Assembly (NCBI GenBank): GCA_020073105.1
Contig: JAIQFW010000003.1
Location: 1 to 61,465, forward strand
DNA: 61,465 bases
Direction: 5' to 3'
Source: Terriglobia bacterium
Lineage (GTDB): Bacteria > Acidobacteriota > Terriglobia > Terriglobales > Acidobacteriaceae
Below the pieces are notes generated by a model, which did no database searches, was not told where the DNA came from, and saw only the letters and a program-made list of their open reading frames with translations. The position numbers and the translations under genes are program-made. Within the stretch, counting starts at the first letter, position 1. Each line of letters begins with the position of its first letter. Below are positions 1-61,465 of the stretch, piece by piece.

Positions 1-323
1 TTGGAGGTTTTGCGACAGACTCCATGGTTGAGAGTATAAACCCGGAATCGTCGCTGCCACTGCACTCTCCGGGTGCGTGGATGGACATAACAATCTGCGA
101 GAGCAACCGCTGGCCGAGTCTGAGAACCTTCCAGATTTCGTAGGAACAATGCGTTGAATCATAGAGGCGATGCAAGCTCCACCTTGTGCTCTTGGCAAGT
201 TCCTTTACGGTGCTCTAAAACTCCCTGCCAGATAAGCGGTTGCAGAGTTACGCGAAATTTACCTGAATTTTCCTCCGGCGGCAGACGAGAGTCAGTTGAA
301 TTGCTCTAGTTTGACCACGAGGT
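1..323. other. Leading stretch without a recognisable gene
   Basis: I see no open frame with coding character on either strand, no RNA gene and no repeat. It lies upstream of the LytTR regulator and probably holds its promoter, but no clear -35/-10 pair stands out. Confidence 0.4.
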
Positions 324-1280
324 GTGCCGGGATATTCAACCAACACAGTCGGAGAGGGTTATGTAACCGGCATCGCATCGATCTCCGGACCACTTCCCAC
401 CATGGACTCGAACGAAGACACGCCGTTTGATTCGTATCCGTCCGGTTACACTTCGGTTTCGGCCAAGGATGGGCTCAGTGGCGAGGCTGCTGGAACAGCC
501 GAGATTCGTACGGTCATCGCCGCGCCAAGGACACCAGACGGAAAAGACCTGCACCTGCTGCTCGATTCTGAGCCCGGAGTCCGGATCATTGCAGAATGCC
601 GTGACACGGAACTGGGAGCCGTGATCAGGAGAAGCAATCCTCATCTGGTGGTGCTCGACATTCGCAGCCAGGACGCGAAGAAGGCTGCGTTGGCGAACAC
701 CGACCTTGACGCCGACCGGCCCGTTTTCATATGTGTCGCGTCTGACTCACAATGTGCCACCTATGCGTTTGAAGTGCACGCTGTAGACTTTCTGCTGCGA
801 CCCTTCGACAAGGTGCGGTTCCACCAAGCTATGGAGCGGGCCCGTCGAGAGCTTCGCAATGCTCAGTACAGCCGCCTAGCGCAGCAGATGATAGGTCTTC
901 TGCAACATTCACGCACGCAGGACCAGCCTGAACAGTTGGTATTCAGAACCAACGGCCGGCTCATCTTCATCGACTTGAACGACATTGACTGGATTGGGGC
1001 CTCGGCCAACTATGTTCGCGTGAATGCCGGGGCAGAGTCGTATCTAGTGCGAGAGAGCATCGGCCGGCTGTCGGCTCGGCTGGATCGTGAACGCTTTGTC
1101 CGCATTCACCGCTCGGTGATTGTGAATGTTCGAAGAATCAAGGAACTGCAATCTTGTAATGCCGGAGAATACATCGCAGTCTTGAAGAACGGAAAGAAAT
1201 TACCCTGTAGCCGTGGGTTTCGTAGTGAGTTGGAACGCTATGTTTCCAGCTGTATGCGGGCCGCGAATCCTGATCGCTGA
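324..1280 (+). CDS. LytTR-family response regulator with degenerate receiver
   Basis: A DNA-binding transcription regulator of the AlgR/AgrA/LytR class. Residues 59-175 form a CheY-like receiver and residues about 205-310 a LytTR domain (FIDLNDIDWIGASANYVRV, then RIHRSVIVNVRRIKEL). The receiver keeps an aspartate at the phosphorylation position (VVLDIRS), but the acidic pair normally found after the first strand is absent (RTVIAAPR) and the conserved lysine of the KPF motif is arginine (LLRPF). Phosphorylation may therefore be weak or absent. The GTG at 324 gives the longest frame; an ATG at 402 is an equally possible start, and neither has a good ribosome site. No histidine kinase is adjacent. 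The family assignment is firm and the target genes are unknown. Confidence 0.88.
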   Translation: MPGYSTNTVGEGYVTGIASISGPLPTMDSNEDTPFDSYPSGYTSVSAKDGLSGEAAGTAEIRTVIAAPRTPDGKDLHLLLDSEPGVRIIAECRDTELGAVIRRSNPHLVVLDIRSQDAKKAALANTDLDADRPVFICVASDSQCATYAFEVHAVDFLLRPFDKVRFHQAMERARRELRNAQYSRLAQQMIGLLQHSRTQDQPEQLVFRTNGRLIFIDLNDIDWIGASANYVRVNAGAESYLVRESIGRLSARLDRERFVRIHRSVIVNVRRIKELQSCNAGEYIAVLKNGKKLPCSRGFRSELERYVSSCMRAANPDR

Positions 1281-1294
1281 AGACAATCTTCTCG

Positions 1295-1311
1295 GCGACA
1301 GGCGATGTCGC
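1295..1311. terminator. Small hairpin between convergent genes
   Basis: A 6-bp stem GCGACA/TGTCGC with a 5-base loop sits 14 nt after the LytTR stop and ahead of the stop of the convergent TPR gene. There is no U-tract, so it is a weak terminator candidate. Confidence 0.25.
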
Positions 1312-1346
1312 AAACTGCGGCTTCGGGATGGTGTGGGCCTGGTGCG

Positions 1347-2321
1347 CTATTTCTTCTGCTCCTCCCCTTGCTTCATGGCCGCCTCGATCTTGGCAACCAT
1401 TTGCCGTACCGGTTCGGCCATTGGTCCCTGAGGGTCGAGCCGCAGGTACTCATTGAATTCCTTGAGCGCGGCCGCGTTGTCGCGTTTGCGGAGACCGATG
1501 TTGCCCAAAACAATGTGGGCTGGAGCTAGATCAGGCTTGAGGGCGACAGCCCTCTGCGCATGCGGTTCGGCATCCTGCCAGCGTCCCATCGCCCAATACG
1601 TCCTTGCGAGATCCGTGTGTCCCTGTGCATCGTCGGGGTTGAGCTCCAGACCATGCGTTAATGCCTTCTCTGCATCTTCGAACTTCTTTTCCTGGTTAAA
1701 CACTGCACCCAGGGCCAGATATCCCGGCGCCAAGCTGGGAGCAAGTTCGGTCGATTTCTGCAACGCCGCCTGCGAATCATCTAGTTTCCTCTGGTCCAGA
1801 TAAACCAGACCCAGCATCAGGTAAGCTTCCGGAAACTTGTCGTAAAGCTGGATCGCCTTGCGAAAGTGCTTGATGCTGCCCTCCGCGTCCTTGTCCTCGT
1901 TCAAGCTTTTCTGGCCGGCATCGAATTCTTTTTTCGCCTCGGGGGGGATCGCGCCGCTGACGCTGACTGAACCGCTGGGTGGCACTTCCTTTTCCGGTTC
2001 CTTGATGGGTCGCAGGGTAATCAACTCATTCGCCATGTGCGCCATGCTGAGATCGATATTACTGGAATATGGGAAGAAACCCTGCCCTTCGATGGTCAGG
2101 CGGTAGGTCGATGGGGGTAAGGCATCGAACTCAAACTTGCCTTGGATGTCGGTTTGGGCTTGCGTGTCGTAGTCGATCTTGATGCCGCGCAAACGAATTA
2201 CTACGTGATCTGCGGGCTGGCCATTCGCATAACGAACGACGCCACGGACGTAGTCCGCCCACGCACTAACTGAAACAATGACAAAAATGGCTAGAACAAG
2301 TCGCCTGAAAGCAGAGGACAT
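1347..2321 (-). CDS. Secreted TPR protein with carboxypeptidase-regulatory-like domain
   Basis: A 324-residue exported protein. Residues 1-22 are a signal peptide ending SVSAWA. Residues about 24-105 match the carboxypeptidase regulatory-like (CNA-B type) beta-sandwich (VVIRLRGIKIDYDTQAQTD, DIQGKFEFDALPPSTYRLTI). Residues about 130-315 hold at least five tetratricopeptide repeats (AYLMLGLVYLDQRKLDDSQA, LAPGYLALGAVFNQEKKFED). It probably scaffolds protein-protein contacts in the periplasm. The ATG is supported by an AGGAGG five bases upstream. It lies downstream of the TonB-dependent receptor on the same strand, 144 nt away and behind a terminator. The two share the same kind of N-terminal domain, which suggests a related envelope role. 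The specific function is unknown. Confidence 0.85.
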   Translation of the reverse strand: MSSAFRRLVLAIFVIVSVSAWADYVRGVVRYANGQPADHVVIRLRGIKIDYDTQAQTDIQGKFEFDALPPSTYRLTIEGQGFFPYSSNIDLSMAHMANELITLRPIKEPEKEVPPSGSVSVSGAIPPEAKKEFDAGQKSLNEDKDAEGSIKHFRKAIQLYDKFPEAYLMLGLVYLDQRKLDDSQAALQKSTELAPSLAPGYLALGAVFNQEKKFEDAEKALTHGLELNPDDAQGHTDLARTYWAMGRWQDAEPHAQRAVALKPDLAPAHIVLGNIGLRKRDNAAALKEFNEYLRLDPQGPMAEPVRQMVAKIEAAMKQGEEQKK

Positions 2322-2416
2322 GAAACCTCCTGTGGGAACAAGGCTGATCCTGAACAGCTGCTATGTTAGTCGACGTGATCTGGCTTTTGCAAACCACGCC
2401 CCGGTTTACGATTCAT

Positions 2417-2445
2417 GAAAAACAGGGAGGGCGTAAGGCCCTCCC
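2417..2445 (-). terminator. Intrinsic terminator of the TonB-dependent receptor gene
   Basis: Read on the minus strand, GGGAGGGC and GCCCTCCC form an 8-bp GC-rich stem over a 5-base loop (plus-strand arms 2425-2432 and 2438-2445). It is followed by TGTTTTT, a typical U-tract. It lies just after the stop codon at 2466. Confidence 0.8.
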
Positions 2446-2452
2446 CGGTTAA

Positions 2453-2474
2453 GAATTCTAGGTCTCTAGAATTC
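2453..2474. repeat. AT-rich 9-bp palindrome over the receptor stop codon
   Basis: GAATTCTAG and CTAGAATTC (2453-2461 and 2466-2474) are perfectly complementary around a 4-base loop. The stop codon of the TonB-dependent receptor lies within the right arm. It sits directly before the GC-rich terminator and may stabilise the mRNA 3' end. Confidence 0.6.
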
Positions 2475-5400
2475 GAATTTAACGCTAAACCGAGCGTAGA
2501 ACGGACGCAGGTAGCCCGGGTTGGCATTTCCGCTCGCTGCCGAGGGACCTACTCCCGTCGGCTTGGAGAAATCGGAATTCAAAACGCCTACCGTGCGCTG
2601 TTTGTTCTGGTCCACGCGAAGCAGGGTTTTACTGTTGGCCAAGTTGAACAGGTCAGCTCCCAAACGGATTCTCGTCCCTTCCGTTACGCGGATGGGATAG
2701 TCCATGTGGTAGTCGACTTGCCCATAGTCCTTGGTGCGGCCGAGCGCGCCGCGGGCCGAAGTGCAGTTGGTGGTTTCGTCAGCGCAGAACGGAATCTCGC
2801 CCGCGTTGGCGTAGACCGGATGAGCATACAGGTTGTTGATCGGGATGCCGGTCTGGAAGTGCACTGAGCTGCCGACCGTAAGGCCCTTCAGGTGGTTAGC
2901 GAAGGTGTAGCTCACGTAGCCGTTCACCAAGTGGCGAACGTCGGTGTTCAACACGCCCGGTGTGAACTGCTGCCCGAGCAGGTTCCAATCGCCGCGAGTG
3001 AAATCGAACAAGGAGCTGATGTTCGGGTCGACTTGGCCGTTGTCGTTGCGGAACGAACCTTCGTAGTTGCCCAGTAGCTTGGCAATCCGATAGTTCGCGC
3101 GCAGCAACCAACCCTTGGACATCGACTTGTTCACTTCAAACTCCATGGCTTGGTACTTGCGGATGGGATCGACGAAACCATCGGCAACGCCGTCCGCTAC
3201 CGGATCTCCCGGGAACGCACCGTTGCTGTATGGGCCCGGCGTGACGCACATGTTGTCGTTGCCGGCAGTGTTGGTGACAGAGTTGCCAAAGCTGTCTGTG
3301 ATGCCACCGTTAAAGGACAGAGTGTCATACGGGGTTGTAACCGGGCAACTCCCGCCCAGGGCAGCGTTGTATCCGTTCTGGATCGGGTTGGTGAAGTAGT
3401 CCGTGGTGTTGGACGGATTGCCGATGAGGTACTGCTGGGCCAAACCTGCATCCGCGGCATCCGGTGACAGTGCCGCCAAATCCTCGATGATGCGCTTAAT
3501 GCGGCGGTCTGTGTAGCGGGCAGTGAAGATTACGCCTGAGTTGCCGAATTCGTGCTCAAAGCCTGCCACGAATTCGTCGAGGTATTCACTGCGGGCCTGC
3601 GGTGCGAATGCCACCGAAGACTGCGCGGCCACGCCACCGTTGTAGCTGCGAATGAAGCCGCCATTGGCCTGAGGAGTTTGCGTTCCGACCAGCGTGGACA
3701 AATCCATGACGCCATCAGAATCAACCACCACATGGCCTGCGCCATCGGTTGGTGGTACCCAGTTCGTGTCGGCAAAATCGAACTCAGAGCTGAGCGAACG
3801 GATACCCATATCCAGCGGCAGGGCTTCGGTGTAACGGCCGAAGTTGGCGTACACCTTGCTTTTGCGGTTGCCCCACGGATCGATGCTGACGCCGAGGCGT
3901 GGCGACCAGTTGTCGGTAAACGTGTAGTGGGCGTTCACGCCGGCCAAGCGTTGCTGCTCCCAACGCAGACCAGCGCTGACCGTGACGTATTTGTTGAGCG
4001 ACCAGCTATCCTGCGCGAAGAGCGTGTTGTAGTGAGAGTTAGTCTTGAAGTTCAGGTTTCCAAACTCGCCACGTACCTGGCGCAAATTCACGCCAATTCC
4101 ACCGTCTGCGCAGGCGTCAGGCCCGCCCGGAGCACCCAATCCGGTAACGTACAGTTCGGCAGCGTTAGGACTGCCGCTTTCAATACAGGAGTCGCCGCCC
4201 CGGGCACGAAGCTGGAATGCCGCGTTGGTGCCGTTGGCCGCCAAAGCTGCACGAATCGGCCCATTCCCCGGGGTGTTTGGATCAAGCAGCGCATCGATCA
4301 CGCCTTGGTCAACCGGGATCGTGGACCCGGTGCGCAGCTTCGTGCCATCGTAGTGATTGATGTCATAACGATAGCCGAAGCCCAAGGTGTGCTGTCCGAG
4401 GAAGTTGAATGCCTTCTGGGTGTCAAAATTTAGCCCGTAGTTTTCCCCGGTCGTGTTTTCATAGTAGCCCAGACCCTGGCGGGTGAACTGGCCGCGCAGC
4501 TTGTTGGTCGGCGCAGTGCAGTCCCCGTTGGGAGTGCCAGGCAGATCGCAAGGAGTCCGCTGCGTATAGTCCAGGATTTGCGAAACGCCAGGAGAGAAAG
4601 GAGTGTCGTTCAAATTGTTGTGGCCCCAGGACCAGGATGCGTTGAACAGCCAGGTCGGGCTGAGGGTGCCGTTGTAGCGCACGACGAAGTTGCGCGTGCC
4701 GTATTGCAGCTTGTCGAAAGTGGTCTTTGACGCGGTCTGGGGTCCCAAGACTCCGTTGGCATTCTGGTCCCCGTAGGTTGGATCGCCAAAAATCGATGCC
4801 TCGAACTGGTGATTGTCGTTGAGTCTGTAGGTGACTTTTCCCGAATACGAGTAAACTCGCACGGGCACATCGAAGTTGCCCAAGAACGTTTGGGTCGGAC
4901 CGGCTAGTCCGGCTGTACCCAAGTCCGACGGATTGCGGTACTGGGCAAACTGATCGTGGTCTGTGTTCCACTGTGGGTTGAATGCCCCGAAGAAGAACAG
5001 ATGGTCTTTCATCCCCGGAACGTAGCCGCCAACCTGGGTGTCCACGTCGTAGTTGCTCTGATGAAGGATTTTGCCCTGTAGGTTGAACCTCTCGTTGGCT
5101 CCGCCGGCGCCGAAATCGTCCGTCTGCAAGCGGGTCGCTTCCATGGATTGGGGAGCGAAGAATCCGCCCACGGAACCGTGGAACTGGTTCGAACCAGTCT
5201 TGGTGACGATCTGCACGATGCCGCCGGTCGACTTGCCGTATTGCGCTTCAAAGCCGCCGCTCTTTACCTGTACTTCCTTCACGAACGACAGGTTGATGCC
5301 GGTGGAGAGCGAGCCGTAGTTACGTGAGTAGACGCCGATGCCGCCGAAGGCGCCGTCGGTGATGCTCACGCCATCTGCGATGTAGTTATTTTCCAGACCG

Positions 5401-5948
5401 GTACCGCCCGAAATGGACGGATTCGCCGTTCCCGTGCCGCCGCCGGAAGCCACACCGGGCGCCGCATAGAACAAGCCAGTCACGCCGCGTCCGACCGGGA
5501 CAGCCTGGTAGAAGTTGTCAGTCAGGTTGGACGAAGTGGCCGTGGAAGTCGTGTCCACTCCAACCGCGGCCGCGGTCACTTCGACCACAGTCGAACTGGT
5601 GCCCAACTCCAGCTTCACGCTGATGTTCGAAGTGTGGCCTGTTAAGACCTGGGCGGACTTGATGTCAGAGGTTTTGAAACCGTCTTTCACGATCTTCACG
5701 GAATAGGAACCGGGAATCAGAACCTGGAACAGGAACCGGCCCTCAGCATCCGTAGTGGCGGTCTTTTCGCCGATCGGACCTGAGATGGTTACCTGCGCAC
5801 CTTGAATGACCGCATTGGAAGGATCGGTCACGGTGCCCGCTAGATTGCCTTTCACCGCTGATTCGCTAGTTGCTTGAGCGAAGCTCAGCGTTGCCAGGCA
5901 CAGGAGCATTGCGCCTAGCGCAATGGCCGCACATAGCTTTTTCGCCAT
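2466..5948 (-). CDS. Oar-like TonB-dependent outer-membrane receptor
   Basis: A very large (1160 aa) outer-membrane receptor of the Oar type that is expanded in Acidobacteriota. After a signal peptide ending ATLSFAQA comes a carboxypeptidase-regulatory-like domain (about residues 30-115; GNLAGTVTDPSNAVIQGAQV), then a plug (about 120-260; IADGVSITDG, TGGIVQIVTKTGSNQFHG), then a long beta-barrel ending in aromatic YARFSVKFEF. It probably imports a large substrate such as oligosaccharide or peptide using TonB energy, though the ligand cannot be read from sequence. I chose the ATG at 5948 because AAGGAGG lies upstream; the frame extends to a TTG at 5987 without support. A terminator follows at 2417-2445. 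No TonB or ExbBD gene is nearby. Confidence 0.93.
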   Translation of the reverse strand: MAKKLCAAIALGAMLLCLATLSFAQATSESAVKGNLAGTVTDPSNAVIQGAQVTISGPIGEKTATTDAEGRFLFQVLIPGSYSVKIVKDGFKTSDIKSAQVLTGHTSNISVKLELGTSSTVVEVTAAAVGVDTTSTATSSNLTDNFYQAVPVGRGVTGLFYAAPGVASGGGTGTANPSISGGTGLENNYIADGVSITDGAFGGIGVYSRNYGSLSTGINLSFVKEVQVKSGGFEAQYGKSTGGIVQIVTKTGSNQFHGSVGGFFAPQSMEATRLQTDDFGAGGANERFNLQGKILHQSNYDVDTQVGGYVPGMKDHLFFFGAFNPQWNTDHDQFAQYRNPSDLGTAGLAGPTQTFLGNFDVPVRVYSYSGKVTYRLNDNHQFEASIFGDPTYGDQNANGVLGPQTASKTTFDKLQYGTRNFVVRYNGTLSPTWLFNASWSWGHNNLNDTPFSPGVSQILDYTQRTPCDLPGTPNGDCTAPTNKLRGQFTRQGLGYYENTTGENYGLNFDTQKAFNFLGQHTLGFGYRYDINHYDGTKLRTGSTIPVDQGVIDALLDPNTPGNGPIRAALAANGTNAAFQLRARGGDSCIESGSPNAAELYVTGLGAPGGPDACADGGIGVNLRQVRGEFGNLNFKTNSHYNTLFAQDSWSLNKYVTVSAGLRWEQQRLAGVNAHYTFTDNWSPRLGVSIDPWGNRKSKVYANFGRYTEALPLDMGIRSLSSEFDFADTNWVPPTDGAGHVVVDSDGVMDLSTLVGTQTPQANGGFIRSYNGGVAAQSSVAFAPQARSEYLDEFVAGFEHEFGNSGVIFTARYTDRRIKRIIEDLAALSPDAADAGLAQQYLIGNPSNTTDYFTNPIQNGYNAALGGSCPVTTPYDTLSFNGGITDSFGNSVTNTAGNDNMCVTPGPYSNGAFPGDPVADGVADGFVDPIRKYQAMEFEVNKSMSKGWLLRANYRIAKLLGNYEGSFRNDNGQVDPNISSLFDFTRGDWNLLGQQFTPGVLNTDVRHLVNGYVSYTFANHLKGLTVGSSVHFQTGIPINNLYAHPVYANAGEIPFCADETTNCTSARGALGRTKDYGQVDYHMDYPIRVTEGTRIRLGADLFNLANSKTLLRVDQNKQRTVGVLNSDFSKPTGVGPSAASGNANPGYLRPFYARFSVKFEF

Positions 5949-6190
5949 AAACTTTAACGCCTCCTTGGTGTCTTTTTGTTGGATCAAGCGAACCGCATTC
6001 CTAGAAAGTGCCTAACAGCCGTACCGGTTCGTCCCGAGCACGGGAACTGCCGCACTGCCAGGGATCGGAGGCAGGGGTACATAAGTTTGGAAATCGGGTA
6101 CGAGTGCATTGAATGATGCAATGGACACACAGGACGGCAAAACGTGGGTATTGTGTGGCGACCCAACGAGCATCTAACAATTCAGAAAAC

Positions 6191-6219
6191 TATATAGCTG
6201 CTTCGTTCCGACAGAACAA
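6191..6219 (-). promoter_or_regulatory. Candidate sigma-70 promoter for the TonB receptor
   Basis: On the minus strand TTGTTC (6214-6219) and TATATA (6191-6196) are separated by 17 bases. The start would lie about 240 bases upstream of the ATG at 5948 and imply a long leader. This is inferred from consensus similarity only. Confidence 0.35.
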
Positions 6220-6364
6220 GGCTGGTTTCTAAGATCTGCTGTCTATCCCCGGCTATGGTGTCTTTGTCACTCTTACTGGCTCGCTCTTGCCTTTCAGATG
6301 TTCCCAGGGGCGGGCTATGAGAATCCGTAGCTCTTTCTGCCAGATCCCCGCGGAAGAGAGCTAT

Positions 6365-6397
6365 TTCCTGAGTTTTGTTTTCGCAAAACTCCCGGAA
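6365..6397. repeat. Stable hairpin in the long intergenic region
   Basis: GAGTTTTG (6370-6377) and CAAAACTC (6384-6391) pair perfectly around a 6-base loop. A lower stem TTCC (6365-6368) with GGAA (6394-6397) extends it across a small internal loop. It could be a leader-RNA element or a terminator; there is no long T-run. Confidence 0.5.
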
Positions 6398-6603
6398 GTC
6401 TACGAATCCGCCTGACTAGCCATGGATGGCGGTCGCGTACTGCGATCTTGTGATCGAGGCCTTACTTTGCTTATTCGTCCCTATTGTCATGGTGCTCGTT
6501 GCAGACCACTCCCTGCTAGCTTTGGTTCGTGCTAAAAGGAGGACTCGGCAGATGGAATTGATGAACTCGTAGCTCTGCGAGGAGGTAGGCACTGCGAACT
6601 CAA

Positions 6604-7122
6604 GTGGACTGTATGCCCGTCACTCCGGAAGGCGAGGGCCCCATCACCGTTGGCGAAACCATCCCCAATCAGGAGATTCAGTACGTGCTGGCGGTGGCTC
6701 GTAAGGAGCTTGAGGCTCTGCTGGAGCAGCGCTTAGCGATATTGACGCGCATCGGCGCACTACGCCGCACAATTGCCAGCCTGGTGGATACGTTTGGAGG
6801 TGCAGCCCAGGACGAAGAACGAATAAGGATAAAGCCCCGAACCGTCGAGGCCAGACAGAAAGGTCTGACCGAGGCTTGTCGAGCGATCTTGATTCAGTCG
6901 AGTGAGCCCTTGACCGTCATGGGTGTTGCGCAAAGAATTCACAGTAGCAACCCAGCGGTGTTAAGCAATCACAAGAATTCAGTTTCTTCGGTCGCGACAA
7001 TTCTGCGCCGGCTGCACTCTTACGGAGAAACTACGTCAATTTTGAATCGGTCCGGACGGCGGGTCTGGGCATGGCGCAGGTCTACCCACGAAGCTACACC
7101 CGCCGTACCCAGCGGCAATTGA
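6604..7122 (+). CDS. Putative winged-helix-like protein of unknown function
   Basis: A 172-residue protein with two parts. Residues about 25-60 form a predicted coiled coil (ARKELEALLEQRLAILTRIG). Residues about 95-160 look like a winged helix of the HARE-HTH kind (LTEACRAILIQSSEPLTVMG, then SSVATILRRLHSYGE and RRVWAW at the wing). That layout suggests a dimeric DNA- or protein-binding regulator, but I do not recognise a named family member. Start choice is open: GTG 6604 or ATG 6613, with GGAGGT at 6581-6586 rather far upstream. It stands alone between the divergent TonB receptor and the convergent M24 peptidase. Confidence 0.65.
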   Translation: MDCMPVTPEGEGPITVGETIPNQEIQYVLAVARKELEALLEQRLAILTRIGALRRTIASLVDTFGGAAQDEERIRIKPRTVEARQKGLTEACRAILIQSSEPLTVMGVAQRIHSSNPAVLSNHKNSVSSVATILRRLHSYGETTSILNRSGRRVWAWRRSTHEATPAVPSGN

Positions 7123-7163
7123 CGTGGTTACGAATTAGCAAGGTGCTCGCGCGGTGGTTCGAG

Positions 7164-8486
7164 TTACCGCATCGCGGCTTCGATCTCCTCGGCAGAGTAT
7201 GGAACTCCGGGTGTCAGCAGTTCCGTACCTTGCTTACCAACCAGAAACAAGTCTTCGAGGTAGAAACCTTGCCCATCGACGGAGGCGATCGGTTCAAACG
7301 CAATGGTGCTTCCGGCGCGCAGTTGGTTCCCGACAGATCCGGCATCCAGGTTCATTGTGTGCAACTGCCAGAACGGAACATTTTCTCGCTTGGACCATGA
7401 GTCAATCGCGTGCCGTGCCATGGCAGTCTTTGCCGCTTCACGATGACGAAGAAGTTCACCGCTCCAGGATTTGAACACTTGGTTGGGCGTTACCCCTTCG
7501 TGCAAGGATTTGACGCCCGCCTGGTATGCCGCAACAAAGATATTCCAAGTTTCGTGTTGCTCGTCACTGTAGTGCCCAGACACGGGAACCGTCCGGCCCA
7601 GATCACCCTGGTAGTGGTCCGACTCGCAGCCCACATCGAGACGAACCAAGTCGCCTGAATGCATAACAGCGTCCAAATGATCGTATCGGGCGAGGGAAGA
7701 AAAGGGATGGGGGAATACGCCATTCTCTCCCGCCATCGCCCACGGCCAAAAAGAAGAGCCGTGTGCCCCCTGATGCCAGCACGTATTCTCCACAGCAGCT
7801 TCGATGGTTCGTTGCGACACACCCGGCCTGATCGTGCGCATTCCAGCGAGCACGGCGGCCACCGTAGCTTTTGCGGCAGCTCGCACAGATGCCATCTCCG
7901 ATTGGCTTTGCACAGTCATAAGCGCATACACGCGGTCGTGGGCCTCTTTGAGCTCGAACGAAGGCCATTTCGCAGCGAGGGTGACCGCCCACAGCGGCGC
8001 TTCAGGGGCTTTTTCGCTAGCGAGGTTGGACGGCAGTTCCTCAACCGCTTGCCAATCTTTCAGGTAGTAAAGAGTCGACGGCGAGGTCGCGTGCTGTGCG
8101 AGAAAATTCAGAAGCGCGGAAAAATCCACCACGTGATCGACCCCTGATCGGTTGGCTGCTTCGGATCCGGGAGAAACTTCAGGCGGTTGAATCTTGGAGA
8201 ACGGAGGGTCGGACACCAGAAAGAGCCAACTTTGTCCGGAACGCCCATCGATGGCGAGCAGGGCCCCCACGGTGTTCTCGAGACCGGTGAAATAGTAGAA
8301 AGCGGCATCCTGGCGAAACCCGTCCCCGGCAATCTCGAGCCTGGAGTTGGCGTGAACCAGCAGGACGCCGTCATGAAAAGCGGTCGCCGCACGCTGCCGG
8401 CGCTCTTGCAGCTCCGCCTTGTCAGCAGCAACGCACTGCAGAGCGCTGGTGCCTAAAAGCACTATGACCAACAGGTTGGTTCGCAT
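7164..8486 (-). CDS. Secreted M24 family metallopeptidase (Xaa-Pro aminopeptidase-like)
   Basis: A pita-bread-fold aminopeptidase (440 aa) that removes N-terminal residues ahead of proline or a related dipeptide. The N-terminal half (about residues 25-190) is the creatinase-like domain; the C-terminal half carries the dimetal site. The five expected ligands are visible: Asp in RLDVGCESDHYQGDLGRT (both LDVG and GDLG), His in WQLHTMNLD, Glu in IAFEP and Glu in LEDLFLV. The ATG at 8486 is preferred because it gives a signal peptide (MRTNLLVIVLLGTSALQCVA). The frame runs on to 8576 but adds a cysteine-containing segment of no obvious use. An exported enzyme of this kind probably helps peptide scavenging. 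It is transcribed divergently from the TPR lipoprotein. Confidence 0.88.
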   Translation of the reverse strand: MRTNLLVIVLLGTSALQCVAADKAELQERRQRAATAFHDGVLLVHANSRLEIAGDGFRQDAAFYYFTGLENTVGALLAIDGRSGQSWLFLVSDPPFSKIQPPEVSPGSEAANRSGVDHVVDFSALLNFLAQHATSPSTLYYLKDWQAVEELPSNLASEKAPEAPLWAVTLAAKWPSFELKEAHDRVYALMTVQSQSEMASVRAAAKATVAAVLAGMRTIRPGVSQRTIEAAVENTCWHQGAHGSSFWPWAMAGENGVFPHPFSSLARYDHLDAVMHSGDLVRLDVGCESDHYQGDLGRTVPVSGHYSDEQHETWNIFVAAYQAGVKSLHEGVTPNQVFKSWSGELLRHREAAKTAMARHAIDSWSKRENVPFWQLHTMNLDAGSVGNQLRAGSTIAFEPIASVDGQGFYLEDLFLVGKQGTELLTPGVPYSAEEIEAAMR

Positions 8487-8716
8487 GGCTGCCGAAGATA
8501 CCATGCCTAGTTCGGTGCCGCAACGCGCGCAGGACCACCCTTGGATCCGTGCGCCAAGCACGCCACAACCGGCCAAACCAGCTCTCGATTGTTATGTGAG
8601 TCCAGACGAACTGTCTTCCGGCCGGCTGGTTCTGCTATCCAGCCCACACGCACAGCGTCTAGCTATAACAGAGCAAGGGCCATAAACCTAGTCACATATT
8701 CGAAGGAGGCACCATA

Positions 8717-10222
8717 ATGTCGGTCAGTAAGCGTGCGCGTTTTGTATCGATTGCCGTCCTTGCACTGAGCACTGCAATTTGGAGTGCGTGCAACCAGACC
8801 GGCACCGCCGGCAGTTCCAACACCGCTGCGTCGAATGGCGGTAAGATTCCCATCACAACCAAGTCGGAAGAAGCCAGGAGTGAATTTCTGGCGGGGCGTG
8901 ACCTCTCCGAGAAGCTCCTTGGTCAGGAGTCCCTCCAGCATTTTGATAAAGCGCTCGCGCTCGATCCGGATTTCGCGTCGGCGGAACTCGCGCGGGCTAA
9001 TTCCTCTCCCACCGCCAAGGAATTCTTCGCGCACCTGAACAAGGCGGTGAGCCTGGCTGACAGGGCCTCGGAAGGCGAAAAACTTCTCATCCTGGCCAAT
9101 CAAGCAGGCGCGAACGGCGATGTAACCAAACAGAGGGGATATCTCGACAAGCTGGTAGCTGCCTTCCCCAACGATGAGCGGGCGCATTTCAACCTGGGCG
9201 GTTACTACTTTGGCCAGCAGGAGTTGGATCAGGCGGTTGCGGAGTACCGGAAAGCAACAGAACTGGCTCCGACCTATTCGCCGGCATACAACATCCTGGG
9301 CTACACCTACCGTCAGCAAGGCGATTACACTAACGCCGAACAGGCGTTCAAGAAATACATCGAGTTGATTCCCGGTGATCCGAACCCCTACGACTCGTAT
9401 GCCGAGCTGCTGCTCAAGATGGGGAGATTCGATGATTCGATCGAGCAGTACCACAAGGCCCTCTCGATCGATGCCCATTTTGTGCCGTCGCATTTCGGGA
9501 TTGCGGCCGATCTGATGTACCAGGGCAAGGCTGCCGCGGCGGAAGCCGAGCTGCAGAAAATGGCGGACCAGGCCCGTAATGACGGCGAGCTGCGGACTGC
9601 CTTCTTTGGGATGGCGGTAGTTGCCAGCGACGGGGGCAAGTTCGACAAGGCACTGCAGGCCATGGACAAAGAGTACGCGGTGGCCGAGAAGAAGAACGAT
9701 GTGGCGGCCATGGCTGCAGACCTTCAGGCCAAGGGCAACATCCTGGCGGCAGCACTTAAGTATGACGCAGCCCAGCAGATGTTCGAGCGTTCCCTGCAAA
9801 TGATCCAGGGCTCAAGTCTTTCGCAGGAGATCAAGGACAACGCCGCACGCCAGCACCACTTCAACCTGGCTGCGTTGGCGATTGGGAAGAAGGACTTCAG
9901 CGCTGCCAAAACTCATAGCGAGGAATTCCGCCAGAGTGCCGACGCGTCAGGCAACAGCGCGCAAGTCAAACTGACCCACGAATTGGCTGGCATGCTTGCC
10001 TTGGCACAAAAAGACTACGACCATGCGATTGCGGAGTTGCCGCAGGCCAATCAGCAGAATCCTCGCAATCTTTACCGCTTGTGCGAGGCGTACCAAGCGA
10101 AGGGGGACAGCACGAAGGCGCACGAGTATTGCGCACAAGCCGCTGCATTCAATGCTCTCCCTCAGCTGAACTACGCCTTCATTCGCAGCAAGGCACAAAA
10201 GATGGCCGGCAAGAAAGCATGA
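8717..10222 (+). CDS. TPR-repeat lipoprotein
   Basis: A 501-residue lipoprotein. The signal sequence ends in a lipobox, IWSAC, with Cys25 as the lipidated residue, followed by a Ser/Asn/Gly linker (residues 26-45). At least eight tetratricopeptide repeats fill the rest (AHFNLGGYYFGQQELDQAVA, AYNILGYTYRQQGDYTNAEQ, PYDSYAELLLKMGRFDDSIE). It should sit on the periplasmic face of a membrane as a scaffold. AAGGAGG at 8703-8709 supports the ATG. A strong hairpin follows at 10256-10302, so it appears monocistronic. The partner is unknown. Confidence 0.86.
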   Translation: MSVSKRARFVSIAVLALSTAIWSACNQTGTAGSSNTAASNGGKIPITTKSEEARSEFLAGRDLSEKLLGQESLQHFDKALALDPDFASAELARANSSPTAKEFFAHLNKAVSLADRASEGEKLLILANQAGANGDVTKQRGYLDKLVAAFPNDERAHFNLGGYYFGQQELDQAVAEYRKATELAPTYSPAYNILGYTYRQQGDYTNAEQAFKKYIELIPGDPNPYDSYAELLLKMGRFDDSIEQYHKALSIDAHFVPSHFGIAADLMYQGKAAAAEAELQKMADQARNDGELRTAFFGMAVVASDGGKFDKALQAMDKEYAVAEKKNDVAAMAADLQAKGNILAAALKYDAAQQMFERSLQMIQGSSLSQEIKDNAARQHHFNLAALAIGKKDFSAAKTHSEEFRQSADASGNSAQVKLTHELAGMLALAQKDYDHAIAELPQANQQNPRNLYRLCEAYQAKGDSTKAHEYCAQAAAFNALPQLNYAFIRSKAQKMAGKKA

Positions 10223-10255
10223 AATCCGTTTGGTGCTGATGTTTTCTCCAAAGAG

Positions 10256-10302
10256 GGGGAGCCGAGTTCGGCAGACAAGACAATCTGCTGATCCGGCTCC
10301 CC
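10256..10302 (+). terminator. Long hairpin terminator after the TPR lipoprotein
   Basis: GGGGAGCCG (10256-10264) and CGGCTCCCC (10294-10302) form a perfect 9-bp stem. An inner stem GCAGA/TCTGC (10271-10275 and 10284-10288) lies inside it. Only TT follows, so termination may be partial or factor-aided. Confidence 0.6.
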
Positions 10303-10386
10303 TTGCACCTTCAGGCTCCACCTGCAGAAATTTGATCGGGAAGCCTGTTCTTATGTGCTATCTATAGGTCGAGGCTCGAAGGCGGC

Positions 10387-10566
10387 ATGAACTGGCATAT
10401 TGCCCTCTGGACCTTCGGCATGTCGATTGGTGGCATCGTTTTGGGCGACACGGTTGGTGCCCCGTACGGTGCCGTTGCAATTGTGATCGGCGCACTCGCC
10501 GGGGCGGCCGTAGGCTTCGGGCTGGGCACGTCATTTGCACGCATGTCCAATCGTAAACGAACCTGA
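10387..10566 (+). CDS. Small glycine-rich membrane protein (59 aa)
   Basis: This short frame starts at ATG 10387 and ends at TGA 10564-10566. The product begins MNWHIALWTFGMSIGGIVLG, then has two hydrophobic Gly/Ala-rich stretches (residues 4-20 and 28-50; VAIVIGALAGAAVGFGLG) with glycine-zipper spacing, and a basic tail (RMSNRKRT). It is probably a small inner-membrane protein that packs helix to helix. AAGG lies upstream of the start. It lies between the TPR lipoprotein terminator and the EF-P-like gene. No family is recognised; composition and reading-frame quality support it as real. Confidence 0.55.
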   Translation: MNWHIALWTFGMSIGGIVLGDTVGAPYGAVAIVIGALAGAAVGFGLGTSFARMSNRKRT

Positions 10567-10661
10567 TTTTCTGTGACCTTCAATCACCCTGCTCTTCCCT
10601 GCCCTTCCATCCCACGACCTTCGTCAGCGCAAGCAGCGCTCAGTCCGCTGCATCACGGCAC

Positions 10662-10679
10662 AGTGATCTTCATCACTGC
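10662..10679. promoter_or_regulatory. CRP/FNR-type dyad upstream of the EF-P-like gene
   Basis: CAGTGA (10662-10667), six bases, TCACTG (10674-10679): a perfect dyad with the GTGA-N6-TCAC core used by CRP-family regulators. It lies 53 bases upstream of the GTG start of the EF-P-like gene, a plausible operator position. A similar core appears at 12486-12501. Confidence 0.4.
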
Positions 10680-10732
10680 GAGACGGAAGCAACAGATTGA
10701 GAATAGGTGCAGTTCGGTTGGGAGGAGTTCTT

Positions 10733-11314
10733 GTGACGATCGCATCCGAATTGAGAGCAGGAATGGTCATCCGCGTCGAGGGACAGATTTATCGGGTCCT
10801 CGAAGTGGAATCCAAGTCTGGGGCGGCCCAGTTGGGTGGCGTAGTCAAGACCAGGCTGAGCAACGTCCGCAGTGGCCGCCAATGGGAGCCGCACTTCCGC
10901 CCGCAGGAGCGGTTCGAAGAACTGGAACTCGAACGCCACATGATGGAGTTTCTGTTTGCGGCCGGCGACACCTATACCTTTATGCGCCCCGACACCTTTG
11001 AGCAAATCGAGATCCCGGGCGCCATCCTCGGTCTGGGAGCGACTTTCTTGCAACCGGGCATGGAACTACCGATCGAGTTCTTTGAAGGTGAGCCCATAAG
11101 TGCCGTCATGCCGGATGTGGCCGAATCGCGGGTGACCAGCACCGCGCCAGCGACGCGCGGTCAGCAGGATAGCGCCTGGAAAGAAGCCAGACTGGAGAAC
11201 GGCCTCTCCATTCGCGTGCCTCTGTTCATCGCTCCGGGAGAGGTGGTGAGGGTCGATGTGAAGACCGGTCACTACGTGGAACGGGCGCGTACGGAACACA
11301 GGCGAAGTGCGTAA
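10733..11314 (+). CDS. Elongation factor P-like protein (YeiP-like)
   Basis: A 193-residue relative of translation elongation factor P, which binds between the ribosomal P and E sites and eases peptide-bond formation at difficult sequences. The KOW-like first domain (ELRAGMVIRVEGQIYRVLEV) and two OB domains are visible, ending RVPLFIAPGEVVRVDVKTGH. The tip loop of domain I, normally KPGKG/RPGRG with the modified residue, is here ESKSGAAQLGG. It resembles YeiP more than canonical EF-P and lacks a lysine or arginine at the tip. GTG 10733 is preceded by GGAGGA six bases away and is a better start than the upstream frame at 10697. The C-terminus is unusually basic (RARTEHRRSA). It is followed at 29 nt by an adenosine-specific kinase gene. 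Confidence 0.83.
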   Translation: MTIASELRAGMVIRVEGQIYRVLEVESKSGAAQLGGVVKTRLSNVRSGRQWEPHFRPQERFEELELERHMMEFLFAAGDTYTFMRPDTFEQIEIPGAILGLGATFLQPGMELPIEFFEGEPISAVMPDVAESRVTSTAPATRGQQDSAWKEARLENGLSIRVPLFIAPGEVVRVDVKTGHYVERARTEHRRSA

Positions 11315-11343
11315 GAGGTATCTTCCTCTATTGGAGGACATCA

Positions 11344-11829
11344 ATGCTCGAGATGAAGGCCGTCCGCATGGACTTTCCCGCCGATGCCAACATCATCGTC
11401 GGTCAATCCCACTTCATCAAGACCGTAGAGGATCTTTATGAGGCAATTACGACCACCGTGCCCCAAGCCAGGTTTGGCTTGGCCTTTAATGAGAGTTCCG
11501 GGGCGTGCCTGACCCGAGCGGAAGGAAACGATCAAGCACTTCGTGATACGGCGGTGCGCAACGCCCAAGCCTTGGCGGCCGGTCACACCTTTGTGTTAGT
11601 CATTCAGAATGCGTATCCGATCAACGTATTGAACGCCATCCGCAACGTACCCGAAGTGTGCACGGTCTTCTGCGCGACGGCGAACCCGGTCGAGATCATC
11701 GTCGTTCAGAGCGGGCAAGGCTGCGGCGTGCTTGGGGTCATCGATGGCAGTTCGCCCAAGGGTGTGGAGAGTCAGGTTGACATAGCCTGGCGGCACGATC
11801 TGCTACGCAAGATCGGGTACAAACGCTAG
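11344..11829 (+). CDS. Adenosine-specific kinase family protein
   Basis: A 161-residue protein that matches the adenosine-specific kinase family (Pfam PF04008, formerly DUF355) over its whole length. Typical segments are FGLAFNESSGACLTR, HTFVLVIQNAYPINVLNAIR, VCTVFCATANPVEIIVV and GCGVLGVIDGSSPKGVE. The name comes from archaeal structural work; the cellular reaction in bacteria is not well established. TTGGAGG stands eight bases ahead of the ATG. It follows the EF-P-like gene by 29 nt on the same strand, so the two likely form an operon under the dyad at 10662. Convergent with the next gene. Confidence 0.88.
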   Translation: MLEMKAVRMDFPADANIIVGQSHFIKTVEDLYEAITTTVPQARFGLAFNESSGACLTRAEGNDQALRDTAVRNAQALAAGHTFVLVIQNAYPINVLNAIRNVPEVCTVFCATANPVEIIVVQSGQGCGVLGVIDGSSPKGVESQVDIAWRHDLLRKIGYKR

Positions 11830-11881
11830 ACAAGAATCCCCCTGTTCCCTGCCCGGAAGCGTTCTGCCACCCCATACCGTT

Positions 11882-12364
11882 TCAGGCCAAGGCTACAGGG
11901 CGTGTCTCGCTGGCATGGGGCAAGTCGCTCGACCAGGCATCGGCTGCAATCAGCCACTTGCCTCCCATTCGCTTCCACACGGTCAGATATTTGCCGTGGT
12001 CCTCTCGCCTGGTGCCGTCATTCTGCGGCACGCTCATACGGTAAGTGCCCACGTCCCAGGCGACGCCACCGTGTTGCTTGATGTAGGTCACGTCGAATGC
12101 AAGATCTGAGACCCCGTGACGGAGCGGCCCTTGCAGGTATTCTCGTATCGAGTCGCGTCCGTGGACAGCGGCGTGGTGCGGTGGAAGGTAAACGGCGTCT
12201 GCGGCATAGGTTGCCGCGACCTTGTCCAATTCTCCGGCATTCCAGTCCCGTGCCCAATCATGGCCAATCCGGCGGATGGTGACGTCGGCATGGATGGCTG
12301 GCACCGGTTTGCGAACAGACTTCCTGGTGGCACGATGTATGCGCTTCTTCGTCGTCGTTTTCAC
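11882..12364 (-). CDS. SnoaL/NTF2-like (DUF4440-type) protein
   Basis: A 160-residue protein with an NTF2-like cone fold (about residues 28-150): IRRIGHDWARDWNAGELDKV, AATYAADAVYLPP, VHGRDSIREYL, and the final WKRMGGKWLIAADAWSSD. Members bind small molecules or act as isomerase-like enzymes; the ligand here is unknown. The first 25 residues are strongly basic (KTTTKKRIHRATRKSVRK), unusual for this fold and suggestive of nucleic-acid or membrane contact. I chose GTG 12364 because GGGAGG lies six bases upstream; the frame continues to a TTG at 12394 without support. It is divergent from the OB-fold-like gene at 12643. Confidence 0.78.
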   Translation of the reverse strand: MKTTTKKRIHRATRKSVRKPVPAIHADVTIRRIGHDWARDWNAGELDKVAATYAADAVYLPPHHAAVHGRDSIREYLQGPLRHGVSDLAFDVTYIKQHGGVAWDVGTYRMSVPQNDGTRREDHGKYLTVWKRMGGKWLIAADAWSSDLPHASETRPVALA

Positions 12365-12485
12365 GGCGGGCCTCCCAAGATGAAGTATCAACAATATTGT
12401 AGGCGGCGCACGGACATTCGTCTGCGATTCACGTCACCAAGCAGTGTGCATGAAATCCTGTCTCGTTCGAGCTAATACGCAGGCT

Positions 12486-12501
12486 GGTGATGCGCGTCAC
12501 C
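12486..12501. promoter_or_regulatory. GGTGA-N6-TCACC dyad between divergent genes
   Basis: A 5-bp inverted repeat with six-base spacer shares the GTGA-N6-TCAC core of the site at 10662-10679. It lies in the 278-base divergent region between the NTF2-like and OB-like genes. A second small dyad, ACACT-N3-AGTGT, is at 12524-12536. Confidence 0.3.
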
Positions 12502-12642
12502 GCAGGTTTCGGCGGCGTCGCGCACACTGTAAGTGTCGTAGGTGTGATCTTTTGTCAACCTGCTCAGTGTCCGCCCCAGCCCGTACTGAGTGCGACACGA
12601 GAAGGGGCAACGTTCTCATACCGGGGGTGACGGAGGGACATT

Positions 12643-13074
12643 ATGAAACTATCCAGCTTGATCTTCGGGACGATCTTCGCGGTGGTAGTCATTGCTGCGG
12701 TGCTGTGGATCCTTGGCTTCAGTTTCCATGCACCTGCCTCAGGTCAGGGAGCGGCTCTCTATAACCCGGCGGACGAGGTCACAGCGAGTGGAGTGGTGCA
12801 GGAGATACAGGATTATGATTGCCCGGTGAGCGAATTCGAACTGAGCCGCCATCTGATGCTCAAGACAGCAGATGGAAGCATTGAGGTGCACTTGGCCCCC
12901 AACCGGATCCTCCACGGGCAGAAACTGAGCTTCTCCCCGGGGGACCAGGTACAAGTTGTGGGCTCTAAGGTTCGACTTGCTGGGAAGAATGGGATCATTG
13001 CACGCGAACTGACTCGTCACAACGAAACCATTATCTTCCGTGATCACCAAGGCAAGCTGCTGCTGGTCCAGTAG
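12643..13074 (+). CDS. Membrane-anchored protein with OB-fold-like domain
   Basis: A 143-residue protein not assigned to a named family. Residues 7-27 form an N-terminal membrane anchor or uncleaved signal (IFGTIFAVVVIAAVLWILGF). Residues about 45-140 have the strand pattern of a small beta-barrel of OB type (VTASGVVQEIQDYDC, GSIEVHLAPNRILHG, SPGDQVQVVGSKV, IIARELTRHNETIIF). Such domains bind oligonucleotides, sugars or metals, and the orientation suggests the barrel lies outside the cytoplasm. GGAGGG precedes the ATG. It stands alone; the divergent dyad at 12486 may control it. Confidence 0.7.
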   Translation: MKLSSLIFGTIFAVVVIAAVLWILGFSFHAPASGQGAALYNPADEVTASGVVQEIQDYDCPVSEFELSRHLMLKTADGSIEVHLAPNRILHGQKLSFSPGDQVQVVGSKVRLAGKNGIIARELTRHNETIIFRDHQGKLLLVQ

Positions 13075-13213
13075 TTGAGGTTGAAACACTCGTCCTCCGC
13101 AACCAGCGCAGCGCGGCCGCTGCCGGCTAGTTGAGCAAGCGTCAGCGGTCGTGACCTCCGTAACGTCGTTCGTCATACTTTCCGTCCTACAATTAGCGGC
13201 AGGGGGCTTAGTC

Positions 13214-13966
13214 ATGAAGTACCTAGTCTCGTTTTGCTTCACTCTGCTGTCTGCTTTGCCGACTCTAGCGCAAGGCACAATTCCTCAGTCCGCTCAGTCT
13301 CAACTAGCCAAGGAACTGGTGATTGAGAGGGTGTGCAAGTCACCTGAGGTCACGAGTGGCGCTGAGTTTGACGAACTGCAGCGTGTCGAGCAAAAGCTTG
13401 GAACGGTGATTAATCAGGATCGGCAACACCGCACTTACGTTGCGCTCGCTAACAGCCCTGTGATTAACGCGTGGGCAACGAACTTCAATTTGAACATTTC
13501 CATGATTTGCGTCCCCGTTGCAATGGTCCACTTCATGGGTGACGCTGAGGGCGAGTTAGCTTTTATCCTTTCCCACGAGATTGGTCACACACTGGATGAC
13601 CGGTGCAAGACCGAGGAAGGCCGCCTCGCGGTCGCGAATTCCCGTGGTTCCCTCGGGGCAGTCCTGGGCGGTTTGCTAGGTGGGCAGAAGGGGGCAGCTG
13701 CGGCGAGCAAGATTTCGCAGCAGAGAGGCTGCGAGGAACGAGCAGATGAGATTGGCTTTTACGTTTTCACCGCGTCCGGGTATAACCCGTATGATGCTGC
13801 CGGTGCTTTCGGGCGTATCGAAATGTACTTGGGCGACACCCGTACCGGAATTTTTGCGCGGCTCAATGCTTTGGGCAGTGACCATCCCATGACGCCGGAC
13901 CGCATTCGACACATGCGGGTACTACTCATTAATAACGCTGTGCAAAAGGCTGGCAGGGGGCAATAG
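13214..13966 (+). CDS. Secreted M48-family zinc metallopeptidase
   Basis: An M48/Ste24-type peptidase domain of 250 residues with a signal peptide ending SALPTLAQG. The zinc motif HEIGH is at residues 121-125, with Glu122 as catalytic base, and the third ligand lies in GCEERADEIG (about residue 174). A Gly-rich insertion (GSLGAVLGGLLGGQKGAAAA) lies between them. The C-terminal region has the DHPMTPDRIRHM segment typical of secreted M48 proteins of the BepA/YcaL type, which degrade misassembled envelope proteins. AGGGGG lies about nine bases upstream of ATG 13214; the frame extends to 13151 without support. No TPR partner is attached. Confidence 0.87.
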   Translation: MKYLVSFCFTLLSALPTLAQGTIPQSAQSQLAKELVIERVCKSPEVTSGAEFDELQRVEQKLGTVINQDRQHRTYVALANSPVINAWATNFNLNISMICVPVAMVHFMGDAEGELAFILSHEIGHTLDDRCKTEEGRLAVANSRGSLGAVLGGLLGGQKGAAAASKISQQRGCEERADEIGFYVFTASGYNPYDAAGAFGRIEMYLGDTRTGIFARLNALGSDHPMTPDRIRHMRVLLINNAVQKAGRGQ

Positions 13967-14118
13967 CGGCTCAGGGTATAGCTGTCTCGAACTTGGTCAG
14001 GTTATCCTCCGCCCTTCGCGTGTTTCGCCGAAATCCGTGCCATGTAATACTTTTGTGTTTTTTTCTCCCCGTCACAGGAACCACTCCCAGCACCCGGCTA
14101 CGATTTCCTCAGAATCCT

Positions 14119-15768
14119 ATGACAACTCATCCCAAAGGAAATCATGCCCGGGTCCTGCTGACTTCGGTATTCGGGCCTTACGCGCAAGACGATGAATTCG
14201 GCAGCCGCTCCATTAACCCCATGGAGCTCTATCACAACCAGGTCACCCGGGCCCAGGGCAGCTTCTCGCTGCGCATGTTCCACCGTTCCTGGGGCATTCT
14301 GATGATTCAAGCGAATATTTCAGCACCGTGCAGTGTGCTGGATTTTCCCACTCGGGAAACCTTTGCCCGGGAACTGACCAGGAACCACTACGACATCGTG
14401 GGTATCTCTTCGATCATTGTGAACGTGGGCAAAGTCAAGGAGATGTGCCGGATGGTGCGTAAGCTATCTCCGGATTCGGTCATCGTGGTGGGCGGGCACG
14501 TGGCCGCCATTCCTGAAATTGAGACCATGATCGACGCCGATCACATCGTGCGCGGCGAAGGCATCTCGTGGATGCGGCATTATCTGGGGGAGGACGAGCA
14601 GGCCCCCATCCGTCATCCCGCCATCATTTCCGGCTTGCAGACGCGGGTCATGGGAGTGCGCCTTCCCCAGCGGAAAGGCGGCACGGCAGCGACCATCATC
14701 CCGTCAGTGGGCTGTCCCATGGGGTGCAACTTCTGTACGACTTCGGCCTTTTTCGGCGGCAAGGGTAAGTTCGTCAACTTCTACGAGACCGGGGATGAGC
14801 TGTTCGACGTGATGTGCGGCGTCGAATCCGAACTCAAGGTGCATTCCTTTTTCATGATGGACGAAAACTTCCTGCTGCATCGCACGCGCGCCATGCGTCT
14901 GCTGGAACGCATGAAGGCGGCGGGCAAAAGCTGGGAGCTTTCCGTCTTTGCCTCGGCCAATGCCATCCGAAAGTACACCATGCAGGAGCTCGTGGAGCTG
15001 GGCGTCTCCTGGTTGTGGATGGGCCTGGAATCTCCCCAGTCCACCTATAGCAAGCTGCAGGGATCGGACACCCGGCAACTCACGCGGGAGCTGCGTGAAC
15101 ACGGTATCCGCGTCCAGGGATCCACGATTATCGGGTTGGAGCACCACACGCCTGACAACATTGCCCAAGAGGTCGAGCACGCGGTGGAGCACCAGACCGA
15201 CTTCCACCAGTTCATGCTGTACACGCCGGTGCCTGGAACACCGCTCTATGCCGAGATGGCGAAGCAGGGCCGGCTGCTGGAAGGCGTCGACCCAGCCGAT
15301 ATCCATGGCCAATACAAGTTCAACTTCCGGCACGCGGCGATCTCGCGGGATGATTCCAAGAGGTTCCTGGACTGGGCGTTCTGGCGTGATTTTGAGCGCA
15401 ACGGGCCGAGCCTCTATCGCATGTGCCAGACCATGCTGCAGGGCTGGCGACGTTACAAGGACTATCCCGATCCGCGGGTCCGGGAGCGGTTTGGCAGAGA
15501 GATGAAGAAGCTGGGCAGCGTTTACAACGCGGCACTGTGGGTGATGGAGCGGCAGTTCGGGAAGGTCAATCGAACTGTGAGCGAACAGATTCACGTCTTG
15601 CGGCGGGAAGTGGAAAGAGAGTTTCCCATGGCCGCGCGTCTGACCGCGAGCCTGCTGGGGCCGGTACTGTTATGGTCAAGCCGCCGGGAAGAAAGGCGGC
15701 TGGCATCGGGACACACCTACGAGCCTCCATCCATCATGGAGCGCCGAAACTGGGTTCCTGCCTCCTAG
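14119..15768 (+). CDS. B12-binding-domain radical SAM protein
   Basis: A 549-residue radical SAM enzyme. Residues about 10-150 have the Rossmann pattern of a cobalamin-binding domain (YDIVGISSIIVNVGKVKE, VIVVGGHVAAIPEIE), although no DxHxxG motif is evident. Cys199, Cys203 and Cys206 (CPMGCNFC) should hold the 4Fe-4S cluster that cleaves SAM. WLWMGLES, GSTIIGLEHHTPDN and MLYTPVPGTPLY are typical of the TIM-barrel half. The C-terminal 130 residues are basic and helical. The substrate is unknown; relatives act as methylases or ring-rearranging enzymes. The ATG at 14119 removes a 42-residue hydrophobic N-terminus that would be odd for a cytosolic enzyme, but no ribosome site is clear for either start. 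Confidence 0.86.
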   Translation: MTTHPKGNHARVLLTSVFGPYAQDDEFGSRSINPMELYHNQVTRAQGSFSLRMFHRSWGILMIQANISAPCSVLDFPTRETFARELTRNHYDIVGISSIIVNVGKVKEMCRMVRKLSPDSVIVVGGHVAAIPEIETMIDADHIVRGEGISWMRHYLGEDEQAPIRHPAIISGLQTRVMGVRLPQRKGGTAATIIPSVGCPMGCNFCTTSAFFGGKGKFVNFYETGDELFDVMCGVESELKVHSFFMMDENFLLHRTRAMRLLERMKAAGKSWELSVFASANAIRKYTMQELVELGVSWLWMGLESPQSTYSKLQGSDTRQLTRELREHGIRVQGSTIIGLEHHTPDNIAQEVEHAVEHQTDFHQFMLYTPVPGTPLYAEMAKQGRLLEGVDPADIHGQYKFNFRHAAISRDDSKRFLDWAFWRDFERNGPSLYRMCQTMLQGWRRYKDYPDPRVRERFGREMKKLGSVYNAALWVMERQFGKVNRTVSEQIHVLRREVEREFPMAARLTASLLGPVLLWSSRREERRLASGHTYEPPSIMERRNWVPAS

Positions 15769-15770
15769 CC

Positions 15771-15793
15771 GGTCGGTACCAGCCGAACCGACC
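15771..15793 (+). terminator. Hairpin directly after the radical SAM gene
   Basis: GGTCGGT (15771-15777) and ACCGACC (15787-15793) pair over a 9-base loop, two bases after the stop codon. CTT follows. It is the first of two hairpins between convergent genes. Confidence 0.5.
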
Positions 15794-15826
15794 CTTGAAA
15801 GTGGCATTCGTCAGTCCCGCCGCCGA

Positions 15827-15844
15827 GAGCGGTGTGAACCGCTC
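15827..15844. terminator. GNRA-loop hairpin between convergent genes
   Basis: GAGCGGT (15827-15833), GTGA loop, ACCGCTC (15838-15844). It is symmetrical, so it could terminate either the radical SAM or the GAF transcript. A further GGTGA-N6-TCACC inverted repeat follows at 15851-15866. Confidence 0.45.
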
Positions 15845-15935
15845 AACACCGGTGATCGGCGTCACCTTGGTTTGCGCTTCCCTTCCAGGTAACATGCCCC
15901 AGGTTGCAGTTGAACTCCGGACTGGCGTTGTCCAG

Positions 15936-16628
15936 TTACCAGGCAACGTGTCTTCGCCGCGTCATGAGTCGGGCAAAGGCGCGGGCTACACGTTCCAGTT
16001 TGTGAAGGTCCCCTTGGGTGAAGTCCGGGCCGGCGATGGCTGGGCGGGGCCCCTTGCGGGAGACTTGAATCACGCCCAGAACGTCATCCTCCGGGGTGAG
16101 TATGGGAGCAGACATAAGTTTTTGAATGACCTGGGCATCCAGTCCGCTCTTACCCAGCTTGACGAGTTCGAACACGCTGAAATGGCTTACTTGCGTAAAG
16201 CTATTGAAAATCCCTGCCGTCTTGGTCTGCGCCGTACGAGCAGCGACCGCCGAACTGGAAAGCGGGATCGCCCCCGCGGTCGTTAACTCGAGAGGATAAA
16301 GAAAATTGAGCAGGCTCCCCCGAAGTTCGAGCAGTGCTACTTCGGTTTCCTTCACCCGGAAGATCTCGGCAATCCTGGCGCAAACGGACTCTGGAGTCCA
16401 CCCCTGCGGATCCAGGCCCGAAAGTTGCTCGATTTCCTGCACGTGCCCAGCATGCCTGACGGCACCTGCATCGAGCAAGGTGACTAACGTGCCCTTCCCG
16501 AGAGGTTGTTTCCACTTCTTGCCAGTTTCAAGGCCGGCCTTTGCGCGGCAAAGCCCACATCTCCAAAGCCAACCGGCACTATTCCGAAGCTGACTGCCCG
16601 TCGCTATCGGCCGTGACTCCGACCACAT
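15936..16628 (-). CDS. GAF-domain-like protein
   Basis: A frame of up to 230 residues. Residues about 65-225 resemble a GAF sensory domain: IFRVKETEVALLELRGSLLN, then FPLE-like LYPLELTTAGAIPL, GVIQVSRKGPRPAIAGPDFT and QGDLHKLERVARAFARLM at the end. GAF domains bind small ligands or mediate dimerisation in signalling proteins; no output domain is attached. The start is uncertain: the longest frame overlaps the 3' end of the upstream gene by 50 bases and has no good ribosome site, while an internal TTG or GTG would give about 180 residues. It is in tandem with the membrane protein at 16579-17217 and probably co-transcribed with it. Confidence 0.68.
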   Translation of the reverse strand: MWSESRPIATGSQLRNSAGWLWRCGLCRAKAGLETGKKWKQPLGKGTLVTLLDAGAVRHAGHVQEIEQLSGLDPQGWTPESVCARIAEIFRVKETEVALLELRGSLLNFLYPLELTTAGAIPLSSSAVAARTAQTKTAGIFNSFTQVSHFSVFELVKLGKSGLDAQVIQKLMSAPILTPEDDVLGVIQVSRKGPRPAIAGPDFTQGDLHKLERVARAFARLMTRRRHVAW

Positions 16629-17217
16629 CCCTCACCAGTTCTTGTCGGGTTTTGCCGCCACCTTCCAGCACGCGTACGGGCCTCGCGGCGATTTGAACGG
16701 GGTCAAGGCGGACGATGGCATCGTTGCTCACCTGGATCTGGAAACGGAACCAGTCGGTCCGGAACATGCGTCCCGAAGCATAGAAGGTGATGGAGGCCGC
16801 AATCTGGCCATCGTAATCGTCGCCGGTGCAGGCCAGGAGCCGTTTCCCCAACTCTTCGGCCCAAGTACTGCCCCCGACCAGCGGTTCGTTCATGAAGTAG
16901 CGCAGAGAAGGCACTGCCATCGACAGCTTGCGCAACTGTACCATCTGGAGCAGCACGGAGATCTTCGCCAGGTTAGTAACGACAATTCTCGCCTCGCGGG
17001 AGGAGACCTTTTCCAGCTTGATATGCAGTTCAGGGGTCCATTGGCGCTCGAACTCCTCGCGGGCCAGGGCCAGGCTCTTGTCGCTGGATTCGGCATAGCG
17101 CAGCGTCGCGCGGGCCAGAACCAGACTGAGAATGGTGGTCACCACGGTCGCGATCAGTGGGACATAGGCGGTTATCACGGTGAACGGGAGACTGAGCTGG
17201 CTGAACCATTGATGCAT
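16579..17217 (-). CDS. Single-pass membrane protein of unknown function
   Basis: A 212-residue protein with one N-terminal membrane helix (residues about 14-36, VITAYVPLIATVVTTILSLV) followed by a short amphipathic or coiled segment (YAESSDKSLALAREEFERQW) and a beta-rich soluble domain. I recognise no named family; similar N-anchored layouts are common in uncharacterised bacterial proteins. AAGGAGG nine bases upstream supports the ATG at 17217. Its end overlaps the GAF-like frame, implying a two-gene operon. It is divergent from the STAS gene, across a region rich in hairpins. Confidence 0.7.
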   Translation of the reverse strand: MHQWFSQLSLPFTVITAYVPLIATVVTTILSLVLARATLRYAESSDKSLALAREEFERQWTPELHIKLEKVSSREARIVVTNLAKISVLLQMVQLRKLSMAVPSLRYFMNEPLVGGSTWAEELGKRLLACTGDDYDGQIAASITFYASGRMFRTDWFRFQIQVSNDAIVRLDPVQIAARPVRVLEGGGKTRQELVRDVVGVTADSDGQSASE

Positions 17218-17301
17218 CGCAGTGGCCCTCCTTGTAGGCCAGACCGTGGAGGCTTGGGTTGGACTAGTCTAGCGAGGCCGGTAGGAGCCGCACAGTGGCC
17301 T

Positions 17302-17354
17302 AAGGTCTAGGCCGGGCGGCCAGGACCTTTGGTAACCAAGCGCTCCGGCGCTTG
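17302..17354. repeat. Two adjacent hairpins in a divergent intergenic region
   Basis: First: AAGGTC (17302-17307) with GACCTT (17324-17329), containing an inner GGCC/GGCC stem. Second: CAAGCGC (17337-17343), TCCG loop, GCGCTTG (17348-17354). They lie between the membrane protein (minus) and the STAS gene (plus) and may act in the STAS leader RNA. Confidence 0.5.
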
Positions 17355-17499
17355 AACATATTAAGCGGCTGCAAGGCGGCAGGTGTCAGATCGAGGAAGG
17401 TAGCACGCGAAGGCTTTGACTTCGGCCGGGGAGCGCCCTAACATACCACAGAGTTGGCATTCAAGCGCCCAGCCATGAACCCTGCCCAGGAGGCTGCTC

Positions 17500-17859
17500 G
17501 TGAGTATGAAAATCAGCACCCGTGAGGTGGAAGGTGTCATCATCGTCGACATCAGCGGCCAAATAACCCTGGGCGATGAGACGGGCAGATTACGCAGCGC
17601 GGTCGGCGACCTCGTAAACCAGGGGAAGAAAAAGATCGTGCTCAATCTGGGCGATGTCAGCTATATCGACAGCTCAGGAGTTGGCGAGTTGGTCGGAAGC
17701 TACACCACCGTCCGCAACCAGGGTGGTGAACTGAAACTGCTGAACCTCAACAAGAAAGTCCACGACCTGCTTCAGATCACGAAGCTCTACACCATTTTTG
17801 ATATCAAGGACAACGAATTCACCGCGGTCAAGTCCTTCGACTGGTTTTTCGCGAAGTGA
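17500..17859 (+). CDS. STAS-domain anti-sigma factor antagonist
   Basis: A 119-residue single-domain STAS protein of the SpoIIAA/RsbV family. Such proteins bind and release an anti-sigma kinase in a phosphorylation-dependent partner switch. The phospho-acceptor region is intact: VSYIDSSGVGELVG, with Ser58/Ser59 at the position of SpoIIAA Ser58. The fold is complete from VEGVIIVDISGQITLGDE to ELKLLNLNKKVHDLLQITKL. The start may be GTG 17500 or ATG 17506; AGGAGG precedes both. No anti-sigma kinase or sigma factor gene lies in the window, so the partners must be elsewhere. The nearby GAF protein could be part of the same signalling pathway, but that is guesswork. Confidence 0.9.
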   Translation: MSMKISTREVEGVIIVDISGQITLGDETGRLRSAVGDLVNQGKKKIVLNLGDVSYIDSSGVGELVGSYTTVRNQGGELKLLNLNKKVHDLLQITKLYTIFDIKDNEFTAVKSFDWFFAK

Positions 17860-18082
17860 GAACTCATACAAGCGTGGACGCTGGATATACCGGCCTGCGC
17901 AGATTCCTGGGACTCCCAACCCGTGGGGCAACTCACTCCAACGATTACTAGTGAACTCCAAGCGTACGGGGAGTTGGATTGCTCACAGTCGGGAAGGGAG
18001 AAAAGAGCGCCGGATAAGAGGCGGGGAGGGCTATGGGGGGATATTCACAGTGAGATCAGATCAGGGGAATTTCTGACAACTC

Positions 18083-18814
18083 TTACGCGATGCGCTTTCC
18101 AGGTAGCGCTTGCCGAACTCGGAACCGCATGGCCACCATGCACGCCAATCCTGCGAACAGCAGATAGAGTAAGGCTGCTCCGCCCTCAGGGGTTTGGATC
18201 ACGAAAAACTCCTGCGCCGGGCAATTGCCCACGACACAACTCACGCCAGGTTTTTGCAGCGGGGTATAGATCAGAAAATTGGCGAATTGGCCCTTCGAGA
18301 ACTGTTGCGACTGTGCGGTAGATATCAGACTAGAGATCGCGGTCCACTCGCTGGCCGTGACCACGCTCTTTACAGCGTCGGGACTAAAGATTGCCCAGAT
18401 TGCAAAGGAATATAAGCCTTGCTGAGACGACGGAAGGGACATCATCGTGACGGCAAGCCACGCGGCTTCATTGTAAAGCTGAGTCACGTAATCCATCGTC
18501 TTGCCTTGACCCAGAAGCTGCGCTCCCCAAAGCGTGTGGCTCAGATCGGCAAAGGTATTTACGGTCGCAGTCCAACTGTGGCCCACATAGCTGTCGTCCT
18601 TAAAGTCGTCACAGATGACCTGCTGGTTGTATTGCGTGACGCCGCCACTTGTGATGTTGGCAGTGTAAGGACCGACGTAGACGCCGTCCATGACGTTGTT
18701 ACCCGCGCTGGTCAAGGTCAGCGTTGCCGAAGTGTCTGCGAAAGCGGAGGGAGCCAGACAAAGAATCAGCGCCGCAGCCACCCTGAACAACGTCTTTTTG
18801 ATCACAACCGTCAT
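18083..18814 (-). CDS. Exported protein with PEP-CTERM-like sorting signal
   Basis: A 243-residue secreted protein. It has a signal peptide (residues 1-26, ending APSAFA) and a C-terminal tripartite sorting region: TPEGG (residues 208-212), a hydrophobic stretch (ALLYLLFAGLACMVAM, 214-229) and a basic tail (RFRVRQALPGKR). This is the layout recognised by exosortase, which cleaves and anchors such proteins in bacteria that make exopolysaccharide. The body (ICDDFKDDSYVGHSW, QGLYSFAIWAIFS) resembles other acidobacterial PEP-CTERM proteins of unknown function. No exosortase gene is in the window. A good sigma-70 promoter lies upstream (18871-18898). Confidence 0.82.
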   Translation of the reverse strand: MTVVIKKTLFRVAAALILCLAPSAFADTSATLTLTSAGNNVMDGVYVGPYTANITSGGVTQYNQQVICDDFKDDSYVGHSWTATVNTFADLSHTLWGAQLLGQGKTMDYVTQLYNEAAWLAVTMMSLPSSQQGLYSFAIWAIFSPDAVKSVVTASEWTAISSLISTAQSQQFSKGQFANFLIYTPLQKPGVSCVVGNCPAQEFFVIQTPEGGAALLYLLFAGLACMVAMRFRVRQALPGKRIA

Positions 18815-18870
18815 TTTTTCACTGCCTCACTCGCGTAGAGTAAGGGGGAGATACACCTACAACACAATCT

Positions 18871-18898
18871 ACTTTAGCGCAAAGACTTAGAGTGTCAA
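18871..18898 (-). promoter_or_regulatory. Sigma-70-type promoter of the PEP-CTERM gene
   Basis: On the minus strand a perfect TTGACA (18893-18898) is followed after 16 bases by TAAAGT (18871-18876), four of six matches to the -10 consensus. It sits about 57 bases upstream of the start codon at 18814. Confidence 0.5.
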
Positions 18899-18911
18899 GG
18901 CTGATAATTCT

Positions 18912-18938
18912 TGCAACACCCATGCAGCGCCCTGCAAC
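18912..18938. promoter_or_regulatory. TGCAAC direct repeat with 21-bp period
   Basis: TGCAAC occurs at 18912-18917 and 18933-18938, two helical turns apart, just upstream of the PEP-CTERM gene promoter. That spacing suits binding of an activator dimer to one face of the DNA. Inference only. Confidence 0.25.
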
Positions 18939-19327
18939 TATTACATAAGTCATTAATTATCAATATCATCGGAGCATAAAACGCACTCCGGCAACCAAAA
19001 AACTGAGACAGAAAAAGCAGGTGCGGAGGGATTTCCACAGGCGCCTCTACGTCTTCCCCTTGACCACGGGCCACGCTAGCCGACCGCCTGCCCGGCGCCG
19101 TAAGCGACTTCCTTCAATTTCACGCGCGAGTCGCACCTGCGCACACTATGAGCACGCAGAAGTTCCGTGGGCGTCCGCACAAAGGCGAGCCGAGTCCGCG
19201 TCAGCTGGTACCGTCCCATCAGAATCTTGGAACACAACAGGGCCAGGGTAACTTTCGCCGGGAACCCAAAATGCGGTAGGTTTAGTGAAACACCCGAAGC
19301 CATTCATACCCGGGAGGAGCGGTGCTC

Positions 19328-21628
19328 ATGAGGTTATCTTCTAGTCCTTACAAGCTTCTGAGCGTGACCTTGTTGCTTGCGATTCTCCCGGCATGCTCCC
19401 GCGATCCCAACGTACGCAAGCAGAAATTCTTCCAAAGTGGCCAACGTTACTTCGAAAAGGGCCAGTACCACGAGGCCGCGCTCCAGTTTGGCAACGCCCT
19501 GCGTATCGACCCTAGCTATGCGGACGCGCATTATCAACTGGCACAGAGTTGCCTGAAAAGTCAGCAATGGTCCTGCGCCTTCCAGGAGTTTTCACAAACG
19601 ATCGAGTTGCAGCCAGAGAATTCGCAAGCCAGGATCGAGTTGGCCAACTTGTTGATCATGGGCCGCAATTTTCCGCAAGCGCGGGAGCAAACTGACCTCC
19701 TGTTGAAGCAATGGCCAAATGATCCGGGAGTCCACGTTGTTGTTTCGAACCTGCTGGGCAACGAAGGGAATTTTGCTGGCGCACTTACTGAGATGCAAAA
19801 AGCGATCGCTCTCGACCCGAATCGTTGGGAATCGTTCGTAAGTCTGGGCTTGTTGCAGGTCAAGAACAACCAGGCGGACGCGGCCGAGACCAGTTTCAAG
19901 AGCGCCGTGGCCGTGAATCCCAAAGGGATGGCCCCGCGGTTGATGCTGGCCAGCTATTACCAGTCGCGAGGCCAATTCGGTAACGCGGAACAACAGTTTC
20001 GGGAAGCGATTGCCAATGATCCGAAGAGTTCCGAACCGCGCGGTGCCTTAGCCCGGCTTTACCTGGCGGAAGGCAAGAAGCCGGAGGCGGAAGAATTTCT
20101 GCGGCAGGCCAAGCGCGATTTTCCGGACGACTCCGTAGGCTATCGCATGCTCGGTGACTTCTACCTTGCTACCGGCGACCTGGACAAGGCTGTCGCCGAA
20201 TACGCATTCCTAAACCAGGAGCATCCCAAAGATCCGCAAGTAAAGAAGAACTACATTCAAGCTCTCATCATGAAGAGCCGTTTCGATGAGGCTCGAAAAC
20301 TGAATGATGAAATCTTAAAGGAGAGCCCACAGGACAACGATGCTCTGGTTTACCGTGGCCAGATCCAGATCGGAGTTGGGAACCTCAGCGACGCCAGTTC
20401 AACCCTCCAAGCGGTTGTGAAGAACGATCCTGACAACGGCCTGGGGCATTATTACTTGGGTATTGCTCTGGACAGGTCGGGTAGTCCAGAGCAGGCAGAG
20501 AGTGAGTGGCGGGAAGCGGCACGTCTCCGACCCGAACTGGCCGAGGTCCAACGCGCGCTGGCCGGAGTTGCCGTGCGTAAACGTGATATGGGAGCTCTGG
20601 AACAGGCCGCCACCCAGATGATTACTCTGCAGCCCGCGTCACCCGACGGTTACGCTCTGCGAATCATCTCCTACATCAATCGAAAGCAGTTCGACAACGC
20701 CGAAAAGGACATTCGCCATGTCATCGAGGTGGCTCCCCAAAGTCCGGTGGGATACGTGCAACTGGGAAGCCTGAGGTTCGTCCAAAAACAGTACAGCGAA
20801 GCCGGGAAGGCTTATCAACAAGCGCTGGAGCGTGATGTCAACTCCGTGGACGCCCTGCGTGGGCTCATGAACACTTATCTGGCCCAGAACCAGGTCGACA
20901 AGGCCATTCTGGCGGCGAACGCTCAAATCGCCAAAGCGGCTGACAATAGCGGTTTCTACAATCTGCTTGGCACCGCTCTATTCAACAACAAGAAAGACCT
21001 GAACGCAGCGGAAGCAGCCTTCAAGAAGGCGGCTGGACTCAACAAGAATAATGTTGACGCATTGGTTAAGCTGGGCCAAGTACTCACCGCCAGCGGAAAG
21101 CTCGACGAAGCCATTGCCTCCTACCAGCAGTCCATTAGGGATAACCCTCGCCAGGCAACTTTTTTCGTCCTCCTGGGACAGGTGTATGAATCCCGGCAGG
21201 ATTGGAACAATGCACGGAGTGCGTATCAGCAGGCGCTCGAGATCCAACCCAGCGACCCGCTGGCGTCGAACAATCTTGCTTATGCGCTACTGCGCACCGG
21301 CGGCAACGTAGACGTCGCTCTCTCCCTAGCGCAGACCGCGCGCCGCGGCATGCCGGACTCTCCCAACGCAGCCGACACCCTGGGTTGGGTCTACTACCAG
21401 AAGGGGGCTTACCAGCTGGCCATTGGCCAGTTCCAGGAGGCGCTCAAGCTGGGAGAAAAGAGTCGAGCACCGGAAAACCCCAATGTCCACTATCACTTGG
21501 GGCTGGCCTATGAGAAGACCAACCAGCCCGCGCTGGCCCGTCGGCACCTGGAACGCGCGCTGAAAATTAGTCCCAACTACAGCGATGCCGCCGATGTGAA
21601 GAAGCAACTGGCGCAGTTGAAATCCTAG
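19328..21628 (+). CDS. PrsT-like TPR lipoprotein
   Basis: A 766-residue lipoprotein built almost entirely of tetratricopeptide repeats (more than 15). The lipobox is LAILPAC with Cys23 lipidated. Repeats such as YFEKGQYHEAALQFGNALRI and LNAAEAAFKKAAGLNKNNVD continue to the end (HLERALKISPNYSDAADVKK). The length and layout match the PrsT-type TPR lipoproteins found with exosortase/PEP-CTERM exopolysaccharide systems. They probably act as periplasmic scaffolds in assembly of the surface polymer. GGGAGGAG at 19312-19319 favours ATG 19328 over GTG 19322. It is divergent from the PEP-CTERM-like gene, which fits the proposed link. Confidence 0.84.
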   Translation: MRLSSSPYKLLSVTLLLAILPACSRDPNVRKQKFFQSGQRYFEKGQYHEAALQFGNALRIDPSYADAHYQLAQSCLKSQQWSCAFQEFSQTIELQPENSQARIELANLLIMGRNFPQAREQTDLLLKQWPNDPGVHVVVSNLLGNEGNFAGALTEMQKAIALDPNRWESFVSLGLLQVKNNQADAAETSFKSAVAVNPKGMAPRLMLASYYQSRGQFGNAEQQFREAIANDPKSSEPRGALARLYLAEGKKPEAEEFLRQAKRDFPDDSVGYRMLGDFYLATGDLDKAVAEYAFLNQEHPKDPQVKKNYIQALIMKSRFDEARKLNDEILKESPQDNDALVYRGQIQIGVGNLSDASSTLQAVVKNDPDNGLGHYYLGIALDRSGSPEQAESEWREAARLRPELAEVQRALAGVAVRKRDMGALEQAATQMITLQPASPDGYALRIISYINRKQFDNAEKDIRHVIEVAPQSPVGYVQLGSLRFVQKQYSEAGKAYQQALERDVNSVDALRGLMNTYLAQNQVDKAILAANAQIAKAADNSGFYNLLGTALFNNKKDLNAAEAAFKKAAGLNKNNVDALVKLGQVLTASGKLDEAIASYQQSIRDNPRQATFFVLLGQVYESRQDWNNARSAYQQALEIQPSDPLASNNLAYALLRTGGNVDVALSLAQTARRGMPDSPNAADTLGWVYYQKGAYQLAIGQFQEALKLGEKSRAPENPNVHYHLGLAYEKTNQPALARRHLERALKISPNYSDAADVKKQLAQLKS

Positions 21629-21807
21629 GCTGAATGGGAGTGGGAAGACCCTACCCGGAAGGTCGTGGACTCGTGGTTTGACGCTTGTGGTACGGAGCCC
21701 TTCCAGATCGAGCGGGTTTGTGGTTCAATACCTCATCCGGTTCGATTGGCCGATCACGACCGAGTTACAATATCTAGAGAGCACTGACGATCTCACGGAG
21801 GTGCAAC

Positions 21808-21975
21808 ATGACTGATTCTCTGCGCAGGTTATGGCGGGATGAAGATGGGCAAGACATCGCCGAGTACGCGGTACTGCTGGCGGTCATTCTGGTTCTTGTG
21901 GTCGGCACAGTCCGGTTGATCGGATCAAACTCCAACAACGTATTCTCCGCCACGGCGAGCGCGATCGGGCAGTAG
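21808..21975 (+). CDS. Flp/Fap-type pilin, 55 aa
   Basis: A short frame of 55 codons, ATG 21808 to TAG 21973-21975. The product has the Flp pilin pattern: a charged leader (MTDSLRRLWRDEDG), then QDIAEYAVLLAVILVLVVGT. Cleavage by a TadV-type prepilin peptidase after Gly14 would place Glu19 at position +5 and Tyr at +6, as in known Flp pilins. The hydrophobic core and a short polar tail follow. GGAGG precedes the ATG. No tad/cpa export genes (TadA, B, C, RcpA) lie in the window, so it is an orphan here; the assembly genes are probably elsewhere. Confidence 0.83.
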   Translation: MTDSLRRLWRDEDGQDIAEYAVLLAVILVLVVGTVRLIGSNSNNVFSATASAIGQ

Positions 21976-22063
21976 GCGCTGTGCGCGACGGCACCGAATA
22001 TCCCAGATTGGCAAGACTACAGGACTGCGCGCGTCTCTAACCTCCCTTTAGCGAGGAGGAGGC

Positions 22064-22399
22064 GTGGACCCGCAGTTGGTATGCTACTCATGGATGACGG
22101 GTATCTCGGAAGTTGCTCAGATCGTCTTTGTCCGTAAGCGCCTCGTTGAAATCCAATACCTGCGCACCACCATCAGCGAAGAACAGCAACAAGAGTTCGG
22201 CCGTCTGGTCGAAAACACCATCCGCCGCATCGAGTCCGCGGAGTTCTTGCCTCACAGCGGCATTCGCTTCCCCCAGAACCCCTGCAGTACCTGCCCATAT
22301 GTCGGGCTCTGTCTTGGGAAACAGAAAATGGTTGAAGCTGCGCTGCTGCGGCGACCGGGAGCGGAGAACCTTGGTTGGATTGACGAGCTTGCTTACTAG
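22064..22399 (+). pseudogene. C-terminal stump of a PD-(D/E)XK nuclease (Cas4/RecB type)
   Basis: A 111-residue frame. It begins near the post-catalytic QxxxY region (DPQLVCYSWM) and ends with the cysteine cluster NPCSTCPYVGLCLGKQK of Cas4/RecB-like nucleases that bind an Fe-S cluster. The catalytic D and ExK residues that should lie upstream are absent, so it is a truncated remnant of a roughly 250-residue protein. It nevertheless has an AGGAGGAGG just before the GTG at 22064, so a short protein may still be made. It is immediately upstream of a frameshifted conserved gene and an HNH gene, together forming a decaying module. Confidence 0.6.
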
Positions 22400-22409
22400 A
22401 GAACGCCCC

Positions 22410-23107
22410 ATGCTGCCCAAGTTGGATCGCCGACGAGCGCTGTTCGTGATCACCAAGATCGACGAAATCATCGCCTGGGAACAACGCAGGGAAACGGAGC
22501 GGGTACCCGATTTGTGGAATTGGGTCGATACCTCTGCGAAGTACGGGCCGGACAGTACTGGAGGGTCGAAAAGCTGGCGTCGTTCGACGATTTCCTGGAA
22601 CGGCGGTTCCCGGAGTCGAGAAGGAAGGCGTACTACCTGATGCCCATCCACGAGCACCTGCCGCCTCAGGCGAGGCGGGAGCTCAGGGAAGTGGGATGGA
22701 CCAAAGGGCTAGAGTTGGCCAAGGTGGCCAAGAGGGACAGGCAGCACTTCGATTGTGCAACCTGGTTGCACAAAGCTGGCGAGCTGCCTAAGGAGAGGTT
22801 CAAGCAGGAGGTCGAAAGGGAACTAACCGGGAAGGAGACCGAACCTTCGGAGATCGTCTACTTCAAGCTCTACAAGAGCCAGATCCCGGTCGTGGAGCAG
22901 GCAATTGAGACCGCAGCTCTGATGCTCGGTACGGACAAATCCCGCGGCTACTGCTTAGAGATGATCTGTGCGGATTTCCTGGCCGGAGCGAGCCTCGAGA
23001 GCGGAAATTCTGAGGTGTTACTGCAGTCGGCCCTACGGTTCTTCAAGTTCCTTCCGGGTGAAGAACGCAGATCCTTCCTCGACTACGTCGCTGGGAAGGC
23101 GTCGTGA
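22410..23107 (+). pseudogene. Frameshifted conserved acidobacterial protein, unknown function
   Basis: Two frames join into one protein of about 233 residues. The first frame starts at ATG 22410 (MLPKLDRRRALFVITKIDEI, then IAWEQRRETER). The second frame takes over near 22502 and continues (TRFVELGRYLCEVRAGQYWR, VEKLASFDDFLERRFPESRR) to the stop at 23107. A single missing base around 22502-22504 would restore a continuous product. The protein is helical with the segment AYYLMPIHEHLPPQARRELR and a conserved patch LYKSQIPVVEQAIETAALM and SRGYCLEMICADFLAG. I recall similar proteins in several Acidobacteriota next to small HNH genes, but no function is known. The second frame alone could begin at GTG 22514 and give 197 residues. 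A sequencing error is possible. Confidence 0.6.
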
Positions 23108-23337
23108 ACCAAAGTCAGTTGAAAGGTCGTCGCCTGCGCCTTGATACTGAGTTGTACGAACAACTTCGACAACATATCTTAAGCCGTGACGGCTGGAGGT
23201 GCCAAGCGTGCGGCACGATGTCCAACCTCGAAATTCACCACAAAGAATTTCGCAGCCGATGCGGCGACGACTCTGAGCAGAACTTAATTACTCTCTGCAC
23301 AGCGTGCCACGCCTCTCTCCACAGCAGAAACGGCTGA
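23104..23337 (+). CDS. Small HNH endonuclease
   Basis: A 77-residue HNH nuclease. All zinc and catalytic positions are visible: CQAC (Cys33, Cys36), IHH (His45, His46), Asn60 and CTACH (Cys65, Cys68, His69) plus His73. These proteins nick or cut DNA and often form part of mobile or defence modules. The GTG start overlaps the previous gene's stop by four bases (GTGA), which shows translational coupling with the frameshifted gene before it. It is complete and likely functional. The pairing with that gene is reported above as a recurring one, from memory. Confidence 0.86.
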   Translation: MNQSQLKGRRLRLDTELYEQLRQHILSRDGWRCQACGTMSNLEIHHKEFRSRCGDDSEQNLITLCTACHASLHSRNG

Positions 23338-23621
23338 ACCCTTCGATGGATGTCCCCATAAGGTGTCATGACTCTCTTTCACAAACTCCTTGACCAGTTT
23401 CCCATCGCGGACAGATCCCGGTGGCCTTTCGAAGCTGCGCCAGCACTATTTCGGTAAGACAACACTATTTATTGAACCGATTGAGAAGCCTATCTGGAAG
23501 ACCCGGAGACTTAGCTTGGTACCGCCACCCAAGAAGAATTTAGAAAGAAGAATTTGTTTCACCACCCCATGAGCCACAGGATTCAGCTAATGCACACGGA
23601 CGTTCCAGGAACAATGTGGTT

Positions 23622-24890
23622 TCAAGCTCGAGCCTCCCGCACAATCTTCTTGTTTAGCCGGCGCCAGCGAGGTATTTCACAGAGATAGCGAAGTCCCCCG
23701 GCTAAATGAAAATAAGTCCTGCGCATCATGAACCTGCGTCTTTGCCAGCCTGAGTCTCGCACTATCATCGGACTCTTCTTCATTGTGGCCGTAATCTCAG
23801 GCAGGGACGCCACGGGAAGCAACCGCTTCCGCAAAAGTTCTTTCTTGTCAGAGACATATTGTTGATGGAGAAACAGAACGAGTTTTGCGGTAGGGAACAG
23901 TCCGAGATCGCCAGGGTGATTTTTCCCGAAAGCCCAAGTTCTCGCGTAGTTCTCGATCCATACTCTAACCGGAGGCCGGATCTCCCGGCTCCACTCGGCA
24001 ACCATGGACGGCAACGGCACTGAGAAGAACCGCCCTGCCAATTCCGCGATTAGGGCCACCGCTTCGCGCAGCACGGGATCCTCTCCGATCCGATCCCGAA
24101 TACGTGTCCAAAGCAACACGTCGTCTGCGCGCCGGCTAAGGAAATATCCGATCTCGTAAAGCCAAGACATCCGAATCCAGCAAGTCAATATGTGGTGAAA
24201 AGCGTGTATCGCCTGTAGCACAAACACATCTTCTGTGGGCAACCCAGGAAAGATCAGACCTTGCCATGCCTGGGTCGTGATCCTACTGCGCGAGAACTGC
24301 GGCTCTGCGAGCGATACGCGATGTAGCTCTGGACTCCAGAGAGACAAATGCATCTCAATCGCGAGCGAACCTCTTACACCGCAGCCCGGAATGTGAAAAG
24401 GGGGGCCAAGAAACTTAAATTCCGTTTCGGTTGACGACTGCAGTGAGTATCCACTCTGCTCAATCATTGTCCGCGCGGCGGGCACCGATTCCCGGTCTAC
24501 GAGGTAGTCCAAATCCCCAAAAGAGCGCAGAAAGATATCCGGGCAGAACTGTGGAGCAAGAGAGAATCCTTTGACCACCGCGTAGCCAACACCACTTCGG
24601 TCGAACGCCTGGTTGATAATTCGGAATTGGCTAGCGAAGTACTCCGTTCTCTCTTGATTGGCGTGGAACTTCAGCTCGAGGTTGTCTAAGACCGCTCCCG
24701 GGAGCACATCCGTCGCGTCCGCGTTCTTAAGCTTCTGGAGGAAGTAAAGCGCGATGCCAGCATCAGACAACCAGGGAAGACACCCTTTCCATTCCCGTGA
24801 ACTGAACTTTCTAAGGGCGTCAATCTGTGTGGATGCCTCGCTCGAGAAACCCAGGAATTCCACGACGGCTCCAGGCAGGGTGCGTTTCAT
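23622..24890 (-). CDS. Nucleotidyltransferase-family protein of polysaccharide loci (NTP_transf_5 type)
   Basis: A 422-residue protein of the uncharacterised nucleotidyltransferase family (PF14907) often found in exopolysaccharide/exosortase loci. The typical pair is visible: VGYAVVKGFSLA (Lys107) and RSFGDLDYLVD with Asp126 and Asp128, the metal-binding DxD of the fold. An EMHLSLW segment follows (about residue 183), then a helical half ending in a basic tail. The substrate is unknown. The ATG at 24890 has no clear ribosome site. It lies at the left edge of the polysaccharide region, on the minus strand, with the aminotransferase upstream. Confidence 0.8.
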   Translation of the reverse strand: MKRTLPGAVVEFLGFSSEASTQIDALRKFSSREWKGCLPWLSDAGIALYFLQKLKNADATDVLPGAVLDNLELKFHANQERTEYFASQFRIINQAFDRSGVGYAVVKGFSLAPQFCPDIFLRSFGDLDYLVDRESVPAARTMIEQSGYSLQSSTETEFKFLGPPFHIPGCGVRGSLAIEMHLSLWSPELHRVSLAEPQFSRSRITTQAWQGLIFPGLPTEDVFVLQAIHAFHHILTCWIRMSWLYEIGYFLSRRADDVLLWTRIRDRIGEDPVLREAVALIAELAGRFFSVPLPSMVAEWSREIRPPVRVWIENYARTWAFGKNHPGDLGLFPTAKLVLFLHQQYVSDKKELLRKRLLPVASLPEITATMKKSPMIVRDSGWQRRRFMMRRTYFHLAGGLRYLCEIPRWRRLNKKIVREARA

Positions 24891-25186
24891 GGCATTCGAT
24901 GGGGGAATCGGTAATAGGCTCTAATCGGTCCGGAAGTTCAATCGCGTCCTATGCCGCCCTCATTAGCGCAGGATGATGGCAATGCCAGCTTCTACCATGG
25001 CTAGTCCCACCACATTCCCTCGATAGCAATGACCACTGTAAGAAAATGAGGAGATGCAGGTTGTCATGGACTGGTCAAGGCTCTGTCATGATCTCCCGTG
25101 CTCTCAAGCAAGAGTACCTTCCGCAAGAGCGACAGATACTGATCACAGTTGTTCCGACACCGTCTGTTTCTAGCAGAAAATTCCAA

Positions 25187-26341
25187 TTAATGGTAGAACT
25201 TCGCGATCGAAGCTACAACGAGATCGTGCTGTTCGGCGGAGAGCTCTGGGAACACGGGCAGCGCTAGCACTTCCCTGCTCGCCCTTTCCGCTTCTGGCAG
25301 ATCACCTGGCTTGTACTCCAGATAAGCAAATGCACGTTGGAGGTGTAATGGGATTGGGTAATAAATCTCCGTAGGAACTCCGCAGTCACGCAAATGAGCT
25401 CGCAGTTGGTCACGTTTGGGTGCGCGAACGACATACTGATTGTAGACATGGGTACAATTGGCTGACTCCCGAGGCAGCCCAAGAATCTGATCCAAACCAT
25501 GGCTGCGGAACAATTCGCGATATCGCGCAGCGTTTCGCCTGCGGCCTTCCGTCCAAGAATCGAGGTAGGTCAGTTTGACACGCAGGATCGCTGCCTGGAG
25601 TGCATCTAGACGGCTGTTCATCCCAACCAATTCGCATTCGTATTTAGAATGGCCCCCGTGGTTACGCAGCACCCGAAGTTTGTCAGCAAACGTGGGGTCG
25701 TTAGTGGTCAGCATCCCGCCGTCACCCGCACCGCCGAGGTTCTTGGACGGAAAGAAGCTGAAGCACCCGCACAAACCAATGCTTCCTACAGGTTGTCCTT
25801 GATAGCGAGCTCCAATGGCTTGAGCGGCGTCCTCTACTACGGGGACTCCCCGCTCGTTCGCGATCTTCATAATCGAGTCCATGTCGGCGGCCACCCCAAA
25901 CAGGTGGACCGGAATAATTGCCTTCGTTTTCGGAGTGATCGCCGTTTCCAGTTTTCGCGGATCGATGTTGTAAGTGTCGGCATCGATGTCTACAAACATT
26001 GGCCGGGCCCGCAGTCTGGCAATTGACCCCGCCGTAGCGACAAAGGTAAAAGGAGTTGTAACGACCTCGTCGCCTGGACCCACCTCAAGTGCCATTAGGG
26101 CCAACAACAGTGCGTCAGATCCGGAGGCGCAAGCGATAGCGAACTGACATTGGCAATAGGCTGCGATCTCCTTCTCCAGACTTTCCACTTCCGGACCGAG
26201 AATGAAGTGCTGCGAGTCCATGACTCGCTGGGTAGCGGCATCGATCCCGCTCTTGATGGCCTGGTACTGAGCCTTCAAATCAAGGAAAGGAAATGGCTGG
26301 GCAGAACTGTTGCCCGATGAAATGGCAGTCTTAGCAGACAT
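25187..26341 (-). CDS. DegT/DnrJ/EryC1/StrS-family sugar aminotransferase
   Basis: A PLP-dependent aminotransferase (384 aa) that converts a keto-sugar nucleotide into an amino sugar. The PLP-binding lysine is Lys200 in FSFFPSKNLGG. The preceding HLFGVAADMDSI, VVEDAAQAIGARYQG and DEVVTTPFTFVATAGSI match the family strongly, as do the downstream NSRLDALQAAIL and YYPIPLHLQRAF. It should work on UDP- or dTDP-4-keto or 3-keto sugar; the exact sugar cannot be read from sequence. The stump of a sugar epimerase lies immediately upstream, at 26471-26722, so a sugar-nucleotide operon has probably lost a member. Confidence 0.92.
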   Translation of the reverse strand: MSAKTAISSGNSSAQPFPFLDLKAQYQAIKSGIDAATQRVMDSQHFILGPEVESLEKEIAAYCQCQFAIACASGSDALLLALMALEVGPGDEVVTTPFTFVATAGSIARLRARPMFVDIDADTYNIDPRKLETAITPKTKAIIPVHLFGVAADMDSIMKIANERGVPVVEDAAQAIGARYQGQPVGSIGLCGCFSFFPSKNLGGAGDGGMLTTNDPTFADKLRVLRNHGGHSKYECELVGMNSRLDALQAAILRVKLTYLDSWTEGRRRNAARYRELFRSHGLDQILGLPRESANCTHVYNQYVVRAPKRDQLRAHLRDCGVPTEIYYPIPLHLQRAFAYLEYKPGDLPEAERASREVLALPVFPELSAEQHDLVVASIAKFYH

Positions 26342-26470
26342 ATTCTCTCAGTCATAAGGTGGCTTAAGAACCTGCCCCAAAACCGCCACAGGGCATCGTT
26401 TGCGCCACGATTGAAGTACTCCCTACTAGTCCCTCGCGATGTTGCACTCAACACTATTATAATCAATAAG

Positions 26471-26722
26471 TTAATAGCAATGTGATTTCTCAGTAGAGTC
26501 TTGCATCCGATTGAGCGTCTCGGCTTCGATCTGGCTTCGATACCACCCCACGGTACGCGGCGGCGCCTCCTCGAAATCGATTGTCGGCTTGTAGCTCAAA
26601 TGCTTTTCCGCGCGCGACAAGTCGGCGAGAGAATGCTTCACGTCGCCAGCCCGCTCCGACTCATATTTCGCGTCCCCCTTCTTTAACCGATTAGTGTTTA
26701 ACTGACTCAGGGACTCACAGCA
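26471..26722 (-). pseudogene. C-terminal fragment of a sugar-nucleotide epimerase
   Basis: Read on the minus strand, this stretch gives a frame that ends TAA at 26471 and contains ERAGDVKHSLADLSRAEKHL, then SYKPTIDFEEAPPRTVGWYR. That is the conserved C-terminal region of extended SDR epimerases of the UDP-GlcNAc or UDP-glucuronate 4-epimerase type (GDV.HS.AD, Y.P...FEEG...TV.WY). About 75-80 of some 320 residues remain; the NAD-binding and catalytic parts are missing, and the frame meets the end of the FG-GAP gene. Thus a broken gene, directly upstream of a sugar aminotransferase on the same strand. Confidence 0.75.
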
Positions 26723-26732
26723 ATCGCGAAGG

Positions 26733-29033
26733 TCACTTCACGATCAAAGTCAGGCTTTGGCTACGTGTCAAAGTATGGGCACCAGAAGTGTAAGTGCCTC
26801 TTACCGTCAACTTGTAAGTACCGGCTGGCGTTCCGCCGATTTCCGCGCTCCCTCCACCACATGCCGGAAGGCCGATTACAAACATCATTAAACAGAGCAA
26901 TATCAGCCTCGACAAGCATCGCCACAGACCCGTCCACATGCGCGAGGCGCTGAGGACTGTAGTCATCAGCACTGCAAACAGCGGCAGGAATCCAACATAG
27001 CCTACAGGACCGGCTGGAGCAGCGACGGGCCGCGTCGAGCCCGCCAACTTTCTCGTCGTAGAAACCGCAACGGCGACGGTCGAAATAGTGTTCAGGGTTA
27101 CAGAGGTCGGCGTTAAGCTACAGGTCGAGCCGTCGGGCGCCCCGCTGCAAGTGAGATCGACATTCCCATTGAGTCCATCTGGTTCGACCTGAACGGAATA
27201 ATTCGCTACCTGCCCCATCGAGACGGTCTGACTCGTGGTGGACGATGACAGCGAGAAATCCTGGCCTCTTCCGGTTAGCGAAGCGCTCAAAGGAGTGACC
27301 AAGCCACTGTTCGTAATGCTGAGTGTGCCTGCAGTATCTCCCGAGTCCATAGGTTCAAACGTAACATTTATGGTACAACTCGCCGTCGGCGGTAAGCTTC
27401 CGCCCAGAGGACAATTGTTTGTCTGGGAAAAATGAGCGCTGATCGTGATGGTGCTGATAACGATGGGCAGGCCTGAAAGGTTGGAGAGAACTACAGGTTG
27501 GGGAGCACTGTTCATGGTTACCGGGGCGGAAAAGCTCGCGCTCGTCGGCGAGAGGCTGCCAAGGCTAGCCTGCAGGTCGATCCAAATCGTTTTGTCCGGA
27601 CTCGCAACGGCTACGTCCAGCCTCCCATCACCGTTGAAATCACCGGCAACCACTGACCCGGCCGACTGATGCGATGGGGAAGGAACTGGTTCACCTGCGG
27701 GAAATTGTCCCGTGCCGTTTCCAGGGAACATCTGGGTTCCAGCGCTGTTGTATGGAACACTCATGATGAGGTCGAGGTAGCCATTCCCGTGGAAGTCTCC
27801 TAGTGCGACGGAGGTACACCCACTTCCTGCACCAATGGGCGACTGAGCCGTTCCGTCACCATTTCCCAACAACGTTGAGAAATCCGATTTGTTGCAGACT
27901 ACAAAATCAAGGTTTCCGTCACCGTTAATGTCTGCTGCTGCAACGAATGGCCAATATGTTTCGAGTCCACTATCGAGCCCGCCAAACGTCGATGTGAATG
28001 TCCCATCGCCGTTTCCCACAGCCAGATCTGCCGTCTCGGGGCAGTCCGAGTGGCAAGTAGGCACCGACCCGGCCAGGTCCAGTATGCCGTCGAGGTTGAA
28101 GTCGCCTGCCGCAATAGCCTGATCCAAGGGCACAACAGAATTGCTGATGTAGGGTTGGAACGTTCCGTCTCCATTGCCTAAGAAAACCGATGTGACTCCG
28201 TCGACACTACCTCCGACGCCGTGGTAACAACCCCAAGACGCAGCCAGGTCAATTTTGCCGTCCCCGTTGAAGTCCCCGGCCACGATCGACCCACCCACCA
28301 GTCCTCCGTCGATACCGCAGGTAGGTTGGTCGCCTGGGTAGGCGACGTGAGTTTGAAAGCTGCCGTCACCGTTGCCGCGCAGAACCGCAATTGTGCCAGG
28401 AGCCACGGTCACAAGGTCAAGGCTTCCGTTACTCAGCAGATCGACCGCGACGATCCCATTAGCCCCCGCGATGGTGGGATAGTCTACGTTCGGCTGAAAT
28501 GAACCGTCGCCGTTGCCAATGAATATTGAAACCGAGCCAGCGTTATTGACGGCTGCCAAGTCGACTCTTCCATCGCCGTTGAAATCTCCTGTCGTAATTG
28601 AAACCGGAATTTCGGCAGATTGGAGGATCTGACTGTTAACGAATCCGATCGATGTAGCTTTCCCGGAAACTGGGGAAAAGACCACGCTCGACGTGCCTCC
28701 ACCTGGACTTGGACTGGTGACCGTAATCCCAGCCGTGCCGGCGGTTGTGATGTCAGCGGCTGGAACGGTGGCGGTCAACTGGGTGCTGCTGATGGACGTT
28801 GTCGTCAGCGCCGTGGTGTTCCACATCACGACCGACCCGGAAACGAATCCTGCGCCATTGACCGTGAGAGTAAAACTCGGCCCACCTGGCGCCGTGCTTG
28901 TCGGTACGAAAGGTAGGTTAATGAAAGGCACAGGGTTCGCTTGCCCAAGCACTGCCGAACCCACAAACATCAAAATCAAAATTGCAACCAACCGGATGAC
29001 GAAGGGAACATAGCAGAATGACGAAGCTTTCAT
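26733..29033 (-). CDS. FG-GAP/VCBS-repeat surface protein with Ig-like domains
   Basis: A 766-residue exported protein. After a signal peptide (residues about 10-31, ending GSAVLGQA) comes an IPT/TIG-like Ig domain (about 35-125, [20 protein letters not shown]). Then follow several FG-GAP repeats (about 145-470) with the calcium-binding signature [12 protein letters not shown], repeated as [34 protein letters not shown] and so on; they probably form a beta-propeller. A HYDIN/ASPM-like Ig domain (about 500-590) and another Ig-like domain precede two hydrophobic stretches near residues 690-745 and a final [14 protein letters not shown] strand domain. Such proteins are abundant in Acidobacteriota and probably cell-surface adhesins. 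No closer assignment. Confidence 0.84.
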
Positions 29034-29611
29034 GGCGCTGACTCCAGAAGAGTGAATTCGAACCGGAGCGGCTTCACCTAGACCGTCCTTTCAGGTCTAA
29101 CCAGCTTGAGCCCAGGGACGAGAACCTTGAGTTGGGAGTCTCAGCGGCTACCGAGGAAGGCGCCACCTCATCAGTGCTCTCGCCAACAGAGAACCCCGGT
29201 CAACCAAATAAGTTGCGCGGCGCTCCTAAGTACTCGGCTAAGGAGCCCAATATCCCCGCACACGGTTGGGCCACCAGGCAAGCGCACCCTTGGTGATCGA
29301 ATGCGGACATAATATCGAACTTTGCCCACAAAGCAACCCAGGCCCAGCTTTCCCGAAATTAGCGGAAGGGACCTATTTTCACAATGCCAGTCATCACCTC
29401 TCAATGTGATGATTCTTAACGGTAGAAGGCGCGCTTTGCGCCAGGCGGGCGTCGCGCAGTGTCAATCCCGGTTGCGAGGAACAAAACGTGGGGAGAAGGT
29501 CTAAGTAGGAGAGCGCGGCCTTAGGTGGGCTTTTCGGGCTACGACGGTGGGAATTAGAGTTGGAGGAACTGCTTACCTGCTTGGCACAATCCGACGCGCA
29601 CGAAGCGGCAA
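29034..29611. other. Intergenic region without recognisable gene
   Basis: About 580 bases lie between two minus-strand genes. Short frames occur on both strands but none shows family features, coherent codon use or a ribosome site. No inverted repeat of note was seen. Confidence 0.45.
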
Positions 29612-32068
29612 TCATTGCTTATTCTTCGTCCAATTAGGCCAGAATGTCACTTGAATAGAACTGGTGACGTTTGTCTTAGCGGTTGGGGACAGGACCGGGA
29701 AGTTCCAAGATTCATACTGAACAAAGCCCGAGACTCCAAGGTCATGCCGTAGCATCACATCTGCCCGGACAGTGGCATCCTGCAGATCCCCACCTTGGAG
29801 GAAGGCTTTATCGACATTGTTGTGTCGATAACCAAATTGAATCTGACTTCGCGGTGAAAACGAATACGTTGCCCAGGCTTGCTCCGCCCGACCCTGCCGA
29901 CCGACCCAGTTTCCCAGCAGAAAACCGTTGTTGGTATAGCCGGAGCGGTACCGAATATCGCTATAGACAGAGCCAATACCAAAATGAGAGGGGATATTGA
30001 GATCCGTCGTAACGCCTTCGAAGCGCAACTGTAGATTGTGGAGTTTTGGCAGTCTGGGCAGGTAGACCCCGGGGTTTATCTGTGGCCGGGTGGACCCGAT
30101 CGGGGAGTATTCGTCAATAACCATTGAATCAACATAAAGGGTGAGCCAATTTCTTAGACCGGGTACGCGATAGCTGAAATCGAACTCGCCGAGCCTCTTG
30201 CCAGGGTTGGTTTCGACCGATGCCGTGTGAGAATAAAACGACCGGAGAAAACTGTGCCAGGTAAATGGATTCCCCGTGCCGCCAAACTGTGCCGTATAGC
30301 CCAAGCTGAACTCAAGGTTCTCAGTCGGCCGGAAACTCATCTTGGTTCCGTGGAGCCAAGGTTGCGAAGGAAGGCCGGGACCGATGTCAGCGGACCACTG
30401 CTGGCCGGAGAGCCTGCCAAGAAAGAATTGGGTATGCACAGGACCGAGTAACCGAGACAATCCGGGTATCTGGTACGGTGAGACGGAGTCGACACGGAAC
30501 ATGGGAAGTGGTTCAGCATTGTTCGTAAAGACCAGGGGTCCGGCCGAGGTAGGCCCGAGCCACAAGCTCTGCTGCCCGAAAGTGAATTGCACATTGGACA
30601 CTCGGAACGAGGCGTTGGCATCCAAGAGGCGAAATCGGTTGATCTGGGGAATGGGATTGGGGCTTATGAAAGGAACAGTATCTGCACTGGCTTCCGCCTG
30701 CAGCGTCTGGGCAGGTACCGAAGGTACGGCCGGGGAGTGCTGGTACTCGCCATTCATGTACAGCGAGAATGGCCCGGCGACCGCCCATCCGGTAACGCCC
30801 GACACGTCGTTGAATCCAGTCCAGTAGGGACGTCCATAATCGTTGATGATGGTTTGGCCAAAGTGAAAACTGTCTCGCAATGGAGTGCCGGAAATGTCCG
30901 TGGTACGCGTATAAATAGATTCCAGCTTCGCTCCAACATTTGGCGCGCCATTGCGGCGCGCGATCTCATCTTTGAATTCGTCATCGAGCGCGGTGTGGAT
31001 GGCTGCCGCTTCCCCCTCGCCACCGCCCGCATCTGTCAGGCGCTCGCCCGCCTCCTCGACGAGGCGGGCGCACTCCATTCGGGTCCATGGACGAATGTCC
31101 AACGTCGCGGTTCGCACGTAGCCCATGGCGGCAAGACGCTCAATAGCCGGGTAGACCCAGCTGTCCACCAAAACGTACGGCGAGGCCATATTGTCGGGAT
31201 TGCGCGTACCCTCACCGGTCTTCTCCTCAATCAGACTTCCCCACCCCGATCCACCCAGTTCTGGATCGTGATGGGCTCGGTACACTTGGCGGCCGAAATA
31301 CCAGCCCAGCGCACTGCCAACAATGACATCGGTAGGAAAGTGCTGCTTAGCGGTGACGCGGGTGATTGTAACCGTGGAAGCCAACCCGTAGGCCGCCATC
31401 TGGCTGAACCAGCCGGGATACTCGTGGGCCCAGACACTTGCAACGGACCAGGCAATCGCCGCGTGTTCCGAGGGGAACGAAGCACCTCCGTGAAAGAAGT
31501 CCCCATGTCCATTGCCTTCGAGAGGACGTTGCCTCTCAGTGATTCCCTTAAGCAGGTATGTCACCGCCGTGCTGTTGACGGCGGCCTCGCCGCTGAGCAG
31601 CGCCGCTTCCTGCAGATGGTCGTTATGGGTCATGTGACCGAACAGGAACGAAGCCCCACTTAACCCGATCAGGGAATAGGTGCTGTAATCCGAAATATGC
31701 AGGCTGGTTTGAACATGGTTCGGATTCACTTGCCTGGACATCCAGCCGTCGCTGGCGATGAAAGCCGCAGTCACCCCCAAGGCAGGTGCAATCCACTTCA
31801 GGTCTTTGACTTTGAACCGCGTGGGCGTTGTCCAGAACTCTTTCTGATCGCCCGCCAGGTGCTTGAGAAACGGTGAAATCAGCCGGTTCTCGGGATCTTC
31901 GCCGGGCTGCAGTTGGTAGGAGTGCTCAGGTTTTGCAATGGCGCTGGTTCGGGTGGTGCTGCTGGCGGAGGATCGCTCCGGTGTACTGACCTCCTGAGCC
32001 CATGCGCGCGAACTCAATACAGAAATCAGCGCGAACATCTGGACAATACCAGCGAACCGATACTTCAT
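29612..32068 (-). CDS. PAP2 phosphatase fused to Wzi-like capsule-assembly barrel
   Basis: An 818-residue two-part envelope protein. After a signal peptide (ending SRAWAQE), residues about 90-260 form a PAP2 acid phosphatase: K174-GITERQ-R181-P182, PSEH (199-202), and R237 with H243 and D247 in TRVTAKQHFPTD. These are the three motifs of the family; the usual PSGH has Glu in place of Gly. Residues about 300-818 look like the capsule assembly Wzi family, a beta-barrel of the outer membrane (WVYPAIERLAAMGYVRTATL, NVQFTFGQQSLWLGPTSAG, FGYRHNNVDKAF, ending IQVTFWPNW). The phosphatase might act on polyprenyl (pyro)phosphate or lipid in the periplasm, next to capsule attachment at the surface. It lies beside the polysaccharide locus. 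Confidence 0.85.
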   Translation of the reverse strand: MKYRFAGIVQMFALISVLSSRAWAQEVSTPERSSASSTTRTSAIAKPEHSYQLQPGEDPENRLISPFLKHLAGDQKEFWTTPTRFKVKDLKWIAPALGVTAAFIASDGWMSRQVNPNHVQTSLHISDYSTYSLIGLSGASFLFGHMTHNDHLQEAALLSGEAAVNSTAVTYLLKGITERQRPLEGNGHGDFFHGGASFPSEHAAIAWSVASVWAHEYPGWFSQMAAYGLASTVTITRVTAKQHFPTDVIVGSALGWYFGRQVYRAHHDPELGGSGWGSLIEEKTGEGTRNPDNMASPYVLVDSWVYPAIERLAAMGYVRTATLDIRPWTRMECARLVEEAGERLTDAGGGEGEAAAIHTALDDEFKDEIARRNGAPNVGAKLESIYTRTTDISGTPLRDSFHFGQTIINDYGRPYWTGFNDVSGVTGWAVAGPFSLYMNGEYQHSPAVPSVPAQTLQAEASADTVPFISPNPIPQINRFRLLDANASFRVSNVQFTFGQQSLWLGPTSAGPLVFTNNAEPLPMFRVDSVSPYQIPGLSRLLGPVHTQFFLGRLSGQQWSADIGPGLPSQPWLHGTKMSFRPTENLEFSLGYTAQFGGTGNPFTWHSFLRSFYSHTASVETNPGKRLGEFDFSYRVPGLRNWLTLYVDSMVIDEYSPIGSTRPQINPGVYLPRLPKLHNLQLRFEGVTTDLNIPSHFGIGSVYSDIRYRSGYTNNGFLLGNWVGRQGRAEQAWATYSFSPRSQIQFGYRHNNVDKAFLQGGDLQDATVRADVMLRHDLGVSGFVQYESWNFPVLSPTAKTNVTSSIQVTFWPNWTKNKQ

Positions 32069-32708
32069 GCGTCGAACCTAGAAAGTTCTCCTGATTGGGA
32101 TCGCTATACCCACCGCGTAAACCGCTCCACCTTCGCATGTGCGCCTCACCCCATGTTTCCGGTGATTGCAAATCGAAATGACTGTGTTTCAGACAAATAT
32201 ATCTGCTTCCCTCGCAAAATGCAGCAAGATGCGAGGTGGTGAGGCCCGAACGGCGCCTTTTTGAATCGCGACTACCGCACAACCAGCGTCAGGCTCGTGA
32301 TCCGTCGGTGAAGGGCGCGTTCACCTCCGGCTCGACCACGCTCACACACAACACAGTTCGATCAGACAGTATGCGTACTGATCCAGCAGAAGCGCATCGA
32401 AAGCGGAATCAGAATTGCGGATTATCCTGTTGGCGGGTAAGATACAGGAGGCTTTCGGAGCCACCGGCAGCTCTGATCGATCTTCAGCTGATCGCTCTAG
32501 ACCGCTACGTTCTCGAGTTATGACCGGAGCATAAGTTCAGCCAGTCTTGCACTCTTGAGGAAGGTTAGTGGGAACCATCCACTATCCTTTGGCGGAAATC
32601 AGCATCATTGGCACAGACTGTGAAATCGATTGCCAGAAGAAGGGGGCCATTTTAAGCATGATGGGTGCCGGCTCTCTCGTATCCGTACCCTACGATTGGT
32701 CGTGAGAA
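32069..32708. other. Intergenic region with a possible surface-protein remnant
   Basis: About 640 bases between divergent genes. On the minus strand a short frame ending TAG at 32272 reads ALHRRITSLTLVVR, weakly like the C-terminal strand ([12 protein letters not shown]) of the FG-GAP protein at 26733. That could be an eroded copy or chance. No other feature; the ATG of the next gene has only a poor ribosome site. Confidence 0.3.
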
Positions 32709-33935
32709 ATGCCTATCCCTAAGAAGCTAGTCATCATTGGTGGTTGCGGACATGTCGGCCTCCCGCTAGGAATCGTCTTTGCGAACTCCGGTGTCAGGGC
32801 AGTTCTGCTGGATATTGAACCCGGCAAGATTGCTATGGTGAATAGCGGCCGCATGCCCTTTATGGAAAAGGGTGCCGAAGAAGCCCTTAAGAGCGTTGTC
32901 GGGACGATGTTGGTGGCGACGGCTGACAGCTCCTGCTTGCAGGACGCAGATGCCGCAGTCGCGGTTCTAGGGACTCCCGTCGACGAGCACTTGAATCCAA
33001 CTGTAACAGAGCTGTATCGGAACATCGATCATGCGGTCGATCTGCTTCCGGACGACGCGCTTCTTGTGCTCCGCAGCACGGTCTACCCAGGTGTAACTAA
33101 GCTGGTCTACGATCGCGTTCGCAGTCGTGATCGCCGGATCCATGTGGCCTTTTGCCCGGAGCGCATTGCCGAGGGGAAGGCTGTTGAGGAAATCCGCAGC
33201 ATGCCTCAGATCATCTCGGCGTTCGAGCCAGAGGCCCTCCAGCGTGCTCGCGAACTCTTTGTTCTTATCAACGACGAACTGATCGAACTCACCCCTCTGG
33301 AGGCGGAACTGGCGAAACTGTTTACCAACAGCTGGCGTTACTTGAACTTCGCCATCTCCAACCAGTTCTATTTGATCGCCGAAAGCTATGGCTTGGATTT
33401 CTACCGGATCTACGATGCGGTGACGCGCCGATATCCGCGGATGAAGAGCTTTGCCCGCGCGGGTTTTGCGGCTGGTCCTTGCCTTCTGAAGGATACGCTC
33501 CAGCTTTCCGCTTTTTCCGGAAACAATTTCTTTATGGGACATGCGGCCATGTTGATCAACGAAGGCCTGCCCAACTTCCTGGTATCCCAGCTGCGTGACT
33601 CCAATCTGAGCAGCAAGTCGGTCGCAATCCTCGGTATGGCGTTCAAGGGCGATTCCGACGATAAACGTGAGAGCCTTTCTTATAAGCTGCGCAAATTGTT
33701 GACTCTTGAAGCCAAGGAAGTGCTTTGTACCGACCCCTACATTCAGGATGAAAACTTCGTAACACTGGAAGAGGCCGTCCGGCGGTCCGATATCATTATT
33801 TTCGGAGCGCCGCACTCCGTGTACCGTGGCCTGGCAATCCCACAGGGCAAGCGGGTCGTCGATGTGTGGGGCTCCTGGGCGGAGCAGCAATCGGCCAAGC
33901 CGATGGCCGCGGCAGCGGAGCGTGAAAGTTTATGA
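32709..33935 (+). CDS. UDP-sugar 6-dehydrogenase (UDP-GlcNAc/ManNAc dehydrogenase-like)
   Basis: A 408-residue NAD-dependent enzyme that oxidises C6 of a UDP-hexose to the uronic acid. The Rossmann GGCGHVGLP is at residues 11-19; the catalytic Cys258 and Lys261 lie in AGFAAGPCLLKDT; CPERIAEGKA (149-158) is typical of UDP-N-acetylhexosamine dehydrogenases (WecC/WbpA/TviB group) rather than UDP-glucose dehydrogenases. The C-terminal domain has the usual GMAFKGDSDDKRES. It opens a three-gene plus-strand unit: its end overlaps the next gene by 4 bases (ATGA). It supplies an acidic amino-sugar precursor to the locus. Confidence 0.91.
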   Translation: MPIPKKLVIIGGCGHVGLPLGIVFANSGVRAVLLDIEPGKIAMVNSGRMPFMEKGAEEALKSVVGTMLVATADSSCLQDADAAVAVLGTPVDEHLNPTVTELYRNIDHAVDLLPDDALLVLRSTVYPGVTKLVYDRVRSRDRRIHVAFCPERIAEGKAVEEIRSMPQIISAFEPEALQRARELFVLINDELIELTPLEAELAKLFTNSWRYLNFAISNQFYLIAESYGLDFYRIYDAVTRRYPRMKSFARAGFAAGPCLLKDTLQLSAFSGNNFFMGHAAMLINEGLPNFLVSQLRDSNLSSKSVAILGMAFKGDSDDKRESLSYKLRKLLTLEAKEVLCTDPYIQDENFVTLEEAVRRSDIIIFGAPHSVYRGLAIPQGKRVVDVWGSWAEQQSAKPMAAAAERESL

Positions 33936-34954
33936 AGATCTTGGTGACTGGGGCAGCCGGTTTCATCTGTGGATATGTCATCGAGGAGTTGCTTGAGGCT
34001 GGGCACGCCGTCATAGGGCTGGATAATTTCAGCAAGTATGGGCGCTCAGAAAAGTCGTACGACAAGAACCCTCGTTACACCTTTGTAGAGGGTGACGCAA
34101 AGAACGTCGGACTGCTGAAGGAACTGATCTCCGATTGCGACCACTTCGTGGCGGCCGCAGCCATGATCGGGGGCATCTCCTACTTCCATGAGTTCGCCTA
34201 CGATTTACTAGCTGAAAACGAGCGCATCACAGCTGCTTCGTTTGATGCCGCCATTTGGGCTCACCGGGAACGCAAGCTCAGGAAGATCACCGTCCTCTCC
34301 TCCAGTATGGTGTTTGAAAGCACGGGGGAGTTCCCTACTCCTGAAGGCGCGGAACGTCGGTGTCCTCCGCCTCGCTCGACCTATGGATTCCAAAAACTAG
34401 CGACTGAATACTTCGTGCAAGGTGCCTTCGAGCAGTATGCGCTTCCCTATACCATTGCACGTCCGTTTAACTGTGTCGGGATTGGCGAGAAGCGAGCCTT
34501 GTGTGATCGTGAAATCATGAGCGGTAATGTTCGCCTAGCAATGTCGCATGTTGTACCGGACCTCGTCCAGAAGGTTTTAAAGGGTCAGGATCCGCTGCAC
34601 GTCCTGGGTTCGGGGAATCAAGTGCGCCATTATACCTACGGCGGCGACTTGGCTCGTGGCATCCGGTTATGTATCGAACACCCGGCAGCTTTGAATCAGG
34701 ATTTCAACCTCTCCATTCCGGTCCGGACTACGGTGCTGGAACTTGCGGAGTCGGTGTGGCGCAAAATCCATGGTTCGAGCAAACTGTTCCGGTACGTCAA
34801 CGATCCGGCCTACGAGTACGATGTGCAGGAGCGTTCGCCCACCACGGAAAAAGCTGCACGCCTCTTAGGATTCAATGCCACGACCTCGCTGGACGACATT
34901 CTTGAGGAAGTCATCCCCTGGGTGGCTGAGCAGATCGAAGTGGGTAAAATCTGA
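33932..34954 (+). CDS. Extended-SDR NAD-dependent sugar epimerase/dehydratase
   Basis: A 340-residue nucleotide-sugar SDR with GAAGFICG (residues 7-14) for NAD, SSSMVFE (123-129) and the catalytic pair Tyr151/Lys155 in TYGFQK. Later segments (RPFNCVGIG, GSGNQVRHYTYGGDLARGI) are typical of the UDP-glucose/UDP-GlcNAc 4-epimerase group. It lacks the STDEVYG of dehydratases, so an epimerase is more likely. It shares four bases with the dehydrogenase before it and stands 9 bases ahead of the glycosyltransferase, so the three are surely one operon. Confidence 0.9.
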   Translation: MKILVTGAAGFICGYVIEELLEAGHAVIGLDNFSKYGRSEKSYDKNPRYTFVEGDAKNVGLLKELISDCDHFVAAAAMIGGISYFHEFAYDLLAENERITAASFDAAIWAHRERKLRKITVLSSSMVFESTGEFPTPEGAERRCPPPRSTYGFQKLATEYFVQGAFEQYALPYTIARPFNCVGIGEKRALCDREIMSGNVRLAMSHVVPDLVQKVLKGQDPLHVLGSGNQVRHYTYGGDLARGIRLCIEHPAALNQDFNLSIPVRTTVLELAESVWRKIHGSSKLFRYVNDPAYEYDVQERSPTTEKAARLLGFNATTSLDDILEEVIPWVAEQIEVGKI

Positions 34955-34963
34955 GTCATTGAA

Positions 34964-35767
34964 ATGAGCCATCTTAGCATCGTCATACCTGTCTACAATG
35001 AAGGCGCAAATTTTGGGAAGCTTTGGAAGGAGCTTACACATTCGCTTCGGGCCGACTTCGTTGCCTACGTTGTATACGATTTCGACGAGGATAATACTGT
35101 TCCTGTCGTTCGCGAGATTATTGGCGGGGGTGAGGTTCGTCTACGGGCAGTGAAGAATCAGCGTGGACGGGGTGTAGTCGCCGCAATTATGACCGGGTTC
35201 GATGTCGTCCCGGACGGTCCAATACTGGTGGTTATGGCGGATCTCTCCGATGATCTGGAACAGGTAGATCGCATGTTGGCGCTATACAGTCAGGGCTATC
35301 ACCTCGTTGCCGGCAGTCGCTACATGCGTGGTGGTCGCTTGATCGGCGGTCCGTTCTTCAAGCAACTGCTGTCGAGATTAGCGGGAACGTCGTTGTTTTG
35401 GCTGCGAGGCTTACCCACTCATGATGCTACCAATGCCTTCAAAATCTATGATCGTGCCATGGTGAGAAGCTTCGTGGTGCAGAGTCGCGGCGGTTTCGAA
35501 CTGAATCTGGAGCTGACAGTAAAGGCGTTCCTGGCAGGCTATCGAATCGCCGAAGTACCTTCTACCTGGCGCGATCGAACCGAGGGACAGTCCCGTTTTC
35601 GCCTATGGAAGTGGCTGCCCTTGTATCTTCACTGGTATTTTCATGCATTCCGGCGGAAAGTTCCTGCCTTGTCAGCCGTTGTGAGGAGCAACGAGGGGGG
35701 CATCAGCGAAACTGAAGCAACCTCCCGTACCGCCCATCAAGGCGCCGAGTCGAGGTTTGGCACTTAG
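34964..35767 (+). CDS. GT2-family glycosyltransferase (DPM1-like)
   Basis: A 267-residue glycosyltransferase of family 2, fold GT-A. The start MSHLSIVIPVYNEGANF and the metal-site MADLSDDLEQV (in place of DADLQ) are clear, followed by VAGSRYMRGGRLIGG, which is the dolichol/polyprenyl-phosphate sugar transferase signature. FKIYDRAMVRSF and EVPSTWRDRTEGQSRF are also typical. No membrane domain is attached. It may transfer the sugar made by the two preceding enzymes to polyprenyl phosphate or to a growing glycan. Its stop lies four bases from the stop of the convergent membrane protein gene. Confidence 0.9.
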   Translation: MSHLSIVIPVYNEGANFGKLWKELTHSLRADFVAYVVYDFDEDNTVPVVREIIGGGEVRLRAVKNQRGRGVVAAIMTGFDVVPDGPILVVMADLSDDLEQVDRMLALYSQGYHLVAGSRYMRGGRLIGGPFFKQLLSRLAGTSLFWLRGLPTHDATNAFKIYDRAMVRSFVVQSRGGFELNLELTVKAFLAGYRIAEVPSTWRDRTEGQSRFRLWKWLPLYLHWYFHAFRRKVPALSAVVRSNEGGISETEATSRTAHQGAESRFGT

Positions 35768-35771
35768 ACAC

Positions 35772-37613
35772 TCACCTGACGATTGGGACCGCCACTGTCG
35801 TTAGAGGGCAGAGTTCCTCCCCCCGGTTGTCGACCGCATAGACGTCCATCAAGGTGGTTCCAATCGGCGGCCGAGCGAAACCCATCCATCCAACCGATTT
35901 CGCCTTCTTCAGGAATGTCTTACTACCCGAAGTATTAAGTTCGATACCGCCAACCCCAAAACCTGCGATCTTACCACTTGCAGCGATAACCAAACTCCAC
36001 ACTGGTTCTTCGGACGCACCACTCATTGCCTCTCCGTTGATCCGCATTCCGTCTCCTCTCGTGCCTGTGAGAGAATCCTCCACGGGTACCGGCTCCGCTA
36101 AACTGACTTCACCTGCACATTTCACCTTCGAACCTACGCGATAAACCGAGGCCAGTGGCTGGCCCATCCTCTCAAACGACGAAGCGGAAAACATGAAGAG
36201 GTGTTCCTCTCGAAAATACTCTGCATCGCGCCACGGGATTCCAGGGTCGGGAGGATACAGCCTTCCCAATGCCTGCTTGTCCGGTACGCCCGTGACAAGC
36301 GTTACCGCCGCAGCTTGCGACCTTTGTGTGACAAGACGAGACGCCCTCAGGCATAGCGGAAACAGCACTACCGCGGCAATCAACATGACGACGGGGATAG
36401 ACGCCAGCATGATCCTCAGCAGCCTCGGGGTCATCCGGTCAGCGATAAGTAACCACAAAGAGACAACCGCGAACCAAAAGAGCAAGTTAAACGTCTGATA
36501 TCGCGATTGGTAGGCTTGGTCCACCCCTATGCCGACGCGCCCAAGCGCGGTGATCAATGCAGTCGCCAGAGAGAACAACATAAGTCCGAGCAACGTGACA
36601 ATGTACGCCTTCTTCCATTGGAAGCGTGTCAATACAAGAAAAGCTGCCACTACACCTGCGAGCAACCCGAACGTGCCAGTCGAAACGGCGACCAAATCAC
36701 GAAGCTTTACCCATGGAGGCAAAATAACACCCATATACTTCGTGGCGTATTCCAAGATGGCCAAAGGATGGCGAACCGAGTACCAAGGCGATGTGTGATA
36801 CGAAGGCGAGGCGTAATGGTACAAATACGATCCGATGAGTACGCCACCCGCAACCACATAGATCGCAAGAGTTTTGAGCTTGGCACCCAGCATCACGGCA
36901 AACATAAGCAATATTGGCCAGACCACGACCCCATTACCGTTCGAATAGGTGGCAGCAGATGCGCCTAAAATCGATAGCCCAAGATCAACGTTTTGCACAC
37001 GCTGAGAGGAATCTACCTGCTGGTGTCTCAGCAGACACAACAAAGCCAGAACCAGGAAGAATCCGGGAAGGAAAAACGATATCTGAAACGCCCACATGAA
37101 ATTTTCCCATTGCGAGGGGCAGAACAGACAAAAGGCAGCTAGCCCAGTTAGGGAGCGCGTAAGAGTTCCCCCACAGCCTCCGAGGAACAACAAGCGTGCC
37201 AAGAGTATCAGAAAGCCGCACTGCACAGCAAAGATGCTGACAAACGAGATCCAGTGTTTACCGTGAAACAAATGGATATCGGCCAGAAGCAGCAACCGGT
37301 AGAACACGACGCGGTGTTCGTTGTGCTGAGTCCATAACCAGGAGATTGGGGGTCGGTGGTGCGGCGCGGTAGCAACCACGTCGATCTCTTGCCACTCGTC
37401 TGAAATGGGAACGACGGAATGTGAGGTAAAGATCTGATAAGTTCCAAAGCCAAAGGTTAAGAAGCCGCAGCCCAGAATCACATACGACAGCAGTTGTTCT
37501 GCTCTTCGCCATCCGTGCGCATCATGTCCGGGAGATCTGCCTTTCCAAACAGCCGGGCTCCCGGCCCCATGATCGAGGGGCGTTAAAGGTTGGACCACAC
37601 TCTTCGGAATCAA
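35772..37613 (-). CDS. Polytopic membrane protein, glycosyltransferase C-like
   Basis: A multi-pass protein of 613 residues with about ten hydrophobic helices (residues about 45-460) and a soluble C-terminal beta-rich domain (about 470-613). The first extracytoplasmic loop carries SDEWQEIDVV followed by HHRPPISWLWTQHNEHR, an acidic/histidine pattern reminiscent of GT-C sugar transferases. I know no named family, but similar proteins lie in other acidobacterial polysaccharide loci. I chose TTG 37613 because AAGGGGG stands four bases before it; the frame extends 42 codons further, with no support. It is the last gene of the minus-strand run, ending four bases from the convergent GT2 gene. Confidence 0.72.
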   Translation of the reverse strand: MIPKSVVQPLTPLDHGAGSPAVWKGRSPGHDAHGWRRAEQLLSYVILGCGFLTFGFGTYQIFTSHSVVPISDEWQEIDVVATAPHHRPPISWLWTQHNEHRVVFYRLLLLADIHLFHGKHWISFVSIFAVQCGFLILLARLLFLGGCGGTLTRSLTGLAAFCLFCPSQWENFMWAFQISFFLPGFFLVLALLCLLRHQQVDSSQRVQNVDLGLSILGASAATYSNGNGVVVWPILLMFAVMLGAKLKTLAIYVVAGGVLIGSYLYHYASPSYHTSPWYSVRHPLAILEYATKYMGVILPPWVKLRDLVAVSTGTFGLLAGVVAAFLVLTRFQWKKAYIVTLLGLMLFSLATALITALGRVGIGVDQAYQSRYQTFNLLFWFAVVSLWLLIADRMTPRLLRIMLASIPVVMLIAAVVLFPLCLRASRLVTQRSQAAAVTLVTGVPDKQALGRLYPPDPGIPWRDAEYFREEHLFMFSASSFERMGQPLASVYRVGSKVKCAGEVSLAEPVPVEDSLTGTRGDGMRINGEAMSGASEEPVWSLVIAASGKIAGFGVGGIELNTSGSKTFLKKAKSVGWMGFARPPIGTTLMDVYAVDNRGEELCPLTTVAVPIVR

Positions 37614-37846
37614 GATTCCCCCTTGTGATGATCGGTTGCGGCTTGGCGAAACAAACAGTCCATCGGACCGGAAGTCGATGATGAAACAATGACAAGCAGA
37701 AGAGCTATTTCTTTGTCCTGGCAAACACAAATAATCCACGTCGCGATTCTTTTCGAGTCTTTGGAAAACGGTGTGGGCGAGACTTGCCCAGTTCTCAAGC
37801 CGAAGGAATACCTCGGGGGGGAACCCTCCGAGGAACCGTTTACACT

Positions 37847-39064
37847 TTACCGTAAGGTGACAAGTACCTCGATCTTTCCCTTTCCCGCAGACAGCGGCTG
37901 CAGTGCTTTACCAATGACTGCACCGGGGAGTCTGGCCTTGTCGGTCCCACGCATTGCGTATCCCGGCGTAGAAGAAGTTACTAGCAGGTCTCCCCGTGAG
38001 ATCGGTCCATTCTCAGCACTTACTTTGCACGGAACGATACCTGTCATCGCCATCGGTATTTCGGCTGCCAACTCCGGATCTTCAGAACGATGCGGCGTAC
38101 CTACAATGCCCGGCTTTGTCGAGTACACCCCCGCTGCCAGGGTTGAATAAGAGTTAGTCGACAGGCCGAACTGGCGATCCAAGTTTGTATCGATGACGAG
38201 AACATCGCCGGGTTCATATTTTGTCCTGGCACCGACGGGGCTCACCGATTCAGCAAAATCTGCCCCTCCCACCTGTGTTCCGCCGTCGAAGAAGCCCTTT
38301 CCCGCACTGTCAATTCTGGCCTTTGTGAAATACTTGTAGGTTGCTGGATCATCGGCGCCGCTCCATCCGGCGTGTCCGAACTGGAACCTGAAATTGTCAT
38401 TTGGATCGCGTAATGCGAGGAGCATGTCACCATGGCTGGCATGTTGGTAAGTATCCCCTGCGATCAACACAAAGCTCCGGGATCTGTCAAGCACACCATT
38501 GTCGATGACACTGTAAGCGCTGGAAAAAACTCCTCCAAAGTCATCGTTATCCTCCACCCAGAAGTTCCCCCCTGCCTGACATGAGTCTTGGGCTATCCAG
38601 GCCGGTTCACTTTTCGAGCAGCGCGAATGGTTGGGATGAACCCCTAGGAAAATGCTATTAATTTCGAGACCGCCAGGGTAGTCCATATTCATGCCGTATG
38701 CATATGGCACAATCACAAAGTCTTTATTGCGCGTTGATTCGGGGGGATGGGTGTCGTCAATCGTGACAGCATCTGGAACACAGAAGAAGTTTGCCTGATC
38801 AGAAGCTGATTGTTGACTATTGGATCGTTTGTCGCAATATGCTCTGGATACGCGGAAGTGCATTTGCGGTCCGGCCTGCTCTTCATAGCCCGAAACAACG
38901 TCGTTATCATCTGGAACGATCGCGACCTCTCCGAAATCCTCAGCATTCAGGTTATTCGAAAACCTGGTCGGTCCAGTCTTAGCGATTGGACTGCTGCTGT
39001 GGGCGCTGCACCCCACAAAAGATCCGATCGTGAGAACCAGTATGGCAACTCGATTAGCACTCAT
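37847..39064 (-). CDS. Lipoprotein with tail-fibre-like C-terminal domain
   Basis: A 405-residue lipoprotein: signal MSANRVAILVLTIGSFVGC, with Cys19 as the lipidated residue. The middle is rich in Asp, Asn and aromatic residues (FGHAGWSGADDPATYKYF). The last 130 residues (GARTKYEPGDVLVIDTNLDR, then AAGVYSTKPGIVG and ISRGDLLVTSSTPGYAM, GKALQPLSAGKGKIEVLVTL) match a domain found at the end of many phage tail fibres and bacterial surface proteins, possibly a trimerisation or autoprocessing cap. GGAGG supports ATG 39064. It is in the run of polysaccharide genes, so it may bind or anchor the polymer; that is inference. No enzymatic motif is seen. Confidence 0.75.
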   Translation of the reverse strand: MSANRVAILVLTIGSFVGCSAHSSSPIAKTGPTRFSNNLNAEDFGEVAIVPDDNDVVSGYEEQAGPQMHFRVSRAYCDKRSNSQQSASDQANFFCVPDAVTIDDTHPPESTRNKDFVIVPYAYGMNMDYPGGLEINSIFLGVHPNHSRCSKSEPAWIAQDSCQAGGNFWVEDNDDFGGVFSSAYSVIDNGVLDRSRSFVLIAGDTYQHASHGDMLLALRDPNDNFRFQFGHAGWSGADDPATYKYFTKARIDSAGKGFFDGGTQVGGADFAESVSPVGARTKYEPGDVLVIDTNLDRQFGLSTNSYSTLAAGVYSTKPGIVGTPHRSEDPELAAEIPMAMTGIVPCKVSAENGPISRGDLLVTSSTPGYAMRGTDKARLPGAVIGKALQPLSAGKGKIEVLVTLR

Positions 39065-39631
39065 TGAGCCTCCGCTAGTCCGTCTTTTTCCGTGCTTAAC
39101 ACAGAACAGTTCCAATTCTCGTTTGCAATCCTACGTTCTTTCACCCGCGAAGCAGCTCGATCTTGAAGATTTTCGTTACTCTGTGGTGCACAGCATGCCT
39201 TCTTTATGGAGTTACAAGAAGGCAGCATTTTACTCAAGAACGGAGAGTTTGTGGTACCAATGCCCGTTGCTGACGGCTGACCCCGTGGATTCATCCGCAT
39301 CCATAGCGGAAGCTAACAGAGTTGGAGCCGCGATTGAGGGGACGACTGTCCGAGGTAGGATTTGAGGCAACTTGGGCGAAGCAGCTCGGAGTAGATCTGA
39401 TTAAGTACAGGGCCCAGGGCAAAAAGCGAGTTTTCGCCCCAGGGCTGAACGGTCTCGAGGCGGCTTTGGAGGGGATCCGCAGCAGGATATGGAATGGTAC
39501 TGGCAGTCAGCTAAAGCGCGAGGCGCGTTGTGATCAGATGAAAGAAAGCGCCCAGTAGACGGGATGTGGACGAGACCTTGCATGCGTCGATACGCTTAGA
39601 AGGATCCGTGCAAAAGGCCGTGGACGCGGCC
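39065..39631. other. Intergenic region, no recognisable gene
   Basis: About 570 bases between two minus-strand genes. A plus-strand frame at 39322-39558 exists but shows no ribosome site, family feature or conserved motif. The minus strand near 39065-39120 must contain the promoter or leader for the lipoprotein, but no clear -35/-10 pair was found. Confidence 0.4.
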
Positions 39632-41200
39632 TCAATCACCGGCTTCCGCCGAAAACACTTTGACGAGTTCCGGTACTTCGGCTCTCTGCGCCAGCGCCGC
39701 CATAACTTGGGCACCGACCTCATCCTGCTGGAGCGGACTGCCATACTGTTGAAGGAATTTGACGTTGCTGTACAGCGGTAGGTGGTAATCCATAATCAGT
39801 CCGTTCTCGAACGCCACCTTCAACTCCTTGATTCCATCCTCCAGCGTTTTCGAGCAGAAAAAGCCGAGCTCCGTCTTTATCTTTCGGAATGAAACGCGGT
39901 AGTTGCGACGATCGGAGTTGTGGACGTGTTCAATACGGGTATCGGGAAATACGTCGTTAATCCTGCGCGCCAGGTCCCCCAGGGTATAGTTCAGTCCGTC
40001 GTCGCCAACGTTGTAGGTCTGGCCTCCGACCACTTCAACCGGTGCCTCAAGCACTCGAATGATGGATTCGGCCGCGTCTCCAACGTGGAGAAAGGGTCGC
40101 CACTGCTCACCGTTAAAAATCGTTACCACGCCATCTTTCATGGCCTTTGCCGTGAGTAGATTCACCACTAGATCAAAACGCGGCCGGGGTGATAGGCCGA
40201 AAATCGTGGAGAAACGCAGGATCGTGGGATGGAAACCATCTCCCATCGCCGTCAACAGCTCCTTCTCGGAATCGACCTTGGTCTTTGCGTAGAGTGAAAC
40301 CGGGCTAACCTCGGAATCCTCCGTCATCAGTTCATCGGAGGCCCCGTACACACTGCAGCTGGAGGCGAATACAAACCGTCTTACGCCCTCACCCTTTGCT
40401 ATTTCGATCATCATACGGGTTGCGGCGTAGTTGATCTCGCGCGCAGTCTTGTGGTCACGGTCGCAGGCCGGGTCGCCGACAATTGCCGCCAAATGAACGA
40501 TCGCACGTACTCCTGTCATCGCACGGACGACATCTTGAATGTTGCGGCAGTCGCCCCGCAGAAACTTGAAACGGGGATGGCGCACGATCTCTTCGATCGG
40601 CGAGGCACCGTAAACCAGACTGTCAAGCACCCGCACGCGGTATCCGCGATCGAGCAGCTTACGGGTCACAATCGAGCCAATGTAGCCAGCACCACCTACC
40701 ACCAGAATCGTCTCTGGAACGGGTGGCTCTGTCGGATATCGATGTGCACGTTCGCTCTCAAAAGCCCAGTACTTCAACCAGCGCACACCTGGCGTTGCAA
40801 TCACCACCAGAATGGCAAATGCCGCGGCAGTAGAATACGGCGGAAGAGCGTCGGAAGGGTAAAGAACCGCGCTGATGATCACCAAGCCAAGCACACTGAC
40901 AACTGCTGTCACAGCGGCCCGACGGAGCTTAAGAAACATGGCTGTACCACGCCACGTCCGTGTGTACAGCCCGCTGATCGCACAGGCACATGGAAACAAG
41001 GTGGAAAGCGGCAGGAACACGTTCACATAGTAGCTGCGTAGCGACGTAAGATAAGTCGAGACAGACTGAGTGGGCACGGCCTTCAATTTGAGCGCTTCGA
41101 ACAACAACGCGAAGAGCATTGCGACGTGCACCGTGACCAAATCCGCGAGGACGCGCACAGCCACATCGAACAAATTGGAAAACCACGTCTTCTTGATCAT
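39632..41200 (-). CDS. Membrane-anchored extended-SDR protein (CapD-like TM half, epimerase half)
   Basis: A 522-residue fusion. Residues 10-36, 60-80, 96-113 and 124-138 are four membrane helices as in the N-terminus of PglF/CapD/FlaA1-type enzymes. From residue 165 comes a GalE-type extended SDR with GGAGYIGS (169-176), SSCSVYG (280-286) and Tyr304-x3-Lys308 (YAKTK). PglF/CapD enzymes use a different catalytic arrangement and lack the Tyr. The gene sits in the position of pglF after genes like pglA, C, D and E. The C-terminus (LYSNVKFLQQYG) resembles that of the SDR at 47281-48300. It probably works on a UDP-sugar at the membrane. Start chosen at MIKKTWF (41200) as the frame upstream to 41284 has no support. 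Confidence 0.85.
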   Translation of the reverse strand: MIKKTWFSNLFDVAVRVLADLVTVHVAMLFALLFEALKLKAVPTQSVSTYLTSLRSYYVNVFLPLSTLFPCACAISGLYTRTWRGTAMFLKLRRAAVTAVVSVLGLVIISAVLYPSDALPPYSTAAAFAILVVIATPGVRWLKYWAFESERAHRYPTEPPVPETILVVGGAGYIGSIVTRKLLDRGYRVRVLDSLVYGASPIEEIVRHPRFKFLRGDCRNIQDVVRAMTGVRAIVHLAAIVGDPACDRDHKTAREINYAATRMMIEIAKGEGVRRFVFASSCSVYGASDELMTEDSEVSPVSLYAKTKVDSEKELLTAMGDGFHPTILRFSTIFGLSPRPRFDLVVNLLTAKAMKDGVVTIFNGEQWRPFLHVGDAAESIIRVLEAPVEVVGGQTYNVGDDGLNYTLGDLARRINDVFPDTRIEHVHNSDRRNYRVSFRKIKTELGFFCSKTLEDGIKELKVAFENGLIMDYHLPLYSNVKFLQQYGSPLQQDEVGAQVMAALAQRAEVPELVKVFSAEAGD

Positions 41201-41436
41201 AGTCGTTCCGATACAAATTACATCATTTATACCCTGAAAATTACATGTGTCGCCGCCCCTCCAATGACAATACCTGTCCCGCAAACAGTTAGAACCCTAG
41301 CACGCAGGTAAAGTTTCGGGAACATTGGATTGTATCACCAGAATCACAAGTGACAACGACATTAGAGACAACCCGTCTCTCTCAATGCCGCCTGTTCAGC
41401 GCGAACCTTTGCGCTCCTCGGCGCCCGACCGAGGAC

Positions 41437-42708
41437 TCACCCAAGAGCAGTAACGACCGGTGCGCGGCGCAGTGTCCTGCGAGAGATTGCCGTGGCAGCG
41501 TGCATAACCTTGGCAACCGCCCGCCATGTGTCGTGCATGTCACCCACCGAAAGTGTTGGATGAACCAGGAACATCAGGCTGGTCTCGCCGAGTCTCTTTG
41601 CGACCGCCCACCGAGCGGCAGGACGAAGATCGAGTGGAAACGCTTTCTCCATATAGATTTCGCTGCAGCTTCCTGAGAAGCAAGGAATGCCTTCCGCCGT
41701 GATCGCCGAGAGAATGCGGTCCCGGGTCCACCCTTCTCGGAGTTCTTCCGGACGGACGAAAGCGTAGTACTTGTAGTAAGAATGCGCAATGTGGTCGGGC
41801 GGCCGGATCACGCGGAGGGCCGAATGCTGCCGGAATCCTTGCGCCAAGATGGCTGCGTTCCTGCGCCGGATCTCAACCATCCCGGGAAGTTTCCGCAGAA
41901 GCACACGGCCGAGTGCGGATTGAAATTCTGTGAGGCGCCAGTTGGTTCCGAAGGATTCGTGAAGCCATCGAAAACCAGGCAGATGCTTGCGGTTGTAAAC
42001 GGCGTCATAGCTCTTGCCGTGATCCTTGAAGCTCCAGGCCAGATCCCAAATTTCTTTATTGTTGGTCGTAATCATGCCGCCTTCTCCCCCGGTCGTCATG
42101 ATCTTGTCCTGACAGAAGGAGAAAGCAGCGACGTCACTGAGGGAACCGACAGGGCGACCCTTGTAAGTGGCCCCGTGGGCCTGCGCGCAATCTTCGACTA
42201 CGTGCACACGGTGCTCGCGAGCCAGAGCCAGAATTGGGTCCATTTCGCAGGGCAACCCCGCGAGATGGACTGCGATAATGGCCCTGGTGTGAGGCGTGAG
42301 CAGCGGCCGGATGGTGTCGACAGTGAGATTCTGGCTGTGCTCGTCAACATCGGCCAAGACCGGAGTGGCGCCTCGCATAACAACGCAGCTTGCAGACGCA
42401 ATAAAGGTGCGACTGGGGACGATAACTTCGTCGCCCGGGCCGATTCCGAGAGCGTGGAGTGCAAGTTCCAGTGCTACCGTGCCGTTAGCCAAGGCAACGG
42501 CATATTTGCAGCCCGCCTGTGCGGCAAATTCCTTTTCGAACTGCCGCCCTTCATCACCGGTCCAATAGTTGACCTTGCCGGATTGAAGAACCCGCGTAGC
42601 AGCTTCGATTTCATCCGGCTCAAAGTGGGGCCAGGGCGCGAACGGAGCTTTTCGGACCGGTTGACCCCCATCCACCGCAAGATTTTGCCAAGAAGATGTG
42701 TTGTTCAT
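41437..42708 (-). CDS. DegT/DnrJ-family aminotransferase (PglE-like)
   Basis: A 423-residue PLP-dependent sugar aminotransferase. Lys202 in FSFCQDKIMTTGGEGG is the PLP lysine. Other family marks are GDEVIVPSRTFIASASCV, VHLAGLPCEMDPIL and VEDCAQAHGATYKG, with an NWRLTEFQSALGRVLL segment. In the context of PglC- and PglD-like neighbours it should aminate the 4-keto sugar of UDP-GlcNAc-derived intermediate. The ATG at 42708 is preferred, as the frame to 42831 would overlap the acetyltransferase gene. Only about 40 nt separate them. Confidence 0.91.
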   Translation of the reverse strand: MNNTSSWQNLAVDGGQPVRKAPFAPWPHFEPDEIEAATRVLQSGKVNYWTGDEGRQFEKEFAAQAGCKYAVALANGTVALELALHALGIGPGDEVIVPSRTFIASASCVVMRGATPVLADVDEHSQNLTVDTIRPLLTPHTRAIIAVHLAGLPCEMDPILALAREHRVHVVEDCAQAHGATYKGRPVGSLSDVAAFSFCQDKIMTTGGEGGMITTNNKEIWDLAWSFKDHGKSYDAVYNRKHLPGFRWLHESFGTNWRLTEFQSALGRVLLRKLPGMVEIRRRNAAILAQGFRQHSALRVIRPPDHIAHSYYKYYAFVRPEELREGWTRDRILSAITAEGIPCFSGSCSEIYMEKAFPLDLRPAARWAVAKRLGETSLMFLVHPTLSVGDMHDTWRAVAKVMHAATAISRRTLRRAPVVTALG

Positions 42709-42748
42709 TGTGAGCTTGTCTAAGAACAAAATCGGAGGCTGCATTGTT

Positions 42749-43390
42749 TCAAGCGCCCCGCTGGATACGTGCAGGAACGCCAAAAGCGACCACACCATCA
42801 GGGACGTCACTGACCACGACGGCTCCTGCACCTACGATGCTGCGTGCACCGATGCTTATACACTGAATGATGACAGCCCCCATTCCGACTAGCGAAAGCG
42901 TCCCCAATCGTGACGCTCCGCCCATCGCGGCGTTCGGAGCAACGTGTGCGAAATCACCAAGTTCTACGTCGTGGTCAATCGACGCCGCGGTATTCACGAT
43001 TGCTCCTCTGCCGATTTTCGCGTTGGGGTTAATGGCTGCCTGAGCCATCACCACCGAACCAGGACCCAGCTGGGCTGACGCGGAAACCGACGCTCCTGGG
43101 TGCACGAGCGTCGCCAATTCTGCGCCCCAGGCAACGCATTTCTCAGCGGCCCTCTGTCGCGCAAGATTATCTCCGATGCCGAGGGCCACCGCGACCCGCG
43201 CTTTCCCTGCTTCCTGCTGCAACCACTGACCATTGCCACAAACCGGCAATCCGAGGATAGTCGCGCCCTGCAATTGGTCGTTGTCATCTATGAAGCCTGC
43301 GAGATGCGGCTCCTTGCGGGCAAGCAAAATGTCCGCGACGACCTTACCGTGTCCACGGGCTCCGTAGACAAATAGCTTCTGGACAGTCAT
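42749..43390 (-). CDS. PglD/NeuD-like sugar O/N-acetyltransferase
   Basis: An acetyltransferase of about 213 residues with an N-terminal Rossmann-like UDP-sugar site (KLFVYGARGHGKVVADILLA, AGFIDDNDQL) and a C-terminal left-handed beta-helix of hexapeptide repeats (IGRGAIVNTAASIDHDVELG, DFAHVAPNAAMGGASRLG, IGARSIVGAGAVVVSDVPDG). It should acetylate the 4-amino group of a UDP-sugar, as PglD does, with the conserved His in ASIDHDVEL as base. The start overlaps the stop of the phosphosugar transferase gene (ATGATGA; ATG 43390 or 43393), so the two are translationally coupled. Confidence 0.9.
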   Translation of the reverse strand: MTVQKLFVYGARGHGKVVADILLARKEPHLAGFIDDNDQLQGATILGLPVCGNGQWLQQEAGKARVAVALGIGDNLARQRAAEKCVAWGAELATLVHPGASVSASAQLGPGSVVMAQAAINPNAKIGRGAIVNTAASIDHDVELGDFAHVAPNAAMGGASRLGTLSLVGMGAVIIQCISIGARSIVGAGAVVVSDVPDGVVAFGVPARIQRGA

Positions 43391-44001
43391 CATCCGGCGT
43401 GGTTGTTGCCCAGGAACTTGGGCATCGTGGCATGACCCCGCTGTGAGATACCCTCCCGAAGGAGCACCTTTCGAATCGTCATCAGAATTATCCTGCAATC
43501 AAGGGCAAGACTCCAATGATCGACGTACCAGACATCCAGCCGGAATCGCTCCTCCCAGCTTAGAGCGTTTCTTCCGTTCACCTGCGCCCAGCCGGTGATG
43601 CCGGGTTTCACATCGTGGCGGCGAGCTTGCTCCGGAGTATAGCGCTCCAAATATTCCATAAGAAGGGGTCGAGGTCCGACCAAGCTCATCTCTCCCTTCC
43701 ACACATTCCAGAGTTGGGGAATCTCGTCCAGGCTGAAACGGCGAAGAAGTCGCCCTAACCTGGTAAGCCTCCTTTCGTCCGCAAGGAGACTTCCTTGTGT
43801 ATCGCACATTGAATTCATAGTTCGAAACTTTAGCAGCACGAAAGGCTTGCTCTGGTAGCCGGGACGAACCTGGCGGAACAACACTGGGCTACCCATGCTG
43901 AGCCGTATAGCGATTGCAAGGCACCCCGATAGCGGCGCGAGCAGAAGAAGAGCTAGCGTTGCCACCAGGAAGTCGAAACACTTTTTGACGAACCGGCTCA
44001 T
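43390..44001 (-). CDS. Undecaprenyl-phosphate phosphosugar transferase (PglC-like)
   Basis: A small monotopic phosphoglycosyl transferase (203 aa) that puts the first sugar phosphate on undecaprenyl phosphate and starts the polymer. A reentrant N-terminal membrane helix (residues 6-32, FDFLVATLALLLLAPLSG) is followed by the family motifs VLFRQVRPGYQSKPFVLLKF, KFRTM, LRRFSLDEIPQLWNVW with the Asp-Glu catalytic dyad, LVGPRPLL and KPGITGWAQVNGRN. The small size and absence of further TM helices place it with PglC, WcaJ's catalytic half and SugT-type enzymes. Its end overlaps the acetyltransferase start and its start overlaps the GT4 stop by four bases. Confidence 0.94.
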   Translation of the reverse strand: MSRFVKKCFDFLVATLALLLLAPLSGCLAIAIRLSMGSPVLFRQVRPGYQSKPFVLLKFRTMNSMCDTQGSLLADERRLTRLGRLLRRFSLDEIPQLWNVWKGEMSLVGPRPLLMEYLERYTPEQARRHDVKPGITGWAQVNGRNALSWEERFRLDVWYVDHWSLALDCRIILMTIRKVLLREGISQRGHATMPKFLGNNHAG

Positions 44002-45263
44002 GGCGAGGCAAGGTTCACGGGAGAATTGAGTGGTGGCACAGCCTTGCTATCCGCTGCCCTTGGAACCGGCAGCCCCTTTTCTTGCAGCAGAGAAAGCAAT
44101 TCCCTCTCGAGTGCCTTCCAGATGAGATCCTGGCGAAACTCGTGCCGCACGCGTTCAAGCCCAGCGCTACCCAGTCGCCGCGCCATCTCTGGGTGATCAA
44201 TCAATCCAGAGAGAGCGGAGATCAGAGAGTCGACGTCTCCCACCGGCACAAGTATTCCCGTAATACCGTCCTGGATCGCATCTACGGCACCCGTCGCACG
44301 GGTTGTGACGACGGGCTTCGCAGCTGCCTGGGCTTCCAACGCGGTGTTTGGAAATCCTTCCCGATACGTAGGCAAAGCCATGACATTCATTACATGGTAA
44401 TAGAGGGCGGGATCTCGCACGCTTCCGGTGCGGATGATTTGAGAGTCATCCTGGATCGTTTTGCGGGTGTGGCTGGGAACCGGATCACCCGCTTCAAAGT
44501 CGCCCACAAGCAACAGACGCACAGCTGGATGCTGATGGCGCAGTTTAAGATAGGTGTCGATCAATTCGCAGATCCCCTTGTCACGGGTAAAGCGTCCGAC
44601 AAATCCGATTACCGGAGCATCCGAAGGAATCCCAAGGTCGTTCCGTAAGATGGTGGCTTGGCGCACTCGCTCGGGAGTGGGCGCGAATCGATCGGTCTCG
44701 ACGCCGTTGCTGCTGCCTGATGCCGGAACCACAAATTTGCGCGGATCTGCAATACCAAGAGCCATGGCTTTCTTGCGCAGACTGTGGCTTACGCAGATCA
44801 CGCGGTGGGCACAGCGGCAGGCAACACGTTCCGCGAGAATCAGGCACCAGCGTTTCCATCCGCTGGCCGTCTCGCAACGAAGTCCGCGCAATGTGTAGAC
44901 CCGGCATGGCACTCTACTCAAAACGGAAGCGATGCCCGCCAGCAAGCCGGCCTTCGGGGTGCTGACATTCGTGATTGTAGGCCGGAGACGCTGCATCAAA
45001 TGTCTGAGCCGCCACAGCGAGACCAGATCGGCGAGTCCGCTGATCTCGCGGACCATCGGCACAGCGTAGACCTGAACACCCTCGCCTTCGGCGGCAGCGT
45101 AGAGCTCTGGACCGGGAGAAGAAACAACCGAGACGTCAAACCCAGCTTCGCGAAGAAACCTAAACTGGCCTCGCATCAACCCGATGCTCAGATGTGATGT
45201 CCCGACCTGCATCAGGCGGATGGGAAATTCGAAATGCGCAGCAACGGCTTTGCTTCCTTGCAT
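43998..45263 (-). CDS. GT4-family glycosyltransferase (PglA-like)
   Basis: A 421-residue GT-B enzyme of family 4. The donor-binding half has IGFVGRFTRDKGICELIDTY, LLLVGDFEAGD and the E-x7-E motif EGFPNTALEAQAAAKPVV. The acceptor half starts IRLMQVGTSHLSIGLMRGQF, typical of PglA-like transferases that add a second sugar to polyprenyl-PP-bacillosamine. It starts two bases after the AsnB stop and overlaps the PglC-like gene by four bases, which places it in the middle of one operon. The exact sugar is unknown. Confidence 0.9.
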   Translation of the reverse strand: MQGSKAVAAHFEFPIRLMQVGTSHLSIGLMRGQFRFLREAGFDVSVVSSPGPELYAAAEGEGVQVYAVPMVREISGLADLVSLWRLRHLMQRLRPTITNVSTPKAGLLAGIASVLSRVPCRVYTLRGLRCETASGWKRWCLILAERVACRCAHRVICVSHSLRKKAMALGIADPRKFVVPASGSSNGVETDRFAPTPERVRQATILRNDLGIPSDAPVIGFVGRFTRDKGICELIDTYLKLRHQHPAVRLLLVGDFEAGDPVPSHTRKTIQDDSQIIRTGSVRDPALYYHVMNVMALPTYREGFPNTALEAQAAAKPVVTTRATGAVDAIQDGITGILVPVGDVDSLISALSGLIDHPEMARRLGSAGLERVRHEFRQDLIWKALERELLSLLQEKGLPVPRAADSKAVPPLNSPVNLASP

Positions 45264-45265
45264 AG

Positions 45266-47242
45266 CTAAACCGCGTGAGAAACCAGGTTAGACATCGGGG
45301 GAACTGGCGTGATTTTGTCGCCGGACGGTTCACGGCGTGTCTCCAGCCAGGCTTGGAACATTAAGGCATCCCAGAGGTGGTACTGCCAAGATCCTTGACC
45401 GGACAGGTGGGCAGCCCAGATCTTTCGAATGGGGCCAGGGTTGAAAAAGCCCTGGCTCTTCAGGCGATGTTCGTCGAGCAGGGCCTCCAAGCCTGCCTTG
45501 GGCCGATCGACCAACTCCCTGGGCACGTAGCTATAGAGAAGCTGGCGAAGAAGCCACTTTCCTCGCCCCTGACGTATCTTCATGACGGGCGGAAGAGACC
45601 AAGCAAATTCAACGACGCGGTGATCGAGGAGAGGGACTCTCATCTCCAAACTGACGGCCATGCTCGCCCGATCCACTTTTGCCAAGATGTCATCCGGGAG
45701 ATAGGTGACCGTGTCGAGGAACATCATTTGCTGAGTGAAATCCAAGAAGTGTACCTGGGGACTCTGCACACCGCCAAGGTAGTCCGCATCAGTGCCACCG
45801 ACCACGACGTCGGCTGGATCCGCCCAATGTGAGGTATGCCTTAGATACAAAGCTCCCCGATTCTTCACAGGGAGCATTTCTGCAATCTTGTACAGTTTTA
45901 ATCCTGGATTTCTGTGTTTGGCTTTGTGCGGGAGGAAGGGAGCGCAAATATCCAAAACCGTGTCCCAGGTCTGCGGTGTAACACAGCGGATCGCACCGGC
46001 TAAAGAAGATCTCGCGGAGAGGGGAAGCCAACCGACGGCATTCCAGATCCGGCTGCTCCATACGTGGCGGTTGTATCCACCGAAGAGTTCATCCCCGCCA
46101 TCTCCCGAGAGCCCCACAGTGACATGCTGACGAGCCATCTGGGATACGAGGAAACTCGGTATCTGAGATGAGTCTGCGAAGGGCTCGTCATACATAGTCG
46201 GCAATCTCGGAATGACGGACAGCACTTCTGCAGGGGTTATATAGAGTTCGGTGTGTTCGGTGCCCAGGTGATGGGCCACCGCCGCAGCATTTTGCGCTTC
46301 ATCATACGCGCTCTCGTGAAGTCCGATAGTAAACGTCTTGACCGGCCTGGTGCTTTGTGCCTGCATCAGTGCGGTGACGGTCGAAGAGTCCACCCCACCG
46401 GAAAGAAGACCTCCCAGAGGAACATCCGCTAGCATTCTCATTCGGATTGCATCCCTGAGAAGAGTATCCAGTTGCTTGACGGCCTCCTCTGCAGTGCCGT
46501 GAAACGGTTCCTCACTACCACGCGCCACTGCCTCCTCAAGGCTCCAATAAGGAACTGGCGTCATGTTCGGGGAATGTCCACGGGGAAGACTGAGCAGGTG
46601 GCCTGGTGGAAGCTTGTAAATTCCACGGTAGATCGAATGTGGGGCGGGCACACAGTTGTGCCGCATGTACAGCATCAAGGCGTCGCGATTGATCTCTCCA
46701 CGGAAATCGGGATGAGCGCACAGAGCCTTCAGTTCGGAACCAAAGAGAAATGTTTCGCCCAACCAGCCGTAATAAAGCGGTTTCTCGCCCATGCGATCGC
46801 GGCTGAGATGCAGGATGTGTTCGTGCCGGTCCCAGACTGCGAAAGCGAACATGCCATTGAACCGAGAAAGCGAAGCCTCGACGCCCCAGCGATCGAAGCA
46901 AGTCAGTATCACTTCGGTATCGGATTGTCCACGGAAGGTCGTCGGATAGTCGCCGGAATGTTCCAATTCCTGTCGCAATTCTTGAAAATTGTATAGTTCC
47001 CCGTTATAGATAATGACGAATCTACCGCTCCCGGACACCATGGGCTGGTGACCCATCGGAGACAAGTCAATAATGGCAAGGCGGCGATGCCCTAGGGCGA
47101 TGCCCGCTGCCGCATCGACCCATACACCTTCGCTGTCTGGGCCACGGTGCCTGACAGTGTCGGCCATCCTCTTCGCGATGGCCCGAAGATCTTCGGTGGA
47201 AGTCTGGCGCCGGAGATCAATAAAACCTGCGATTCCGCACAT
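45266..47242 (-). CDS. asnB: Asparagine synthetase (glutamine-hydrolysing) type amidotransferase
   Basis: A 658-residue AsnB-type protein. Cys2 (MCGIAGF) is the glutaminase nucleophile of the N-terminal domain; the C-terminal domain has the ATP pyrophosphatase PP-loop LSGGVDSSTV (about residue 278). Both domains are intact and include GLSGDGGDELFGGY and MRVPLLDHRVVEFAW. AsnB paralogues are frequent in polysaccharide/exosortase loci, where they probably amidate a sugar acid, such as the uronic acid from a UDP-sugar dehydrogenase like the one at 32709. It could also make plain asparagine. It is coupled to the downstream GT4 by a 2-base gap. Confidence 0.93.
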   Translation of the reverse strand: MCGIAGFIDLRRQTSTEDLRAIAKRMADTVRHRGPDSEGVWVDAAAGIALGHRRLAIIDLSPMGHQPMVSGSGRFVIIYNGELYNFQELRQELEHSGDYPTTFRGQSDTEVILTCFDRWGVEASLSRFNGMFAFAVWDRHEHILHLSRDRMGEKPLYYGWLGETFLFGSELKALCAHPDFRGEINRDALMLYMRHNCVPAPHSIYRGIYKLPPGHLLSLPRGHSPNMTPVPYWSLEEAVARGSEEPFHGTAEEAVKQLDTLLRDAIRMRMLADVPLGGLLSGGVDSSTVTALMQAQSTRPVKTFTIGLHESAYDEAQNAAAVAHHLGTEHTELYITPAEVLSVIPRLPTMYDEPFADSSQIPSFLVSQMARQHVTVGLSGDGGDELFGGYNRHVWSSRIWNAVGWLPLSARSSLAGAIRCVTPQTWDTVLDICAPFLPHKAKHRNPGLKLYKIAEMLPVKNRGALYLRHTSHWADPADVVVGGTDADYLGGVQSPQVHFLDFTQQMMFLDTVTYLPDDILAKVDRASMAVSLEMRVPLLDHRVVEFAWSLPPVMKIRQGRGKWLLRQLLYSYVPRELVDRPKAGLEALLDEHRLKSQGFFNPGPIRKIWAAHLSGQGSWQYHLWDALMFQAWLETRREPSGDKITPVPPMSNLVSHAV

Positions 47243-47280
47243 CTAGGAAGACCCCTTCACATGCTTCAGCGGGCAGTCAG

Positions 47281-48300
47281 TCACCGAGAGAACTTTCTTG
47301 GCCTTCCGGAATCTGGCTTAGTTGCTGTGCACTGTATGCCGAGGTTCTTGAAGGACTGAATGTTCGAATAGAGCGGGTTCTCCCAGTCTTGGAACTTATC
47401 CATGTTATCGATTAGGCTTCCAACAATCGACTTCACGTCGCCCGTGGGGTGGAAACTCAAGACATTACTTGCTTTGAGTGTGCTGACCTTATAGTTGCGG
47501 AAATCCTGAATGTGTTTGATCTGGAGGTTCACTCGAATTCCCAGCCGCTCTTCTACAGCAAGTCTTACCAAGTCTGCTATTTCCCCGACGGTATAGTTTC
47601 CCGATGCCACATTGAAAATTCCCGATAGTTTATAGTTCGCCTCAATGGCTCGAATGTAAGCCGTGGCCGCATCTTCGATGCTCAGGACTGGTCTCCAAAT
47701 GGAAGGGTTGTTGACTGTGATCATATGCTGTTTGACCACGCTCTTAAACATAGTGTTAATGACCAGGTCAAAACGCATACGCGGGCTGTAGCCGCAGACC
47801 GTGCCCTTGCGGAGCGCTATGACCGAGAAGCCTTTATCGGCGAGCCGCGCTGCAGCCTGTTCTCCCTGAAGCTTGGAAATTCCATATGCATAGTGTGAAC
47901 TGACCGGACGGGTTTCATCGTATAGTTCGTTCTCCGTATAGCCGTAAACGGAGCACGACGACGCATAAATGTATCTTTTAACCTTGGCTTTCTTGGCCGT
48001 GTAAGCCAGGTAAGCCGGAGCAGCTGCGTTGAAGATGAAATTTTTGCTTGGTGAGAACTCCGCCATGGGGTCATTCGAAAGTCCGGCAAGAAAAATCACC
48101 TGATCATAAGGCTCCAGATCTTCTACGGAGAGATGAAAGATATCCTTATTAAGGATGCCGACTTGCGGTGGCAAGTGGTTGCCGAACCAAAAGAGATCGA
48201 CCACATCCACCTTGTAGCCGCGATCGAGCAGTTTCGGAATGAGGACGCTGCCCACATAGCCAGCACCTCCCGCAACAAGGAGTCTCATTGTTTTTCCCAT
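47281..48300 (-). CDS. Extended-SDR sugar epimerase/dehydratase
   Basis: A 339-residue NAD-dependent SDR: GGAGYVGS (residues 11-18), SSCSVYGYTE (114-123) and Tyr139/Lys143 in YAYGISK. The same SSCSVYG and the C-terminal SDFRNYKVS and LYSN segments appear in the membrane-anchored SDR at 39632, so the two are paralogues. Both lack the STDEVYG of dehydratases. It probably epimerises or reduces a UDP- or GDP-sugar. It lies upstream of AsnB with a 38-nt gap. Two starts (MGK, MRL) lie 12 bases apart, neither with a good ribosome site. Confidence 0.88.
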   Translation of the reverse strand: MGKTMRLLVAGGAGYVGSVLIPKLLDRGYKVDVVDLFWFGNHLPPQVGILNKDIFHLSVEDLEPYDQVIFLAGLSNDPMAEFSPSKNFIFNAAAPAYLAYTAKKAKVKRYIYASSCSVYGYTENELYDETRPVSSHYAYGISKLQGEQAAARLADKGFSVIALRKGTVCGYSPRMRFDLVINTMFKSVVKQHMITVNNPSIWRPVLSIEDAATAYIRAIEANYKLSGIFNVASGNYTVGEIADLVRLAVEERLGIRVNLQIKHIQDFRNYKVSTLKASNVLSFHPTGDVKSIVGSLIDNMDKFQDWENPLYSNIQSFKNLGIQCTATKPDSGRPRKFSR

Positions 48301-48424
48301 ATTGGACTCAGCTCCCGGTGGCTATTGGAAGTTTGATAACTCTGTGACAGCCAGCCGCCGGGCGAAAGTCTGTGTCTTACTGTCCGGGCCTCGCCCACCT
48401 TATGTTCGGTTTAGTTTCCTGTCA

Positions 48425-49531
48425 CTAATTCTGCAGCTCCGCAAAACACGCGGCGATCCCCCGGGTGCTTGACTCGACAAGGACTGAGTCGAAAACTTTG
48501 TCCCAGGACGCCAATGTCTTTTCTTCACTGTGTCTCTCTTCAGCAAATGCCCTGCCGCGTTGCCCAGCCTCCCTCCTCGCGTACTCATTCGAGGTGTAAT
48601 ATTCGAGGGCTGCTCGCCACTCTTCTCCAGTACCGCATGCCATGGTGAGTCCGCTCTCTTGCATGGCTCTCATGTGAGCAACCGTAGAAGACGCAAGAAC
48701 CGGCATGCCCATACGCCAGAACAAGAGAAGTCTGTTTTCCGGCTTTCCTGCGCAGAGGGGATCATGAAGTGGGATTGGGACTAATGCCAAATCGCAACTG
48801 CACGCTATGGCTGAGAAGGTGCGTTCATTCCAAGCATAAAGATAAGTGTTTGGAAAGATCTTGCGCGCGTCATCCAAAGCATTTCGTTTGAGGAGACGGC
48901 CATTGAGGTAGCGGCCGTATTGCAGAGCCGTAATCACGTGTATCACAAAGGGTCGCGTTCTCTGCAAATCCTGCAGAGCTTCCTTAATCTCGAGCAAGTG
49001 CCAGAGATTCCCAGGCAGGCCCTCCCAAACAAAGTGAAAAACCTCATCGGAGGTATAACCTTTTTTCCGAGCACGCACGACGCTGCCGTGGAGGTCCAGA
49101 ATTGTGTGCACGTTAGGACAGAGAGGGAGTATTCGCTGCTTTTGCTCTTCTGTCGTGCAGATTACCGCGTCGGCACGCCTGCACATCTCCTCGACACCTC
49201 GAGTGTAATTCAGGAGCAACCTCCGGTTCTGACCAACTGCGAACTTTGCAGCCCCTCTAAGAAGACCCTTCAAATCAAATCTAGGGATTGCCAAGTAGGA
49301 GTCAACGAAATCGAAAATGATCTTGGCCCGCTCTCGCGGGTATTGACGCCAGAGGCTGACATCCGCCGTCTGCGTTACCACCACGATGTCATATGCCTGC
49401 GATGGCCGTGCGATCTCGAATGGGATATTGCGTTTCTTTGCGTAATAGCAAAACCTACGCCGATCTCCGGGCGCCTCGAAGGTGGTACTGCACGGGGCAT
49501 ATCCAATGCGCAATTCTCGGAGAGACTTCAT
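48425..49531 (-). CDS. Glycosyltransferase, GT-B fold (GT4-like)
   Basis: A 368-residue GT-B glycosyltransferase without a close named relative. The first half includes YDIVVVTQTADVSLWRQYPR and IIFDFVDSYLAIPR; the second has FHFVWEGLPGNLWHLLEI, CDLALVPIPLHDPLCAGKPE and NRLLLFWRMGMPVLASSTVA, which corresponds to the donor site around the E-x7-E motif of family 4. The ATG at 49531 overlaps the stop of the preceding GT2 gene (ATGA). Acceptor and sugar unknown. Confidence 0.83.
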   Translation of the reverse strand: MKSLRELRIGYAPCSTTFEAPGDRRRFCYYAKKRNIPFEIARPSQAYDIVVVTQTADVSLWRQYPRERAKIIFDFVDSYLAIPRFDLKGLLRGAAKFAVGQNRRLLLNYTRGVEEMCRRADAVICTTEEQKQRILPLCPNVHTILDLHGSVVRARKKGYTSDEVFHFVWEGLPGNLWHLLEIKEALQDLQRTRPFVIHVITALQYGRYLNGRLLKRNALDDARKIFPNTYLYAWNERTFSAIACSCDLALVPIPLHDPLCAGKPENRLLLFWRMGMPVLASSTVAHMRAMQESGLTMACGTGEEWRAALEYYTSNEYARREAGQRGRAFAEERHSEEKTLASWDKVFDSVLVESSTRGIAACFAELQN

Positions 49532-50472
49532 CGTTTCGTACCCACGGCCGCATGCTTCCATAGTTTCCAAAATCCGTCAGAAACTTCCGTGATTTCTACA
49601 AACGAACCACGCGTCAGCGCGCGGCCAAGCCGAATCACAGGCTCAACAAATACAGTCGCCAGCAGCACCGCCGTTGCGCTCAGAGTGGAGAAGTGCTTGT
49701 AGGCGTACAAGATTCTACTGTGCAACGAATAAAAAAGACGCGTTGCCTTCACCTGCTCGCTGCACCCTCCTCCCCGGTGCGCGCCGCGAACGGTGGCGAG
49801 ATAGTAGGAACTCCAGCCTGACTGCCATGCGCGATAGGAGAAATCAAGATCCTCAAGATATACGAAAAAACGCTCGTCAAAGCCACCGAGGGACACAAAC
49901 AAGGTGCGCCGAACCAGGAAAAAAGCTCCGATTACATGGTCTACCATACGGCTCACTTGGTGATCCCATTCTTCCAGCACCAGACCTGGAAAACGACTCG
50001 GGACAAGCCGATGGAGGCCGGTCGTCATCGCCAAGAAATTCCAGGCCTGCGGAAAGCGAGCGCAACTGCGGGCGATTTCGCCGGTCGAGCTAAGGAACTG
50101 AATCCCACAAATTCCAACCTGAGCATTTTCGGGCCGCTGCATGAAAGCCATGGGCCCTGCGAGGGTATCTGGTTCAAGCACAACGTCCGGGTTAAGGAAG
50201 AGCAAATAATCGGCTTTGCTTCCCTTTGCACCTTGGTTGCAGGCCACGGCGAAACCACGATTTATCGGATTGGAAATTACGACCAGTGGCAGCCCAACAG
50301 ACTGCACCCGCTCGAGCGAGACATCCGAAGACGCGTTATCAACGACGACGACTCGATTTAGGCAAAATGATTCTTGTCGTGCTGTTGCTATTGAAGAAAG
50401 GCAACGCTGGAGTTGCTGTCCGGCGTTCCAATTCACGATGACTATGTCAAGCGATGGCATCGGACGCGGCAT
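49528..50472 (-). CDS. GT2-family glycosyltransferase (rhamnosyltransferase-like)
   Basis: A GT-A family 2 transferase of 314 residues. It opens with SLDIVIVNWNAGQQLQRCLS and has DNASSD, NPINRGFAVACNQGAKGSKA and DYLLFLNPDVVLEPDTLAGP, with NPDV as the metal-binding DxD equivalent. The segment IGAFFLVRRTLFVSLGGFDE (with ERFFVYLEDLDFSYRAWQSG) is the acceptor loop typical of rhamnosyl- or galactofuranosyl-transferases. A single hydrophobic helix near the C-terminus (about 260-280) may tether it to the membrane. Starts at 50472 or 50460; the frame to 50592 has no support. It overlaps the next gene by four bases. Confidence 0.87.
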   Translation of the reverse strand: MPRPMPSLDIVIVNWNAGQQLQRCLSSIATARQESFCLNRVVVVDNASSDVSLERVQSVGLPLVVISNPINRGFAVACNQGAKGSKADYLLFLNPDVVLEPDTLAGPMAFMQRPENAQVGICGIQFLSSTGEIARSCARFPQAWNFLAMTTGLHRLVPSRFPGLVLEEWDHQVSRMVDHVIGAFFLVRRTLFVSLGGFDERFFVYLEDLDFSYRAWQSGWSSYYLATVRGAHRGGGCSEQVKATRLFYSLHSRILYAYKHFSTLSATAVLLATVFVEPVIRLGRALTRGSFVEITEVSDGFWKLWKHAAVGTKR

Positions 50473-50640
50473 CCAAAAAGAATAGGCACGGCAATTAGAG
50501 GTAATTCGGCCGGGTTTCAAGTCGCCCGAGAGTTTGCGGTCCCCAGCTACTACTCGAACGCGTTCAAAGCTGTCACGACCAGACCGCTTCACGAATCGAG
50601 AAACTGCCGGATGCGTCGAGTGAGGTTAACATCGAGTCTG

Positions 50641-51951
50641 CTAGTAACTCCCGCGAGCCGGGCGTACAGCGTATGACCTTTCCGCTTCCCGCCCGACAAG
50701 CCAATAATTGATCATCGCCAAGGGTAGGAAGATGGCCCAGAGGCCGTCAAACTTGCCTAAGTATGGATTTGTGGCATTTGCGATCAAGAAGCAGGTCATG
50801 CCCACGAGGACCGGCAGGATCATCCGGCCTAACATTGCCCCCTCCTTGATAACTCTTGTGCCCGTACGATAGATCCAGACAATCCCCGCAGCGTACGCCA
50901 AAAGACCGATGAGGCCTGTTTGACAAAGTAACGCCAAGTAGGACAGTTCGTACGCCCACGGCATCGTCTCGGAGCGAATCGAGCCGTATGCCGGCATACC
51001 TAGGCCAATGCCTAGAACGGGGTGCTCGTGCCATTCTCTGAGCAACGCAAAGTACTGAGAGCGACGCTCGTTTGCGCTATTGCTTACAGTCGTAGCACTG
51101 AAGTCAAAGCTACCGAATAACTCTTCAGCGAGTCTCGTCAGCTTCACATCGTAAATGAATCCCGCTACCAGTGATAAAGCGATCACACCGCACAGACCAA
51201 CTGCGACTACGCGAACGACAAACGTCTTAGTCAGACTTTTTTCGGCATCCGGCTGAAAGGAACGGAACCCGAGGATTAGCAACGGTGCCAGCAGCGTCAC
51301 GAATTGTAGTGCGCGGCGCCCGGAAATCAGCACCACGCCCAAGGCCAAGAACAAACCGATCCACGACCAAACACGCGAGATCCGCCCGCCCTCCTTTGAC
51401 GTGTGATAAGTCACTAGTGTCGCCATCGTAAATGGGATGAGGAACGACATGGAATTTAGCCCGTAGGTGCTGACTTGAATGTACCCATCGGAGAGGCCAA
51501 AACCTTGCCCCTCGCGGAATGACGAAAGTCCCACATACCCGAGGCTCGGCAAGAGACCCGTCTCACTCGCCAGGTAGAGGAACGTATAGATTGGTATGAA
51601 GATTGTCGCGAGTGTCAGGACACGCTCAAGTCCGATCAGTCTCTTACCGGTCGTGATGCTAGACAACAATGTAAAATAAATGATCGGCCAAAGAACATGT
51701 ACTCCTACCATGGGCCAGGCACCTGGTGTTGCCAAAAAGAGGCCCCTTAGGACTAGGAGAAACCCTAGCATCACAAAGAAGAACGTCCACCCGGCTACCG
51801 CAGGGTGCGGCGCAAATTGGCCTTTCAGCAACCTGACAACCACTGATATGAGAACGACCACGAGAAGGCACCCCTTCAACAACGTCAGTCCCGGAGCAGC
51901 AGGAAACGCCACCATGAGGAAGAACAACAAATAGCCGAGCAATGTCCACAT
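50641..51951 (-). CDS. O-antigen polymerase/ligase-like membrane protein (Wzy/WaaL family)
   Basis: A 436-residue protein with about eleven membrane helices and one large periplasmic loop (about residues 275-345, SATTVSNSANERRSQYFALL, then EWHEHPVLGIGLGMPAYG). The HPVLGIGLG segment is the signature of the O-antigen ligase/polymerase family PF04932, which join glycan units or transfer them to acceptor. In a Wzx/Wzy locus it is the probable polymerase. It lies next to the flippase and beta-helix genes on the same strand. Confidence 0.87.
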   Translation of the reverse strand: MWTLLGYLLFFLMVAFPAAPGLTLLKGCLLVVVLISVVVRLLKGQFAPHPAVAGWTFFFVMLGFLLVLRGLFLATPGAWPMVGVHVLWPIIYFTLLSSITTGKRLIGLERVLTLATIFIPIYTFLYLASETGLLPSLGYVGLSSFREGQGFGLSDGYIQVSTYGLNSMSFLIPFTMATLVTYHTSKEGGRISRVWSWIGLFLALGVVLISGRRALQFVTLLAPLLILGFRSFQPDAEKSLTKTFVVRVVAVGLCGVIALSLVAGFIYDVKLTRLAEELFGSFDFSATTVSNSANERRSQYFALLREWHEHPVLGIGLGMPAYGSIRSETMPWAYELSYLALLCQTGLIGLLAYAAGIVWIYRTGTRVIKEGAMLGRMILPVLVGMTCFLIANATNPYLGKFDGLWAIFLPLAMINYWLVGREAERSYAVRPARGSY

Positions 51952-52064
51952 AGACTTTCTACCTCTTGGGAAGGCGACTTAGTCGATCCGACTAACCTGT
52001 TGCCGCTGAGAGAAATCTGAGAAGCAGGCAGTCATAAATTGCCGGGATTCCCGTGGTGCGTAGA

Positions 52065-53594
52065 CTATTGTTTTGAGTTCCCAGAGATCGTGTTGGAACC
52101 AGCTTTACCGGTTACGTGTACCACCATGCCCTGTCGCGGATCAAATCTCGAAACTACATTTCTCTGGATTGAATTTCCCTTCCCCGCTGAGGAGAAGTCA
52201 ATACCGTATAGCAACGAAGGAGTGTCCTGGATATCCTTGATAATATTTCCGGTGATCGTGTTTTCGTTGACCGGTCGTTGGCGGTGCGGATCATCCATCA
52301 GGCGAATTCCTGCTGCCGTAGCCACCTTGCTACAGTTGCCGTGTGTGTGGCAGCGTCCAGGATCGACAATGGTGTTGTTCGTCACCTGAATGTGCGAGGA
52401 CCCAACAACTAAAATGCCGTCTCCCGCCGGACGTCCAATAGTGTTCCCTGACACGATTGCGCCGGCCTGCTGCCAGAGAACATAAATTCCCCAGCCGTAG
52501 AGGGTACCCTCAATGGTGTTTCCGCTGACAGTCTCCCCCCGAAAGTTCTCAGACGTAGGTCCGCTAAACTGAAGAGATAAACTTATCCCGCGGAAGCATC
52601 TCTCTACATGGTTGTTAGCAATGCTAATTCTATTTCCATGCTGCTCCGGACTATTAGGCTCGATGTCCACGGGCGAACCAGGATCTCCGGTGATGTCGCG
52701 AAAGTTGTTGTCGGCAATCGTTACGTCTTCGGCGTCGATCACCGAGATTCCATTACGATGGCAAGCGACGAAGTTGCAGTGCCGGACGCTGATTCTTTGG
52801 CAGTAGGTGTGGTACATGGCGCCGGGCGTTACGGTGTTGGTGAGATAAATCCCATCCATGGGAGCGTTCTGAATCGTCACATTTTGCAGCGTTACATTGT
52901 GAGCCCCCACTAAGGTCAGGCCGTGAAGCCTGGTCACCAATACGACCACCTTCGCGCCTGCCGGATGAGTGCGCAAGAAGAATGCGCGGAAGCTTCCGGT
53001 CGAAGCCTTGAAAGCGGGCACAATTTCCTCATTTGGACCAGGGTCGACGCGAAGCACGGAGTCGATCGTAACGCCCTGCATGGAGTTCAGGAAAGCTTCC
53101 TGCTCTCCCGCCACCGGAATAGCAGCAGCAAGCTGAATCTCGCGCACGACCTGGTCGGATGCAGCAACATCGATTGTGAAACCTTCCAAGGTAATGTCGT
53201 GGTCGGGTTCCGCTGCGTCCGGGTTGCCATAGTTCTGGTTCGCCATCACGGCCGGGAACGTCTTGGAATTCCCTTCCAGTTTGAGAATCGTGTTGTCAGC
53301 TCCAGCTCCGACGACGCTCACTCGTGACCTCAGCACGATGGCCGGGCGGCCTGCTGTCGCGTGAAGTACGAAAGTGCCAGCGGGAATCTGTACAGTACCC
53401 CCTCCGGCTTTAGCGGCTGCGTCGACGGCCTCCTGAATACCCGCCGTCTTGCTTTGAGCCTGATACGCGGCGGGGTTGAAAGTCTGTCCTCGCAGACTGG
53501 GCTGGAAGATGATGAATATTACGCTCAAGAAGGCGATACAACGAACTGCTGAGTAACAGCGGTCAGTACTGCTCGCCTCAACGTTCCAAGTCAT
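52065..53594 (-). CDS. Secreted right-handed beta-helix protein (pectin-lyase-like)
   Basis: A 509-residue exported protein. Signal region at residues about 15-37 (AFLSVIFIIFQPSLRGQ). It then has the pectin-lyase superhelix entry (GIQEAVDAAAKAGGGTVQIP) and a chain of PbH1 repeats from about residue 120 to 500: VTIDSVLRV, NVTLQNVTIQNAPMDGIYL, ISVIDAEDVTIADNNFRD, RISIANNHVERCFRGISLSL, ETVSGNTIEGTLYGWGIYVL, HIQVTNNTIVDPG. Such proteins bind or cleave polysaccharide (epimerase, lyase or hydrolase); in this locus it may process or modify the polymer. Catalytic residues cannot be named from sequence alone. Confidence 0.82.
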   Translation of the reverse strand: MTWNVEASSTDRCYSAVRCIAFLSVIFIIFQPSLRGQTFNPAAYQAQSKTAGIQEAVDAAAKAGGGTVQIPAGTFVLHATAGRPAIVLRSRVSVVGAGADNTILKLEGNSKTFPAVMANQNYGNPDAAEPDHDITLEGFTIDVAASDQVVREIQLAAAIPVAGEQEAFLNSMQGVTIDSVLRVDPGPNEEIVPAFKASTGSFRAFFLRTHPAGAKVVVLVTRLHGLTLVGAHNVTLQNVTIQNAPMDGIYLTNTVTPGAMYHTYCQRISVRHCNFVACHRNGISVIDAEDVTIADNNFRDITGDPGSPVDIEPNSPEQHGNRISIANNHVERCFRGISLSLQFSGPTSENFRGETVSGNTIEGTLYGWGIYVLWQQAGAIVSGNTIGRPAGDGILVVGSSHIQVTNNTIVDPGRCHTHGNCSKVATAAGIRLMDDPHRQRPVNENTITGNIIKDIQDTPSLLYGIDFSSAGKGNSIQRNVVSRFDPRQGMVVHVTGKAGSNTISGNSKQ

Positions 53595-53767
53595 GTCTCA
53601 CCTCCCCTATAAGGAAGCTCCTGTCAGGGTTCATCACCATAGATAGCGCCTACTCTCCTGAGAAAGACCGCGACGATTGTTTGAAGGGTAACTATGAGTG
53701 CACGATTCTCGACAAGAGTATTGAAGCAACACAACATGCTGAGGTCGACAGCGCAATTGCAACGCAA

Positions 53768-55300
53768 TTACCCGCCATGAAACGACACCTGGGAAGACTT
53801 CAGGCGGGCACGCATCATTGCACGCTCGTCGGGGGCGAGCGCCACAAACCACCCGGCTGACATAAATACCAGGAGCACTGCAGGCAGAACTACCATTTTT
53901 GCAATCGGCGTAGTTGGCAAGGTCGCCGACAGCAAAACAAGGAGTCCTACCGCGACGGTGGAGATTGTCCGTCGACCCACGGGGACACATTCCGGCAGCA
54001 ACCATCGAGAGAAGCAGAAAAGCGCGACAGTGTCCACCGCTACACGTACCGTCCAGGCGATGGCCACACCTTCGATGCCATACCAAGAGATCAATATCCA
54101 CAACGCGAGCAGATAGAAGGGTAGTTCAATCAGGTGCAGTTTGGCAGTAAGGTCGGGCCTACCAGCAGCCTGCACTAGGGCGAACGGTACTTGCGCCAGG
54201 CTGTTGACGAAAACACCGACCGCCAGCCACTGGAGCACGTGATAACTGTGCTGCGCAAAATCGGTTCCGAGCCAAAGCGCAAGACCGTTCTGTGCCAGGC
54301 CAACCGTCAAGAGGGCGACCGGAAAAAGCATCAAAAAGAGGTATTTCACGCATCGACCGTACAGTACCGCCGTCCGTGCTCGATCTCGAACGAAACTCGT
54401 CGAGAAGGCGGGAAACATCACTCCCATCAAGGCAGCGGGGACGAACAGGAATTTGGTAACGACTTCATAAGGAGTGGCGTAGTATGCCACCGCAGTCATA
54501 GACACCAGCGCGCCAATCACGAAGCGATCCAGCGTCACCATCAGCGGACTGACGAGGTTACTGACAGTCATCCAGCCGCCGAATCGTAACAAGGGACAGA
54601 TTGCAGCACGCTCCCATGCAACGCTCCTGCGCAGCGTCGGCATGACACGCACGCAAAGCAGCAGATGGGCTGCCCAGGCGATCAACCGCCCCACAACAAG
54701 CACAGCCACAACGGCGATCAGGTTCTTGGAAAAGGGCAGTACCAGCAACGGGCTAGCAAATGTATAGACGCCCGCCGGAATCCGCAATGCATTGATCATC
54801 TCAAAGCGCTGATAAGCCTCAAGCAAGCCTCGTAGTCCGGCTGTAGTGATGACCAGCGGCACAGAAAGCCCCAACAAGTAGAAAGCCCCCAGGGTCTCCT
54901 GCTGGAGCGCACCGGGCACATTGAGGGCACGGTGGACGAGCCACGGTGCAGCGAACATGATCACCGCAGCGCCCAACAAACCCAGGAGTAACATCAGTAG
55001 CAGTGAGGTCCAGACCAAGGTAGGGATTTCACGGTCTTCACCCACGCCCAGTTTTCTTGCTACCAGTTGGGTCAGCGCCCGACCCAGTCCCAAATCGAAC
55101 AGGCCAGCATACCCGATCAGGGACCAAGCTAGGGCCAGTACACCGAAGCGGTCTTTCCCAAGTCCTCGAATGAGGATCGGAATAGAGAAAACGGCAACAA
55201 CCATTGGTGCGCCATTTCCAATCAGGTTCCAAATGGTGTTGCGCGCCAACAGGTGGCCACTAGTCAGCTGCGAGCTGTGGCTTGTCGTTTGTTGAGTCAT
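53768..55300 (-). CDS. Wzx-type polysaccharide flippase
   Basis: A 510-residue membrane protein of the MATE/MVF superfamily with about 12-14 helices, of the Wzx/RfbX polysaccharide transporter type (NTIWNLIGNGAPMVVAVFSI, RFGVLALAWSLIGYAGLFDL, GLGRALTQLVARKLG, PLMVTLDRFVIGALVSMTAV, YATPYEVVTKFLFVPAALMG). It carries lipid-linked repeat units across the inner membrane. It stands 130 nt after the Wzz-like gene and precedes the beta-helix gene by 173 nt. The gap before it is partly occupied by a small CBS-like frame (see findings). Confidence 0.9.
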   Translation of the reverse strand: MTQQTTSHSSQLTSGHLLARNTIWNLIGNGAPMVVAVFSIPILIRGLGKDRFGVLALAWSLIGYAGLFDLGLGRALTQLVARKLGVGEDREIPTLVWTSLLLMLLLGLLGAAVIMFAAPWLVHRALNVPGALQQETLGAFYLLGLSVPLVITTAGLRGLLEAYQRFEMINALRIPAGVYTFASPLLVLPFSKNLIAVVAVLVVGRLIAWAAHLLLCVRVMPTLRRSVAWERAAICPLLRFGGWMTVSNLVSPLMVTLDRFVIGALVSMTAVAYYATPYEVVTKFLFVPAALMGVMFPAFSTSFVRDRARTAVLYGRCVKYLFLMLFPVALLTVGLAQNGLALWLGTDFAQHSYHVLQWLAVGVFVNSLAQVPFALVQAAGRPDLTAKLHLIELPFYLLALWILISWYGIEGVAIAWTVRVAVDTVALFCFSRWLLPECVPVGRRTISTVAVGLLVLLSATLPTTPIAKMVVLPAVLLVFMSAGWFVALAPDERAMMRARLKSSQVSFHGG

Positions 55301-55301
55301 A

Positions 55302-55439
55302 TCAAGAAGCTTGGAATAGACTCAAAATCTCTCGCCGACCAGGGTGAGTTTTGCGTCGAAACTCATCATGCGTGATGACGCCAGAGATTTGACGCACGCG
55401 AAGCTTGTCGTCCAGCACCAAGACGAGCCGATCAACTGT
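55302..55439 (-). other. Short CBS-like reading frame between wzz-like and wzx-like genes
   Basis: A 45-codon stretch, ending TGA one base before the Wzx start, reads DRLVLVLDDKLRVRQISGVI followed by THDEFRRK. That resembles the last part of a CBS nucleotide-binding domain. It has no good start codon and overlaps the Wzz-like gene's end. It may be chance, or a remnant. Confidence 0.3.
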
Positions 55440-56832
55440 TCAAATCGCTCGAATCCTTCCGACTGATCGTACGTTGCAGAGCCTGCCATCGAACCTTTCC
55501 TTGGCGCCAGAGCACCATGGATTGGGCACCGATCTCTTGGCCGAGCTGCTTTCTGGGATCCTCGGGATCCATCTCCTGCCAGACCGCTTTGCCGAGCACC
55601 CATCCTGAACCAGCAATGAGCGCCATCGCTGTACCCAAAAGCATTATCAGCAGCCGAGGAGGTTTGGACTTTCGCTCCGGCACAACGGCGACATCAAGAA
55701 CTTTGACGACCGGCGTTTCTTTGGCCTCTTCTATCTTGGCGCGCTCATACTGCTCTGTAAGCAACTCGTACACAGTCTCCTGAAGCTTGGTTTCTCGGTA
55801 CAAATCGGCCCAGCGAACTCCCAGCACGGGTAACTGACGGATAGATGGAAATTCCTGGTCGGCGTTGGGGCCTCCCGAACTCGCGCTGGAACTGTCGCCC
55901 CCCACCTTCTTCAATTGGCGTTTGAGTTCTTCTACTCGGGCGCGCAAGGCACGGACACGAACGTTGTTATCGGTGTAGATCTGCTCGAGACCTTGAAGTT
56001 CTGACTGAGCGACAATGAACTGCCCCTGCAAAACCGCCGCAGCTTCGACCATTGCTTTGCCCTGGTCTTTCAAGTCGATAGTGGCGCTCTTGCTCGAGTA
56101 CTCACTGAATTTCTGCGAAGCCGCATCCAGGTTTTGCTTCACAGTCGTCAGCCGTTCCTCGATGAACATGCGTTCGCGACGAGCCGCAGAAGTATTGACT
56201 TCTGCAGCAATTCGATCCAGTTCGTCCACGTAACCTTGGGAGAGTTGTGCAGCCCGTTGCGGGTCACGGTCCGTGACGGTGAGAGTAATGACGCCGCTCT
56301 TACGATCTTCAACAATCAACGTACGCTCCGCCAGTTTCCGGCGCGCATCTTCCCAATAGTGCGTGCGGTAGACTTTGCGCAAGTCGAAGCGTGAAATCAT
56401 CCGGTCCTCTACCGTGCGGCTGCGCAGCATGTCCGTGAACACGGCTCCCGCATCATGCTTTCCAAGCAGATCGCCAGCAACTCCTCCCAAAGCCGACCCG
56501 GCTAGAGAACTCGCACCGCCGCCAGCCATCGCCGACATCATCGCCGCCAGACCCGATCCCAGGCCCGACCCGGAGGATGATTCCGGAGGCATAAGCCGGG
56601 TCGTGGACTCGTATTCCTTCGGAATCAGAAAAGCGATCGCTGTAAAGACAACGAGGCCGAGTGCCGTCAAGCGTCCAAGTAAGCGGCGATTTAGCCACAG
56701 CAGCCAAGCCCAGTCAAAGGTAGGCCGCCTGGAGGCTTGGGTTCGAGCGTTACCGATGCCATTTTCCAAGACAGGCGCTTCAGCTTCTTGAAGCTGCTGG
56801 ACCGAGCTGTTCATTCCCATCGATCGTTTCAA
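55432..56832 (-). CDS. Wzz/GumC-type chain-length protein
   Basis: A 466-residue inner-membrane protein controlling polymer length or export. A cytosolic N-terminal stretch is followed by TM1 (about 50-70, GRLTALGLVVFTAIAFLIP), the Wzz domain start KEYESTTRLMPP, a Gly/Ser/Ala-rich insertion (GSGLGSGLAAMMSAMAGGGA), a periplasmic coiled-coil (about 205-310) and TM2 (about 398-420, LLIMLLGTAMALIAGSGWVL). No Walker A/tyrosine cluster is fused, so it is not a Wzc-type kinase. Start codons TTG 56832, ATG 56820 or ATG 56814 are all possible. Follows the SLBB export gene by 180 nt. Confidence 0.88.
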   Translation of the reverse strand: MKRSMGMNSSVQQLQEAEAPVLENGIGNARTQASRRPTFDWAWLLWLNRRLLGRLTALGLVVFTAIAFLIPKEYESTTRLMPPESSSGSGLGSGLAAMMSAMAGGGASSLAGSALGGVAGDLLGKHDAGAVFTDMLRSRTVEDRMISRFDLRKVYRTHYWEDARRKLAERTLIVEDRKSGVITLTVTDRDPQRAAQLSQGYVDELDRIAAEVNTSAARRERMFIEERLTTVKQNLDAASQKFSEYSSKSATIDLKDQGKAMVEAAAVLQGQFIVAQSELQGLEQIYTDNNVRVRALRARVEELKRQLKKVGGDSSSASSGGPNADQEFPSIRQLPVLGVRWADLYRETKLQETVYELLTEQYERAKIEEAKETPVVKVLDVAVVPERKSKPPRLLIMLLGTAMALIAGSGWVLGKAVWQEMDPEDPRKQLGQEIGAQSMVLWRQGKVRWQALQRTISRKDSSDLNS

Positions 56833-57012
56833 GTTAACTTTTCCCCACTTAGAACCGCGATCTCGATCTCTAGTTTTCTAATACTATCGGCAACTGGACT
56901 TCGCGACGACTGGTCTCTCAGGCTTGCTTCCTAGAACTACCTCCCCAAACACCAAGGCCAATAACTAGGCCACCACGGAAACACTCCATCTCCCTAATCC
57001 TTAACCGAGCGC

Positions 57013-60000
57013 CTACTTCGTGAGGTAAAACGCAGACTGAGCAGCCACTCCGATGGCTGCAAAGATTTGGGCAGCCTGCACTGTGTTCTGGAATTTGCGG
57101 CTGACCGAGAACGTCTTCTCGGGCACAACCACCATGTCCCCGGGTTGCAGCTCCGCTTTTTCGACGCCACCGCTAAACAAACCCCCGGGGCCACCCACGA
57201 CTGAACCATCACCTCGAACCACGAATACGCCTTTCTTATTAGCCAACTGGGTTGGACCACCCGCCTGATTCAGATACCATCCCGCATTCTTACCCGGCTT
57301 AAAGGTAATCGCAGTTGGGTTGTAGACGGAGCCGTCCACGATCACCATGTTGGACCGCTTGGGGATGTAAATGATATCGCCGGCTCGAACCTGAATATCG
57401 GCGGGCGTGTTCGTCCAACGCTTGAGATTGCTTGAGATATGGATGACCAGTCGACCCAGCGGTGGGGTGTTCTGTAGTCTCTCGAGCGTTGTTTGGTACT
57501 GCAGCAAGGTTGCCTGTTTGATCTCCTCATCAGCACCCGCGGTCAGCTTAACGTCCGCCTCTTCTCCTTTTACACGCCGGATGAGTTCATCGCGGTTCTG
57601 TTCCTCCATGTCCCTTACCTGAGCTCGCTGGAAAACTGTTCCGTAGGGATACGCGTCGGCGCGGAAGCCTCCTGCTCGCTGAAGGATGGAACTCAGCCGT
57701 TCACCTTCCTGAATACCGTAGGTGCCGGGGTGCATGACTTCACCTTTCACGGTGATCGTTGCGCCCAAGTCGTTCCACCCGGCCAGCTGACGGATAGTGA
57801 GAACATCGCCATCGTGCAGGCGGACGTCGGTGTCTGGTTCTCCAGCCAGCGCCTTGGCAATTTCCACGGTCCGGTGGTCGCCCACAACCTTGCTGCCGTT
57901 TTCGACGGTGTAACTGGTGAGATCCGCTTCTTGTGCGTAAGCACTGCGTTTGAGCCCCCCCGCAAAGCGGACTAAATCCGCAGCTGTCATGTCATTCCCC
58001 AGCGGGTACTTCCCAGGTCGGCCCACCTCGCCTTGGACGATGACTGTGGCCGGATCGACTTTCGCCAAATTCCTGTGGACGAATACTCGATCCTTAGTCT
58101 CGAGGAGGATGTCATCTTTGGGATCACCGGCGAGAGCTTTGCGAAGGTTGGAACTGATGACCTCTAGTCTTCCGTCCTGGTTCTTGCGAAAAACCTGGAC
58201 ATCGTCGAGTTGGGCATCTGCGCTGACGCCACCGGCCATGTAGATCGCGTCCCGCAGATGAGTGACACCGTTGGTTACGTGGTCGCCGGGATCCCGGACC
58301 TCCCCCGTAACGGTCACAATGGGCGGATCCTCGAAGTCGTAACGCCCGAACACCCGCACCGTATCAAAGGGCTGCAAAACCAGGTCTTGGTCTTTGCCGG
58401 CGAGAGCATCGTCCAGGTTAAAGGCCAAGACCTCAGGCGTGTTGTCCGGGCTCTTAAGACGAATGATCTCGGCGTGTTGTTTATAGGGTTCGGGCAGAAG
58501 GTCCTTGTACGACTTGATAAGGTCTGTGACCTTCATACCGTCACGGTAGGCAAACTTCCCCGGCCGGAAGACATAGCCGTCGAGGTAGACGGTTTTATCT
58601 GCATAAGGCAGAATCGGCGAGATCTGGATCTTGTCGCCATCCTGGATCTGGAAGTCATCTAGGGCCTTTGTTATTTCAGCCTGATTGTTGTTCTCAGGGA
58701 TGTCGAGGCGGAGCATGGTTTTGCTCTCGTGGGCCTCAAGACGTTCGACGTCGACATTACGGAGTGTGCCAGTAGGAAGGACCCCACCAGCAATCTGCAG
58801 CACTTCCGCCAAAGTCTTTTCACCGTTCAATTCGTAGATCGCGGGGCGACGAACCATGCCTCGAACCGTCACCTCCGGACCAAGCGGTGGCACTTGGATC
58901 GTGTCTCCTGATTCCAGTCTCTGCATTCCGGCATTCACCCCATGCAGAAGAAGGTCGTAGACGTCGATCCTCTGGATGAGTTGTTTGCCACGGTAGTGAT
59001 TTAGAATGCGCAGGCTGCCACCAGAGGTTGGCCCGCCAGCTTCGTAAACCGCATTCAAGGCCGTTGAAAGAGAACTCACTTCGTAGGCACCCGGGCTCTG
59101 CACGTCGCCCACGACGTAAACGCGGACGGAACGGAGGCGGGCAAGGGAAATATCGGCTTGCACGTCGCGATATTCAGTGCGCATTACACTTTGAACCATC
59201 TGCTGCACATCGCCCAGAGTTCTTCCCGATACCTGGACTCCACCCACCTCTGGCAGGACGACTCGCCCTTCACGATCCACGACCCTGCGTAGACGTTGGG
59301 AAACACCGCCGAACAAGTTAATGCTTAGACCATCGCCCGGCCCTAGAACATAGTCGGGGCCGACTGGCATATCCATGGGTAGCTGGTCAAAATTCCCGGT
59401 TCCATTCTGGAAAATATCGATGCCAAATCTGTCGAGCTTCGGCGTGCGCCGCGAGTACTGGGCGTAAAGATCATACAGCGAAGGAACATCAGCATAGGGA
59501 TTAGCCCTGCGGCGGAGAGCAGGCTGCTTCTCCTTAAGATCCAATCGCCGTTGCGGGTAACGATAGTAGGGTGGATAGAGGGCATTGTTTCCGCGCGCTG
59601 CACCCTGAGAAGGAGACGCTCCGATTCCAGAGAGATCCGGGCTAGAGCCCAAACCGGCGAGCGATCCCATCGAAAGCGCGTCAAAGCCCGGCATCCCAAT
59701 TCCGCCTCCCATAGCGCCGGGCATATCGAGACCGCGGCTCATTGGCGACAGCGAGTCCCCGGAGGAACTACCTCCCGCGAATCTGCCCCCCATGTTCGTG
59801 CGTGCATCCACCAGCCTAGACATCTGATCTGCGCTGAGACTTGGCATACCCGTGCCATCCTCTGAGCCGAAGTCGAAGTCATCCTGGGACTGCTGTGCCT
59901 GGAGAAGTGAGCGCCGCGAGTCAAGGGGAACGTACGGCTGCGGCCCAGTCGATCCCGGCATCTGGTCCGAAGGTGACGGGGTGTAGATTGGCGCACCAGA

Positions 60001-60609
60001 TTCCGGTGTTGTGCTGCCTGGTGCAGGTACGCCGCTCCGAGACACTGAAGGCTCCAAGTCCCTCTCGTGTCGCAGCCAATAAGCATCTTCCCGGCTCTTT
60101 GCGGTCGGCATAACAGCGGAAGCTGCCTGTGCGGTGGTCACGTCAGGCAACTGAATGTGTCCTTCCTCGCGTTGGCGATCCAGTTCTTCGCGTGTAGGCT
60201 TGGCGCGCACGTAAAGGCGGTCTTCGATTTCGCGAGTGAACAGTACCCGGACGTTTTCGTCTTCTCGAACTTGGCGGAAAACAGAGTCGTCGGTGAGATC
60301 CTCAGGATCCAGCAGCCGCCCTTGCTTGTATGCCGTTCGCACCAGCAGTTTCTTGCATTCCAGGAACAATCCGGGTTCGTCGACCAACAGAGAGATGATT
60401 CTGTCCGCCGATAAAGAGACCAGTCGATCCGCTTCCTGCTGAGCCCGAGAGCTTGCCTCGGGAACCGCCTTCGTACGGTCGTAGGAGGACTGGTTCTGGT
60501 TAGACCGGTCCTGTGCCAGGACGGTGCCCACATAGGCAGCCGCCACCAGCACGTATACTACGAACATTCGACGGTCAAAGACGTGAACGTGACAAGAGCT
60601 CTTTTTCAT
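57013..60609 (-). CDS. Giant multi-SLBB polysaccharide export protein (Wza-like)
   Basis: A 1198-residue outer-membrane export protein, some three times the length of Wza. A signal anchor (residues about 14-32, VVYVLVAAAYVGTVLA) is followed by a helical region with two acidic EDDR-rich segments and a low-complexity Gly/Ser/Pro/Met stretch (about 180-340; GGGIGMPGFDALSMGSLAG). The polysaccharide export domain lies around residues 416-500 (DYVLGPGDGLSINLFGGVSQ), then a series of at least six SLBB/soluble-ligand-binding repeats (VYVVGDVQSPGAYEV, VTVRGMVRRPAIYEL, VYLDGYVFRPGKFAY, VTVTGEVRDPGDHVT, VIVQGEVGRPGKYPL, ITVKGEVMHPGTYGI). It ends with VYNPTAITFKPGKNAGWYLN. ATG 60609 has GAGGT nearby. It heads the polysaccharide operon. 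Confidence 0.9.
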   Translation of the reverse strand: MKKSSCHVHVFDRRMFVVYVLVAAAYVGTVLAQDRSNQNQSSYDRTKAVPEASSRAQQEADRLVSLSADRIISLLVDEPGLFLECKKLLVRTAYKQGRLLDPEDLTDDSVFRQVREDENVRVLFTREIEDRLYVRAKPTREELDRQREEGHIQLPDVTTAQAASAVMPTAKSREDAYWLRHERDLEPSVSRSGVPAPGSTTPESGAPIYTPSPSDQMPGSTGPQPYVPLDSRRSLLQAQQSQDDFDFGSEDGTGMPSLSADQMSRLVDARTNMGGRFAGGSSSGDSLSPMSRGLDMPGAMGGGIGMPGFDALSMGSLAGLGSSPDLSGIGASPSQGAARGNNALYPPYYRYPQRRLDLKEKQPALRRRANPYADVPSLYDLYAQYSRRTPKLDRFGIDIFQNGTGNFDQLPMDMPVGPDYVLGPGDGLSINLFGGVSQRLRRVVDREGRVVLPEVGGVQVSGRTLGDVQQMVQSVMRTEYRDVQADISLARLRSVRVYVVGDVQSPGAYEVSSLSTALNAVYEAGGPTSGGSLRILNHYRGKQLIQRIDVYDLLLHGVNAGMQRLESGDTIQVPPLGPEVTVRGMVRRPAIYELNGEKTLAEVLQIAGGVLPTGTLRNVDVERLEAHESKTMLRLDIPENNNQAEITKALDDFQIQDGDKIQISPILPYADKTVYLDGYVFRPGKFAYRDGMKVTDLIKSYKDLLPEPYKQHAEIIRLKSPDNTPEVLAFNLDDALAGKDQDLVLQPFDTVRVFGRYDFEDPPIVTVTGEVRDPGDHVTNGVTHLRDAIYMAGGVSADAQLDDVQVFRKNQDGRLEVISSNLRKALAGDPKDDILLETKDRVFVHRNLAKVDPATVIVQGEVGRPGKYPLGNDMTAADLVRFAGGLKRSAYAQEADLTSYTVENGSKVVGDHRTVEIAKALAGEPDTDVRLHDGDVLTIRQLAGWNDLGATITVKGEVMHPGTYGIQEGERLSSILQRAGGFRADAYPYGTVFQRAQVRDMEEQNRDELIRRVKGEEADVKLTAGADEEIKQATLLQYQTTLERLQNTPPLGRLVIHISSNLKRWTNTPADIQVRAGDIIYIPKRSNMVIVDGSVYNPTAITFKPGKNAGWYLNQAGGPTQLANKKGVFVVRGDGSVVGGPGGLFSGGVEKAELQPGDMVVVPEKTFSVSRKFQNTVQAAQIFAAIGVAAQSAFYLTK

Positions 60610-60989
60610 AACACCTCGATTCGCCTGGCGGCGCGGCAACAATTCTTTCGGAAACGGACAGACCGGACTCACAATTGCCATATCTCACGGGCAACTCGCG
60701 TGGCTCTAAAGCAGTAGCCGGTGCTACCAATCTACAGCTCCGCCCTCTCACTTACAGGGCGTTCATGAGCTAACCAGTATCAAATCAACTAGTTATGCTG
60801 GGATCCGTGGAATGTTGTGCGACACAACAATCCAGAAAGCCCCAGGCTGTGGTACCGATTACCATCCCCAAACCCTGCAACTCACATGAAGTCGCGGAAG
60901 ATGGCTTCTCATGCAATCCAGCGAACCTGTGGCGCCTTTGAGTCCATTCTTGCTGGCAACTCGCCTGAGTCGCCAGGGCGAGTTGGCAC
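60610..60989. other. Regulatory region upstream of the export operon
   Basis: About 380 bases between the pseudo-receiver stop and the SLBB start. It contains a clear 7-3-7 dyad (60813-60829). No promoter boxes were convincing and no gene is visible. Confidence 0.5.
60813..60829. promoter_or_regulatory. Operator-like palindrome TGTTGTG-CGA-CACAACA
   Basis: A perfect 7-bp inverted repeat with a three-base spacer (60813-60819 and 60823-60829), about 204 bases upstream of the SLBB gene start. The size suits a helix-turn-helix dimer. It could also form a small RNA hairpin. Confidence 0.5.
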
Positions 60990-61361
60990 TTAACTCGCTA
61001 CCAACTCCGGCTTGCTTCGCAACACGCTTAGGATTCCCTGCTCCGAGGATTCCACGCGCATGGAACGGATGTCGACAAAGGCCCAGTAAAAGGTACAGCT
61101 GTTGCGATCTGCCTCGAGCGCCAAGATCTTCATCTGGGGATAGCGACCAAGCAGAAATCCGCTCAACGCTGGCCGCGACTCCCGGCTCTCCTGCGCGATG
61201 ATCAGATAGTCGGGACGCGTACGTTCCACCAATTCGGTGATTTCCGCTTCGTCCTCGGTCTCGCCGACAATTTCGATATCCGACTGGTCCCCGATCGTGG
61301 CAAGCACCAAGTCCTTCATCAAACGCGGCCGGTTTGCAACCAAAACTCTGACTTTTTGCAC
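60990..61361 (-). CDS. Pseudo-receiver (CheY-like) protein without output domain
   Basis: A 123-residue CheY-like protein with the receiver strand pattern (KVRVLVANRPRLMKDLVLAT, IEIVGETEDEAEITELVERT, RPDYLIIAQES, MKILALEADRNS). It lacks the essential residues: the acidic pair after strand 1 is ANRPR, the phospho-acceptor aspartate position is replaced by Ala/Gln (YLIIAQES), and no output domain follows. So it is a pseudo-receiver that cannot be phosphorylated in the usual way and may act by binding. It sits at the 5' end of the polysaccharide run on the same strand, 380 nt from the SLBB gene, so a regulatory link is plausible. Confidence 0.75.
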   Translation of the reverse strand: MQKVRVLVANRPRLMKDLVLATIGDQSDIEIVGETEDEAEITELVERTRPDYLIIAQESRESRPALSGFLLGRYPQMKILALEADRNSCTFYWAFVDIRSMRVESSEQGILSVLRSKPELVAS

Positions 61362-61465
61362 GGGATTCTCCGTGCTGCGAAGTTTCCCTTCTTCCCGCCA
61401 GAAAAGTAAGGTTCAAATCTGGTTCAGGGAATCTAACCTGGTGGTACCAAAAGTTTACGCGAGCG

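Follow-up and report, generated by a model that had tools for sequence, protein, structure and literature searches.

A CapD-type membrane bundle joined to a Cj1427-like SDR domain: a putative C4 dehydrogenase in the place of PglF

Introduction

The pgl block of Campylobacter has the gene order A-C-D-E-F, its last slot being that of PglF, which like WbpM and CapD is a UDP-GlcNAc 4,6-dehydratase. In ArnA/ArnB, C4 is first oxidised and an enzyme of the DegT family then transaminates the product, as proposed below for the fusion protein that we call FUS; ArnA, unlike FUS, also decarboxylates and is soluble. WbpB oxidises C3 of UDP-GlcNAcA, makes the D isomer of the hydroxy acid, and differs in fold from FUS. 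With a D-2-hydroxyglutarate dehydrogenase, WbpB of Pseudomonas aeruginosa couples nucleotide-sugar oxidation to 2-ketoglutarate, the second enzyme returning the hydroxy acid (PMC8651671, in excerpt). Cj1427, the Campylobacter NDP-heptose C4-dehydrogenase, oxidises C4 and re-oxidises its bound NADH by converting alpha-ketoglutarate to L-2-hydroxyglutarate (PMC10680097, in excerpt).

FUS is encoded in a 61,465-nucleotide stretch of Terriglobia bacterium DNA (contig JAIQFW010000003.1), here called the window. It resembles PglF/WbpM/CapD in its membrane bundle, its slot in a PglC-PglD-PglE block and its partner, an aminotransferase of the same subfamily, and is unlike them in lacking CoA_binding_3, in having Tyr rather than Met in the catalytic dyad and no TDK acid/base residues, and in belonging to another SDR branch. 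With Cj1427 (PDB 6vo6, 6vo8) it has in common the SDR fold, the Tyr-Lys dyad and the stretches RxRxDLxVN and DxRxYxV; Cj1427, however, has 321 residues and no membrane domain, feeds epimerases and reductases rather than an aminotransferase, and has Asn at the position of Cys282 in FUS, the last of which counts against the reading favoured below. By analogy, Cj1427-type C4 oxidation with conversion of alpha-ketoglutarate to L-2-hydroxyglutarate would be expected of FUS, in a cycle that would resemble the WbpB system in coupling sugar oxidation to 2-ketoglutarate and recycling the hydroxy acid.

Results

Gene order and architecture

Table 1. Features of the FUS locus in the window
Feature	Position	Strand	Basis or remark
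FUS (fusion gene)	39632..41200	-	522 aa, ATG at 41200; CapD-type membrane bundle plus Cj1427-type SDR
FUS extended SDR domain, residues 164-475	39776..40711	-	Cj1427 is nearest solved relative
FUS Tyr304-x3-Lys308 catalytic dyad	40277..40291	-	Sequence and alignment
FUS SSCSVYG, residues 280-286	40343..40363	-	Cys and Ser at dehydratase acid/base positions; alignment and table of PMC8987622 (in excerpt)
FUS membrane bundle, residues 4-153	40742..41191	-	Homology to CapD/PglF N-terminal bundle
DegT/PglE-type aminotransferase, FUS partner	41437..42831 (ORF; start probably near 42711)	-	
PglD/NeuD-type sugar N-acyltransferase	42749..43393 (ORF to 43498)	-	TIGR03570 215.1 bits, cut-off 160.8
PglC-type short phosphoglycosyl transferase (Bac_transf)	43390..44001	-	PF02397 219.2 bits
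GT4 glycosyltransferase	43998..45263	-	Profile matches
Asparagine-synthase-like amidotransferase	45266..47242	-	PF00733 351 bits; directly upstream of GT4 gene

The original prediction read the locus as a pglA-C-D-E-F block, and the order of gene types bears this out (Table 1), except that the F slot does not hold PglF and that the GT4, which reaches no equivalog among the families listed, is not specifically PglA. The label PglE is only generic as well, since the best NCBIfam match of the window aminotransferase is PseC, which it matches at 221.8 bits, short of the cut-off of 423.5. The accompanying claims are supported: the last gene joins a membrane half like that of CapD to an SDR that is not of CapD type, PglF is replaced in the locus, and the pathway is a variant of the bacillosamine type. 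No L-2-hydroxyglutarate oxidase gene is linked to FUS in the window locus, which counts against the main reading; the one such gene of this genome (563 bits) is found on a different contig, C213.

FUS has a membrane domain of four helices, which a short linker (residues 154-163) connects to an extended SDR domain. The four N-terminal helices that had been likened to those of PglF/CapD correspond to four hydrophobic segments, and the AF2 model (pLDDT 89.3) has helices in residues 4-153, the linker and an SDR fold from residue 164. Profile comparison identifies the membrane half as homologous to the CapD/PglF bundle (hhalign probability 97.4, E 1.6e-11, 136 columns; controls 0.1 for a reversed decoy and 0.2 for four other gene clusters), while the bundle folded alone (pLDDT 89.8) has no PDB match at E<=0.001, a result uninformative either way. 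CoA_binding_3 (PF13727) has no match in the window protein at E<=0.01, and the combination of a CoA-binding with a CapD catalytic domain, which would have spoken against a hybrid, is absent from both the domain search and the AF2 model. At the same threshold PF13727 matches 8 rows of a wider 77-row fusion alignment (73 of the 80 FUS loci, L019-L021 and the window), among them the Poribacteria relatives L085 and L113, which do carry the domain.

A smaller alignment of 67 fusion proteins comprises the window and 66 of the 80 loci; it leaves out L059, L067, L075, L103, L111, L112 and L126 (also absent from the 77 rows), L085 and L113 with their extra CoA domain, L095 with an extra response regulator, and L101, L120, L121 and L122. 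Because D20, Y79 and R140 of the bundle are invariant and S280, C282, Y304 and K308 of the SDR half are kept in all 67, the architecture is more than chance. A GalE-like epimerase whose N-terminus is hydrophobic by accident was rejected, the bundle being both conserved in 67/67 and homologous to that of CapD, as was a chimera or assembly error, FUS loci being many and filed under several phylum labels.

Affinities of the SDR half

In Pfam, the SDR half scores 150.2 bits with Epimerase versus 42.8 with Polysacc_synt_2 (PF02719, the CapD catalytic family), the latter still above its cut-off of 20.2; the curated GalE model TIGR01179 is not reached (102.8 bits, cut-off 262.3). Among solved structures Cj1427 is the best match by phmmer (5.6e-49; next entry 7e-34), by profile search (257.1 bits; next 158), by Foldseek (3.7e-25) and in the VIA fold comparison (Z 37.6, rmsd 1.9 over 301 residues, the closest entry other than Cj1427 having Z 35.1). 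Second to Cj1427 among solved structures, both by sequence and in Foldseek, comes the UDP-GlcNAc C4-epimerase 6wjb. CapD/PglF entries do not occur among the best 50 rows of either fold list, an absence that carries no weight as evidence.

Counted from the ATG at 41200, Tyr304, Lys308 and SSCSVYG lie where they had been predicted. The catalytic residues read SSCS...YAKTK and do not fit the CapD/PglF pattern TDK...Mx3K. All 67 fusions have [S/T]-C-[S/G] at the acid/base positions, the base position holding Ser in 65 and Gly in 2 and in none Glu or Lys; acid/base motifs of dehydratases are given as [ST]DE, [ST]DK and TDK, and a catalytic S/T with Tyr and Lys but no acid/base pair as the signature of GalE (PMC8987622, in excerpt). 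FUS does show this GalE-type [ST]...Yx3K, as a C4 dehydrogenase would also be expected to, so that it is not decisive. RxRxDLxVN is absent from the aligned GalE, UDP-GlcNAc epimerase and CapD rows and from another SDR of the same genome. DxRxYxV is only partly diagnostic, since an RmlB-like row also has Arg432 and Tyr434, and at this position the rows of 8rdg and CapD are gapped and offer no comparison.

In SDR trees built from 29 of the 67 fusion rows, a group that takes in FUS and Cj1427, and that might stand apart from GalE, RmlB and CapD, has support of 87/60 in a first tree that included the faulty row SOLO_L037 and of 100/99 in one rebuilt without it and three long rows; the four CapD rows cluster on their own (100/100). 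Cj1427 sits on a long branch and its exact place is insecure (95/81 in one tree, 80/44 in the other), which counts against the main reading. Judged by the RxRxDLxVN stretch, the SDR half probably belongs to a Cj1427-like group; motifs and trees set it apart from CapD, and a CapD whose catalytic half has diverged was rejected on these grounds. Of the earlier description, epimerase-type and not CapD-type, the negative part stands, and the positive part proved too vague for a probable member of the Cj1427-like group; a position within PglF/CapD clades, named beforehand as contrary evidence, was not seen in the tree of the SDR half, as distinct from the full-length protein.

Spread of the family and its partners

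FUS is a widespread family rather than a local hybrid, with relatives in at least seven phyla by record labels; the loci include Acidobacteriota, Armatimonadota, Chloroflexota, Planctomycetota, Meiothermus and others. Hydrophobic segments lie ahead of the SDR in 79 of the 80 loci (four in 57, three in 18, two in 4; L075 is cut) and in none of 29 close SDR relatives used as controls. A DegT 4-ketosugar-type aminotransferase is encoded within 400 bases in 62 of the 77 loci that have at least 600 bases upstream, as compared to 3 of the 29 controls when the whole of their 1.5 kb flanks is counted. These partners match models of enzymes acting on nucleotide sugars, and a PglC gene stands in the same block as FUS in the window and many other loci.

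CapD was found in the examined flanks of none of the 80 FUS loci. Matches to PF02719 above 81 bits are absent from 19 of 24 FUS genomes (the other five have 247-394 bits), which were hand-chosen from those behind the 80 loci and include all eight with a linked oxidase. The suggestion that a dehydratase might lie elsewhere in the window's genome proved right: a true CapD (658 aa, 370.6 bits) is encoded on contig C242, in a CapD-PglC-PglE locus of its own; the PglE there and that of the window share 65% identity. This CapD could provide keto sugar in trans, which counts against the main reading. Of 12 members of the window aminotransferase's subfamily in the window's phylum, 7, that of C242 among them, have a full CapD as neighbour and one, that of the window, has FUS, which counts for the main reading. 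In a tree of this enzyme (63 of 76 clustered ORFs plus the window's), two changes are needed between FUS and CapD labels, a count of three partly including rows with neither partner; repeated partner change was dropped as a claim, a single clade of CapD-paired rows not being rejected (p-AU 0.061).

In 8 of the 80 loci the next gene after FUS encodes an L-2-hydroxyglutarate oxidase, which counts for the main reading; oxidase matches in these genomes score 534.6-556.9 bits against a cut-off of 299 (one scan covered five of the eight linked genes, another all eight genomes). Among 151 genomes of Armatimonadota (by record labels), the phylum of genome G309, the oxidase occurs in 21 and FUS with its membrane domain in 12, of which one is truncated at the edge of a contig, and the 10 that have both have them adjacent (Fisher p 1.6e-8, not corrected for kinship). 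Six of these lie beyond the 80-locus set, and 4 of the six show runs of PglC-PglD-PglE-FUS-oxidase. Two of the 12 FUS genomes have no oxidase, which counts against the main reading, as does its presence in only 5 of the 16 hand-chosen genomes not selected for linkage; the overall 13 of 24 includes the eight chosen with a linked oxidase, and none of the three Meiothermus or the three Herpetosiphon genomes among the 24 has it. Half of the eight loci with a linked oxidase (L079, L081, L087 and L098) contain gmhA/gmhB-like genes, below equivalog cut-offs, and some FUS members may therefore act on NDP-heptose; no aminotransferase was found in the flanks of L079, L080, L081 and L098. Both observations count against the main reading.

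Discussion

We put at about 60% the probability that FUS is a membrane-tethered, alpha-ketoglutarate-coupled C4 dehydrogenase in the place of PglF, an activity and substrate that we infer from homology and gene context. The locus points to C4 dehydrogenation feeding an aminotransferase rather than to epimerisation. FUS retains the CapD/PglF membrane bundle, but not CoA_binding_3, and has another catalytic domain, related to that of the ping-pong enzyme Cj1427. It would oxidise C4 of an NDP-sugar, in the window locus most likely UDP-GlcNAc or one of its epimers, and give a 4-ketosugar with no loss of water; the NADH formed would remain bound until alpha-ketoglutarate, itself reduced to L-2-hydroxyglutarate, re-oxidised it. 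The neighbouring PglE-type aminotransferase would then convert 4-ketosugar and glutamate to a 4-amino sugar, regenerating alpha-ketoglutarate, PglD would acetylate the product, PglC would load it on undecaprenyl phosphate and the GT4 would extend it. Where its gene is present, the oxidase would return L-2-hydroxyglutarate to alpha-ketoglutarate.

The main rival is a membrane-anchored C4 epimerase of the GalE or UDP-GlcNAc epimerase type, with PglE drawing its keto sugar from the CapD of C242. It would account for the GalE signature of S/T, Tyr304 and Lys308 without acid/base (PMC8987622, in excerpt), for 6wjb as next solved relative, for the CapD in the window's genome and for the unlinked oxidase of the window locus. 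An epimerase needs no L-2-hydroxyglutarate oxidase, yet in part of the family the gene for one is constantly next to FUS; CapD-class matches are missing in 19 of the 24 genomes, and FUS has RxRxDLxVN in common with Cj1427 and not with the two aligned epimerase structures, and we consider an epimerase unlikely.

Epimerases acting on lipid-linked sugars are known, and the membrane domain of FUS and the PglC gene in its block would suit a membrane oxidase or epimerase working after PglC on undecaprenyl-PP-GlcNAc or similar. This is distinctly improbable in our estimation, as the aminotransferase partners resemble nucleotide-sugar enzymes and anchoring need not mean a lipid substrate: in WbpM the N-terminal region is a membrane anchor and the C-terminal half works alone (PMC8987622, in excerpt). 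More improbable still is a 4,6- or 5,6-dehydratase with Cys282 as an unusual acid. The 5,6-dehydratase TunA does have Cys as acid, in TCE (PMC8987622, in excerpt), Cys282 is invariant in 67/67 and PF02719 scores above its cut-off, but Ser or Gly rather than Glu or Lys at the base position throughout and the much higher Epimerase score argue against dehydration, and Cys is not diagnostic, since L016, another SDR of the window's genome, carries SSTCSVYG.

A wider proposal may be ventured, tentatively and at less than even odds: a dehydration-free bacillosamine-type pathway in several phyla, with a CapD-anchored, alpha-ketoglutarate-coupled C4 dehydrogenase for PglF, a UDP-2,4-diacetamido-2,4-dideoxyhexose with its 6-hydroxyl as product of PglE and PglD, a cofactor loop closed by glutamate transamination and, where present, the oxidase, and a biosynthetic role for bacterial L-2-hydroxyglutarate in the assembly of glycans. 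A literature search that mostly excluded subscription papers listed no paper that describes a CapD-anchored Cj1427-type protein or places an L-2-hydroxyglutarate oxidase within a glycan operon, and neither polysaccharide nor sugar occurs as a word in the excerpted text of a paper on lhgO neighbourhoods (PMC8206213).

Annotation would take FUS for an epimerase/dehydratase in a bacillosamine cluster, from which a 6-deoxy sugar would be expected. With a C4 dehydrogenase in this slot the sugar would retain its 6-hydroxyl, and the 6-deoxy prediction would be wrong for FUS loci across the phyla listed above. The bacterial L-2-hydroxyglutarate oxidase would then have a role outside glutarate catabolism, and the CapD membrane anchor would be a portable module with an exchanged catalytic head.

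Locus and domain architecture

The gene order of the window and the coordinates of individual features are collected in the table below. Because genes for a GT2, a flippase, a GNVR-domain protein and an SLBB/Poly_export protein lie upstream, the cluster can be assigned to an exopolysaccharide-type locus; the nearest relatives of the fusion protein in named records are labeled Bryobacterales or Acidobacteria, which suggests an Acidobacteriota host.

Cluster genes of the window and SDR or fusion genes located by coordinates
Feature	Coordinates	Strand	Setting
Asparagine-synthase-like amidotransferase		-	Consecutive block, in this order
GT4		-	Same block
PglC-type transferase		-	Same block
PglD/NeuD acyltransferase		-	Same block
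DegT aminotransferase		-	Same block
Fusion gene	39632-41200	-	Same block
GT2 gene, flippase, GNVR-domain protein, SLBB/Poly_export protein		-	Farther up from the block
Second, membrane-free SDR of the Cj1427-like group	47281-48300	-	Same cluster as the fusion gene
Cj1427-like SDR	L137:2212-3804		Contig C289, same genome; directly adjoins a dTDP_sugar_isom (RmlC-type) epimerase gene
Fusion protein with C-terminal response-regulator receiver domain (PF00072)	L095:7962-9950		Record titled Ignavibacteriae

An AF2 model of the fusion protein (67 sequences, mean pLDDT 89.3) has helices at residues 4-153 and an SDR fold starting at residue 164, joined by a linker modeled with low confidence. Comparison of the bundle (67 rows) with 20 same-phylum CapD N-termini by hhalign gave a probability of 97.4 (E 1.6e-11, 136 columns), versus 0.1 for the reversed CapD profile and 0.2 for four other neighboring gene clusters; the “CapD-like” membrane half of the original prediction is therefore homologous to CapD. 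Neither the domain scan nor the model shows the CoA_binding_3 domain that CapD has. Two Poribacteria proteins (L085 and L113), with no aminotransferase found in their flanks, combine the bundle, CoA_binding_3 and a Cj1427-type SDR, and are possible intermediates between CapD and the fusion; their layout would fit exchange of the CapD head before loss of the middle domain.

The catalytic half

We consider that the protein most likely acts in place of PglF as a predicted C4 dehydrogenase of the type of Campylobacter Cj1427 (probability about 0.6). At the level of sequence and predicted fold it is a candidate member of the Cj1427-type enzymes. Cj1427 ranked first for the SDR half in phmmer (5.6e-49; next entry 7e-34), profile comparison (257.1 bits; runner-up 158), Foldseek (3.7e-25; runner-up 8.5e-21) and VIA (Z 37.6; runner-up 35.1). 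Two stretches are common to the fusion protein and Cj1427: RxRxDLxVN, which the GalE, UDP-GlcNAc epimerase, CapD and other own-genome SDR rows of the alignment lack, and DxRxYxV, where an RmlB-like row matches in the Arg and Tyr only. At the dehydratase acid and base positions, as placed in a motif table of PMC8987622, all 67 aligned fusion proteins carry Cys282 and Ser/Gly283; this Cys is not special, because another SDR of the same genome (L016) carries it too. In two SDR trees the 29 fusion rows form one group (support 92/90 and 88/88). It lies close to Cj1427 and to a set of proteins that carry another N-terminal fusion, with CapD farther off; the long branch of Cj1427 leaves its exact position uncertain. 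Identification as PglF/CapD was rejected, its defining features having been tested for and found lacking.

The second SDR of the window cluster is 34% identical to the fusion protein and carries RMRFDLVIN and DFRNYKVS. The C289 SDR and epimerase pair resembles Cj1427 with its C3/C5 epimerase. Also in this SDR group, and from the window's phylum, are proteins (L023-L032) whose N-terminal part resembles, by eye, a CBS-domain pair; the seven rows used in the SDR tree form one clade.

The aminotransferase partner

Among 80 fusion loci from named records, 77 had at least 600 bases upstream; a DegT aminotransferase lies within 400 bases of the fusion gene in 62 of these and within 1,500 bases in 65, as against 3 of 29 close SDR relatives without an upstream hydrophobic segment (1.5 kb flanks; Fisher 3.2e-11). 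It is present at all three fusions (L019-L021) met in the sample of the window's phylum. All 64 scanned aminotransferases matched the ArnB, PseC and LegC models of 4-ketosugar aminotransferases at 1e-50 or better; none of nine scanned singly reached a cut-off. CapD was found in the flanks of 0/80 loci (up to 8 kb per side, often shorter). In 19 of 24 fusion genomes no match to PF02719 rises above 81 bits, in a scan that would miss RmlB-like UDP-GlcNAc dehydratases; among the 19 are three Meiothermus genomes, one record titled complete (Herpetosiphon aurantiacus) and one titled nearly complete (Bryobacterales F-183).

A second locus of the window's genome (C242) combines CapD and PglC with a PglE paralogue that shares 64.7% identity with the PglE of the window. 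At 1e-110, 297 genomes of the window's phylum yielded 12 PglE-type genes in 11 genomes: seven with full CapD within ∼2.5 kb, one adjoining a shorter CapD-like gene, three with neither CapD nor fusion nearby, and the window's own beside its fusion gene. The same subfamily adjoins the fusion in other named records, and no locus seen has both; it therefore appears to work with either partner. The aminotransferase tree requires two label changes, with a single change not rejected (p-AU 0.061).

Linkage to L-2-hydroxyglutarate oxidase

The bound NADH of Cj1427 is described in PMC10680097 as re-oxidized by alpha-ketoglutarate, giving L-2-hydroxyglutarate. An L-2-hydroxyglutarate oxidase homologue directly follows the fusion gene (overlapping or a few bases apart) in 8 of the 80 loci, and the matches of all eight genomes lie >230 bits above the curated cut-off of 299. 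No oxidase gene is linked to the fusion in the window, and the one copy of its genome lies elsewhere; 16 chosen fusion genomes without the oxidase at the locus have it elsewhere (5) or not at all (11), so many members would need a different outlet for the hydroxy acid or a different acceptor. Heptose genes (gmhA/gmhB-like) flank four of the eight linked loci (L079, L081, L087 and L098), the same scan giving no hit in the remaining 76 of the 80 loci, and four of the eight lack an aminotransferase in the examined flanks; substrate and partner therefore seem to vary within the family.

In an unselected sample of 151 genomes from the phylum of L079 (Armatimonadota by record titles), the oxidase occurs in 21 and the fusion with membrane domain in 12 (one cut by a contig end). 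Ten have both, always adjacent (Fisher 1.6e-8, not corrected for kinship), and two more have PglE-fusion without oxidase. Four of the ten were already among the 80 loci; of the six new loci, examined with wider flanks, one is PglE-fusion-oxidase, one is cut, and four (L218-L221) form an uninterrupted PglC-PglD-PglE-fusion-oxidase run. Such a run adds the predicted recycling enzyme to the block seen in the window. Pseudomonas aeruginosa offers a mirror-image precedent: according to PMC8651671, UDP-GlcNAcA 3-oxidation by WbpB yields D-2-hydroxyglutarate, which D2HGDH recycles.
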